Part shown: positions 1 to 39,179 of the stretch, in pieces
Position numbering within the stretch: position 1 is the stretch's first letter
How the letters are laid out: every line of letters starts with the position of its first letter
Source: a virus
Reading direction: 5' to 3' (one strand)
DNA length: 39,179 bases
IMG/VR virus record: IMGVR_UViG_3300031885_000053
Span: 1-39,179 of that record
The notes under the pieces: generated by a model
The model's input: the letters and a program-made list of their open reading frames with translations, nothing else
Database searches by the model: none
Told to the model about the DNA's origin: nothing
Program-made: the position numbers and the translations under genes

Positions 1-270
1 GCTGACCTGTTCCGTTCCACACCACAGGTAGACAGAACGTCCCAGCCGGGCCGATTGTTCGACGGCAAAGGCAAGCGCAAAGGTTTCCGTATCGGCCATG
101 CCTTTATCGAGATTTCGGAGGCCCGATGAGGGTCGGTTCACTTCGCCATAAGGAATATCCGCCACGACGGCGTCCACGCTCCCCGCCGGCAACTCCTTCA
201 TCACCTCCAGACAGTCGCCGCACGCAATAAGCGCCCGGCCGTCGCGGAACACATCTACCCACTCAGTCAC
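1..270 (-). CDS. DNA methyltransferase, N4/N6 type (3' end outside window)
   Basis: N-terminal part of a beta-class-like DNA amino-methyltransferase; the C-terminus lies beyond the left edge. The visible part opens with a GTG start preceded by GAGGGGAG. Motif IV reads DIPYGE at about residues 37-42, within the typical context of a CGDCLEVM stretch followed by ELPAGSVDAVVADIPY. The family transfers a methyl group from S-adenosylmethionine to an exocyclic amino group of adenine or cytosine. The N-terminus (TEWVDVFRDGRAL) matches that of the methyltransferase at 2340-3926 (TEPCDIFGDGRAV), so the two are paralogues. It is the last visible gene of the modification cluster. Target site and regulatory motifs cannot be read because the gene is cut. 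Confidence 0.88.
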   Translation of the reverse strand, partial: MTEWVDVFRDGRALIACGDCLEVMKELPAGSVDAVVADIPYGEVNRPSSGLRNLDKGMADTETFALAFAVEQSARLGRSVYLWCGTEQVS

Positions 271-290
271 AGTCTGACTCCCCTCACCTA

Positions 291-497
291 TCACCTGCAC
301 CATCTGCACCGTCCGCCCGGCGTCGCCGTCGGCTCAAGGGGCTGGGCGCATGACGAGCAGCGGCCCGGCGACGGCAACAACATGCCAAGCGCGTCGGCGC
401 GAGCCCAGAAGTTTAGGTCTGTGCATAAGAGCCAGAGGCGCTTGTTGGCGTCGCGCCATGTCTGATACTTAAGAGGCATGGGGGCGGCGTTAATCAC
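291..497 (-). CDS. small C-terminal zinc-ribbon protein
   Basis: A 68-residue protein of unknown function. The start is a GTG that overlaps the TGA stop of the radical SAM gene (GTGA), with AGGAG five bases upstream, which fits the coupling pattern of this region. An alternative start is the ATG six codons later, which lacks a good ribosome site. The only recognisable element is a Cys pair pattern at the C-terminus, CSSC then CRWC, spaced by about 14 residues and likely to bind one zinc. It sits between the radical SAM gene and the left-most methyltransferase, so it may be an accessory of the modification cluster, but nothing in the protein shows this directly. Confidence 0.62.
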   Translation of the reverse strand: MINAAPMPLKYQTWRDANKRLWLLCTDLNFWARADALGMLLPSPGRCSSCAQPLEPTATPGGRCRWCR

Positions 498-1354
498 GCT
501 GACTCCTGAGCGGCGGCGAACAGCCCCGGCTCGCCTGCTCGGTCGCTGCAGGCAAACATGGCTGCTGACCTTGTCCACTTCCGAATCAGAGCGTGCCAAG
601 CGCGTGGAACCTTTCGGACTGGCTCATTCGGTCCGCGATAGAACATGGCGAAGGGCAGCCCGCCAATCCCAAATACCCACTCAAGACGATCCTCGGCGGC
701 GCTTGGCGTGTCGCCTTCGTAACCAGCCAGAACGTAACAGCACACTTGGCGATGCCCAAGTCCTGCGCCCCTGAGCATCTTGATAGTCCGCTCGACGTGC
801 GGTTTTTCGGCGGGGATGTCATACGCTGTGTGAACCACCTGAACGCGCATTTGGCCAAGACGGTCGGCAAACCATTGTCGGCAAAGTCTCGAATCCAGTC
901 CGCCGGTAAACTTTGCCGGTCGCGGTTGTTTGTCCAGCATCGCGCAAACAGCTTCGATGTGGTCGCGGGGGCACGCGAGAAGATTGTTGTCCATGACTTC
1001 CCAGCCCGCCTTGATTTCCAAGAGTCGCAGTGCGCCCTCGCGCTGAGGCACCAGACAAAAGGGACAACGCCTGATACATCCGCGGCTGGTAATTGTAAAA
1101 CCGTGGCGTACATAGAGGCCGGGCGTGAACTCAGCAACGGCAGAACCGTAGGCTGGTCCACCAAGGGCAACAGCATATCCTTGAGAGCGCCAGAGCGCGG
1201 CCAGCCACTTACTTTTCGGCATGTCCCATCCAAATACGCAGGACACATGGACCTCATCGCACGGGACTTTCCCCAGGGGCGGCCCGCCGAAAAAGACGAG
1301 TTCGTCAATCGGCGTATATGATGTCCGTCGCGGAAACACGCGGGCGATCTTCAT
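494..1354 (-). CDS. radical SAM protein
   Basis: A 286-residue protein with the radical SAM cluster motif CX3CX2C at C93, C97 and C100 (CIRRCPFC). Members bind a 4Fe-4S cluster and cleave S-adenosylmethionine to a 5'-deoxyadenosyl radical. The N-terminal 90 residues with VPCDEVHVSCVFGWD and GYAVALGGPAYG resemble the Rossmann-like region that precedes the radical SAM core in B12-binding-type relatives, but a cobalamin motif is not clear. The C-terminus carries a tail (CSDRAGEPGLF) shared with two neighbouring methyltransferases. ATG start with GAGGAGCACCC upstream, overlapping the preceding gene's stop by ATGA. The substrate is unknown; its place among three DNA methyltransferases and a PP-loop enzyme suggests a nucleic-acid substrate (inference). 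Confidence 0.85.
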   Translation of the reverse strand: MKIARVFPRRTSYTPIDELVFFGGPPLGKVPCDEVHVSCVFGWDMPKSKWLAALWRSQGYAVALGGPAYGSAVAEFTPGLYVRHGFTITSRGCIRRCPFCLVPQREGALRLLEIKAGWEVMDNNLLACPRDHIEAVCAMLDKQPRPAKFTGGLDSRLCRQWFADRLGQMRVQVVHTAYDIPAEKPHVERTIKMLRGAGLGHRQVCCYVLAGYEGDTPSAAEDRLEWVFGIGGLPFAMFYRGPNEPVRKVPRAWHALIRKWTRSAAMFACSDRAGEPGLFAAAQESA

Positions 1355-2343
1355 GGGTGCTCCTCGAACAGCGTGCCCTCGCCCGCCCGGTCGCTGCGGG
1401 CCGTCGCGGGCCGCGCCTCGGCGTTAAGTTCTGCCAAGCGCCGCCGGTGCAGTTTAATCTGGCTCTCACGGATGTCGATGCTGATGGCGTGGCGATCGTT
1501 CTGCAGGGCCACGGCCATCGTCGTACCGCTTCCCCCGAAGGGGTCCAGAACCACGCCGCCAGGTGGGCAGAATGACTTGACGAATCGCTCGGCCAGGATT
1601 TCAGGGAACGGGGCTTCGTTCTCGTGCGCCAGTTTGCTACCCATGACGCCGCCGCCGACGTTGCAACGAATGAGGTTGCCGGGATTGGCGAGGACGGGTA
1701 CGGCATAGAGGCCGTCGCGGGCGCGATCGCCGTTTGGCTTGCGGCGCGTCTGGACCTTGTGGCTCGGCCGCTTACCCTTCGACCGCACAACTCCGCCGGG
1801 GTCAACCACGGTGGCCCCAGAGTCAATGCTGTGCCCCCACTGGTTCACCCTCGCCCCGCTCGACAACCGATTCGCCATTTCTCCGCCTGGCCCCCACTTC
1901 GGCGGATGCCCGCAAGCCGTGTTGTCGCTCCACGGCAACTTGCCGCCGTTCGTAGCACAGATGATGAACTCATAGTCGTTTCTGAACCAGTCCGGCCCGC
2001 CGCTGCCGGGGATGCCTACCCGACAGAACGCCGGCGGCTTGCGCAGGCATACACCTGCCCGATGCAGGTCCGCCATCAAGAGGGCGGGCGTTGCCGACCA
2101 TTGAAAGTGCCGCGTCCGCCCCTCGACCACGAACGCCACCAGCCCCTTGCACACGCGCAGGCTGGCCCGCGTGACGGCCACCATCCAGTCAACCCACGCT
2201 TGGCCGGAGAGGTTGAACCCGATACCGTAAGTTCTCGCGGCCTCGTAGGGCGGGCTGCCGAAAACAAGGTCCACGCTACCTGGCGCCATGCCGGCCAGAA
2301 CTTGTAGGCAGTCGCCGCAGACAAGTTGCGTGCGGTCGGTCAC
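1351..2343 (-). CDS. DNA methyltransferase, N4/N6 type
   Basis: A complete 330-residue amino-methyltransferase with motif IV first (SPPY, residues 30-33) and the SAM-binding motif I near the C-terminus (DPFGGSGTT, 267-275). This circular order is that of the beta class. It should methylate adenine N6 or cytosine N4 in a specific sequence, either to protect phage DNA or as an orphan modifier; no cognate restriction gene is visible. GTG start with AAGGAGAGACC upstream, overlapping the stop of the next methyltransferase by GTGA. The last 16 residues (ARSDRAGEGTLFEEHP) form an extension after the catalytic fold that recurs in the two flanking genes. Confidence 0.93.
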   Translation of the reverse strand: MTDRTQLVCGDCLQVLAGMAPGSVDLVFGSPPYEAARTYGIGFNLSGQAWVDWMVAVTRASLRVCKGLVAFVVEGRTRHFQWSATPALLMADLHRAGVCLRKPPAFCRVGIPGSGGPDWFRNDYEFIICATNGGKLPWSDNTACGHPPKWGPGGEMANRLSSGARVNQWGHSIDSGATVVDPGGVVRSKGKRPSHKVQTRRKPNGDRARDGLYAVPVLANPGNLIRCNVGGGVMGSKLAHENEAPFPEILAERFVKSFCPPGGVVLDPFGGSGTTMAVALQNDRHAISIDIRESQIKLHRRRLAELNAEARPATARSDRAGEGTLFEEHP

Positions 2344-3926
2344 GGTCTCTCCTTCCCCTCCGTGAACAGCGGCGCGTCATCGGCCTTCTCGCTCCGGGCC
2401 GTCGCCGGCGCCACGGCCCGCTTGATCCTGTCCACGGCCAAGTCGATGTATTCGGGCTTCAACTCGATCCCGACGGCGCGGCGGCCGAGTTGCAGGGCCA
2501 CGGCGGCCGTCGTGCCGCTGCCGAGAAAGGGATCAAGGACCGTGCACGGTACGGGGGCAAGAGAACAGCCACAGCCAGCCTCCCAGCCAGTCGATCCAGG
2601 GCCTGGCAAGGGGTTGTCGTGATCAGCCCCGGTGGCCCTTGCTGCCCGCGTCCGGTCCCATAGGCGACGCGATGCTGCTTGTTTATCCAGCGCGACGGCC
2701 TTGCCGGTTGTCTCGCCGCCACACGAGCAGCCGGGACGCCAGCCGAGGGTCTTCGGGGGGGCGTACTCGGCGTAATAGGTATCGTGCTGAAGGGCGTTTG
2801 AGTTGTCGTGGCCGCGGGTGAGCCTTCCTGTCGGATCAGAGTTCCAGTCGCCGTATTGTTTGCGTTCCACCACGCGCCGCCACGGCGCGCCGCACGTGGG
2901 GCAGCAGCCCTTCTCGGAACTTCCTGCCTTGATGCAAGGTGACACGAGGCCCGGCGGGAAGGTGGCGAAGTGTGCCTCCTTATATGGGGCCGGGTTGACG
3001 ATGAATGCCAGCGGCCCGTCGCCCTCGTCGTACAGGCCCCGAAAGGACTCGAAGAACCAGTCAGAGTTGCGGCGGGAGCGGCCGCCATCGTTGCCCCAAA
3101 TGCGTTCGGGCGTCTCCCACTGCGAATGACCACCCCTATCCATCGGTCCGACGGCGCGTTCGACACCGCGAACATTACCCATTGCGTGCGGAGCCGTTTG
3201 CCGTCGCATCCGCACCGCCTCGCCGTCATAGAAGTATCTACTGTCCTTGGTGAGCAGGAACACGTACTCGACCGCCGACGTTGGCCGGTCGTTGGCGCTT
3301 TCTGGCATGGCGGAACGCTTGAGCCAGGGGCAGGCGGCGCGCAGCCACCAGCCGTCCGCCTGAAGGGCGAAGGCGAGACGCCAGGCCATGCCGACGAGGT
3401 CCTTGGGCTTGAGGCCGCTTGTGCCGCGACCTTGCCGGCGAGGGTATCCCTGCTCCTGTTCGTTTTTGTTTCCACTCCATCCACCCCACTTGGTGTCGGA
3501 ACAGTACACGTCACCTTCATTCAGCCACAGCGTGCCGTCGCTTCTCAGCACTCGTTTTACTTCGCGGAATACCTCGACCATCTTTTCCACGTACTCCGCC
3601 GGCGTGGCCTCAAGTCCCAACTGGGCGTCGATGCGGCGGGCGCCGCACTTGCCGCACACGGCGCGGGCTTGATGGCCAGCCGAGCCAGCGTTGCTCAGTT
3701 GCTTGCCAGACACTGGCGTGTCGGTCTCAAACCGGCCCACCTTGTGCCCGCACTTCGCGTCGCCGCCCTCCCACGTCGCCGTGCCGTAGTCCCGGAGGCC
3801 CCAGTACGGAGGCGAGGTCACCACCATGTGAACTGACTCGTCGGCCATGCCCCGCAGGCCGTCCATCACGTCGCCCTGGTGGAGCACCGCCCGGCCGTCG
3901 CCGAAGATGTCGCAAGGTTCAGTCAA
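2340..3926 (-). CDS. DNA methyltransferase, N4/N6 type, with zinc-ribbon insertions
   Basis: About 528 residues. Motif IV is SPPYWGLRDYG near residues 38-48 and the SAM-binding motif DPFLGSGTT is near 465-473, giving the beta-class order. Between them lies a long region with several Cys pairs (CGKC near 91, CCPTC near 342, CSC near 400, CGC near 452), which looks like one or more zinc ribbons inserted into the target-recognition part. I chose the TTG start at 3926 because AGGAGAG lies just upstream and the resulting N-terminus aligns with the paralogue at 1-270; an upstream GTG at 3941 lacks a ribosome site. Ends in the shared tail (ARSEKADDAPLFTE). No restriction partner is visible. Confidence 0.92.
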   Translation of the reverse strand: MTEPCDIFGDGRAVLHQGDVMDGLRGMADESVHMVVTSPPYWGLRDYGTATWEGGDAKCGHKVGRFETDTPVSGKQLSNAGSAGHQARAVCGKCGARRIDAQLGLEATPAEYVEKMVEVFREVKRVLRSDGTLWLNEGDVYCSDTKWGGWSGNKNEQEQGYPRRQGRGTSGLKPKDLVGMAWRLAFALQADGWWLRAACPWLKRSAMPESANDRPTSAVEYVFLLTKDSRYFYDGEAVRMRRQTAPHAMGNVRGVERAVGPMDRGGHSQWETPERIWGNDGGRSRRNSDWFFESFRGLYDEGDGPLAFIVNPAPYKEAHFATFPPGLVSPCIKAGSSEKGCCPTCGAPWRRVVERKQYGDWNSDPTGRLTRGHDNSNALQHDTYYAEYAPPKTLGWRPGCSCGGETTGKAVALDKQAASRRLWDRTRAARATGADHDNPLPGPGSTGWEAGCGCSLAPVPCTVLDPFLGSGTTAAVALQLGRRAVGIELKPEYIDLAVDRIKRAVAPATARSEKADDAPLFTEGKERP

Positions 3927-4001
3927 CGCCTCTCTCCTCACGCCCGCCCGTCCGCGTCGATCATCGCCCGCGTCGCCCCTGGGCGATCCTGCGGCCGCCG
4001 G

Positions 4002-4196
4002 TTATGGTTCTTTCAGTGCCGCCTCGTCCCAGGCGTACCCGCACCGGCGGCAGGTTCGTTCCAGGACCGCAACTCGCACCTCTTCCAGGTACTGAGTGTT
4101 CGGTTTCAGCCGCAGTGAACCCGCGGGCTGAAACTCCGTGGCCACATCGGCATATCCGCACTTGGCGCACGTCGCTTTGGGGTTAAACGGTTTCAT
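4002..4196 (-). CDS. small zinc-ribbon protein
   Basis: A 64-residue protein with two Cys pairs, CAKC at about residues 10-13 and CRRC at about 49-52, the layout of a single treble-clef or zinc-ribbon domain. ATG start with TGAGGAGAACCC directly upstream; the TGAGGAG also contains the stop of the TGA-interrupted gene before it. It may act as an adaptor or DNA-binding accessory to the adjacent methyltransferases, but no function can be assigned. The 75-bp spacer to the next gene shows no feature I can name. Confidence 0.72.
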   Translation of the reverse strand: MKPFNPKATCAKCGYADVATEFQPAGSLRLKPNTQYLEEVRVAVLERTCRRCGYAWDEAALKEP

Positions 4197-4205
4197 GGGT
4201 TCTCC

Positions 4206-4433
4206 TCAAAAGTCGCTTTCGTACCACTGGGCCTCCAGCAATGCCGTCTCGTAGAGCGCCACAACCTCCGCCAGGTCCGCGGCCGCGCTCTTGAGTACCG
4301 ACGCCGCCCCGTCCGTGCGGTTGCGGGCTTCCTTGAGTTTTCACGCGACCATCGCGGCCCCAAGCGCGGCCCGCTCGGCGGCGCTCGGCTGCGGCTCGGT
4401 GGGGCAAGGGGCGGAGAGGGGCGTGTCGGTCAT
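4206..4433 (-). pseudogene. 75-codon gene interrupted by one in-frame TGA
   Basis: A reading frame opens with ATG at 4433, overlapping the preceding stop by ATGA, and runs 30 codons to a TGA at 4341-4343. It then continues in the same frame for 44 codons to a TGA at 4206-4208. Both halves look coding: the first ends AALGAAMVA and the second starts KLKEARNRTDGAASVL and runs on as a helix-forming, Ala/Glu-rich stretch. No frameshift is needed. A CGA-to-TGA change would restore an intact helical protein. A GTG at the internal TGA leads only into a Gly/Arg-rich shadow frame. It may be a nonsense mutation, a sequencing error or readthrough; function unknown. Confidence 0.6.
4394..4414. repeat. 21-bp direct repeat, copy 1 (partner at 5212-5232)
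   Basis: An identical 21-bp stretch (starts GCTCGGTGGGG, ends AAGGGGCGG) lies at the 5' ends of two adjacent genes, the TGA-interrupted gene and the PAPS-reductase-like gene. Both proteins therefore begin with the same motif (APCPTE then QP). It looks like a local duplication of a gene start. Confidence 0.8.
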
Positions 4434-5236
4434 ACTCCACACATCCCTTCGCAGTCCACCCATCCCTGCCCTACGAGTAGCGGCTCATCGGCCTCGATCT
4501 TCGCCTCCGCCAAGGGCACGCGCTGGGAATGAACAAAGACCATACCGCGGATGCCTTTGAGGTTGTTGCGCATCAAGACATCCATCCGGCACGCCTCTTG
4601 CCAACTCGCTGGGTCCAAGTCTCTCATGCGCTGCCACTCGACATTGCACCGGAATGGGCAATAGACACAAGCCGACCGTGGCGGGATCGGATGTCCGTGT
4701 GAGATCATCCAGCGCTTGCAGTCTTGGCGGGTGATATTCCGGTCCACCAACGGATGCTCATGTGTGACCCACTTCACTGGAGAGGGCGTTGCTCGCCTGA
4801 CTTCGTCGGCAGAGATTCCCCGAATCAGAATGCACCGCTGGTTCCTCGCCATCAGTCCCCGGGCCTTGTGGCGTAGGGGTCGAATCTTAAACCTCTCTGT
4901 GCACACCCGGCGCAACATCCCTCGCGTTCCATCGGGGTTGATTGTGAACAGGGGGGGCAAGGGCGCGCTTTGTTCGCCGCGGCAAGACTGTTCCAGTGCC
5001 GCAGTCAATCCGTCCCCGTGTTGCACCTTCGCGAATGGCATTCCCATCTTCGACAGCAAGTAAGAGAGCCAGTGGTAGACCGCCTCCGGTTCGGCACAGG
5101 TATCCGCAAAGATGGCAATGTCCGCCCGTTCGATCTCGCCGGCCTGCATCATCATCGCAAGGGTTGACGATTGGACACCGGCACCGAGGGCCAGGACTCT
5201 GAGGGGCTGCAGCTCGGTGGGGCAAGGGGCGGTCAT
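4430..5236 (-). CDS. PAPS-reductase-like PP-loop ATP pyrophosphatase
   Basis: A 268-residue member of the phosphoadenosine phosphosulfate reductase/adenine nucleotide alpha-hydrolase family. The PP-loop appears as LGAGVQSSTLAM at residues 17-28, a variant of SGGxDS. Four Cys (C112, C173, C190 and C193, the last two as CVYC) could hold an iron-sulfur cluster, as in sulfur-transferring relatives. Known family roles range from sulfate assimilation to tRNA thiolation and DNA phosphorothioation (DndC). Phage copies are common but mostly uncharacterised. Its position directly upstream of the methyltransferase and radical SAM cluster favours nucleic-acid modification over assimilation (inference). 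ATG start at 5236. Confidence 0.86.
   Translation of the reverse strand: MTAPCPTELQPLRVLALGAGVQSSTLAMMMQAGEIERADIAIFADTCAEPEAVYHWLSYLLSKMGMPFAKVQHGDGLTAALEQSCRGEQSAPLPPLFTINPDGTRGMLRRVCTERFKIRPLRHKARGLMARNQRCILIRGISADEVRRATPSPVKWVTHEHPLVDRNITRQDCKRWMISHGHPIPPRSACVYCPFRCNVEWQRMRDLDPASWQEACRMDVLMRNNLKGIRGMVFVHSQRVPLAEAKIEADEPLLVGQGWVDCEGMCGV
5212..5232. repeat. 21-bp direct repeat, copy 2 (partner at 4394-4414)
   Basis: Second exact copy, at codons 2-8 of the PAPS-reductase-like gene. See the entry at 4394-4414. Confidence 0.8.
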
Positions 5237-5239
5237 GGG

Positions 5240-5569
5240 CTAATACCTCTTTCCGCCGTGTTTCATCGGTCGGTCGGCATTGAACTTCATCTTGGCCAAG
5301 ATCGCCTCTGCCACGCGGTATCCTCGAGCTTGGCCGTGGTCCATGACGCGAATCACCACGTCAGCCATTTCTTCTTCTACGCCGGAGAATTCGGGGATGT
5401 GGTCACTAGGCGGATTGCCGTGTCTGTACGCTTCCAGCGCCTCGCTGAGTTCAGAATGAGTTAGCGCGATGAAGCGCGTCTCATCTTGAAAACTATCGAA
5501 GCTCTTGGCTCTTGCGTTGGCCAAGACCTGAGTCGCCAGAAGGTTCCAGCACTCAACGAAGTCGCTCAT
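5240..5569 (-). CDS. MazG-like nucleotide pyrophosphohydrolase
   Basis: About 109 residues with the all-alpha NTP pyrophosphohydrolase signature: an EELSEA-like helix (THSELSEALEAYRHG), a linker, then EEEMADVVIRVMD. The Glu and Asp residues of these two helices bind Mg2+ in this superfamily, which hydrolyses (d)NTPs to monophosphates. In phages such enzymes adjust the dNTP pool or counter (p)ppGpp signalling. The ATG at 5569 has GGAG nine bases upstream; an in-frame ATG at 5584 would add five residues but has a weaker site. It ends three bases before the PAPS-reductase-like gene. The 57-60 bp upstream spacer holds nothing recognisable. Confidence 0.85.
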   Translation of the reverse strand: MSDFVECWNLLATQVLANARAKSFDSFQDETRFIALTHSELSEALEAYRHGNPPSDHIPEFSGVEEEMADVVIRVMDHGQARGYRVAEAILAKMKFNADRPMKHGGKRY

Positions 5570-5641
5570 GCTTTCGCTCTCCATTTCCGCAGGCCCCCGA
5601 CCGCGAGGACTACGCGCCCTAGCCCGGTTATTGGCAGGCCG

Positions 5642-6382
5642 TCACCCTCTCGCTGCCGTCCCTTCCTGTGCCTCAATCCAATCCGACACATCCTTGCCCT
5701 CGCCCGGCAACTCTAGCACCCACACCTCTCTCGCCACGCCCACCAGCTGCGCCGCCACGTCTTGTGCATGTGCCTGGCCGGCGTCGTCTTTGTCCGGGAT
5801 AATGCAGACGCGGCGGCCGGCAAGAGCAGCCCAAGTGCTTAGCCGACTCCATTTGCCGGCGCCACCGGGATTACACGTAGCGATGAGACCCAACGCCGCC
5901 ACGGCGTCGGCGTCTTTTTCGCCCTCGACGATGAACGCCCACTGGGCAGGATCGGCAGCAAGCAACTCAGGTAGGCGATAGAGGACGCGCGACACGCCTT
6001 TGAGATCCCACAGCCAAGCCCCCGCCCCGTCGGGCCGCCGCTGGCGAAAGCCCTTGGGCTTGAACCTGACCACCTGATACAAGAGCGTGCCGTCTTGGCT
6101 GCGGTAATCGTACGTGGCGACGATCTCGCCGAGCGGGCCGGCGCCCTTGGCGCGCTTCTCACGGGGCGGGAACAGGGCAGCCATGCGCAAGCCAAGGGCC
6201 TGGACGATAGCGATGGCGCCACAGCCGGCAAAACAGTGCAAAAGCACGCGGCCGTCGGCACCGCGAGAGACAGATAGGCTGGCGTGGGCGTCCTCGTGGG
6301 CGGGGCAGCGGGCCTCCCAAGAGTTGCCCTGAGCCCGGACGCCCTGGAGGCGCGACAAGATGTCGGCGACGGGATCAGTCAC
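5642..6382 (-). CDS. primase-like protein (CHC2 zinc finger and TOPRIM)
   Basis: A 246-residue phage primase-type protein. The N-terminus has the primase zinc-binding pattern (CPAH at residues 26-29, then HCFAGC at 49-54). A middle segment leads to a TOPRIM domain with the conserved Glu in VEGEKDADA (152-160) and the DxD-type motif in PDKDDAG (196-202). Together these are the hallmarks of DnaG-like and phage primase-helicase N-terminal parts. No helicase domain is fused, so it may work with the separate SF2 helicase at 15643-17313 or with a helicase outside the window. GTG start overlapping the upstream stop by GTGA, with AGAAGG upstream. Confidence 0.88.
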   Translation of the reverse strand: MTDPVADILSRLQGVRAQGNSWEARCPAHEDAHASLSVSRGADGRVLLHCFAGCGAIAIVQALGLRMAALFPPREKRAKGAGPLGEIVATYDYRSQDGTLLYQVVRFKPKGFRQRRPDGAGAWLWDLKGVSRVLYRLPELLAADPAQWAFIVEGEKDADAVAALGLIATCNPGGAGKWSRLSTWAALAGRRVCIIPDKDDAGQAHAQDVAAQLVGVAREVWVLELPGEGKDVSDWIEAQEGTAARG

Positions 6383-7020
6383 GGGGTTACCTTCTTGGTG
6401 GCGGCGTAGGCGGCCAGGGCCTTGTCGATGGCGTCGGCCCAGGCGCGGAGATCGCGCTGCGCCTCTGGATCAGTTGTCATGCCCGCCGCCAGTAATCGCA
6501 GGTGACCCGCCGCCGGCATCGCCTTCGCCAACCGCTCTGCCTCGGCCCAACCCTGCTCGCCGTGGGCCTTGGCGGCGTTTGCCTTCTCGGCGAACTCGCG
6601 CCACAACTTACCCATTTCTTCAAGCGTCCACTTCCCCGTGGCGTCCCGCCACGTCGTGTCGTTGACGACCGCCCACGCCTCTGCGGAGTCTAGGCCACCG
6701 CGTTCGGCAAGGCTGGCAAGCGACTGAAAATGATTCCGGTGCGCTTGGGCCTCATGCGGTGCCATCACGGACCATGGCACGGTAGGACCGCCTTGGATGG
6801 GAAATATCCTCCCAGCCGCCCGCAGTTCCCCGATGCGCGCCTTGGCGGCGGCGAGTTGACGCTCCTCACATCGGCGGGATATGGCCGCGCTCCAGTGCCA
6901 AGGCCCGGCATCTCGCGGCCATTGCCAACACAGACGACCGCATTCGGTGCGGACTTCCCAGTTCCCATCCATCTTGACGACTTCCGCCCCGCAGTCGGGG
7001 CAATTCTCTGGCTCAGGCAT
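6379..7020 (-). CDS. zinc-ribbon protein, 213 aa
   Basis: Unknown function. The N-terminal ~55 residues form a zinc-ribbon module (CPDCGAEVV, then ECGR, WQW and RRCEERQLAA) that recurs in the proteins at 7208-7432 and 9893-11887. The rest is helical and Ala-rich, with no catalytic motif. The ATG at 7020 is preceded by a strong GGAGGTGGAAC; upstream in-frame starts are not needed. It overlaps the preceding small gene by 8 bp and the primase start by 4 bp, so it is probably translated as one block with the primase. Confidence 0.75.
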   Translation of the reverse strand: MPEPENCPDCGAEVVKMDGNWEVRTECGRLCWQWPRDAGPWHWSAAISRRCEERQLAAAKARIGELRAAGRIFPIQGGPTVPWSVMAPHEAQAHRNHFQSLASLAERGGLDSAEAWAVVNDTTWRDATGKWTLEEMGKLWREFAEKANAAKAHGEQGWAEAERLAKAMPAAGHLRLLAAGMTTDPEAQRDLRAWADAIDKALAAYAATKKVTP

Positions 7021-7195
7021 GTTCCACCTCCACAAGACGCGCCCACCCTATGGCCCGCGCCAATTTCTTCGCACATGAAACGCCGTCCTTTTCGTCGTCG
7101 AACTCCACGATCTTGCCGTCCCTGTCTTCAAGGGGAATCTCAATTCTGGTTCCCGGTTTCCGCCACAAGACCTTCCAGCGTTTTGGTTCAGCCAT
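7013..7195 (-). CDS. small hypothetical protein, 60 aa
   Basis: A short basic/acidic protein beginning MAEPKRWKVLWRKPGTR with a DGKIVEFDDEKDG segment, suggesting a small beta-rich fold. The ribosome site AAGGAGGGCGAAC before the ATG is close to ideal. It overlaps the next zinc-ribbon gene by 8 bp. No family is recognised. Confidence 0.72.
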   Translation of the reverse strand: MAEPKRWKVLWRKPGTRIEIPLEDRDGKIVEFDDEKDGVSCAKKLARAIGWARLVEVEHA

Positions 7196-7207
7196 GTTCG
7201 CCCTCCT

Positions 7208-7432
7208 TCAAATTTTGCTTTGCCTCCTGCCGCAGCATCTTCGGTACTGCCTACCCGATCCGCACGGGCAACGGTCCCTGCGCCGTATGCCGGCCAATGC
7301 CCGTCGCTCCCTTGGTTTCGGCATGGTATCCATGCACGCCACCATCGCGGTCAAGGCAGCAACAGACAGTCTCCTCTTGGTGCTCACGACTTCCGCCCCG
7401 CAGTCTGGGCACTTCGTCGGCGTCTCGGGCAT
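7208..7432 (-). CDS. zinc-ribbon protein with C-terminal SEC-C motif
   Basis: A 74-residue protein with two zinc-binding elements. The N-terminus, MPETPTKCPDCGAEVV, is the ribbon shared with two neighbours. The C-terminus, DRCPCGSGRQYRRCCG, is a SEC-C motif, known from the end of SecA and from many unrelated proteins where it binds zinc and contacts partner proteins. ATG at 7432 with GGGAGATTCTG upstream. The middle (about 30 residues) is basic. It is probably an adaptor; partner unknown. Confidence 0.76.
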   Translation of the reverse strand: MPETPTKCPDCGAEVVSTKRRLSVAALTAMVACMDTMPKPRERRALAGIRRRDRCPCGSGRQYRRCCGRRQSKI

Positions 7433-7457
7433 CAGAATCTCCCTTCGTACCCCCTGT

Positions 7458-7700
7458 TCACTCAATGTTCACCGTCGGGCCGATGCCATGTTGCCAATCT
7501 TCGGCCATGTCTCGATATATCAGGTTGTACTCGTTGTCGCTGATCCGCCTGATGCGGCGCCAGATGCCGACAACGCGAACCTCCGTGCGCTTCTGGCCGT
7601 CCGGCCCCTCGACGATGCGGCACAGCTGGTCATACTCCGTCCAGAGATAGAGGACTTTGGCTGGTGGCGTCGCGGTCGCCGCTGTGTCTCCCCGTCTCAA
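7458..7700 (-). CDS. hypothetical protein, 80 aa
   Basis: No family recognised. The sequence has a beta-rich middle (VLYLWTEYDQLCRIVEG, then RTEVRVVGIWRRIRRI) and an acidic/aromatic end. The best start is a TTG that overlaps the upstream gene's TGA (TTGA), since the open frame upstream of it has no ribosome site; this fits the coupling pattern here but remains uncertain. The 25-bp gap to the next gene holds only its ribosome site. Confidence 0.6.
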   Translation of the reverse strand: MRRGDTAATATPPAKVLYLWTEYDQLCRIVEGPDGQKRTEVRVVGIWRRIRRISDNEYNLIYRDMAEDWQHGIGPTVNIE

Positions 7701-7897
7701 CTGACGCCTGCCTTCCGCTCTGCCTCGCGCCGATACTCTTCCGTTCGCAGGCAACGCCCGTGCATGTCATGCGCCGCCGACTTACAAAGTCCGTACGGAC
7801 ACCGTCGGGCAATCTCTGTGGCGTCAAACTCGGAGACGCCGGCGTGGCGCAGGCATTCGACAAACCACGCGCGCTGCTCTTGGAGTTCCTGACCCAT
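7697..7897 (-). CDS. small Cys/His-containing protein, 66 aa
   Basis: Starts MGQELQEQRAWFVECLRHAG and contains C15, then CPYGLC and a later HGRC, a set of Cys/His that could bind a metal. AGAGGTGA lies upstream of the ATG. Function unknown. It overlaps the next gene by 4 bp. Confidence 0.65.
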   Translation of the reverse strand: MGQELQEQRAWFVECLRHAGVSEFDATEIARRCPYGLCKSAAHDMHGRCLRTEEYRREAERKAGVS

Positions 7898-7898
7898 G

Positions 7899-8072
7899 CT
7901 ATTTTGTCACCTCTGTCACTGGCTCATATTCCGCACACTCGATAACCCGCCCCGAGACCGGATGTTTACTACACCCTGCCGCCGTGGCGTCAAGAATCTT
8001 ATGCAGCGTCGGGCTGTCCCGCGGCGGCGCGCCGGGGAGGCGGTGAGTGCAGGTATCGCAGGGGCTATCCAC
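7899..8072 (-). CDS. small Cys-rich protein, 57 aa
   Basis: GTG start overlapping the tail of the winged-helix gene, with a GGGGGCGGGGC purine run upstream. The N-terminus MDSPCDTCTHRL holds a CxxC pair, with two more Cys later (AAGCSKH and IECAEY), enough for one zinc site. It is the only plausible use of the interval between its neighbours. Confidence 0.58.
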   Translation of the reverse strand: MDSPCDTCTHRLPGAPPRDSPTLHKILDATAAGCSKHPVSGRVIECAEYEPVTEVTK

Positions 8073-8322
8073 GCCCCGCCCCCTTCTCGCCCACCAACTC
8101 GTACACCGGCGGCCGGCTATGCATAGGCCGCACGCCAATCTGCTTGACCCGGCCCTGCTTACGCAACTTGCGTATCCGCTTCGCCGCTCCGTCGTACGAG
8201 AGGCCGTACTGCTTCATCAACTCGCGGACCGTCATGCCGCCGCTGGCGAGAACGGGCCGGTCTCCCGCCATCGCGTCGCGCCACGCCGCCAGCACGTCGC
8301 TCTCTGTGATCTTGCGACTCAT
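8065..8322 (-). CDS. winged-helix/HTH regulator, 85 aa
   Basis: Residues 29-60 read MTVRELMKQYGLSYDGAAKRIRKLRKQGRVKQI with a positively charged recognition helix, the pattern of a MarR/ArsR-like or phage helix-turn-helix domain that recognises DNA and ends in a wing. It may control the operon, but no operator can be tied to it. I chose ATG 8322 over 8328 because AGAGG sits seven bases upstream and because it forms the usual ATGA overlap with the preceding stop. Confidence 0.75.
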   Translation of the reverse strand: MSRKITESDVLAAWRDAMAGDRPVLASGGMTVRELMKQYGLSYDGAAKRIRKLRKQGRVKQIGVRPMHSRPPVYELVGEKGAGRG

Positions 8323-9164
8323 AGACATACCTCTTGCTCACGAGCCGGAGAGCGCACCCAGTGCCGAGTGTACAAATCCGAGTCGCCTTGCCGCACCACG
8401 CTGCCGCCAATTTGGGGCATAGACTGCCGAGCACCGGGCAGGCGGAAGGCGTAGGGCGTTTTGAGTTGCCAGGCCGGACAGGTGAACGCGATACCGTAGC
8501 CCAGGCTCGTCGGCACACGTATCTCGATGTGGCGGTGTCGGTGTCCGCGAATCAGCACGTCGGGCGGACGGTGTCGCCAACGTCCCGCCTCGGCGTAGGC
8601 TTCGGCTAGTTCTTTCATCACGGCCGTGCTCTCGTAAGTCTGGGAGCCCGTGGAGCCGATGTGGTGCGTGCCGTGCACAAGGCCCTTGCCGAGCCGAATC
8701 CACACCTCCCATCGGGCGTGTCGGCCGTCGCGGTCGGGCACGGCCCCGAGACGCTGGGCCAGGCGCTCTTCCTCAACGCCGCTCGGGCCAACGTGGGCCT
8801 CTGTGCCGCGGATCATATAGAGGCGGCCGCCGCACGCTCGATAGATGGGCGCCAAGACGCGGTAGGCAATCTCGGCCTGGTCGGCGAGGTTGTGGGATAT
8901 CTGCGACGTGCTGCCGTGGTGGACGCCGTCCAGTGTGTCGCCCACAACAAGCACGGCGTACGGCTCGCGGTGGCACGCCTTCGGCACCCAGTCATCCCAG
9001 AACTCTCGCCACCATGACCACACGGCGCGCTGTATCCGAGAAGGCCGATAGTGGCCGCCGTCGTCAAGGGCCGCACCGTCGGGCGGACACAAGCCGAGCC
9101 GACACCCGCAATGCAAGTCTGAGACAACAACAAGGTTGTGTATAGGTCGATTAGCCTTACTCAC
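8319..9164 (-). CDS. calcineurin-like metallophosphoesterase
   Basis: A 281-residue protein with the metal-binding motifs of this superfamily in order: SDLHCG near the N-terminus (DxH), GDTLDG (GDxxD), an RGTEAH element in place of GNHE, and GHRHRH near the C-terminus (GHxH). These ligate two metal ions that hydrolyse phosphate esters; relatives include nucleases such as Mre11/SbcD, protein phosphatases and nucleotidases. Substrate cannot be told from sequence, but phage copies in replication modules are often DNA-related. GTG start at 9164 with AAAGGAG upstream, overlapping the preceding stop (GTGA). Confidence 0.85.
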   Translation of the reverse strand: MSKANRPIHNLVVVSDLHCGCRLGLCPPDGAALDDGGHYRPSRIQRAVWSWWREFWDDWVPKACHREPYAVLVVGDTLDGVHHGSTSQISHNLADQAEIAYRVLAPIYRACGGRLYMIRGTEAHVGPSGVEEERLAQRLGAVPDRDGRHARWEVWIRLGKGLVHGTHHIGSTGSQTYESTAVMKELAEAYAEAGRWRHRPPDVLIRGHRHRHIEIRVPTSLGYGIAFTCPAWQLKTPYAFRLPGARQSMPQIGGSVVRQGDSDLYTRHWVRSPAREQEVCL

Positions 9165-9376
9165 TTGCTCTCCTTTGGCACACGCCACGCCAGCCAGCCC
9201 CAGATCGCCAGTCCGGTATAGACCGCGAAAAGTGCCGCCTGCTCGTAGGCTCCAATGTAGAAATCATAAACCAGCCACGCCGCATCGGCGATGGCCCAAA
9301 CAGCAAAGCCCCATCGGATCTTGCGGATGTTTGCAACCGTCGCCACAAGAGAGGCCAGGGTGACGAGCCACATCAT
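9161..9376 (-). CDS. small membrane protein, PnuC-like fragment
   Basis: A 71-residue hydrophobic protein with three probable membrane segments (about residues 3-15, 23-42 and 47-65). The pattern with AVYTGLAIWGWLAW resembles one part of nicotinamide riboside transporter PnuC and similar short phage membrane proteins, but it is far shorter than PnuC (about 200 residues). ATG at 9376 overlaps the upstream stop by ATGA and has GGAGCCAAAAC upstream. A role as holin cannot be excluded, although the lysozyme gene is 15 kb away. Confidence 0.7.
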   Translation of the reverse strand: MMWLVTLASLVATVANIRKIRWGFAVWAIADAAWLVYDFYIGAYEQAALFAVYTGLAIWGWLAWRVPKESK

Positions 9377-9693
9377 GTTTTGGCTCCAGTGTCGGCGGAC
9401 CTGGCGCCCGGCCTCGCCGCCAGCCGTCTCACCTTGCCCCGCGGCACCAAGTCTTGTATCTCTATCACCCACGGCGCCGGAATGGCCACCACCTCCGACA
9501 GGTTCTGGTTGCCGGGGCACACCGACCCGACAATGATGACCTTCTCGGCATCTTGCTTGACGATCCGGCCGACGGTGCGCACCGTACCGAGCGCCGAGTC
9601 GAGGGCTTCTTCGGCGGTCATCCAACGATTCGACGACGCGGCGTCATGCCACGTGATCTCGACGATCTTCGCGATGCTGTGACGTTTGGCCAT
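9373..9693 (-). CDS. hypothetical phage protein, 106 aa
   Basis: Starts MAKRHSIAKIVEITWHDAASSNRWMT. The N-terminal half followed by TVGRIVKQDAEKVIIVGSV is beta-rich, the style of small phage proteins of unknown role annotated as conserved hypothetical. Its start overlaps the upstream TAA (TAATG). The last 20 residues are basic and low complexity. Confidence 0.72.
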   Translation of the reverse strand: MAKRHSIAKIVEITWHDAASSNRWMTAEEALDSALGTVRTVGRIVKQDAEKVIIVGSVCPGNQNLSEVVAIPAPWVIEIQDLVPRGKVRRLAARPGARSADTGAKT

Positions 9694-9896
9694 TAGTCGA
9701 TACCCTTAATGATGGTCTGGTGCGGGATGCCCAAGACGGCGCCGAGAGCCAGGATGTCGTCGGCGGCGCCGCGACGCGTGCCGGGATTGGGCGGCTTTCG
9801 CAGCAAGAATGTTGCCGGGTCGAGCCGCCCCGCCGCGGCGAGATAGGCATAGTGCAAGGCGCGCGTCGTGTCGTCGCTGGGCCTGGGACGGGTCAC
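9693..9896 (-). CDS. hypothetical protein, 67 aa
   Basis: A helical basic protein (ALHYAYLAAAGRLDPATF, then DDILALGAVLGIPHQTI) whose second half could be a helix-turn-helix. GTG start with AAGGAG upstream, overlapping the stop of the coiled-coil gene (GTGA). Function unknown. Confidence 0.68.
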   Translation of the reverse strand: MTRPRPSDDTTRALHYAYLAAAGRLDPATFLLRKPPNPGTRRGAADDILALGAVLGIPHQTIIKGID

Positions 9897-11887
9897 ATGG
9901 ACTCCTTGGAGCGGACGGGCTTGTAGGCGCAGGGGTTATCGGGGTGTCGCTGCAATCGTCCGGCAGCAAAAAGTTGTTCGCCGAGATAAGCGGCGGTCGA
10001 TCCGGGCGTTACGGATGTCCAGCCGGTTTGCCAGTCAAGATACTCTTCGGTTTCGTCCTCAAAGTGGACGAACTTCTCATCGAGTAGCGTTGCGTTCAGC
10101 CTGTCATTCTCTTTCTCGGCGGCACCTAATGCCTCTCCGGCCTCGCGTACCGCCACGCGAGAGTCGGCGACGGCGGCGTCGGCTCGCGCGGCGTAGGCCT
10201 CGGCGGCGACGCGGGCCGCGGAGGTAATAGCCAAATTATTCCGCAGGTCCTCAATCTCGGCCCGCTGCTTATCCCATACAATCTCAATGACTACTGGATG
10301 GGCCAAGACTCGGCACTTGAGACAATGTGTGCCGTGGTTAATCAGCGATCCGCATTGCGGACAAACGCGGTACATCTTCGGTCCATCGGGCGGCCAGTTC
10401 GCGGCGAGTTGGTTCTGAAGCATGGTGACGTGGGCCTCGGCGGCGCCGGCGCGGTTCTCGGCTATAGCCAAGAGCCACCCATACCGGCCCTGCTCGGCCA
10501 CGCGATAGAGCGCCTCGGCGGCGGCACGGCCCTTGGCTTCGGCCCGCAACTTAGAGATCTCGTCGGTGTCGGCGCGAAGGTTAGCCTCGTGTTCGTCTAT
10601 GGCCGTCAGCAGCGACAGAATGTTAGCGCGTTGCCGGGTGCACCGCTCGTCCAGTTCCTTGGCGCGCTTCTCGACATGGAACAACCGACCGTGGGCGACA
10701 AGAACGGCGGCATTGGCGGCGTCGCGCTCTTTCTCAGCCCTCTCGGCGCGGCACACCTGGCAATCGTCATAGTCGTCACCGTCACCGTCAATGTCGATAC
10801 AGCTCAAGAGATACCGGCGCGCGTGGACGCAGTCGCAGCCGTCCGTTTCCGCGCCGGGGGTGTCGAGAAACTTGATGCGGGCCTCAGCGGCGCCGGCACG
10901 CTTGTTGGCGGTGGCACACTGGTCCACCAGCGTCGAGATAAGCACGTCAACGCAGTTGCGGCCCGCGTGTTGACGTACCAGGGCGTTCAGGTCCAGGCCC
11001 GCCGCTTTCGCCCAACTGAAGCATGGCAGGATATAGTTATCTTCGTAGTTTCGCCACTTGTCGGTAGCGGCGGCAAGTTTTCGGCTCAGCGCTTCCACGG
11101 CGGCCGATCCGGTACGGGCTTCGGCTGTCTCGGCGCGCTTGTCGGCGCTATCGCGCTCGGCCTCGGCCTTATCGGCGTGGACATTAGCGTCGACGGCCCG
11201 CTTCGTGGCCGCGTCCCTCTCGGCCCGCGCGGCGTCACGCTCATTCTCGGCAGCGCACTTCCACGTCGACATCTGGCACAGTTGGCTGTTCAACTCTGAG
11301 ATGGCGGTGTCGGCGCTATCGCGCTCGGCCTCGGCCTTCTCGGCGCGTTGCGTGGCGTCACGCTCACGCCGAAGCGTTGCTTCGTATACTTGTTGGTTAG
11401 CGTCTGCGTTTATTGTTGCCAAGTCTTGGGCGGCCCGCAGAGTTGCCTCGGCCTTCTTGGCACGCTCTTGGGCGTCGTCGGCTCGTTTGGTGGCGAGGGC
11501 GTGACGCCCCAGTACCCCGTCACGCTCGGCCCGCATCTTGCCTAACTGTACCGTCAGGCACTGCACACCGCCGCGCTGGTGGAGCCAGACCACCCATTGC
11601 TTGTCCGCGTTTATGCCGTCGTCCCGATCTATCCATTCACTTCCGCAGTCGGGGCACGTCGGGCCGGTCTCGCCGGTGGCTGTGGCGGCGTGTACTTTCA
11701 TGGCAGCGAGTTCGCGCTCGTAGCAGGCGGGTGGGCGAGATTCCCATTGCCAAATACTAAGAGAACGGCGAGCCACGCGACCACAGTTCATTATGGCCCG
11801 TTCAGTTCCGTCAATATTAGTAAGTCTCGTTCCCAGAGATGCCCCGCAGTCGGGGCACTTCGTCGGAGCCGTCTCGATATCAGCCAT
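9893..11887 (-). CDS. large Ala-rich coiled-coil protein with zinc ribbons
   Basis: About 664 residues. Residues 1-60 hold the zinc-ribbon module shared with the genes at 6379 and 7208 (CPDCGASLG, NCGR, WQW, CYERELAAMK). A second Cys pair (CPDCGSEW) follows near residue 78. Then come long coiled-coil runs rich in AEAERDSAD and KRAxxAEAR heptads, a Cys-rich patch near the middle (CDCVHARRY, CQVCRAERA) and another ribbon (CPQCGSL, then CLKC) near residue 500. The C-terminal 50 residues are non-repetitive. It could be a scaffold or DNA-organising protein; no enzyme motif is visible. ATG at 11887 with AAAGGAGAAGG upstream, overlapping the upstream gene by 8 bp. Confidence 0.8.
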   Translation of the reverse strand: MADIETAPTKCPDCGASLGTRLTNIDGTERAIMNCGRVARRSLSIWQWESRPPACYERELAAMKVHAATATGETGPTCPDCGSEWIDRDDGINADKQWVVWLHQRGGVQCLTVQLGKMRAERDGVLGRHALATKRADDAQERAKKAEATLRAAQDLATINADANQQVYEATLRRERDATQRAEKAEAERDSADTAISELNSQLCQMSTWKCAAENERDAARAERDAATKRAVDANVHADKAEAERDSADKRAETAEARTGSAAVEALSRKLAAATDKWRNYEDNYILPCFSWAKAAGLDLNALVRQHAGRNCVDVLISTLVDQCATANKRAGAAEARIKFLDTPGAETDGCDCVHARRYLLSCIDIDGDGDDYDDCQVCRAERAEKERDAANAAVLVAHGRLFHVEKRAKELDERCTRQRANILSLLTAIDEHEANLRADTDEISKLRAEAKGRAAAEALYRVAEQGRYGWLLAIAENRAGAAEAHVTMLQNQLAANWPPDGPKMYRVCPQCGSLINHGTHCLKCRVLAHPVVIEIVWDKQRAEIEDLRNNLAITSAARVAAEAYAARADAAVADSRVAVREAGEALGAAEKENDRLNATLLDEKFVHFEDETEEYLDWQTGWTSVTPGSTAAYLGEQLFAAGRLQRHPDNPCAYKPVRSKESM

Positions 11888-12920
11888 TGACCTTCTCCTT
11901 TTCACCCGCCGCCCTGTACCGCGGCATATCGTCCAGTTCCGCCGGCAACACGCCGCGCTTGACCATCGTTTCCGTGTGGGCCAGGAACATCAGATTGCAC
12001 AGCACCGCCGCGGCGTGATCCTCGTCGTCGTCTCCCGCCGCGACGGCGATCATGTGCCGCATAGTGCTCTCCGTAGTTCTCGCCAGGGGGATACCCCGCT
12101 CCCAGTTGCGGGGGTTGTACTTCTGGGCGCCAAGGTCTAGCCACGCCACAAGTCGGCGCAGGGCCGCCGTGGGCGGGAAGTCCAGCGACAGGGGCCGGCC
12201 GGCGATAACGAACATGGCGTTCCATGAGGCGAGGGCGAGCCAGTCGGCATCGGCGCGACCGTCACGCCACGCCTGGAGGTACGCCCACGCCTTCATCAGC
12301 GTTCGCGTGCCATCGAGGTTTGGCTGTCCCTCGTGCGCGGCCGCGGCGTCGGCGAGTCGCCACAGCCAGCACGGGCTCAAGAGACCAACCGGCGGCTTGT
12401 CGCCGGCGGCGTCGCGCACGGCGCCGGTCGAGAACTCTTGCCGGGTGCCGCTGTCGCGCATGGTGGGGCTGAAGGCGGGTGGCGGCTCAACGTCCGTGCC
12501 GGGGCCGCCCTGGATGTAGGGCTTGGAGCGAATGACGGCTCCGGCGGGTGACGTGGTGCCACTCGCCACAACGCGCACCGGGGCGACAGCACCGCCGTCA
12601 AGGTGCAGAGGAAACTTCGGATCAATGACCACGTTGTCTCCTTTGGTTAGAAATTCGATAATGTACTCATCGAGTCTGGGTATCAGCACTTGCAGGCGAC
12701 GGCCCAACTCTTTGAGCCAGTCGGGCGTAGCGTTTTTGATTTCTTGCTGTGTAAACCTGCGATCAAACATGTACCTAACCCTACGCCAGTCGTCGGCGGC
12801 GCCGGGCGCATCGGCGGGAGCAGTGCTCTTGCGGACGGAAACCCTGGCAGCCTTGCCAGCATCGAGAGCATCCCATCGACCGTCCTCGCGGTACACCCTG
12901 AACGGGGGTTGCGTGCTCAT
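11880..12920 (-). CDS. dATP/dGTP diphosphohydrolase-like protein (DUF5664 type)
   Basis: A 346-residue protein. The C-terminal half matches the family often annotated as dATP/dGTP diphosphohydrolase, N-terminal: GDKPPVGLLSP, then LDLGAQKYNPRNWERG and RHMIAVAAGDDDEDHAAAVL. Acidic and His residues in the last motif probably bind metal. Family members linked to diaminopurine (Z) phages are called MazZ and convert dGTP to dGMP; many other phages carry related domains. The N-terminal ~150 residues are unrelated and unrecognised. ATG at 12920 overlaps the HD gene's stop by ATGA, with GGGGAGAGCAA upstream, so the two are coupled. Confidence 0.78.
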   Translation of the reverse strand: MSTQPPFRVYREDGRWDALDAGKAARVSVRKSTAPADAPGAADDWRRVRYMFDRRFTQQEIKNATPDWLKELGRRLQVLIPRLDEYIIEFLTKGDNVVIDPKFPLHLDGGAVAPVRVVASGTTSPAGAVIRSKPYIQGGPGTDVEPPPAFSPTMRDSGTRQEFSTGAVRDAAGDKPPVGLLSPCWLWRLADAAAAHEGQPNLDGTRTLMKAWAYLQAWRDGRADADWLALASWNAMFVIAGRPLSLDFPPTAALRRLVAWLDLGAQKYNPRNWERGIPLARTTESTMRHMIAVAAGDDDEDHAAAVLCNLMFLAHTETMVKRGVLPAELDDMPRYRAAGEKEKVNG

Positions 12921-13675
12921 TTGCTCTCCCCTCTCAGCCTGTGGTACTCGTCCAGGAACAGTGCCTCTGCCGCCATCGGCGGGTGACACTTAATCCTTTT
13001 CTGCGCCGCCCGGTCCGGTCGCACGCCGGCGACATACATCTTCCACAAGCCGTAACCCATGCCGAGCCGGGCTGCCTCCGTCATCGTCTCAATCTGATCG
13101 GCCCTGTGGACTATGGCTTCCTCGTCTTTCGTTGGCGGCGCGATGCCGAGGTCGCGTAGGATGGCGGCCTGGAAGCGGGCCTCGATCTCGGCGTAGCCAC
13201 CAAGGGCTTGTTTGATCGGCGTCGCCATGTCTCGCAAGCCGCACCCCTCGGCGGCATCGTGCAAGAGGCCAAGCAGCTGAATCCACGGCACACAGTTGCC
13301 AAGTATTTGCGCCGTGCGGACGCAGTGCTCGGCCACGGTCAATCGTGGATTGGTCTGACCCGAGAACCGATACTCGCCGGCGAGGCCGTAGGCGACGCAC
13401 TCGATGGTGAAGGTGCCGGGCGGCGGGTCGGTGTGAATCGGAACCCGCGCGTGGCTGTAAATCTCAATCCATGCATCGGTGTCGGGGGCGGGGGGCGACT
13501 CCACGGTGCGGATAGCGCCATCGTCGCCGACAAGGTGTCCGGGTGGCCAGTATCCCCGGCCTGCGGCGGCCTGCGGCGCGGCGGGCAAAACGACCTTGGC
13601 GGGAGCTGTCCAACACCAAAAGCACACGTTGCCCGTATTGTCGACGGGTCGTCCACACTTGCGGCAGTAGAGCAT
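12917..13675 (-). CDS. HD-domain phosphohydrolase with N-terminal zinc ribbon
   Basis: A 252-residue protein. Residues 4-21 hold CRKC and CFWC, a zinc ribbon. After a linker, the HD domain shows AEHCVRTAQ (H117), LLGLLHDAAEG (H139, D140) and a later HRADQIE (D193), the HxxHD-D set that binds metal in YfbR-type 5'-nucleotidases and phage dNTP triphosphohydrolases, including DatZ of Z-genome phages. It probably removes or trims a nucleotide pool component; which one is unknown. ATG at 13675 has AAAGGAG with good spacing; the frame upstream is open but overlaps the previous gene. Confidence 0.82.
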   Translation of the reverse strand: MLYCRKCGRPVDNTGNVCFWCWTAPAKVVLPAAPQAAAGRGYWPPGHLVGDDGAIRTVESPPAPDTDAWIEIYSHARVPIHTDPPPGTFTIECVAYGLAGEYRFSGQTNPRLTVAEHCVRTAQILGNCVPWIQLLGLLHDAAEGCGLRDMATPIKQALGGYAEIEARFQAAILRDLGIAPPTKDEEAIVHRADQIETMTEAARLGMGYGLWKMYVAGVRPDRAAQKRIKCHPPMAAEALFLDEYHRLRGESK

Positions 13676-13677
13676 AT

Positions 13678-14391
13678 CTACTCCTTTGCCAGACTGTACG
13701 GGCCGGCCCGGCTGGCTAGAGAATACGGCGGTCGCCGGCGGATCGACGCGGGTAGCGACTTCGGTAAATACGGGCTGGAGTGCCCTATCGTTTCTTCGGC
13801 GGCCACCGGCGCCTTTTTCTTGCCGCCCGGCTCGCCCCGTAGCGCCGTCTTGCATCGCTTGGCACACCCCTCGGCGGCGCGGGCCCTGGCCTTAAGTATC
13901 GCCCGGTCTTTGATGTCCTCGCCGCCGAATAGGCCTCGGCGGTAGGAGTCGAGCAAGACGTCAAAGTCTGTGATCTTTGCACTCATCGACCGCTTCATGG
14001 CAAGGTCAAACCGCTCGTACATATCTGCCGTTCCGTCTAGCACCAGCCAGTACGCATCGAATAGGTACTTGCGCGCCGCCGCCTCGGCGTCGGCAAGTTC
14101 CCGAGCTGCTGCCGTAGCCGGCGGCGCCTTGGGCTGCTTATGCTCGGCGAGGGACTGTTTGCGCTCAGCGAGCGACTGGTTAATCATGGCTGATACCAGG
14201 CCGGCCGCCAAATCCTCGATGGCCGCCACCTCGGCGACGCCGCGCGTCATGTCCGGCGGCAACTTGTCAGCCAGATATGAGGCTATCGTATCGTGCACGA
14301 CTTCGCGCGTGCGGCACTGGGCCAAGACCTGGCGCCAGTGAATACGGCGCTGCCGCGACGTGATGGTGTACCATTCGGCTGACTTACTCAC
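13678..14391 (-). CDS. hypothetical protein, 237 aa
   Basis: A mainly helical protein. The N-terminus (MSKSAEWYTITSRQRRIHWR) and middle (LADAEAAARKYLFDAYWLVLDG) show no known motif. The last 50 residues are basic, Pro/Ser-rich and probably disordered. GTG start with AGGAAGG upstream, overlapping the VRR-NUC gene by 8 bp. Context between a nuclease and the HD enzyme suggests a DNA-metabolism role only by position. Confidence 0.68.
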   Translation of the reverse strand: MSKSAEWYTITSRQRRIHWRQVLAQCRTREVVHDTIASYLADKLPPDMTRGVAEVAAIEDLAAGLVSAMINQSLAERKQSLAEHKQPKAPPATAAARELADAEAAARKYLFDAYWLVLDGTADMYERFDLAMKRSMSAKITDFDVLLDSYRRGLFGGEDIKDRAILKARARAAEGCAKRCKTALRGEPGGKKKAPVAAEETIGHSSPYLPKSLPASIRRRPPYSLASRAGPYSLAKE

Positions 14392-14809
14392 TCGTCATCC
14401 CTTCCTGTTCCAGCGTCGGCTCGGAGGCCACGATACCCTCCTGCCGTGCGTTGATCGCCCGTGCCACGTCGCCGGCACTGCGGGCCAAGACGTAGATACC
14501 GCCGAATCGCGTCACCATCTTCTCGTAGTCGCCCTGCTCTCGCCGCTGTGTATCAGCGCCGGCCTTGACCTCGACCTCCAGCCGCACCCCGTCGTGCGGC
14601 CGGTAGAACACGGCTTCACACCGCGGGCACGTGGTGGCCATGCGCAGCCGCAGGATGCCGGTCAAGTCGGCCTGGCCGGCGACGCCGAATCGCACGAGCC
14701 GGCCGCCGTACCTCGCCGCGCCGACACTGGCCGGCCAGATCCGCATGTCGGGCCGCGTGCCGTACTCGGCCAGAATGGCGCGAAGGATGGTGTTATGGTT
14801 ATGACCCAT
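14384..14809 (-). CDS. VRR-NUC type nuclease with Cys pair
   Basis: About 141 residues with the PD-(D/E)xK-like VRR-NUC core: RFGVAGQADLTGILRLR supplies the Asp, and GVRLEVEVKAGADTQRREQ supplies the E-x-K and the Gln after it. Known family members cut branched or nicked DNA (FAN1) or act as phage replication-associated nucleases. A CPRC pair is inserted before the E-x-K strand. The ATG at 14809 fits the family's usual N-terminus (an ILRA...GTRPDMRIW pattern); an in-frame TTG at 14827 is possible. Neither start has a clear ribosome site, so it may depend on the upstream frame at 14799-14996. Confidence 0.8.
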   Translation of the reverse strand: MGHNHNTILRAILAEYGTRPDMRIWPASVGAARYGGRLVRFGVAGQADLTGILRLRMATTCPRCEAVFYRPHDGVRLEVEVKAGADTQRREQGDYEKMVTRFGGIYVLARSAGDVARAINARQEGIVASEPTLEQEGMTSE

Positions 14810-14996
14810 TGGCGCAGTCCGAATCAAAGGCCGTCCGAGAGCCTTCCCAAGTTCCTCGCCACCTCTTGCTAAGTCGAATGGCTCGCTCTACAACCGCGCG
14901 GCTTTTACATGATTCGCTCTCGCCAGGACTCTCAGTTCTTGCCGCCGAAGCAAGCAAGACCCGACCCGGCGAGAGCGCTTCTGTTTTTGTGATCAT
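14799..14996 (-). CDS. possible 65-codon gene, doubtful
   Basis: An open frame starts with ATG 7 bp after the preceding gene's stop, with AGAGGGAT in the right position, and overlaps the nuclease start by 11 bp, as coupled genes do here. The product is basic, with many Ser, Arg and Ala, and matches nothing. The DNA contains a 10-bp inverted repeat (14915-14924 and 14968-14977), so the interval might instead be a regulatory leader. Confidence 0.35.
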   Translation of the reverse strand: MITKTEALSPGRVLLASAARTESPGESESCKSRAVVERAIRLSKRWRGTWEGSRTAFDSDCANGS

Positions 14997-15002
14997 ATCC
15001 CT

Positions 15003-15281
15003 CTACCTCGCCGCCCGTCTCGCCTTCTGTCTCGCCCGCTGCCCCGCTATCGCCGCCCGCTGCGGCCCCAACTCTCTCGGCAACACCCCCGCCTGGACGA
15101 GCCGCCGCCGCGCCAGCCGCATCACCCGCGCGTGCGGCCGGGCGAACTGATGCAGTTGCTTGTCGGTCAGGCCGGCCAGGGCCTTCAAGATGATGGCCGG
15201 GTTGTTGCCGACATGGTCGGCGGCCAGCAGGGCCTTCTCGAGCGCCGCGTAGGCCGAGGCAATCTCTTGTTGATTGGTCAC
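15003..15281 (-). CDS. hypothetical protein, 92 aa
   Basis: Helical, with a strongly basic C-terminal third (RQKARRAAR end) that could bind nucleic acid. GTG start with GGAGG eight bases upstream, overlapping the upstream stop (GTGA). No family recognised. Confidence 0.7.
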   Translation of the reverse strand: MTNQQEIASAYAALEKALLAADHVGNNPAIILKALAGLTDKQLHQFARPHARVMRLARRRLVQAGVLPRELGPQRAAIAGQRARQKARRAAR

Positions 15282-15517
15282 GGCTTAAGCCTCCGGGTAT
15301 CGGCGAGTCGGGCAAATCTAGTGTCGATACGCCTGAATTTGGCCTTGATGGCATCCGCGTCGCCGACTCGACAAATCCGCCCCAGCGCCTTGGCGTACCT
15401 GATTCGCATGTCGGACGAAAGGTTGCAACTTATCAATATGTCGGCGCGGTCCCAGTCGCCAAATTCGTCCCGGTAGAGCGCTAGCACTTGCGCCTCGATG
15501 CTCTTTTTCTTCCTCAC
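15278..15517 (-). CDS. hypothetical protein, 79 aa
   Basis: A small basic protein beginning MRKKKSIEAQVLALYRDEF. GTG start overlapping the TGA of the 39-aa gene, with GGAG upstream. A possible helix-turn-helix-like pattern is not strong enough to call. Confidence 0.68.
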   Translation of the reverse strand: MRKKKSIEAQVLALYRDEFGDWDRADILISCNLSSDMRIRYAKALGRICRVGDADAIKAKFRRIDTRFARLADTRRLKP

Positions 15518-15633
15518 GATCTCCGCCTCCTCGACACCCTCTCCCAGTAGTCATACTCCGCCGCGTCGACGCCGCGAAAACTTACCCACCACCAGCGCCG
15601 CGCCGCCCTGTACCACTGCCGTAGTTGTCGCAT
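15514..15633 (-). CDS. very small Arg/Trp-rich protein, 39 aa
   Basis: A 39-codon gene between the helicase stop and the next gene. ATG at 15633 is preceded by GAGGAGAGGCC, a near-ideal ribosome site, and its TGA overlaps the next GTG start (GTGA). The product, MRQLRQWYRAARRWWW and onward with a VSRRRRS end, is rich in Trp and Arg. Its size and composition would suit a small membrane-active or nucleic-acid-binding peptide, but function is unknown. Confidence 0.65.
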   Translation of the reverse strand: MRQLRQWYRAARRWWWVSFRGVDAAEYDYWERVSRRRRS

Positions 15634-15642
15634 GGCCTCTCC

Positions 15643-17313
15643 TCAGAACGGCGAGTCGTCGTCCGTCGCCCCATCCCCCGCCGCCTCGCCCTCTGTCGCC
15701 GCCACTCGCGGCAACCCGAACTTCTCTCGTATGCTGTTTGCCTTACCCGCCCCGACGAATCCCATCGGCCACACACCGAAGATGTCCCGATACCTATAAC
15801 TCGCCCAGCCCCGCTTAAAGCCTTTTCTCGCGGCGACGGCGACAAGGCTCTCGTACACTTCGCGCTTCTCGGCTTGGCCGGCCTTGGTAGCGTCCAGCAG
15901 ATCCCCCCCCGCGACGACCGGCCACTCGCCGAAGCGCTCGTGATATTTGACCGCCGTCCATCCGTCCGCGAAGCCAGCAGCCTCGCGCTCGGCGTCCAGG
16001 AGTCGCCAGATCTCCCGGCGGTACTCGAAGGTCGAATCGTCAAACTCGCCCAACTCTCCAGGCTTCGCATCGGGCCTGCGGTGCTCCGCCGCCACGGGTT
16101 GCCAGCCACACTCGGGGCAGGCGTACCGGGCTGGGTCGAAGTAAAGCCCGCACGCCTTGCACCGTCGCAGGTTCAGCGGCTCGTCGCTACCGACCTTCGA
16201 GCCGGGCAGGATCGAATAGGTGAGCCGTCGCGTGACAAGGCCGTGGACGTGGTGGTTGCCGGCGTGGTCAAGGACGATGGCGCCGGCCTTGCCGTCGCAC
16301 ACCCGCATGATCCGGCCGAGCATTTGTAGGTGAAGGTTAAGGGAGGCCGTCGGCCGGGCCACGATGGCGCATTCGAGGGCGGGCAGGTCCCAACCCTCTG
16401 TCAGCACTTGGCAATTAGAGACCACATGCGTCTCGCCACTGGCGAGTCGGGCCAAGATATCCTCTCGCTCCTGGACCTTCGTGCTGCCGTCAAGGTGCTC
16501 CGCCGGTATGCCGGCCGCCACGAACGCCGCCATGATCGTGCGGCTATGCTCAATGTCGACCGCGAAGCAAACCGTGCGGCGCCCCGCGGCGCGGCGCCGC
16601 CAGGTCTCAACGATGTCGCCGATCAACTCCGGCCGGTTGCTGCGCTCGCCAAGGGTGGCGAGGTTGTAGTCGCCGGCGATTACGCGGATGCCCCGCAGGT
16701 CCGGCGAGTGCGAGGCCCAGACGCGGGGGGCGTGAAGCCAGCCCTCGGCGCAAAGCTCGTCGGGATAGGCGGCGACGACGATCTCATCAAACAGGTCACC
16801 GAGGCCGTGGCCGTCCAGCCGGAACGGCGTTGCCGTCAAGCCGAGGCGCAGGGCCTGGGGGTAGGCGTCCAGAATCTCCCGATAAGTGTCGGCCGTAGCG
16901 TGGTGGGCTTCGTCGATAACCACCAGGCCCACGTCGGCGGGCATCTCGCGGCGCACCAATGTCTGGACGCTAGCCACCTGAATCGGCGCCAGGGGGGCCG
17001 GGGGCACGCCAGCCTTGATGATGCCCACCATGCCGCCAAGGCGCTCCAGGTGGGCGGCGGCCTGCTCGACCAACTCCTTGCGATGGGTGAGCCAGAGCGT
17101 TGGGACGGCGAGGCGGGAGGTCAGGTCGACGGCCATAACCGTCTTGCCCGAGCCTGTCGGCGAGACGAGGATGGCGCGATTGGTCAGGTTTCCGCGCAGG
17201 ACACGGATCGTCGCCTCGACGGCCCGCTCCTGAAACGGCACGAGGGCGAGGGGCTGGCCGTGGGGGGCCGTCGAGGTCCAGCCGCGATGGGTGTCGGGCG
17301 TCGGCACAGTCAA
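15643..17313 (-). CDS. superfamily 2 DEAD/DEAH-box helicase
   Basis: A 556-residue helicase of the type III restriction/RAD25-like group. Motif I is SPTGSGKT (51-58), motif II DEAH (134-137), motif III-like LTATPFR near 158, and the C-terminal RecA lobe ends with the QMLGRIMR motif VI near 340. A zinc-binding Cys set (CKAC then CPEC) follows near 390-410, then a ~130-residue extension ending DDDSPF. Such enzymes unwind or translocate on duplex DNA with ATP. In phages they serve replication or recombination; no methyltransferase or nuclease domain is fused here. TTG start overlapping the upstream TGA (TTGA) with AAGGA upstream. Confidence 0.9.
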   Translation of the reverse strand: MTVPTPDTHRGWTSTAPHGQPLALVPFQERAVEATIRVLRGNLTNRAILVSPTGSGKTVMAVDLTSRLAVPTLWLTHRKELVEQAAAHLERLGGMVGIIKAGVPPAPLAPIQVASVQTLVRREMPADVGLVVIDEAHHATADTYREILDAYPQALRLGLTATPFRLDGHGLGDLFDEIVVAAYPDELCAEGWLHAPRVWASHSPDLRGIRVIAGDYNLATLGERSNRPELIGDIVETWRRRAAGRRTVCFAVDIEHSRTIMAAFVAAGIPAEHLDGSTKVQEREDILARLASGETHVVSNCQVLTEGWDLPALECAIVARPTASLNLHLQMLGRIMRVCDGKAGAIVLDHAGNHHVHGLVTRRLTYSILPGSKVGSDEPLNLRRCKACGLYFDPARYACPECGWQPVAAEHRRPDAKPGELGEFDDSTFEYRREIWRLLDAEREAAGFADGWTAVKYHERFGEWPVVAGGDLLDATKAGQAEKREVYESLVAVAARKGFKRGWASYRYRDIFGVWPMGFVGAGKANSIREKFGLPRVAATEGEAAGDGATDDDSPF

Positions 17314-17765
17314 GGCTTATCCTTCAGGGGCATCAGGGCACCCTCTCCGCCGTCGAAGCAAAAATAGATGGACTTCAGCCGCTCCGCCTGATGCCAACTC
17401 TTGGCGCCGGGCAGGGCGTCGATGAGTCGGTAATACTTGCGGGCAATGATGGTGCCGGGCCGAAGTACAACGATCCCATCGTCAGCCGTGACCGTACTGC
17501 CGCACGACTCGCAGGTAACGAGGCCGGGCCGAGTCTTGGGATCTGTGGGCCACGCCAAAAGTAAGTCGGCGTCGGGCCGAACGATTACGCCGGCCGCGCC
17601 AGGACAGCCACGGTCGGCGGAATCGGCCTCGCCCGGCGCCGGCACGGCGACGCAAATGCAAGCGTCGCTCGCATACCGGACGCCCTTAGACACCCACGGC
17701 TGCGACAAGACGTAGTGGCCGTTATCGTTATCGGCAGCACAGAACGGCTGAAGGTCGATGGTCAT
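17310..17765 (-). CDS. hypothetical phage protein with Cys pair, 151 aa
   Basis: Starts MTIDLQPFCAADNDNGHYVL and continues with GVRYASDACICVAVPA, a pattern seen in small phage proteins that resemble a single domain of sliding-clamp-like folds; this likeness is weak. A CESC pair near residue 92 may bind zinc with nearby Cys. ATG at 17765 overlaps the upstream stop by ATGA. It lies just upstream of the helicase and is coupled to it. Confidence 0.72.
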   Translation of the reverse strand: MTIDLQPFCAADNDNGHYVLSQPWVSKGVRYASDACICVAVPAPGEADSADRGCPGAAGVIVRPDADLLLAWPTDPKTRPGLVTCESCGSTVTADDGIVVLRPGTIIARKYYRLIDALPGAKSWHQAERLKSIYFCFDGGEGALMPLKDKP

Positions 17766-18058
17766 TTTCTCGCCCTCGCTTCCTCCCCCAAGTCGCACCT
17801 TCTGTATCCCATCTTCCACAGCAACTCGGCGACGGCGCCCGCGGTCTCGTTCACGGCCGGCTCGTCCAGGTCCGGCAACGCGGCGTGCAAGACTTCGTGG
17901 GCGGCGCCGTCGAGTAACTCTTGACCAGCCAGCCGAGCGTGCAAAACAATCAGTCGCCTATCGAAATGACACGCCCCGTCGTCGACCTTCAGGCGGCGCC
18001 ACGTCGTGCGCCACGGCTTGCCGCGGATGGTATGCCGGATGATGGGCAGATTGTTCAC
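17762..18058 (-). CDS. HExxH metallopeptidase-like protein, 98 aa
   Basis: A short protein with HEVLH at residues 54-58, followed by DEPAVNETAGAVAELLW, which supplies a likely third ligand (E71). The pattern matches a widespread family of small phage proteins with a zincin-type active site, of unknown substrate. Known zincins are metallopeptidases; whether this small one is active cannot be told. GTG start with GGGAGAGAGC upstream, directly after two hairpins of the 18.1-kb non-coding region, so this gene is the first of its transcriptional stretch downstream of that region. Confidence 0.78.
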   Translation of the reverse strand: MNNLPIIRHTIRGKPWRTTWRRLKVDDGACHFDRRLIVLHARLAGQELLDGAAHEVLHAALPDLDEPAVNETAGAVAELLWKMGYRRCDLGEEARARK

Positions 18059-18069
18059 GCTCTCTCCCT

Positions 18070-18099
18070 GGCGGGCGGCGCCCCTCGACGCCGCCCGCC
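18070..18099. repeat. 11-bp perfect GC hairpin
   Basis: GGCGGGCGGCG, an 8-nt loop, then CGCCGCCCGCC. No T-run follows on either strand, so it is not a normal intrinsic terminator. On the minus strand it ends only a few bases before the ribosome site of the 17762-18058 gene and could control its translation or stabilise the mRNA 5' end. Confidence 0.75.
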
Positions 18100-18147
18100 C
18101 GTCACAAAAAGTGCACCACTACTCGTGACGCCTTGCTGTCAAAGAAA

Positions 18148-18347
18148 AGGTCCGCGTGGGCGCGGCTTGCAGTTAGCGGTAGGGGTAAGCGCTCCGGCTT
18201 TCCCGGACTATCCCCAATCGAACGCAGGCTGCCTACGGCGCTGCGGGCAAGGGTTCCTGGCGTTAAGCGAGGCAGTCACCGCCGCCAGTTCACCTACCGC
18301 GCGACCGAGCCTCCAGTTCCTGGGCTGGCCCCAGGCGCTGCGGACCT
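18148..18347 (-). ncRNA. structured element A (candidate RNA)
   Basis: 200 bp bracketed by AGGTCCGC and GCGGACCT, which pair over 8 bp. Inside are an 8-bp long-range helix (18176-18183 with 18293-18300), a 6-bp hairpin CCTGGG/CCCAGG, a 6-bp helix CTGGCG/CGCCAG and a 5-bp hairpin TCCGG/CCGGA. On the minus strand the closing helix is followed by TTTTCTTTG, as in element B. Strand is inferred from that tail and from the flanking genes. No Rfam family is recognised by eye. Confidence 0.45.
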
Positions 18348-18365
18348 CTTTACTTTGCAAAGAAA

Positions 18366-18508
18366 AGGTCCGCCGGTCGGATTCCCGCAGCGCAACGCCC
18401 GAGGGCGGCTGCGACCACTGCTTGCGAGCAGTACCGACGTTCAGGGATTTTCCCGGACGCGCCAGGGCCGCAAGTATTACCCTCGACCACACGCCCGGCA
18501 GCGGACCT
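18366..18508 (-). ncRNA. structured element B (candidate RNA)
   Basis: 143 bp with the same 8-bp closing helix AGGTCCGC/GCGGACCT and the same TTTTCTTTG tail on the minus strand. Inside, GTCGG/CCGAC closes a three-way junction with two clear hairpins: ACTGCT-CGCA-AGCAGT (6 bp, tetraloop) and CGCAGC/GCTGCG enclosing CGCC/GGCG. A GTCCGGGAAA segment is shared with element A. The 3' arm of B can also pair with the 5' arm of A, giving an alternative fold. Confidence 0.45.
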
Positions 18509-18527
18509 ATTCACTTGTCACGGCTTG

Positions 18528-19307
18528 TCATAGCGGTATGATCTGGCTCGGCCCGTCCTCGCGGACCCGCGCCCACTCCTGCGGCGTCACGTCCGCAAAT
18601 GCCCGGCCGGAGAACATCTCGCCGACGATCCTGAACCACTCCCGCTCCAGGTCTTTCTGCTCCAACTTCTTCCCGCCGCCACTTGCCGCGAACGCCGCCC
18701 ATGCCTGGTCCATCGTGCACGCGAGGGCTGCGGAAACCGCCGCCGGAGCCGGAGCCTTGGCGGCCGGCGGCGCCGTCGGTGCGCCAGCGGGCTTGGCGGT
18801 CTGGACAGACGTGCCGCCGGCGTTGGCGCGGAACCGTGCGCCGAGCCGGTTCTTAATGGCCTGAGCCTTGGCGTCATCGGCCCGAGTCACGCCGCCGCCG
18901 CCCGTCGAGCCATAGGGATTGAGCCACTGGACCTTCAGGCGTTCCTTCTCCTCGAACGTCTCGAACTCGCACGTGATCTGCACCGGCTTGGTCGATAGGG
19001 CGGCGACGTTGGCGGCGCTGGAGTATTTTGGATCGTCGCTCAACCAGAACGGATCGGCGCCGTCCCATCCGAACGCCGCCTTGAGGGCGTCGATGGTGAA
19101 GGTGTTGAGTGAACCATTCTTGCATTCCATGTACTGCCACGACGTGATGTGCTGGCCCTCGCATGCCGCGAAAGACCCGTCGGGCTGCTTCTCCTCGAAC
19201 ACCTCGAACTTAACAATCAGTGTCGTCAGGTTGTTCTTCCCCGTCTCGTCGATGCCGCGCTCGATGGCGCGGGCGTGAAACACGCCCTCTCTGTCCAACT
19301 GTGACAT
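18528..19307 (-). CDS. SSB-like phage single-strand DNA-binding protein
   Basis: A 259-residue protein. The N-terminal ~130 residues show the layout of phage SSB-like proteins found beside Sak4-type recombinases: LTTLIVKFEVFEE, a TFTIDALKAAFGWDG segment, a beta-rich CEFETFEEKERLKVQWLNPYG stretch in two pieces, then a flexible Ala/Pro linker (about 145-185). It lies directly downstream of the Sak4-like ATPase gene, and Sak4 proteins are known to work with an SSB. The C-terminal 60 residues are helical and lack the usual acidic SSB tip. ATG with AAGGAG upstream. Confidence 0.72.
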   Translation of the reverse strand: MSQLDREGVFHARAIERGIDETGKNNLTTLIVKFEVFEEKQPDGSFAACEGQHITSWQYMECKNGSLNTFTIDALKAAFGWDGADPFWLSDDPKYSSAANVAALSTKPVQITCEFETFEEKERLKVQWLNPYGSTGGGGVTRADDAKAQAIKNRLGARFRANAGGTSVQTAKPAGAPTAPPAAKAPAPAAVSAALACTMDQAWAAFAASGGGKKLEQKDLEREWFRIVGEMFSGRAFADVTPQEWARVREDGPSQIIPL

Positions 19308-19388
19308 ATATAGCTCCTTGTTGGCCCGGCGCCTTGCCGGAATTCTATTTCTCGCAGATTGCCGCTAAGGCAATTTGTGCGAAATACC
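19308..19388 (-). promoter_or_regulatory. spacer with two hairpins between ATPase and SSB-like genes
   Basis: On the minus strand the 81-bp spacer first forms ATTGCC-TTAGC-GGCAAT, extended outward by GCA/TGC and TTTC/GAAA pairs. It then forms CCGGC/GCCGG just upstream of the SSB-like ribosome site. No T-run follows either, so a role in mRNA processing or stability is more likely than termination. Confidence 0.5.
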
Positions 19389-20654
19389 CTACCCGAGCAA
19401 CTTCCGCCACAACGACACATCGCCCTTGGTGAACACAATGGTGTCGGCCAGCGAGCGGCTCTTGGCCAAACACCACGGCTGCTCTTGCGGGTAGATCGTC
19501 CGGCTGCCCCTACCCTTAGCAACGCCGTCCTTGGCCACCTCGATGTCGTACCCCAGGAACAGCACGTGGTCGCACCACTCCTTGACCCGGGCCCGGATCG
19601 ACTGCTTCTCGGCGTGGTATAGACGCGGCTCGAACCGTAGATAGTCCTCGCCGGCGGGATTCGGCACCGTCGCCGTGCAGTCGTGACAGACCAAGATGAC
19701 ATTGCGGCCGGCCCGCTTGTGGGCATCGAGGTCAGCGAATAGACAACAGAACTCATCGTACAGGTGCCGGTAGCCCTTGCCGTAGCCGTAATCCTCGATG
19801 CGATCCGCCGACTTGCCTTTCTCCGTCTTGACATTCGCCAGTACCCACGTCAGGCACGCGCTCTCGGCGGCGGTCAGACTGTCGATTACGATGGTCTTGA
19901 TCTCGTCCCAGCCCGGCGCCGCCAGGGCGGCTCTCAGACCAGCCCAGTCCGTAGCCGGAATGATCCGCACGTCCCTGCCCTCCAGGTCGCCAGACTCGGC
20001 CAGCACCGGCAGGCTGTCGTCGAGATCCGCCACGGCGATAGGGCCGGGGGCCAAGAGGGCGAGACTTGTCTTGCCGATGCCGCCGGGGCCGTACAACTCA
20101 ATGGCGTGGCCTGTCGCCTTGCGGATGGTGGCGAAGGCGACGGCGCCGCCGGCGGGTCGCGGCGTGCTGCGGGGCCGGGGGGTTGGTGGCGGCGGCGTGG
20201 GGGCCGTGGCCTTTGCGTCGCGGGCGGCAAAGGCAGCCGCTTCGGCCGACTGGCGAGCCTGTTGCGCATACACCTCGGCGCTGTGGGGAGTCGGTAGGCC
20301 CGCCGCCGCAGCGTTGGCCAGCGCGGCCGAGTCGGCGGCGTCGGCTGCGTGGTCATCAGCCCTCTCAATGGCCTCGCCGGTCTCCGGCGTCGGCGGCTCG
20401 CGATTGATCTCCTGGTTATCGGACGCATCGTTCGCGGCTTCCTGCGCTTCGGCGTCGTGTGCAGCATGCTCACTGAACGTCGGCAAGGGCAGCACCGGCG
20501 TGGCCATCAACTCGGCATTCAGCGGCAGCGGCGCCGCGGTGGGCGCCGCCGAGTGAGCCATGAGCCTTGCCGGCCCGCCGACATTCCATGTCTTTGGGGG
20601 GCCTGCGGGGGCCGCCGGCGGCGGCGTGGGGGCAGTCGTACGGGGTGCGGTCAT
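19389..20654 (-). CDS. Sak4-like RecA-fold ATPase (AAA_24)
   Basis: A 421-residue protein. Residues 1-170 are Ala/Pro-rich and probably disordered. The ATPase core begins near 180 with Walker A GPGGIGKT (189-196), then VADLDDSLP, and Walker B IKTIVIDSLTAAE, and continues with NVILVCHDC. This is the pattern of phage NTP-binding proteins of the Sak4 group, which anneal DNA strands or load recombinase with an SSB partner. Sak4 proteins are usually near 220-250 residues, so the long disordered N-terminus is unusual. ATG with GAGGAGACCCCGC upstream. Neighbours (SSB-like protein downstream, RecB-like nuclease upstream) support a recombination module. Confidence 0.85.
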   Translation of the reverse strand: MTAPRTTAPTPPPAAPAGPPKTWNVGGPARLMAHSAAPTAAPLPLNAELMATPVLPLPTFSEHAAHDAEAQEAANDASDNQEINREPPTPETGEAIERADDHAADAADSAALANAAAAGLPTPHSAEVYAQQARQSAEAAAFAARDAKATAPTPPPPTPRPRSTPRPAGGAVAFATIRKATGHAIELYGPGGIGKTSLALLAPGPIAVADLDDSLPVLAESGDLEGRDVRIIPATDWAGLRAALAAPGWDEIKTIVIDSLTAAESACLTWVLANVKTEKGKSADRIEDYGYGKGYRHLYDEFCCLFADLDAHKRAGRNVILVCHDCTATVPNPAGEDYLRFEPRLYHAEKQSIRARVKEWCDHVLFLGYDIEVAKDGVAKGRGSRTIYPQEQPWCLAKSRSLADTIVFTKGDVSLWRKLLG

Positions 20655-20721
20655 GCGGGGTCTCCTCTGTTACAGTTCCGGGGGTCCAGCCGACGCCGCG
20701 GCGGCGCAGGCTTGAGTATTA

Positions 20722-20937
20722 TCACCGCAAGGTCGCGGAGTACGCTTCGGCCCACACGTGAATCGCTTTAGCGTACGCGGTCACGGTAGCATCGTAGGCG
20801 TTCACAATCTTGGAGTGATCGCCCACGATTTGGTCGATCTTCCCAAGTTGGGCGTGAGCCTTGACGGCCTTGGCAGACGCAGCCAGAACGGCTTTGTATG
20901 CCACATTGAGACGGGCGCGTGGCGTGGTAGCGGTCAT
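20722..20937 (-). CDS. small helical protein, 71 aa
   Basis: A single long amphipathic helix pattern (LNVAYKAVLAASAKAVKAH, later ATVTAYAKAIHVWAEAY). ATG with CAGGAGACCCCGC upstream, overlapping the upstream stop by ATGA. The leader is the same 20 bp as that of the Sak4-like gene. Its helical Ala/Tyr/Lys character resembles the next upstream protein. Function unknown. The 67-bp spacer after it contains nothing I can name. Confidence 0.68.
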   Translation of the reverse strand: MTATTPRARLNVAYKAVLAASAKAVKAHAQLGKIDQIVGDHSKIVNAYDATVTAYAKAIHVWAEAYSATLR

Positions 20938-21227
20938 GCGGGGTCTCCTGGTACGGGGGCGGGTTTGCCAGTGCAGGCATCGTGATACTTGGTGGCCGCC
21001 ACCAGCATGAGGCGAAGGGCCTCAGTGTAGTTGGTGCAGGCCAGTTTGTAAGCGTTGTACGCCTCCATGCCGACGGCATGAGCTGACTGGACTTCGGCGA
21101 GGGCGGCGGCGCATTTCTTGGCGCGCCACGGCGGCCACCATTGCGGCGACGACGGAGGATCAATGGGCGGGCCAAGGGGCACGCGGCTCATGGTCTCGCC
21201 CATGTAGGCCATAGACAAGGCGCCCAT
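20934..21227 (-). CDS. hypothetical helical protein, 97 aa
   Basis: The N-terminus is Pro/Trp-rich (PPIDPPSSPQWWPPW) and the rest helical (AEVQSAHAVGMEAYNAYK). ATG 21227 has GGAGATCTCGC upstream and so overlaps the nuclease gene by 40 bp. An alternative ATG at 21191 makes the usual ATGA overlap but has a poorer ribosome site. The C-terminus (APVPGDPA) echoes the nuclease's APAPGDLA because both encode the following gene's ribosome site. Confidence 0.66.
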   Translation of the reverse strand: MGALSMAYMGETMSRVPLGPPIDPPSSPQWWPPWRAKKCAAALAEVQSAHAVGMEAYNAYKLACTNYTEALRLMLVAATKYHDACTGKPAPVPGDPA

Positions 21228-22294
21228 GCGAGATCTCCTGGGGCGGGGGCGGCCAGTTCCGGGTGCACGTTCTCAAGCCGCTTATATCCTGCCGGCGGCG
21301 AGTCACCATCCCACACCGTTATGCCTTGAAGGCACAGATCAGCATACGAACACCACGGACAATTCCACTTACTCACGCTCGCCGGCCACAAGTTGTGGCA
21401 ACGCCGATAGCGAAGCAACTCGGCCTCTTGACAGACTTCGCGTTGATATGTGGCGAGCTCGCCGTCGGTGCGGGCGATCTCGCGGCGCCCGAAGTAGAAG
21501 TCGGGCCGCTCGCCGATGTCCTTGAGAAGTCGCGCGCCGAACTCCTCGGGCGTCTGGATGCGGGCCTGGAGGACGTAGCCCTTCTCGGCATCGGCTGAGA
21601 GCCGCGGCGTGCCGTCTTTTTTTATCACCCGCTGGCCAGCGGCATCGAGTACGATCTTTAAGCCGTCGGCGTCGAGTGTCGGCACCTGGACAGGTCCGAT
21701 ACTTGGCCGCCGCGTCGCGTCGTACAGAACGCGCGAGACGTTATGGCCGTCCAGTCGGGCACCGATCATGTAGTGGCTGATCTGCGGGTCGCGGCGAAGC
21801 CGCAGCCAGTACTGCGACTCGGGCGCGATGTCATCGCCCGTGGTCTTGCGTTCAAGGATTGACGACACGGCGCCGGCTATCACGAGGTCGTCGATCTTGC
21901 CGGCTAGACGAAAACCGCGGACGCGCTTCCCGGTGTCGGGGTTCCGCAGGATATGGCAGAAGGCGTGCTCGACGCGGACATACTCTAGTTTCTCGTCTTG
22001 ATACCGCCACAGGTGGCCAGCCAGAAGGTTCCGCACGGTCTCCCGCTCGACACCCCAGGCGTGCGGGTCGGTGTTCTGCGGCACGGCCTCATAGGCCAGC
22101 AAAGCGGCGTACGGATCGCCCGGCGGCGTGCCGTGGGCACGGGCCAGCCCGCCGTGAAAGACCGTCCCGATCCTCGCCAAGGGCGCGTCGTCGCGGTCTC
22201 GCGCGAGACCTTGCTCGTAGCGAAGCCAGTGCTGATAGGCGCAGCGGCGAAGGCAGACGAGGCGCGAGACAGTGAGAAGGTTATCGGTCGGCAT
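21188..22294 (-). CDS. Cas4/RecB-like PD-(D/E)xK nuclease
   Basis: A 368-residue exonuclease-type protein. LRRCAYQHWLRYEQGL near residues 15-30 gives the first Cys of a Cas4/AddB-type iron-sulfur site, and three more Cys (CPWCSYADLC) sit near 326-335. Between them are GKIDDLV (catalytic Asp) and SILERKTT (E-x-K), then a QISHYM helix with the conserved Gln. Such nucleases resect DNA ends. ATG at 22294 with GGGAGGGCACC upstream. The C-terminal 13 residues look like readthrough: the codon after PGDLA is TGG where the neighbouring gene has TGA. Confidence 0.85.
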   Translation of the reverse strand: MPTDNLLTVSRLVCLRRCAYQHWLRYEQGLARDRDDAPLARIGTVFHGGLARAHGTPPGDPYAALLAYEAVPQNTDPHAWGVERETVRNLLAGHLWRYQDEKLEYVRVEHAFCHILRNPDTGKRVRGFRLAGKIDDLVIAGAVSSILERKTTGDDIAPESQYWLRLRRDPQISHYMIGARLDGHNVSRVLYDATRRPSIGPVQVPTLDADGLKIVLDAAGQRVIKKDGTPRLSADAEKGYVLQARIQTPEEFGARLLKDIGERPDFYFGRREIARTDGELATYQREVCQEAELLRYRRCHNLWPASVSKWNCPWCSYADLCLQGITVWDGDSPPAGYKRLENVHPELAAPAPGDLAWAPCLWPTWARP

Positions 22295-22436
22295 GGTGCC
22301 CTCCCTTGCGATTCTGCGGATACTTCGCCTTGGGACCGCCGGCACTAAGCGTGGCAGCCAAAAGAAGAACGAGAGCGGCGCCGCCATACAAGAATATGGC
22401 AATTAGATGATTCCACGGCTCAGGCAGAGTAATCAC
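22281..22436 (-). CDS. small single-span membrane protein, 51 aa
   Basis: GTG start overlaps the upstream gene's TGA (GTGA) with GGGAG eight bases before it, and the gene overlaps the nuclease start by 14 bp. The product has one clear membrane segment (LIAIFLYGGAALVLLLAATL) and a basic tail (KAKYPQNRKGG). It could be a spanin, holin or unrelated small membrane protein; the lysozyme gene is about 1.6 kb upstream. Confidence 0.66.
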   Translation of the reverse strand: MITLPEPWNHLIAIFLYGGAALVLLLAATLSAGGPKAKYPQNRKGGHHADR

Positions 22437-22699
22437 GCATTCGCTCCCATGCGATCCTGCGCCCCGAACGGCTCCTCGCCGTCCATCGCCGCGAACCCCT
22501 CCTCCAGCCGCTCCCCGTACGGCCTCTCGTCGGCCGGCCCTTCAACGCCTAACTCCTCATCCTCTTCCTCTCGCGCCCTAGCATCTTCGGCGTCAAGTCT
22601 CGCGTAGTAGGCGGCCATGTGTAGCCTCTGATCCTCGCGGCGATGCGCCAATTCTTCGGGTGTCAATTCGTCACGGCGCGGTCGGCGGCGGCGGCTCAT
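22433..22699 (-). CDS. acidic/basic low-complexity protein, 88 aa
   Basis: An Arg-rich N-terminus (MSRRRRPRRDELTPEELAHRR) is followed by a Glu/Asp-rich body, a charged, largely disordered protein. ATG with AAAGG upstream. No family recognised. The 54-bp spacer upstream contains one copy of a 22-bp repeat (22712-22733). Confidence 0.65.
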   Translation of the reverse strand: MSRRRRPRRDELTPEELAHRREDQRLHMAAYYARLDAEDARAREEEDEELGVEGPADERPYGERLEEGFAAMDGEEPFGAQDRMGANA

Positions 22700-22711
22700 C
22701 GTGTGCCTTTG

Positions 22712-22733
22712 TCTGGTGCGGCGTCGCCGCCGG
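22712..22733. repeat. 22-bp direct repeat, copy 1 (partner 23300-23321)
   Basis: Exact 22-bp match containing the palindrome GCGGCGTCGCCGC. This copy is in a spacer; the other lies inside a gene. It probably marks a local duplication. Confidence 0.7.
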
Positions 22734-22753
22734 AAGGGTTGATGATTGCGGCA

Positions 22754-23269
22754 TCAATCAAGTCTTTCGTGTGGCCATGCGCCCGATGGCAACAAATCCT
22801 CTGCTTGTTCTGCTTGTTCGTCGGCCCTGGCGGCCACCTCGATTGCAATGGCTGCGGCATAGGCGTGGCGGTCATCAGGATCAAGACGAGAAACCAGGGC
22901 GTCGGCGGCATCGGCGCGACCGTGAGCGCGTCGGGCTATTTGGCGTGCATTGCGGCACGCGTCACGGAGAGCGCGCCGATCCCTCGCCACGTCACCGTTC
23001 AGGATAGGATTTTTAATTCCCCTTCCCCTCGCAACTCTAGAATAAATGGTATCTAGACTGGCCTCGGCCAGAGCCTCCTGCTCGTTGCGTTCTGATACCT
23101 CTTCGGGCGTTAAGGGGCCTTCGCGGTCTTGGATTTGCCTAAATTCTCTCTCTGCCTTTTGTTGCTCAGATTCTTCGGGGCGCAGATAGTTTCGGCGTGA
23201 AACCGGACAATCCGCGCATGGCGGTACTGGGCAGCTCCCATCGCGCGTTTTCTTGCACCACTTATTCAT
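22754..23269 (-). CDS. hypothetical protein with N-terminal Cys cluster, 171 aa
   Basis: Starts MNKWCKKTRDGSCPVPPCADCPV, four closely spaced Cys that could bind zinc or an iron-sulfur cluster. The remainder is helical and highly charged. The start overlaps the previous gene by 8 bp; an in-frame GTG at 23284 is possible. No family recognised. Confidence 0.68.
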   Translation of the reverse strand: MNKWCKKTRDGSCPVPPCADCPVSRRNYLRPEESEQQKAEREFRQIQDREGPLTPEEVSERNEQEALAEASLDTIYSRVARGRGIKNPILNGDVARDRRALRDACRNARQIARRAHGRADAADALVSRLDPDDRHAYAAAIAIEVAARADEQAEQAEDLLPSGAWPHERLD

Positions 23270-23480
23270 TGATGCTGCCAGCACTCTCTTGCGTAACTTT
23301 CTGGTGCGGCGTCGCCGCCGGGTCGAGCCATATCTGTATATCGAGAACGGTTTGATCTGCGGCGTCGAGGCGATAGACCGGATAACAACCGCCGGTGTGC
23401 CGTGACTTCTTGGCGGCCTCGCGGATCTCCCGCAAGAGGTCTTGCACGTCGGCGTCGGTACGTAGGATCAGGCAGGGCAT
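23262..23480 (-). CDS. hypothetical protein, 72 aa
   Basis: Small alpha/beta protein starting MPCLILRTDADVQDLLREIR. GGGGAGATCC upstream of the ATG. Contains the second copy of the 22-bp repeat (PAATPHQ in translation). Function unknown. Confidence 0.68.
   Translation of the reverse strand: MPCLILRTDADVQDLLREIREAAKKSRHTGGCYPVYRLDAADQTVLDIQIWLDPAATPHQKVTQESAGSINE
23300..23321. repeat. 22-bp direct repeat, copy 2 (partner 22712-22733)
   Basis: Second exact copy, inside the 72-aa gene. Confidence 0.7.
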
Positions 23481-23482
23481 GG

Positions 23483-24076
23483 TTAGGATCTCCCCAGTGC
23501 GGCAGCCACATTGATGCCAGTCCTGGCCGCACCCTCAAGGCGACGGGCAGCAGTCTCCAAATCTCGACCATCATTCCGGTCTGGTCGAAAAACGAGATCC
23601 TGGAGTACGCCACCAACTTGTTCCTGATGTAGAAACTGGACCGCATCTATGCACTCGGCCAGCCGTGCGCTTATCTCAAGCCGCCGATCCGGCGGCGAGC
23701 AGAGTACGATTCCGCCAGCAATGATATCCGCAAGGCGCTTCTGTTCATGGAGCAAGAGTTCTATAACACTGGCAAGTTTGTTGAACCGCGCCTTCATGTT
23801 CGTTAGGTCGGAGGTCATCAAGAACTTCTTTCCGGTCTTTCGTATGGCGTCAGGCTTTTCATCGTGCACAACGTGTACCATAATGCCGAATCTCGCCAAC
23901 GCCTTGTGCATCTCTGCTTGCTCTTCGGTGAGTTTGTCGCCATTCCGCTTGACTTCTAAGGCGAAGCCCCTAGACCAACCCTTGTCCATAACAAGAAAAT
24001 CCGGCCAGCCCCTCCGCAAGACTTTCCATCCTCGCTGCCGGAGAGAGTCGTAGATTTCTCGCTCGTAGGCGTTCAC
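23483..24076 (-). CDS. VRR-NUC-like nuclease with C-terminal extension
   Basis: A 197-residue protein. The first 75 residues carry a restriction-endonuclease-like core: a start of YEREIYDSLRQRGWKVL, RGWPDFLVM with the catalytic Asp, FALEVKRNGDKLTEEQ with E-x-K and Gln, then FGIMVHVVH. This resembles VRR-NUC and type II-like phage nucleases. Residues 80-197 are helical (LASVIELLLHEQKRLAD) and could form an oligomerisation or partner-binding domain. GTG start overlapping the lysozyme gene's stop (GTGA). Confidence 0.76.
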   Translation of the reverse strand: MNAYEREIYDSLRQRGWKVLRRGWPDFLVMDKGWSRGFALEVKRNGDKLTEEQAEMHKALARFGIMVHVVHDEKPDAIRKTGKKFLMTSDLTNMKARFNKLASVIELLLHEQKRLADIIAGGIVLCSPPDRRLEISARLAECIDAVQFLHQEQVGGVLQDLVFRPDRNDGRDLETAARRLEGAARTGINVAAALGRS

Positions 24077-24750
24077 GCGCCATCCCCCATCGCAGCCTTC
24101 ACCTTCACCCAGTACCCCCGCGTCGCCGCCCTCTCGGCGCCACGCGGCCCCCCGTTGTGAATCCTGGCCAACGTCTCCGGCCGCCAGTCCTTCGCGTACC
24201 GGGTCCAGTACGCAAGCACGACGCGGCGGGCGTACGCCTCGCCGCGGCAGTCCTGGTACGTTCCCGGCACGCGCGCATCGGCCCAGTAGTCATGGTGAAT
24301 CTGGTAAGGACCGATGGCGCGGCGCTGATCGCCGTCAGGGGGATTCGAGGCGCCGCCAGATTCGACTTGGCGGATAGCAGACAAAAGGGCGGCAACGGAG
24401 GACTGTTGGCCCCCAAGGATCATGGCCTCGCCGCGACGAATCACGGCATCAGCTTGCGAGGGTGTCCGCTCCGTTGCCGCCGCCGGGGCGGGGTCGGCAC
24501 GCCGCCGGGTGTAGACAAGACCCGCCGCGCGGTTCATGCACGCAACGGCGGGGAGTTCCCGAGACTGGCAGCGAGGGGGAGACGCCGCCGCGGCCTCGGG
24601 GTGAACAGGCAGGCCGAGATCGAGACTGGCCCGAAAGAGAAAAACGAGGACATTGACGACGAAGAGCATCAACAGCAGCAGTCCGATGATCAGAAGTCCC
24701 ATCCTGATCCACGGTGGCCTTTTGTATCCTCTCCCGGTACGGTAGACCAT
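24073..24750 (-). CDS. membrane-anchored i-type (destabilase) lysozyme, endolysin
   Basis: A 225-residue protein. Residues 16-40 form one strong membrane segment, a signal anchor. The catalytic domain from about 118 follows the invertebrate-type lysozyme layout: RQVESGG with the likely catalytic Glu130, GDQRRAIGPYQIHHDYW with Asp141 and the GPYQI motif, TYQDCRGEAYARRVV, then ARIHNGGPRG and GYWVKVKAAM at the end. These match the family's ESxC, CGPYQI, RIHNGGPNGC and GYWxKV elements although most disulfide Cys are lost. It should cut the peptidoglycan glycan strand. No holin lies next to it; the anchor suggests a signal-arrest-release type of export. GGGGATAAAC upstream of ATG. Confidence 0.83.
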   Translation of the reverse strand: MVYRTGRGYKRPPWIRMGLLIIGLLLLMLFVVNVLVFLFRASLDLGLPVHPEAAAASPPRCQSRELPAVACMNRAAGLVYTRRRADPAPAAATERTPSQADAVIRRGEAMILGGQQSSVAALLSAIRQVESGGASNPPDGDQRRAIGPYQIHHDYWADARVPGTYQDCRGEAYARRVVLAYWTRYAKDWRPETLARIHNGGPRGAERAATRGYWVKVKAAMGDGA

Positions 24751-24790
24751 GTTTATCCCCGCTCGGCACTACACACTGTTGAGGCAAAAA

Positions 24791-25021
24791 CTAACGCTTG
24801 TCGCAATGTAAACGACCAATGGGAAGCGGTTCTACCATGTCAAGAATATTGGGATCGTCATGTTCGCCTCGGCGGTCGCACCTCTCAAATGGGCGACCCT
24901 CTATTGGATTGCGGGGACTGCCTCTACCACACCTGGAGCAGATTTGACTGAGGTGTCGTGTGTGGGCGACACCACAACCCAAGCACACATGCTCTTCGCC
25001 AAGATTCTGCTTCCGGGCCAT
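24791..25021 (-). CDS. small zinc-finger protein, 76 aa
   Basis: CLGCG near residues 13-17 and CSRCG near 28-32 form one zinc ribbon; a further Cys pair is weaker. ATG with GGGGAACACAAA upstream. It lies between the lysozyme and the exported/HNH block. Function unknown. Confidence 0.68.
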   Translation of the reverse strand: MARKQNLGEEHVCLGCGVAHTRHLSQICSRCGRGSPRNPIEGRPFERCDRRGEHDDPNILDMVEPLPIGRLHCDKR

Positions 25022-25070
25022 TTTGTGTTCCCCGGTAAAGTGCCTTGAATTCTTGCCCTCAACTCAGTAG

Positions 25071-25109
25071 CGTAGGGAAATGTGCAAAAGCGTAGGACGT
25101 AACCCTACG
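25071..25109. promoter_or_regulatory. dyad with three CGTAGG units
   Basis: In the 103-bp spacer, CGTAGGG (25071-25077) is repeated as CGTAGGA (25091-25097) and inverted as CCCTACG (25103-25109). The arrangement looks like a protein-binding site upstream of the 24791-25021 gene. No clear -10/-35 pair was found beside it. Confidence 0.35.
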
Positions 25110-25124
25110 CAATCTGGCGGGCGG

Positions 25125-25667
25125 TCATTGCCGATATTGAGAGTGTGTACGAATGGTGAGTCTAGATTCAATGTGGGCGTGTGCGGCGGGGGATGCTTTT
25201 TTGATTATCACAAGCGCGCGATGCAGGTTGTCGTAAACTCCGACCCTGAACGCCTCGCCCCCCGCAACGGCATGCCGCCCACCGCCACGAAGATAGGATT
25301 TCAATTTCTTTTGCTCCGGGCCATCGGGAAGTTGATGCACGGCGCGTTTTACTTCTGCGGCGGCCCGACCGTCAATCTCTGATTCCCACGTGGCCCCCAG
25401 GTTTGCATAGGCCTGGCCCGACGGATCAACGATGTTCGCGGCGTGTACCCATTCGGGCGAACGGTCCATCAGAAGCAACAGATATTGCAGGCCGAGGCTG
25501 TGTCCGAAGGCATACTCGGCGCCGGCCCACGTCAAGATGTAACCCGGCGGCGCCGGCCTGAGCAGCCTCGACGACTCGTCAGCCGGCGGCGGCCACGCCG
25601 CCACGGCGTCGGCGGCGGCGTGTAGTAGTGTGGCGACTTGCTGCTGGGTGAGATCGGCGAGGTTCAG
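25125..25667 (-). CDS. hypothetical protein, about 180 aa
   Basis: Unknown family. The coding frame clearly runs upstream of the first GTG (25604): NLADLTQQQVATLLHAAAD precedes it and looks coding. The best start is a CTG at 25667 that overlaps the HNH gene's TGA (CTGA) with AGGA four bases before it, following the NTGA rule of this genome. The middle contains a YAFGHSLGLQYLLLLM hydrophobic stretch and the C-terminal half is basic. It could be a structural or cell-surface protein; nothing firm. Confidence 0.6.
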   Translation of the reverse strand: MNLADLTQQQVATLLHAAADAVAAWPPPADESSRLLRPAPPGYILTWAGAEYAFGHSLGLQYLLLLMDRSPEWVHAANIVDPSGQAYANLGATWESEIDGRAAAEVKRAVHQLPDGPEQKKLKSYLRGGGRHAVAGGEAFRVGVYDNLHRALVIIKKASPAAHAHIESRLTIRTHSQYRQ

Positions 25668-26317
25668 GGTATCCTGGGTTCTAGGCGTGAGGGGGGTCTG
25701 GCCGGGCCGGGGCCGAGAAGCGATGGAGAGAGTTCGGCTTGGCGAATGTTTTCTGCCCGCGCCTCAAGATACGCTGCATGAGCCTCTGCGGGCGTATCGA
25801 AAGAGCCGAGAGACCGCTGGCGACGATTGGTGTAGATGTAGGCGCCGAACCTGTTGGCCACGGGGCGAACCCCAACCGGCAAGTCGCGTCGGGTCGGATT
25901 GCGACGGTGATGGTTTCGGTGATTCAGAATGCCAGTGGCGAGCCGGAGGTTCGCGCGTCGATTATTCAGCCCGTTGCCGTCACGGTGATCGCCCTGAAGC
26001 CCATCCGTTGCGCTCAGGAGTACGCGGTGCATGAGGACGTGGCTCGGACCTGGCTCGTCGTCGTCGCGGCGTCCGCGAATGGCGTAGAACGTCCCGCCCC
26101 TCTTCATGGCGTACCATTTCCACTGATTGAGAAACGCAAAATCCGCGGCATCCACAATTGCTGTTTGGCCCAGAGTGAGCGGAATCAAAGCCGTGTTTGC
26201 GCTAGACTCTAAAGACTTTTCGTAAGATACTGCCCGAACAGGTACGAAGTCTCCCTGTGCCAAAATACATCCAGATATGTGAGACGTAACATGTATTATC
26301 GGACGTTCGGTCAACAA
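25664..26317 (-). CDS. HNH endonuclease with AP2 domain
   Basis: A 217-residue homing-type endonuclease. After a variable N-terminus, the family start ALIPLTLGQTAIVDAADF and QWKWYA is followed by the HNH signature GDHRDGNGLNNRRANLRLAT near residues 107-126. A C-terminal AP2 DNA-binding domain (RFGAYIYTNRRQRSLGSF, then TPAEAHAAY) follows. Such genes are mobile and cut DNA near their own insertion site. The TTG start at 26317 has TGAGGG eight bases upstream and lies about 20 bp after a predicted promoter, adding a 40-residue atypical N-terminus. Free-standing HNH genes of this kind are common phage morons. Confidence 0.85.
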   Translation of the reverse strand: MLTERPIIHVTSHISGCILAQGDFVPVRAVSYEKSLESSANTALIPLTLGQTAIVDAADFAFLNQWKWYAMKRGGTFYAIRGRRDDDEPGPSHVLMHRVLLSATDGLQGDHRDGNGLNNRRANLRLATGILNHRNHHRRNPTRRDLPVGVRPVANRFGAYIYTNRRQRSLGSFDTPAEAHAAYLEARAENIRQAELSPSLLGPGPARPPSRLEPRIP

Positions 26318-26338
26318 GTTACGAACCCTCAGTGCCGC

Positions 26339-26372
26339 ATAATACGATACCGACTAAGCCGGTCAGCGTCAA
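26339..26372 (-). promoter_or_regulatory. sigma-70-like promoter for the HNH gene
   Basis: TTGACG (26372-26367), a 17-bp spacer, then TATCGT (26349-26344), overlapping TATTAT (26344-26339). The predicted start of transcription lies about 20 bp upstream of the HNH gene's TTG. Confidence 0.55.
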
Positions 26373-26373
26373 C

Positions 26374-26393
26374 AGAAATTCCGAGAAATTCCG
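26374..26393. repeat. tandem 10-bp repeat abutting the HNH promoter
   Basis: AGAAATTCCG occurs twice in direct tandem, directly upstream of the -35. Its AT-rich pattern differs from the local GC-rich sequence and fits an operator or activator site. Confidence 0.5.
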
Positions 26394-26480
26394 GCGGGCA
26401 TAAGTCTCGTACGGCAAAAGACTTGCGTACGACTAGTCGTTGCCGTCGGGTGGCCCGAACCGCCTGGCCAGCGGATGAGT

Positions 26481-27278
26481 TCAATCCGTGGGTTGACTCT
26501 CGTCAGGAGCCGGAGACCCCGCCGGCACCGGAACCGGCCATCCAACGATCTCCCCCTTGTCCACCATAACCACTTTTGGGGTTCCTGGGTACAAAAATCG
26601 GACACCGGCGTCGCCGGTGGGTCCGCGCCCTCTTTGAGGCACCTTTTTGATCACAATTTTGTATCTCACCAATTTGAATCCGCCCGCCAGCGCCGCCGCA
26701 AATTGTTGCCGCGCGAGAGGTTGGTAGATGATGAAGCTCTGGATCGTGCGCCCCGCCCGCGTCGTATCTACGTACTGATATGTGCCAACATAGACCAACG
26801 GTATTTCCTGGAAGCGCGTGCCGTCGATTTGCTTCGCCGTATCGATACCGCGGACGTGAAAGAACACTCGCCCATTCTGGATAATGGCCTCATTCTTTCC
26901 CACAACCTGGAGCACCGTAGCCCCGTCGCGGAAAGTTCGCGGATCAGGGCTAGTGCTAGTCGGGACTGGACCACTAAGGAGAACTTCGCCAATCTCGGGC
27001 GGTTTTTGTGTAACGAAAGGCACCGGATTGTCGAATGGAAATCGACGGGCAAGGGTGATCTGGGCTAATCCTCTGCCAATGTCGAAGAACTTGCCATCAA
27101 CACATGCAATTTTGTCCTTGAAATAGCCGTACTGTTGATCAATCCATGACGCGGTGACTTGTCGCCCCCCATAGAAATAATCCGTTATGGTGGCCGGAAC
27201 CTCTACTGCACTGGCAAAAGTCGCCAGCAAGATCAAGTGGTGTGCCGCCACGCTCGCACATCTCGTGGTCGTCGTCAT
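26481..27278 (-). CDS. exported protein of unknown function (moron-like)
   Basis: A 265-residue protein with a signal peptide (hydrophobic HLILLATFASA, cleavage likely after ASA, near residue 24). The mature part is beta-rich, with DYFYGGRQVTASWIDQQYGYF, an RVFFHVRGIDTAKQIDG segment and QQFAAALAGGFKLVRYKI, and ends in a Pro-rich tail (VPVPAGSPAPDE). It recalls secreted proteins of Planctomycetes but has no named family. It has its own promoter (27321-27348), and base composition here is lower in GC than neighbouring genes. Both point to a host-derived moron expressed independently. ATG with GGGGGA upstream. Confidence 0.72.
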   Translation of the reverse strand: MTTTTRCASVAAHHLILLATFASAVEVPATITDYFYGGRQVTASWIDQQYGYFKDKIACVDGKFFDIGRGLAQITLARRFPFDNPVPFVTQKPPEIGEVLLSGPVPTSTSPDPRTFRDGATVLQVVGKNEAIIQNGRVFFHVRGIDTAKQIDGTRFQEIPLVYVGTYQYVDTTRAGRTIQSFIIYQPLARQQFAAALAGGFKLVRYKIVIKKVPQRGRGPTGDAGVRFLYPGTPKVVMVDKGEIVGWPVPVPAGSPAPDESQPTD

Positions 27279-27480
27279 CTTTCGTCCCCCTTTTTACCGC
27301 CGACGCGGCGGCACCCCTTTACTATACCCCGCCCCGCCTCGGCGTCAAGTTTTTTCTCACAAAAACTGCCCAAGGTCCGATAACCCCCAGGACGCGCCAC
27401 GATGCCCCAGGCGCGATTCGGCCTATCCGAGGGCCACCATTGGGCCCCGCGTGGTGTGGTGGCCAGGTTCCGCCAGCCGG
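27279..27480. other. intergenic region with promoter and dyad
   Basis: Holds the promoter of the exported protein gene and a short dyad (CCGCC/GGCGG around 27300) in the 5' leader. The rest, 27349-27480, has no gene or repeat I can support. Confidence 0.6.
27321..27348 (-). promoter_or_regulatory. sigma-70 promoter of the exported-protein gene
   Basis: TTGACG (27348-27343), a 16-bp spacer, TATAGT (27326-27321); the ATG is about 43 bp downstream of the -10. The spacer contains a 16-bp sequence nearly identical (one mismatch) to one at 31675-31690. Confidence 0.7.
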
Positions 27481-27693
27481 TTAAGGCCCCACGGGGGGCC
27501 GCGCGCCGCTTGCGGCCAGTCGATTCTGAATCCAGTCCGCAAACCATCGCGCCTGACCCTCGCTGATTGTCACGCCGCACACCTCGAAATGGCCAGGTAA
27601 GTGCTCGGCCCAGAAGTTTTGAAACCGCTCGTTAGGCCGAAGCAGGCTCTTGGGAGTGTGGATGGTAAACGACGAGAACTTTCTTCGCGTCAT
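27481..27693 (-). CDS. hypothetical protein, 70 aa
   Basis: Starts MTRRKFSSFTIHTPKSLLRP and has a FEVCGVTISEGQARWFADW middle. ATG with GAAGGG upstream, five bases after the preceding stop. No family recognised. It is the last gene of the hairpin-spaced run. Confidence 0.66.
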   Translation of the reverse strand: MTRRKFSSFTIHTPKSLLRPNERFQNFWAEHLPGHFEVCGVTISEGQARWFADWIQNRLAASGARPPVGP

Positions 27694-27697
27694 TCGA

Positions 27698-27910
27698 TTA
27701 CCCTTCTTTCTTGTAGGGCCGGCCGCCACGATTCAACATCCGGATGCCGTGGGCCTGGGCGGCATCGCGCACGCTCCGGGCGTTGACCGGCGGGTCGCGG
27801 CGCCACTTCGCGCGGGCCAGGGCGGCGATCCTGGCGGCCGCCAGGCCCTCGGCGGCCTTGGCGGCAAGCCAGGCGAGGCGAGCGGGAGTCCACCAGACGA
27901 TGCCGGGCAT
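27698..27910 (-). CDS. homeodomain-like HTH protein, 70 aa
   Basis: WWTPARLAWLAAKAAEGLAA opens a helix-turn-helix of the type found in resolvase-like and homeodomain-like small phage proteins. The remainder is helical, ending in basic GGRPYKK. ATG with TAAGGAGTG upstream. Probably DNA-binding. Confidence 0.68.
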   Translation of the reverse strand: MPGIVWWTPARLAWLAAKAAEGLAAARIAALARAKWRRDPPVNARSVRDAAQAHGIRMLNRGGRPYKKEG

Positions 27911-27951
27911 ATCACACTCCTTACATGTGCATCCCAGGCCCCTCCGCAGAC

Positions 27952-27973
27952 GGGCGAAGGGCGGGTCCGCTCA
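27952..27973. repeat. 22-bp direct repeat, copy 1 (partner 28979-29000)
   Basis: An identical 22-bp block (GGGCGAAGGGCGGG, then TCCGCTCA) lies at both sites and ends exactly at a gene's stop codon (TCA on the plus strand). Confidence 0.75.
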
Positions 27974-28648
27974 GTTGCGCCGGGCGAAGCCCGTAACGGC
28001 CACCTGCAAGTCGGCCGTGGCCTCGGCGCCGATCTTGGCCCGGAGGGTTCGCCACAGCCTTTTCCGCATGGACCGCGATGCACCCCTCAAGCGAGCCACG
28101 GCTTCTCCGGCCAATTTGGCCAGATCGGGCGGCAACAGGGCAATCCGGGCGGCAATCCGAGCGACCTGCTTGGCCTCTCTCTCGGCCCGCGAAATCTCGC
28201 CGAGCCAGTAGTCAGCTTGGTCATCTTCGGCGCGATCCTCGTCGGTCGTGCCGCAATCTTCGTCGGCGGCCACCGCCGCCGCTTCCCATGCCTTAACCTC
28301 CGCCTCCCTCGCCCTGACGAGCGCCTCGATGACCGCCGTTGGTGCTTGGCCGCCACCTTCCGACACAAGCACCTCTTGCCCATCGCGCCGGACCGGCCAC
28401 CACGTTACGCGGGACAGTTCCTCACCGTCCTCGTTACATTGAATTTCGTCGAGATAGTAGGCGTGACGATGCAAGTCGTGCCCCCACGCGATCCGGCCGG
28501 TGATGTCCGGATGCGCGTCAAAGGCGTCAACCCAGGCCGCCTCTGCCGCCTTCTGGTGAGAGTTGCCGCACAGGCATTGCTCGTTTCCGACGCGCTCGAA
28601 TTGAATTGCATCCACCCGAATTGTTACTTCGATTCTTACGGTCGCCAT
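27971..28648 (-). CDS. hypothetical protein, 225 aa
   Basis: Starts MATVRIEVTIRVDAIQFERVG with a CLCGNS Cys pair near residue 25. The N-terminal third is beta-rich (HAYYLDEIQCNEDGEELSRV) and the C-terminal two thirds are helical and charged (EAEVKAWEAAAVAADED, then REAKQVARIAARI). ATG with GGAAAGG upstream. Not recognised; possibly virion-associated given its place near the tail module. Confidence 0.66.
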   Translation of the reverse strand: MATVRIEVTIRVDAIQFERVGNEQCLCGNSHQKAAEAAWVDAFDAHPDITGRIAWGHDLHRHAYYLDEIQCNEDGEELSRVTWWPVRRDGQEVLVSEGGGQAPTAVIEALVRAREAEVKAWEAAAVAADEDCGTTDEDRAEDDQADYWLGEISRAEREAKQVARIAARIALLPPDLAKLAGEAVARLRGASRSMRKRLWRTLRAKIGAEATADLQVAVTGFARRN

Positions 28649-28734
28649 TTCAGGCCCCTTTCCTTGTGCCCCAGGTCCACATGCCCAGGCCCATCCCTCG
28701 CGCTCACGCGAGAGGGGTAGGGCGCGGGCACCCG

Positions 28735-28920
28735 TCACGTCCGGATGTAAGCGTTCAGGCCGAGCGTGATGTCCTTGCCGTCCACCTGGACGCCGGCGAG
28801 CCGCAGGTTGCCGCGGGTGCTCGCCACCACCAGAGACTTCCCCGACTTGCTCGCCGTCGGCGTCTCCAGATCCGCCGTCACAATCAACTGCTTCCCCACG
28901 ATCTTTGCCGTTATAGCCAT
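28735..28920 (-). CDS. small beta-rich protein, 61 aa
   Basis: MAITAKIVGKQLIVTADLET and LRLAGVQVDGKDITLGLNAY give two beta hairpins, a typical small phage decoration or structural fold, though unproven. GGGGATACGC upstream of the ATG. The 86-bp spacer before it contains a CTCGCG/CGCGAG hairpin (28697-28712). Confidence 0.68.
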   Translation of the reverse strand: MAITAKIVGKQLIVTADLETPTASKSGKSLVVASTRGNLRLAGVQVDGKDITLGLNAYIRT

Positions 28921-28978
28921 TTGCGTATCCCCATGCCGGTCGCCCCGGCGGGCCTGCATCGTCGCCCCCGCAGCGCAA

Positions 28979-29000
28979 GGGCGAAGGGCGGGTCCGCTCA
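28979..29000. repeat. 22-bp direct repeat, copy 2 (partner 27952-27973)
   Basis: Second copy, again ending exactly at a stop codon (gene 28998-29339). Confidence 0.75.
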
Positions 29001-29339
29001 GGCCGTGGCCAAGCGCTTCAGTATTCCCGCGAGGATGATGCAGTTCTGCACGGTAATACCAACGCACCAATCATCCTCCGCAAGGTACAGCACGCTTCGG
29101 AGGTTGACTGGCCGGCAGCCCGTGGCGGTGAACGCAATCTGCTCCGCCAGAGGCTCGATGCCCGCCCCGCTCTGCTCCTCACGCCCGTCGTCGCCGGGTG
29201 TCCAGTTTGGATACATGCCGCGCACCACCTCGGTGGCCTCGCGTTTCGTTCGCACGCAGACTGCGCCGCTATCGTTCATGCCCCTCGCGTACCAGCGCCG
29301 TCCGCCCGCGTACTGCTCTAGTAGTTCGTGCAGTGTCAT
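28998..29339 (-). CDS. hypothetical protein, 113 aa
   Basis: Mixed alpha/beta protein starting MTLHELLEQYAGGRRWYARG, with a DDWCVGITVQNCIILAGIL end. GGAGGACACGC upstream of ATG. No family recognised. Confidence 0.67.
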   Translation of the reverse strand: MTLHELLEQYAGGRRWYARGMNDSGAVCVRTKREATEVVRGMYPNWTPGDDGREEQSGAGIEPLAEQIAFTATGCRPVNLRSVLYLAEDDWCVGITVQNCIILAGILKRLATA

Positions 29340-29430
29340 TGCGTGTCCTCCATGCGACTATCGCCCGTCGCCCGGCCGCCCGCGGGTCTCTCGACGAGGC
29401 CCAGGGGCGGGCGGACGCGCCCGTGCGTTG

Positions 29431-29613
29431 TTAGTCTGCCACGCCGCCGCAGACTTCGATCCACTTCTCCGAGAGCGCGGCCGCCACATGCCGCAGCGGA
29501 ATAGCCTCAAAGGGTGTCCCGAGAACGTTGCCGAGCCACTTGACGACAACAAACGGCTCGTGCTCTGTGCGCTCATAGTATTTTCGCCATTCTTTCGCCT
29601 GCTGTAGCATCAT
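29431..29613 (-). CDS. hypothetical protein, 60 aa
   Basis: Short helical protein (AKEWRKYYERTEHEPFVVVK). Two ATGs stand in tandem; the first (29613) has AAGGAGAACGACG at good spacing. No family recognised. Confidence 0.65.
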   Translation of the reverse strand: MMLQQAKEWRKYYERTEHEPFVVVKWLGNVLGTPFEAIPLRHVAAALSEKWIEVCGGVAD

Positions 29614-29653
29614 CGTCGTTCTCCTTACCCTAGTGCTGGCCCCCGCCGCCGTC

Positions 29654-29977
29654 TCAGTGTGCCAGCGCGCCGGCCGCCTCGGCACACGTCATGCCGCCCG
29701 ACTTGAATGCCGCCGGCGGATACCCCGCTTCCTTGGCCGCCTCGATGCCGGCCAGGACCATGGTGGCGGCGAATGTCTGCTCGGCCACCTCGGGCATCCC
29801 CGCCGCGAAGGCTTCCTTGGCGTCAGCCAACGCCTTCGGTACGGCGGCCTTGACGTGGGCGGCCAAGCATTCCCGCAGGTCGGACGGGATAGCCGTGAGC
29901 CTGTGCGCCTTGAGATACTCCATCGCGCCGCCGAGTGCCGCCGCCGTCGCAACCTCGCCCAGCCCTTTCGTTGCCAT
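29654..29977 (-). CDS. hypothetical Ala-rich helical protein, 107 aa
   Basis: Nearly all helical (MATKGLGEVATAAALGGAM, later KALADAKEAFAAGMPEVAEQ). AGGAGG upstream of ATG. Unknown function. Confidence 0.66.
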   Translation of the reverse strand: MATKGLGEVATAAALGGAMEYLKAHRLTAIPSDLRECLAAHVKAAVPKALADAKEAFAAGMPEVAEQTFAATMVLAGIEAAKEAGYPPAAFKSGGMTCAEAAGALAH

Positions 29978-29998
29978 TGCCCCGTCCTCCTATTCCTG

Positions 29999-30024
29999 TG
30001 CGCCCTGCCCGCCGGGCGCCCGCG
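29999..30024. repeat. 26-bp spacer repeat with hairpin, copy 1 (partner 30649-30674)
   Basis: Exact 26-bp match containing GCGCCC-TGCCCGCC-GGGCGC. In this spacer it is followed by a second perfect hairpin, CCGGCCC/GGGCCGG. Confidence 0.78.
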
Positions 30025-30062
30025 TGTCCGGCCCCCGCAAGGGCCGGTAACGGAGACTCAGC

Positions 30063-30254
30063 CTAGCGGCGCCGACCGGCCTCATCCCCGCAGGTGCAAT
30101 CCTTCTGACCGCACAGCGCCCGCCACACGCGCCGCACCTGATGATGCTCCGTCTCGGTGCGCTCCCAGGCGGGCCGGGCCATGATTGCCTCAAATCTCTC
30201 CGCATTCCGCACCCGGATGTACGTATTGTGGAAACTGTTACTTAGGGTGTCCAT
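30063..30254 (-). CDS. small protein with Cys motif, 63 aa
   Basis: Starts MDTLSNSFHNTYIRVR and ends CGQKDCTCGDEAGRRR, with four clustered Cys. AAAGGGGA upstream of the ATG. A metal site at the C-terminus is likely; function unknown. Confidence 0.66.
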   Translation of the reverse strand: MDTLSNSFHNTYIRVRNAERFEAIMARPAWERTETEHHQVRRVWRALCGQKDCTCGDEAGRRR

Positions 30255-30286
30255 TGTCAATCCCCTTTGGCGGCGGCTTGCCGCAC

Positions 30287-30327
30287 CTAATCCCCAGCCG
30301 CAGCTGGGGGGAAGGTGGGACAGGCTA
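30287..30327. repeat. 41-bp exact repeat at a stop codon, copy 1 (partner 31310-31350)
   Basis: On the minus strand the repeat begins at the TAG of the 30325-30630 gene, runs through a pyrimidine-rich stretch and forms CCCCAGC-TGCG-GCTGGGG. No T-run follows. Confidence 0.85.
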
Positions 30328-30630
30328 CAGATCATCCGCCGCCGGTTCTGCCGCCGCGGGGAGGGGCGTGGTCTGCGCGACCCGAAACTGGACGCCGGTT
30401 CGCTCGTCAAGCCCCGAATAATCCCGATCCGCCCCATCGTATAGCCAATCAACGAGTATGCGGCGGATAAGCGCCAAGGGACGGCGGGCGACCCATCGTC
30501 CCGCCCAAAACTCCCGGCCTATTACGCGCATCCGACCTTTGGCTGCCAAGAGGACACACACCCTGCCGGCCGGCTCTCCACGATCATCGTAGAGCATGAT
30601 GTCGCACGGCCTCGCGTTCGTAGTCGTCAT
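30325..30630 (-). CDS. hypothetical protein, 101 aa
   Basis: Beta-rich start (CDIMLYDDRGEPAGRVCVLLA) followed by a basic helix-forming region (RRPLALIRRILVDWLYDG). GGGGATCGAAC upstream of ATG. Its TAG stop opens a 41-bp repeat. No family recognised. Confidence 0.66.
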   Translation of the reverse strand: MTTTNARPCDIMLYDDRGEPAGRVCVLLAAKGRMRVIGREFWAGRWVARRPLALIRRILVDWLYDGADRDYSGLDERTGVQFRVAQTTPLPAAAEPAADDL

Positions 30631-30648
30631 GTTCGATCCCCTTTTCTC

Positions 30649-30674
30649 TGCGCCCTGCCCGCCGGGCGCCCGCG
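30649..30674. repeat. 26-bp spacer repeat with hairpin, copy 2 (partner 29999-30024)
   Basis: Second copy, in the spacer upstream of the 30325-30630 gene. Confidence 0.78.
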
Positions 30675-30687
30675 CTGACTGCCATCA

Positions 30688-31266
30688 TCACTGCCCCAGT
30701 GCCGCCGTGCGCGCCGCGTCAAACCACACGGCCAATGCAAGGATCAGGTCGTCGCGGCTGGCCAAACGACCCGACCGCTGACGCTCCTCAGCATTACGTA
30801 CTTGGCGGTAGGCGGCAATCTCGACGGGCCGGTCATCGTGCCGCGGCCGCCCTCCGCCCAGCGTGCGCGGTTCATAAAAGCGGGTTCTTTGCTGGAAGTC
30901 CTTAATGTGCGCCCACTCGTGCAAGGCCAGTTGATAGGTGGCTTCGGCCCGTTCAAGCGGGTCGAAGTTGGCGGTCATCTCTGCCACTGTAGACGCGTCA
31001 TACCATGTCGGCGCCCGGCCGGGCATGGCCACGGTCAGGCGGATGTAGCCACAGTCGGTGTTGACCTTGTGACCCCGCTTGTAATCATAGCCGTCGCGGC
31101 CGCCGAAACGCACCCAGTTACAGTCACATGCCTCACCGCTCAAGTAGCGGCCAGCGGCAACCTTGACGACAACACCGCCAGTCCGCGCCCCGACGGCCCG
31201 TCCCGCCGCAATCAGGAGCGGGGCCAAGATCGCATCGGGCACTCGCGTCTTGTTATACAGTTTCAC
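30688..31266 (-). CDS. HExxH metallopeptidase-like protein, 192 aa
   Basis: LALHEWAHIKDFQ places HEWAH at residues 116-120, and a downstream RPVEIAAY (E149) could be the third zinc ligand, the gluzincin-like arrangement. An acidic/Cys pair region (GEACDCNW) precedes it. The context of small genes before the tail module does not show whether it processes a phage or host protein. GTG start with GGGGA upstream. Confidence 0.74.
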   Translation of the reverse strand: MKLYNKTRVPDAILAPLLIAAGRAVGARTGGVVVKVAAGRYLSGEACDCNWVRFGGRDGYDYKRGHKVNTDCGYIRLTVAMPGRAPTWYDASTVAEMTANFDPLERAEATYQLALHEWAHIKDFQQRTRFYEPRTLGGGRPRHDDRPVEIAAYRQVRNAEERQRSGRLASRDDLILALAVWFDAARTAALGQ

Positions 31267-31309
31267 CTTTGATCCCCTTTGTCTGGTGCTCCCCTGTTGA
31301 CTGCCTTAT

Positions 31310-31350
31310 CTAATCCCCAGCCGCAGCTGGGGGGAAGGTGGGACAGGCTA
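31310..31350. repeat. 41-bp exact repeat at a stop codon, copy 2 (partner 30287-30327)
   Basis: Second copy, beginning exactly at the TAG of the 31348-31572 gene on the minus strand. Confidence 0.85.
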
Positions 31351-31572
31351 GACGATGATGCCGTGAGTAGCCATGGTGCGCGCCACGATATTCCGGCACT
31401 GGCGCACCGTACGCGGCTTGGCGGGTACGTGTCGCGGATCCGCGATAAAACTGTCAAGGACAGCCAAGCCACCCATCAGCATACGCCGCGCCCGATTCGG
31501 CTGTTGCCGGTATTCGGCCGCCCACTCGGCCGCCCATTCACGCACCTCTTGTGGTACCGTTAGCCGTGCCAT
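31348..31572 (-). CDS. small basic protein, 74 aa
   Basis: Starts MARLTVPQEVREWAAEWAAEYR and is helical with an Arg-rich middle (PNRARRMLMGG). The first residues recall antitoxin or HTH-type N-termini but this is weak. First gene after the strong promoter at 31626-31654. GGGAGAGCGAAC upstream of ATG. Confidence 0.65.
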   Translation of the reverse strand: MARLTVPQEVREWAAEWAAEYRQQPNRARRMLMGGLAVLDSFIADPRHVPAKPRTVRQCRNIVARTMATHGIIV

Positions 31573-31625
31573 GTTCGCTCTCCCTATTCGGCGTCCCGCC
31601 GCCGTGGCGTCCTGTATCTACTGTA

Positions 31626-31654
31626 ACTATAGCGGATATTCGCCGCGTTGTCAA
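31626..31654 (-). promoter_or_regulatory. strong sigma-70 promoter
   Basis: TTGACA (31654-31649), a 17-bp spacer, TATAGT (31631-31626). Drives the 31572 gene and probably the run to 27.5 kb. Confidence 0.8.
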
Positions 31655-31724
31655 TAGATTTTGCCAAGATTTATGCCCCGCCGCGGCGTCGTAAGTCTTT
31701 GTGAAATAAAGGGTTACGACAAAA

Positions 31725-31755
31725 CGAAAAAAGCCGAGCATTTTGTGCTCGGCTT
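31725..31755 (-). terminator. intrinsic terminator of the tail module
   Basis: On the minus strand AAGCCGAGCA, a 5-nt loop, TGCTCGGCTT, followed by a T-run: a 10-bp stem with U-tract. It ends leftward transcription of the tail genes about 90 bp after the last one. Confidence 0.85.
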
Positions 31756-31842
31756 GTTGCGTAAAGATGGGCAAGACGGTGAGTAGCGCGCGGCGGCGCG
31801 TGGTATCTATACTAATGGATATTGTGACGGCCTGGCCGCGGG

Positions 31843-32976
31843 TCAAACGACCCGCACGATGAACATCAAGTAGACCTTGGGCGGATCGTTGACGCCGCCG
31901 GCGGCGGGTCCCGTGACTTTCGTTTTCCACGTCGTGTAGTCGTCGTTGTAGGCCGGGACCGATCCGTCCGGCAGCCCGTCGCCGACGACCTCCTGGAGGC
32001 GGCTCCAGCCGCGCGGGATTTGATCGGTCGTCACGCTGTTTCCGCACCACATCTTCACCGTCCCCAGGGCGTCGTCGAGTATGTCTGAGATACACACATA
32101 GAGAACGCCCGAGGCGGGATCGTCCGGGTAGACCGAAACCTGGCCGGGCACCTGGAGCACCTGGATCACGTCGCCGACCACGAGATTGGGATCGCGCGCC
32201 CCGCACTGCCCGGCCACCACAAGCGAATCGACGTGCAGCAGGACCGAGAGGTCCGTCGTCACATCAACATCAGTCCCCAGGCGGTCGCGGCATGGATTTG
32301 CATGCGTCCAATGCTGTTCGTTGCATCGGGGACCGGCGGGTCCATAATGATACCAGGGGGCATAGGCGTGCGCGGCGATCTTTGCATAGCCGATACTTAA
32401 GGCGGGTAGTTTGCGGTCCACCAGCGCCCATGCCAGGTCGGTGTCCACACATCCGTAGACGGGCGTCCGAATGACGCCCTCGCCGCCATACCAGGGCCGC
32501 GACCGCAGGCGGGCCGTACTCGTCGGATCGGCCTCGACATAGGTGTGCTCGATGTGGCGAAAAAACACGCGGGCCGGCGACGCCGTGCCGGCGAGGCGAG
32601 CCCGGCCGATCTTGTTCTGGGCAATCGGCTCAATGGCAATAGCCAGCAGTTCCGCCGGGTCGCCCGTCGGCGCGCCGCCGTTAAGGCACCACTTATTGGT
32701 AAACTCGCCGACAGAGGCTGCCGTGGCGTCGGCGACAGCCCAGTCGGCATCGCCGCCAGCATTCTTCAGTTCGTACAGCGTGCCCGTGACGGCCAGGACT
32801 CCGAAGCGCCATAGGTCGGCACCGCTGCCATTGCGAATCTGCACCAGCCCGGCGCCAAGGCCTGGCACGCCGCCGCCCTGTTCGGGGGCGGCGCGCAGGT
32901 GTGCCACCATCGCATTCCACGGCCTCGCCGGCAAACCGCGAAGCCGCTGCCCAGGAATCAACTCGCCGCTGGCCAT
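31843..32976 (-). CDS. phage structural protein, 377 aa
   Basis: A beta-rich protein with a PWNAMVAHLRAAP start and long segments such as LVVGDVIQVLQVPGQVSVY, ending YLMFIVRVV. Of the type found late in tail modules of prophages of GC-rich bacteria, with a C-terminal GWSRLQEVVGDGLPDGS segment. Virion role is inferred from position after the tape-measure-like gene. RBS is not striking. Confidence 0.62.
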   Translation of the reverse strand: MASGELIPGQRLRGLPARPWNAMVAHLRAAPEQGGGVPGLGAGLVQIRNGSGADLWRFGVLAVTGTLYELKNAGGDADWAVADATAASVGEFTNKWCLNGGAPTGDPAELLAIAIEPIAQNKIGRARLAGTASPARVFFRHIEHTYVEADPTSTARLRSRPWYGGEGVIRTPVYGCVDTDLAWALVDRKLPALSIGYAKIAAHAYAPWYHYGPAGPRCNEQHWTHANPCRDRLGTDVDVTTDLSVLLHVDSLVVAGQCGARDPNLVVGDVIQVLQVPGQVSVYPDDPASGVLYVCISDILDDALGTVKMWCGNSVTTDQIPRGWSRLQEVVGDGLPDGSVPAYNDDYTTWKTKVTGPAAGGVNDPPKVYLMFIVRVV

Positions 32977-32997
32977 GTGCGCCCTCTCGTCGCCTCG

Positions 32998-33855
32998 CTA
33001 CGCCCCAGGGAAGATCGGCGAGCCGCCGGTGCCGATGCCGAGCACGCCGAAGTCGGTCACGGGATAGAGTTCGTCGGTGTGCACGCCAATAACAACGGGC
33101 ACCTTCTGCTCAGCAATCACGTACTGCCTATCTGCATATATCAGCGTCACATTATCCCATCCCTTAATGTCGATAGCATCGCACTCGCCATATACCACGC
33201 CATCGATGTTCGGCCGGGCCTCGAACTCGAAAGTCAACTCGACATCCTGGTCCTCGCGGGCGCCGCCCGAGATCCCGCACAACTTGACCTCGCCGGGTTG
33301 AAAGCCGCGAAAGATCGCCTCGTTCAGCGGGGCCTTGAACCGAACACCAATGAGGCCGATCATGTAGGCATCCGTCACTGTCGCGTTGGCTAGTACATGC
33401 GTCTCACTCCATCGAAATGACGGCGAGTCCACGTCGGCGCCCTGCACGTTCTGGCCGTCCCAGCCCAAGACGCCGTCGGTGTCAACGACGGCTTCGCCGG
33501 TTATCGCCACGTCAGTCAAGTGCTGGGCGCTGGGCACGCTCGTAATATGAAGCGTACCCGACGCGCCGATCTGAATCTGCGACCGCTTCTCGCCGACGGC
33601 AAGGGGCTTCACGCCGGGGCTGTTCTGGTACACCACCGCGGCATCCCACACGCACGTCGGCTCGTCGGCCTCATCGATGTAGGCCGGCGTAACGCGCGGC
33701 ACCTGGCGCGTGAAGCCGTCGGCTGTGGCCGGAGCAAAGGCCAGCACCGCCGCCTGAGCCACGGCGGCGTCGCTGGTGCCGGTCACGATGTAGACGCGCC
33801 GCTCGGATGTGTCGCTGCGTTCGCGGCTTTCAACTTTCTCAATAACGTCGGCCAT
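32998..33855 (-). CDS. tail-associated structural protein, 285 aa
   Basis: Beta-rich, with IVTGTSDAAVAQAAVLAF near the N-terminus and a CVWDAAVVYQNSPGVKPL segment. The second half (ELTFEFEARPNIDGVVYGE) looks like a distal-tail or baseplate-type sandwich fold, without a firm family match. Lies between the tape-measure-like gene and the module's last gene, so a tail role is likely. GGGAA upstream of ATG. Confidence 0.62.
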   Translation of the reverse strand: MADVIEKVESRERSDTSERRVYIVTGTSDAAVAQAAVLAFAPATADGFTRQVPRVTPAYIDEADEPTCVWDAAVVYQNSPGVKPLAVGEKRSQIQIGASGTLHITSVPSAQHLTDVAITGEAVVDTDGVLGWDGQNVQGADVDSPSFRWSETHVLANATVTDAYMIGLIGVRFKAPLNEAIFRGFQPGEVKLCGISGGAREDQDVELTFEFEARPNIDGVVYGECDAIDIKGWDNVTLIYADRQYVIAEQKVPVVIGVHTDELYPVTDFGVLGIGTGGSPIFPGA

Positions 33856-33859
33856 TGGG

Positions 33860-35044
33860 TTAGTTCCCTGTCACCAGTACGCCGGGGTCGATGCCAACCT
33901 TGCGGGCAATGTCCTCCATCAACTTTGTATGCTTTTTGAGTTCAACCAACTTCGGATCGCCCTGCGAGCCGACACCCATAAACTGCGCGCCGAAGCCGCC
34001 CGTCATTTGCCGCACCTCTGTCCGCAAGACATCGGGCATCGCCGCGGCGGCGTCCTCAAGAGCCCTTCGCAGCACACGCCGGTAAACTTCGTCGCCGACG
34101 CCGAGGCCGAGCCGGACACGCAAGTCCTCTTCGGTGGCAATCAGGCGCTCCTCCGGCGTGGCCGTCGATTGCGTGAGCTCCTGAATCTCCCGGTAAAACT
34201 CTTGTATGGAGCTAACTTGATCCCCGTACTCGGCGGCCAGGCGGTCGCCGGCGTCCTCCATGTTCCGCCAGCGCTGGTCGAGGTATTCCTTATCTTCCTC
34301 GACGCCTTCCTTGGCAATGTCCGCAACCGTCTCGAAGTAGGCCACCACGTCGCGGTCAGAGCCTTCCGAGATTTCCTTCCATAACTTCGCGTAGGCGTCC
34401 GCCGCCTCGGCGACGGCAACCTTGGCCTCGCGCCAGAGTTGAATTTGCCCGAGCACGGTTGCCCTGAGCGCGTCGTCGGTCGAGGGATTCGCCCACGCCT
34501 CGGCCGTCAGCTTCTTGGTCTCCTCCTCGATCTTGGCGAGTTCTAAGGCCAGGTCGCGGAGGCCGGACGTCTTGGTCTCGGAGCGTAGACGGTCAAACAC
34601 ATCGACAAGTTTAAGGCCGCCCTTCTCTGATTCGGCGATCAGCCCCTGGAGGCCCGCGAGCGATTCGTTTTGCGACGCCACCGACGGCTTGTTAGCGAGG
34701 ACACGGACGAAATCTTCCATCTCTTTAACAAGCGGCAAGGACCGCGCCGTCTCGGCTGCGCGATCCCACTCGCCTCGGAAGGCCGCCGTCGCGGCCGTCG
34801 CGGTCTCGATCACATGCCGCAGCCCCCGGACGCTCCCGAAAATCCGAGCAAACAAGAGGTCATATCCGCTGATGTCAATGCCTGCTACTGCGCCGGCACC
34901 CACGCCCGCCGTCGCGCCGCGGATCTCCCCCGCCATCTTGCCAACCTGCTGCTTGGCCTTCTCCAACTCGGCGCGCAGAAAGTTCTCGTCAATGCCGATC
35001 TCGACGAAGGCCAGCCCTTGCCGTAATGATCCCGCTGTTGCCAT
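33860..35044 (-). CDS. tape-measure-like protein, short, 394 aa
   Basis: Starts with a RQGLAFVEIGIDENFLRAEL segment and a coiled-coil (EKAKQQVGKMAGEIRGA), then a Gly/Ala membrane-like patch (TAGVGAGAVAGIDISGYDLLF) and long coiled-coil helices, ending KHTKLMEDIARKVG. This order (short beta start, coiled coil, Gly/Ala patch, coiled coil) fits tape-measure proteins, which set tail length, but it is much shorter than usual for siphoviruses. A short tail or a split gene is possible. Confidence 0.6.
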   Translation of the reverse strand: MATAGSLRQGLAFVEIGIDENFLRAELEKAKQQVGKMAGEIRGATAGVGAGAVAGIDISGYDLLFARIFGSVRGLRHVIETATAATAAFRGEWDRAAETARSLPLVKEMEDFVRVLANKPSVASQNESLAGLQGLIAESEKGGLKLVDVFDRLRSETKTSGLRDLALELAKIEEETKKLTAEAWANPSTDDALRATVLGQIQLWREAKVAVAEAADAYAKLWKEISEGSDRDVVAYFETVADIAKEGVEEDKEYLDQRWRNMEDAGDRLAAEYGDQVSSIQEFYREIQELTQSTATPEERLIATEEDLRVRLGLGVGDEVYRRVLRRALEDAAAAMPDVLRTEVRQMTGGFGAQFMGVGSQGDPKLVELKKHTKLMEDIARKVGIDPGVLVTGN

Positions 35045-35058
35045 GTGTTAATCTACTC

Positions 35059-35757
35059 TCACGCCGCCCGCCGCGATCCGAACGCCTGGCGTGCTATCTT
35101 CTCAGGCATCTTCTTGTTGACCGCCAAGACCCACGCCGCCGACATGAACGGCCGCCGCGCGTAGTTCACCGTGCGTGTCAACATTTGCGGACCGAACAAT
35201 TGTTCACGCAGCGAATTGGCCCTGTCCGCCATCCGAGGCGTCGTCAACTTTACCCACACCGCCCTAACGCCCGCCGTTACGGCGTCATGGCCTGTCGGCG
35301 AGTCGGCCCATACCGTCTTAGCCCGAATCGGCCCCGGCATTCCGGGTCGATACCATCGCCATCGCCGATTGCGTATTTTCCGCGTCCCGCTCCAGCCATG
35401 TTCATGGACCGATGGAACGTTCCAGCGTTCCGGCTCGGGAGCAACGCCGGGACCGAAGCCCCAAAAGCCAAGGTAGGACTTATGTGGCCACGCCTCGGCG
35501 CCGACGACCACGGTGTGTGTAGATGGATCCACTTGCGAGTAGATGTGTTTGCGAAGTAGGGCACCGCGCTTGGTGTCGGCGTGGGCATGGGGCGGCTGGC
35601 CAACACCAGACGAACCGCGCCGATACCGCATGAGTGTCTGGGCTGTTCGCCGCACCCATCCGCCGAGGCTCGCTAGGTAGAAGGTCTTGGCGGGGCCAAG
35701 CATTGCCATGACCCGTTTCTCGAAAAAGAACCATCGCTTAGTCTTGAACAGGCCCAC
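35059..35757 (-). CDS. putative neck/tail-completion protein, about 232 aa
   Basis: After a hydrophobic/basic start (GLFKTKRWFFFEKRV), LASLGGWVRRTAQTLMRYRR and a GQPPHAH segment recall HK97 gp10-like and related virion-morphogenesis proteins (RRTARxSIRxR, GxPPxSH pattern). The body is Arg-rich. GTG at 35757 has GAGGT at good spacing; an in-frame TTG at 35772 is possible. Confidence 0.6.
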   Translation of the reverse strand: MGLFKTKRWFFFEKRVMAMLGPAKTFYLASLGGWVRRTAQTLMRYRRGSSGVGQPPHAHADTKRGALLRKHIYSQVDPSTHTVVVGAEAWPHKSYLGFWGFGPGVAPEPERWNVPSVHEHGWSGTRKIRNRRWRWYRPGMPGPIRAKTVWADSPTGHDAVTAGVRAVWVKLTTPRMADRANSLREQLFGPQMLTRTVNYARRPFMSAAWVLAVNKKMPEKIARQAFGSRRAA

Positions 35758-35893
35758 AATAATCGACCTCAATCTCGGAGTCGGGTACAGGAAAGGCGTG
35801 GTATCCAGGACAGCGTGCGTTGTCGGCGTCGTGTCGGCACGTCTGGCAATCGCCCCAGCCGGGCGGCGGCTCCCAGGGACCGAGACGAATCAC
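35738..35893 (-). CDS. small Cys-rich protein, 51 aa
   Basis: GTG start right after an in-frame stop; no ribosome site is evident. Four Cys (DCQTC, then ARCPG and DYCGP) could bind zinc. Runs 20 bp into the next gene. Fills an otherwise empty gap and has an orderly Cys pattern, which is why I list it. Confidence 0.52.
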   Translation of the reverse strand: MIRLGPWEPPPGWGDCQTCRHDADNARCPGYHAFPVPDSEIEVDYCGPVQD

Positions 35894-35934
35894 TTAGTGG
35901 GCACAGGCCAGCATAGTAGCCCCCTGCCCCGCTC

Positions 35935-36240
35935 CTACAACGCGGCCCCGACTGTCAACTTGCCGCTCGTCGAGTGCAATTCCGTGCCGCCGTCCTCGAC
36001 GTAGGCTTGGATCGCCCAGTCGCCGGCCTCGTCTAAGTCGCCGGCAATCGTCACGTACCGCAACAGGCCGTCGGCGCCGGTCGTGGTAAAGTCGGCGGTC
36101 CACGTCTTGGTCACGCCGGCCGGCGTCTCGGCATGAAACTCCTTGACGGTTGCCCCACTGATGTTGCGCGGCGTCACGCCGTTGGTCGTGACGAGGTGCT
36201 CGATGATAAAACCGATGTCGCCGACGCGAGCCGTAGCCAT
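35935..36240 (-). CDS. baseplate/tail beta-sandwich protein, 101 aa
   Basis: VGDIGFIIEHLV, then ISGATVKEFHAETPAG and a TWTADFTTTGADGLLRYVT stretch: the pattern of BppU-like N-terminal or immunoglobulin-type phage domains. ATG with AGAGGATGG upstream. Confidence 0.68.
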   Translation of the reverse strand: MATARVGDIGFIIEHLVTTNGVTPRNISGATVKEFHAETPAGVTKTWTADFTTTGADGLLRYVTIAGDLDEAGDWAIQAYVEDGGTELHSTSGKLTVGAAL

Positions 36241-36255
36241 GCTGCCATCCTCTTC

Positions 36256-36453
36256 CTACGGGATCGTCACCGTCGCCCGAGCCGTACCGGGCATTTGCAC
36301 CGCGGCAAGCCGGGCATACCCCGCCTCTACCGTCGAGACAAGCGTGCCGGCCATTGTGACGGTCATCAAATGGTCGACCGCCGCCGGGGTATAGGGCCAA
36401 TAGCCGAACGGCCAGTACCCGGCCGGCCAGTACCGCATCGCCCAGTAGCCCAT
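36256..36453 (-). CDS. YWP-repeat phage protein, 65 aa
   Basis: The N-terminus repeats YWP: RYWPAGYWPFGYWPYTP. Small YWP proteins of this form recur in tail regions of phages and prophages; role unknown. The rest is a short beta-rich stretch. Confidence 0.72.
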   Translation of the reverse strand: MGYWAMRYWPAGYWPFGYWPYTPAAVDHLMTVTMAGTLVSTVEAGYARLAAVQMPGTARATVTIP

Positions 36454-36480
36454 GCCAGTCTCACCCTATACCGCGTGACC

Positions 36481-37020
36481 CTACGCCAGCACGCTCGCCA
36501 TCCGATTGCCGATACCGTCGTGCGTAAGAGTCAGAACCGTCGCCGTGCCGGCACGGTTCTTATACGCCACGGTGCTCGCTGCTAGGTCCACCACGGCCCT
36601 GTTGATGCCAGCGGCCATAAGGGCCTTCAGGCACACGTCAAGGGCGAGACCGTCCACGAGCAGGGCGTTGGCGTTGAGAGTGGAAACGGTCACGCCGGCA
36701 GTGCATAGCACGTCATACCCATACCCAATCGACAGCGCACCCGACTCCTGCGCGTAGAGGCGATACCGCACGCCGTCAGTCCACGCCGCGGCGTCGATGG
36801 AAGCCGTCCACTGCCCCCGCGCCTTATGGGTGCCCGTCGCCGCGACCTGTTCCGCCACATCCCAAGTATCGTCAGCCGTCTTAAACCACTTGCCGATGTT
36901 CGCGCCCGACATGGCAATAAGATAGAAGTTGGCCACGCCGGCAGTGATAGGAGAGCCGTCGGCAATAGCGACCAGCGTCGCCCCAACCGTATTTGCTACA
37001 CTGGGCAGTACCTCAAGCAC
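36481..37020 (-). CDS. phage structural protein, 179 aa
   Basis: Beta-rich with FYLIAMSGANIGKWFKTAD and a GLALDVCLKALMAAGINRAV helix, ending in TVAYKNRAGTATVLTLTH. Of the type seen in tail modules. GTG start with GGAAGGGG upstream. Confidence 0.66.
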   Translation of the reverse strand: MLEVLPSVANTVGATLVAIADGSPITAGVANFYLIAMSGANIGKWFKTADDTWDVAEQVAATGTHKARGQWTASIDAAAWTDGVRYRLYAQESGALSIGYGYDVLCTAGVTVSTLNANALLVDGLALDVCLKALMAAGINRAVVDLAASTVAYKNRAGTATVLTLTHDGIGNRMASVLA

Positions 37021-37039
37021 GGATCACACCCCTTCCCGC

Positions 37040-37768
37040 TTAGGTGCCCAGGAACGTGATGTTCCACGTCACCGCCAGCGTGTCGCCGGCGCCCTTCGGG
37101 ATGTCGGCGCCGAATACCGTCATGGCCGCCGTCTTGGTCGCATCGGCCTCACCGGCATTCGTGGTGTTGTCGCACCAGCCCATGCGGCGAATCGTCCCTG
37201 TCGCTTCGGCGGGAGCCCACGTATGCGTAAGTTTCAAAATGTTGGCGCTGGCGCCGACGGCCAGCGTCGGGGCATGGGCAGAGCCAGCGATGTAATCCGC
37301 CACGGCGGGGAAGGCGCCGGCGCCGTTCTTGGTGGCAGCCGTCGAGGCCGAGCCGAGCTTGAGACCGTTCGTCCCCCACGGCGCGCCGTAGGCAAGCTGG
37401 GCGAGATAGATATCGCCCACGTCCGACACGAGGTTGTGGACTTCTTGGCGCTGTTTCAGTTGCCCATCCGGGCCGAACAACTCGGCGACGACGTGGCCGT
37501 GAATGCCGACCTTGTCATTAAATACGCTCAGCAGTTCCATCACCCTTCCGCGGCCAAACAGTTTTCGCACGGCATCCACAAGCGATGGGGGCATTCCGCC
37601 AACCTTCACGCTGTCCATCGGCGACAGATTGCGCCCGACCCGCTTCTCAAAGGCGACAATCTGGCTCCAGGCATTTCGTTCATCTTCGGTCATGTGGGAC
37701 GGCCTAGCCTCCAGCCGGGCATCAAGCAGGCGAAGCAGGTGACGAATCGAATCATAGAGTTTAGACAT
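37040..37768 (-). CDS. tail-associated protein, 242 aa
   Basis: Helical N-terminal ~110 residues (DSIRHLLRLLDARLEARP) are followed by a beta-rich part (HVVAELFGPDGQLKQRQEV, then VSDVGDIYLAQLAYG), a common layout of phage proteins with a C-terminal receptor- or virion-facing beta domain. GGAGCC upstream of ATG. Confidence 0.68.
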   Translation of the reverse strand: MSKLYDSIRHLLRLLDARLEARPSHMTEDERNAWSQIVAFEKRVGRNLSPMDSVKVGGMPPSLVDAVRKLFGRGRVMELLSVFNDKVGIHGHVVAELFGPDGQLKQRQEVHNLVSDVGDIYLAQLAYGAPWGTNGLKLGSASTAATKNGAGAFPAVADYIAGSAHAPTLAVGASANILKLTHTWAPAEATGTIRRMGWCDNTTNAGEADATKTAAMTVFGADIPKGAGDTLAVTWNITFLGT

Positions 37769-37777
37769 TGGAGGCTC

Positions 37778-38332
37778 CTAGTTATGTGCCTGTTGCTGTA
37801 GGATCACGAATAGAACCGCCGCCTGGACGAGTCCGAGCAGTGCCCCGTGAGCGTCGTCGGTCAAGCCTTCGGCGTCCGCGATGGTGCGCGTGAAGTCAAC
37901 GATACGAGTCGCCACGTCCGTCAGGCCCTCGGCGTCCGCAATCGTCCGCGCGAAGTCAACAATTCGGTCGGCCGAGTCTGCAATGCCAAGGGCGTCGGCC
38001 GCCTCGCGCACGTACGAGGCGACACGCGAGGCAGCGTCGGTCAGGCCCTCGGCGTCGGCCACAGTGCGGACGAAGTCCGCTACGCGGGCTGCCGAGTCGG
38101 TCAGGCCCTCGGCGTCCGACGCCTCGCGGACAAAACTCAGCACAAGCACTACGGCATCGGTCAGGCCCATTGCATCGTTGATCGTACGGCTATACAGAAC
38201 GCCGCCCGATGGCAAGAACGCCGGCGCGCTAATCGTCACCACAATCCAGCGATCCAGGTCGATGGCAACCGCCGCCATGGCCGGAGCGCTCACGGATGCC
38301 AATGCCCAGTTGTCCAGCGTTCCCGTATCCAT
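37778..38332 (-). CDS. tail protein with five 20-residue repeats
   Basis: 184 residues. After a beta-rich start, residues ~65-170 contain five tandem units of 20 residues, consensus RTIADAEGLTDxAxRIVDF, also visible as 60-bp DNA repeats. Repeats of this DSLGLTD type occur in phage minor tail proteins. ATG at 38332 overlaps the fibre gene's TGA (TGATG). Confidence 0.7.
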   Translation of the reverse strand: MDTGTLDNWALASVSAPAMAAVAIDLDRWIVVTISAPAFLPSGGVLYSRTINDAMGLTDAVVLVLSFVREASDAEGLTDSAARVADFVRTVADAEGLTDAASRVASYVREAADALGIADSADRIVDFARTIADAEGLTDVATRIVDFTRTIADAEGLTDDAHGALLGLVQAAVLFVILQQQAHN

Positions 38333-39179
38333 CAAGCCACCGCAATGTCATCGAGGTAGAGGAGTCCCGTCGAGGCCCCGTCTTTGATCTCCAGTCGCAC
38401 GCGGCAGAGACCCGTGTCGGTCGGCGTCACGGGCGTGGCCGAGAACTGGTGATAGTTCGTATCGGCGGCCGTGATGTCCACCGACTCGCTCGTATTCTTC
38501 AGTGTAGTTCCGTCCGTGTCCCAGATACTTACCTTGAGCAGCCCGTTGAAGCCTGCGGCGCTCTTGGCCCAATAAAAACTCAAGGTAAACTCCGTGTCTG
38601 CCGTGGCCGGGACGTAGAAGTCCCAGTATCCGTAGGCGGATGTGGAGGTCGGCGTCAGCTTGGCGCATGTGCCGGTGCTGCCGCGGGCCTTGGCGCCGGT
38701 CTCCTTGGCGAGCGTGGCGCTGCCGGAGGCGGTTCCCGGCAGCCAAACCGTGCCCGTCGTGGATCCGCACACCACGCCGAGGAGCATCTCTCCAGCGGCG
38801 GGTTCCGGTCCGTGCTTCGTGTTGGGCACGGCAATCGGGCCTGAACCGCGATACCAGTCCATGTAATCGGACTTGTCGCCAAGTTCCCAAACCGGGGCAC
38901 GGCCCTCATAAGCCATGCCGGTTATCTGGTTATGGAAATTGACATTGGTAAGTTTCACAATGCCGGTGCCCGTCGTTATGTTGGAGAAGCCGGTGGCGCG
39001 GTTGCCTCCGACGCCGGCCCACACGTCGCAATTTTTGAGCCAGAACGTCCCGCCGCTATGGGTCATGTGGAAGCAGAATCGAGTATCTGCGATGCCGCCG
39101 ATTGAATAGTCGGCGGTCATGGTGCAGATATGATCTGCCGGTCCAGCCCCGGAGGTCTTGATCAGGCCGCCGCTCAGAC
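38332..39179 (-). CDS. tail fibre-like protein (5' end outside window)
   Basis: Open to the right edge, so at least 281 residues and truncated at its N-terminus. The visible part begins with short repeated Gly/Thr/Asn beta-strand turns (SGGTFWLKNCDVWAG, then TGIVKLTNVNFHNQITG), the look of a right-handed beta-helix. A C-terminal jelly-roll-like domain (YWDFYVPATADTEFTLSFYW, then LYLDDIAVA) follows, as in carbohydrate-binding modules. This arrangement suits a receptor-binding tail fibre or spike. It lies transcriptionally upstream of the tape-measure-like gene, the reverse of the common order. Confidence 0.72.
   Translation of the reverse strand, partial: LSGGLIKTSGAGPADHICTMTADYSIGGIADTRFCFHMTHSGGTFWLKNCDVWAGVGGNRATGFSNITTGTGIVKLTNVNFHNQITGMAYEGRAPVWELGDKSDYMDWYRGSGPIAVPNTKHGPEPAAGEMLLGVVCGSTTGTVWLPGTASGSATLAKETGAKARGSTGTCAKLTPTSTSAYGYWDFYVPATADTEFTLSFYWAKSAAGFNGLLKVSIWDTDGTTLKNTSESVDITAADTNYHQFSATPVTPTDTGLCRVRLEIKDGASTGLLYLDDIAVA

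Follow-up and report, generated by a model that had tools for sequence, protein, structure and literature searches.

Intrinsic terminators and attenuators place a GC-rich stem, formed as a local hairpin with a short loop, directly ahead of a U-rich tract, and riboswitches carry a structured core that is conserved across species. MITE-like elements are short non-coding blocks with terminal inverted repeats that occur in multiple copies and are flanked by target-site duplications. In rRNA precursors, tandem RNAs are each enclosed by a long-range stem and processed by RNase III. Here we describe two tandem blocks, A and B, in the DNA of a virus record of 39,179 bases (the window, that is, the whole stretch analysed), and compare them with these systems. 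The features of A and B most resemble those of RNA signals at which transcription halts or slows, a function that is predicted.

On the minus strand, the genes follow the order PD-(D/E)XK exonuclease, Sak4-like annealing protein, a 259-aa protein, the region of A and B, a 98-aa HExxH protein, a 169-aa protein and a helicase. As all genes near A and B lie on one strand, a reading of the two blocks as parts of a minus-strand transcript is favoured. The gene upstream (18528–19307, minus strand) encodes the 259-aa protein, whose model is an OB-fold with a mean pLDDT of 67, higher in the conserved part; its best match is PrgE, an ssDNA-binding OB protein (E = 1.3e-4), many SSBs were matched too, and from this model we predict that the protein is SSB-like. 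The gene downstream (17762–18058, minus strand) encodes the 98-aa protein, with the motif HEVLH and without a family match, and single-protein searches with these two neighbours returned no matches. Relatives of the gene block, collected through helicase and alignment searches, come from contigs of IMG/VR and from genome bins that are for the most part planctomycete, a single Pseudomonadales bin contributing two loci, so that planctomycete hosts are likely for the phage of the window. It is an isolated phage, given that the closest relatives of the 259-aa protein are only about 40–52% identical to it.

The window holds other repeats and signals. Roughly 20 nt, comprising leader and first codons, are common to the starts of the Sak4-like gene and of a 71-aa gene upstream (20640–20661 and 20920–20945), which by its sequence is a duplicated ribosome-site region. 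Three GTCAGGCCCTCGGCG-like units spaced by 60 or 120 nt within a minus-strand open reading frame (37920–38105) suggest a repetitive protein, and within a 670-aa gene (11140–11325) about 30 nt, TGTCGGCGCTATCGCGCTCGGCCTCGGCCTT, are repeated directly and exactly at a spacing of 168 nt. Just outside B, the plus strand carries a sigma-70-like promoter match (TTGTCA-16-TATGAT, 10 of 12 positions; 18515–18542) directed antisense into the SSB-like gene; there are three matches of that grade in 6 kb compared to 0.9 expected.

An initial annotation, made from the letters alone, placed A at 18148–18347 and B at 18366–18508, each starting on the plus strand with AGGTCCGC, ending with GCGGACCT and followed on the minus strand by TTTTCTTTG, and both coordinates and letters are correct. 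AGGTCCGC occurs at 18148 (+), 18340 (−), 18366 (+) and 18501 (−), and the predicted closing helix AGGTCCGC/GCGGACCT encloses 184 nt in A and 127 nt in B; the U-rich tails follow the 3′ arms on the minus strand at 18140–18148 (A) and 18358–18366 (B). A repeat search shows that the exact shared unit is longer than had been stated, namely a 16-nt direct repeat, CAAAGAAAAGGTCCGC, at 18140–18155 and 18358–18373 on the plus strand, which contains the TTTTCTTTG tail read on the minus strand. Not one of 2,000 dinucleotide-preserving shuffles of the 469-nt region has a direct repeat of at least 14 nt (the longest is 13 nt), so the 16-nt repeat is not due to chance, and one 8-mer in four copies on either strand arises in about 1% of shuffles. 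A lone 8-bp inverted repeat is unremarkable, as the annotation itself had cautioned: the window has 272 of them at 100–260 nt compared to about 170–205 in shuffles.

The four ends are alike beyond these 8 bp (A left, TGTCAAAGAAAAGGTCCGC; B left, TTGCAAAGAAAAGGTCCGC; A right, TGCAAAGTAAAGAGGTCCGC; B right, TGACAAGTGAATAGGTCCGC), with a similarity, absent from the initial annotation, that runs outward into A/T-rich flanks and gives loose inverted repeats of about 19 nt. The left ends of A and B agree in all 16 nt of the repeat and the right ends have diverged, the outer (right) end of B at 18501–18520 being a diverged repeat copy (rc TGACAAGTGAATAGGTCCGC). At the junction of the blocks, B's 3′ arm and A's 5′ arm together make a near-perfect 34-nt palindrome (18340–18373), found both by inverted-repeat search and by folding calculation.

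The region had been called non-coding, and this holds: with the codon usage of the neighbours, all six frames score negative and have no third-position GC bias, compared to 0.24 to 0.38 bits per codon for the real genes (helicase, Sak4-like, SSB-like, 98-aa and 169-aa), and the long open frames that cross the region have no Pfam match. On these grounds we rejected a protein-coding region. Apart from their ends, A and B are not detectably related in sequence, as their interiors align with a score of 14 that 87 of 500 shuffles equal, and A shows no similarity to the reverse complement of B (score equalled in 355 of 500). The segment TTTCCCGGAC (= GTCCGGGAAA) that the blocks were said to have in common is indeed present, at 18199 and 18449, in different places within the two; with A and B otherwise not detectably similar, it is weak evidence of kinship. 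Ends that stay constant around interiors that are free to vary indicate a function of the ends.

Folding supports B better than A. The three-way junction described for B is the predicted minimum-energy fold of its minus strand (z = −2.6, with 4 of 200 shuffles as good), and its plus strand folds at least as well (z = −3.1). For A, the closing helix has a probability of about 0.99 when A is folded alone, as for B folded without A; the total fold of A is no better than that of shuffles (z = −0.8 minus, −1.7 plus). The mutually exclusive folds, in which B's 3′ arm pairs with A's 5′ arm, were reproduced by calculation. In the full transcript neither closing helix forms, and the arms instead pair across the blocks, B's 5′ arm with A's 3′ arm at 0.98 and B's 3′ arm with A's 5′ arm at 0.78, the junction hairpin at 18340–18373 (−17.7 kcal/mol) competing with both closing helices. 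Computed for a growing minus-strand transcript, B is closed until A's 5′ arm emerges, and a mixture and finally the cross-paired state follow; such exclusive pairing would arise from any set of such complementary arms.

The two further dyads noted ahead of the next gene are present as well, at 18113–18131 and 18070–18099, and the segment that holds them (18059–18147, just outside A) has the strongest fold of the region (z = −5.8). The former is a third terminator-like hairpin found by terminator scan, GCGTCACGAGTAGTGGTGC followed by ACTTTTTGTG (18103–18131, minus strand; TTTTT after the hairpin), and the latter a strong GC hairpin, GGCGGGCGGCG/CGCCGCCCGCC, directly 5′ of the ribosome site of the 98-aa gene. 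The same scan finds a local terminator-like 5-bp hairpin, CCGCGCCCACGCGG, ahead of the tail in A only (18152–18165, minus strand), and no excess of terminators over shuffles between 15000 and 21000. Across the 39-kb window, a T-rich tail that follows a GC-rich arm whose partner lies upstream occurs on the minus strand only in A, in B and in a short hairpin at 31730, and at one site on the plus strand.

Searches for homologues brought up no relative of either block. Rfam 15 covariance models gave no match at the gathering threshold, by which we rejected a known Rfam family, and a relaxed search gave only matches far below it. An exact scan of IMG/VR with the 16-mer CAAAGAAAAGGTCCGC hit 19 contigs, none with the remainder of the element; in two of them (L012 and L013) the same arms form a short hairpin, and the others look like chance or coding matches. 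When the right end or the pair of closing arms served as the pattern for IMG/VR, the matches were apparently coding or unrelated and lacked both partner arms and the context of a U-tail. By blastn at E values up to 10, the records of phages and plasmids returned short fragments only. Of the short GC-rich matches that BLAST returned in 392 genomes of one phylum, half fell on the GC hairpin close to the downstream gene, and a pattern search there returned one coding-like match. Across Rfam, IMG/VR, the phage and plasmid records and these 392 genomes, the element is by sequence an orphan. Two further identities were rejected for A and B: an integron attC site (no RYYYAAC ... GTTRRRY outer-arm pair on either strand) and a tRNA or tRNA-like RNA (no ARAGORN match and no match to the model from relatives).

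Related phages tend to carry structured RNA, of unrelated content, in the slot that follows the SSB-like gene. We read the stretch 3′ of the stop codon of the 259-aa gene in 28 loci with the same gene order and found a tRNA or tRNA-like structure in ten (L023, L025, L029, L031, L104, L108 and L123–L126), with ARAGORN calling tRNA-Met in L025, L104, L125 and L126, and a covariance model built from L023, L029, L031 and L108 finding these four together with L123 and L124. Six more (L027, L109, L112, L117, L130 and L131) show, no more than 110 nt past the stop, a GC-rich stem of 8 bp or longer, for a total of 16 of the 28; in the remaining loci the next gene is close by or the gap has no comparable stem. 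GGGCGGG-type stems follow the same upstream gene in relatives, as the GC hairpin does in the window, and the slot of L112, where a 12-bp stem closes a 35-nt loop and the tail ACTTTGTTTTCT follows, repeats the layout of A and B at small scale. None of these contents resembles A or B (BLAST; models R1 and R2), and the relatives' tRNA-like covariance models, run on the window, had one notable match, to the separate GC hairpin, and did not recover A or B.

Some of the related loci are of interest in their own right. In four of them (L023:3333-3476, L029:5630-5770, L031:5608-5752 and L108:4778-4925), a three-way-junction RNA domain is followed immediately on its 3′ side by a tRNA-like structure that has acceptor, T and anticodon arms (the anticodon being CAT, or CAC in L108) and no evident D-arm stem. 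RNAalifold finds five pairs with changes on both sides in this element, a model from it also finds the tRNAs of six other loci, and it is possibly an undescribed composite tRNA-like RNA. The helicase gene of three loci carries an intein-like insert with a CFPAGTLV start and a TYTANG..VHN-type end (L030:6340-7130, L031:6330-7150 and L120:5110-6145), in which a second frame (+1), nested out of frame, encodes a protein of 186–305 aa that looks like a zinc finger with a DUF559/Vsr-like endonuclease, the domains having been named by eye; an out-of-frame HNH insertion in a phage methylase offers a comparison (PMC11855218). In L130, the helicase bears a different intein-like insert, in frame and at another site.

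Tentatively, and as a possibility rather than a probability, we read A and B as cis-acting, terminator-like intercistronic structures of a minus-strand transcript that would serve attenuation, 3′-end formation or processing. Such a transcript would run from the Sak4-like and SSB-like genes toward the 98-aa gene and the helicase. In each element, a long-range stem of 8 bp, weakly extended by A/U pairs, would enclose other hairpins and be followed at once by the U-rich tail, which is the arrangement of an intrinsic terminator whose loop is large and structured. A and B and the two hairpins that come after them, the third terminator-like one and the GC one, could form a multi-step attenuation, 3′-end-forming or processing block; the downstream genes would then be expressed less, or later, than the SSB-like gene, whose mRNA the block would cap. 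Once the polymerase has passed B, A's 5′ arm could displace the closing helix of B through the junction hairpin, so that B would work only before A is made. We infer transcription through the block, termination, processing and the effect on expression from the features described above.

We prefer a role in the transcript to one purely at the DNA level on several grounds: the two T-rich 3′ ends match exactly and the A-rich 5′ flanks have diverged, the corresponding slot of relatives contains other RNA structures, and two stem-plus-tail arrangements stand in tandem here and hardly any are found elsewhere in the window. An identical 3′ arm and tail next to diverged 5′ flanks would fit selection on a U-tail rather than on a symmetric DNA site. 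Against the same reading stand loops of 127 and 184 nt, far larger than in proven intrinsic terminators, the failure of either element to close on itself in the full-length fold, the plus strand of B being at least as well folded, the interior of A not being significant, terminators not exceeding shuffles between 15000 and 21000, and searches that brought up no homologue in which pairs could covary.

Its main rival, to our minds a doubtful one, is an inverted-repeat element that acts as DNA, whose four ends would be loose copies of the ~19-nt inverted repeat, either as MITE-like cassette ends or as sites for replication or recombination proteins, with the interiors as spacers. Ends kept around unrelated interiors, the near-perfect palindrome at the junction, a similarity that reaches into the A/T-rich flanks and a place within a replication and recombination gene block all agree with this, as does the appearance of A and B as an insertion between stop codon and GC hairpin, which in relatives lies within a few tens of nucleotides of the stop. 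Yet no second copy came up in IMG/VR when either end or the paired arms were used as the pattern, the 392 genomes of one phylum gave one coding-like match, target-site duplication is not above chance, and the two sides are unequally conserved, where the sites of one protein should be alike. A replication origin, which the initial annotation had also proposed, keeps its support from the neighbouring genes and has no other positive evidence; four repeat copies and short A/T-rich patches are seen, and the GC skew does not turn at the locus. That the ends alone are common to A and B and that no relative has anything similar would also be expected of a short end-sequence duplication without function in an unusually long intergenic region, which we hold to be quite unlikely: about 470 bp of non-coding DNA is costly in a compact phage genome, and one simple duplication does not give the alternating orientation of the ends.

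Among readings at the RNA level, it is unlikely that A and B are two discrete, trans-acting phage RNAs excised from the operon transcript, for instance by RNase III at the closing stems. Folded without its neighbour, each block is closed, B has more structure than its shuffles, and the tRNAs in the slot of relatives are likely released from the operon there; but the interiors are unrelated, A is not significantly structured, and neither homologues nor an Rfam match, even at the relaxed threshold, were found. The earlier proposal of a new structured RNA is not supported as a class, with no homologue in anything searched, unrelated interiors and a fold of A that is not significant. Very improbable is a regulatory switch that governs the downstream genes through a response of the two exclusive pairings to some signal: the computed passage of B from closed to mixed to opened as A emerges would suit it, but any four complementary arms would act alike, and neither a conserved ligand-binding core nor relatives were found. 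We also consider it improbable that the locus holds an undescribed phage RNA pair or two-state switch, whose tandem elements with a shared closing arm swap partners during transcription and time the helicase after the SSB-like protein.

If the transcript reading is true, the locus would be a compact means of setting the ratio of replication proteins within one phage operon, built from tandem long-range stems with U-tails whose arms compete. More broadly, phages of apparently planctomycete hosts seem to have a fixed slot after the SSB-like gene into which varied RNA structures are inserted, namely tRNAs, GC stems, tRNA-like RNAs that bear an additional three-way-junction domain and, in the phage of the window, A and B. 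The A/B element, an orphan without relatives, settles no open question.

Compared with described systems, A and B resemble MITE-like elements in being short non-coding blocks with terminal inverted repeats (8 bp exact, ~19 nt loose) and differ from them in their unrelated interiors, in lacking a target-site duplication (the longest candidates are 5 nt for A and B together, 4 for B and 3 for A, where random places in the window usually give 3–5 nt and up to 9) and in having no other copies in the IMG/VR scans, phages, plasmids and 392 genomes of one phylum. A conserved core as in riboswitches did not emerge, with no homologue in the phage, plasmid, IMG/VR and one-phylum searches. The tRNA and tRNA-like inserts of relatives have no sequence or model similarity to A and B but are likewise structured RNAs directly 3′ of the SSB-like stop codon. 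As in the RNase III stems of rRNA precursors, tandem units are each held within a long-range stem, although there is no rRNA here and the stem is short (8 bp and a weak A/U extension). Finally, A and B differ from intrinsic terminators and attenuators in that their predicted stems close over 184 and 127 nt rather than as local hairpins with short loops, with A alone adding its local 5-bp hairpin, and in coming as two tandem copies with one identical end, but they share with them a GC-rich stem followed by a U-rich tract (GCGGACC and TTTTCTTTG in both), on the strand of the genes and between two of them.
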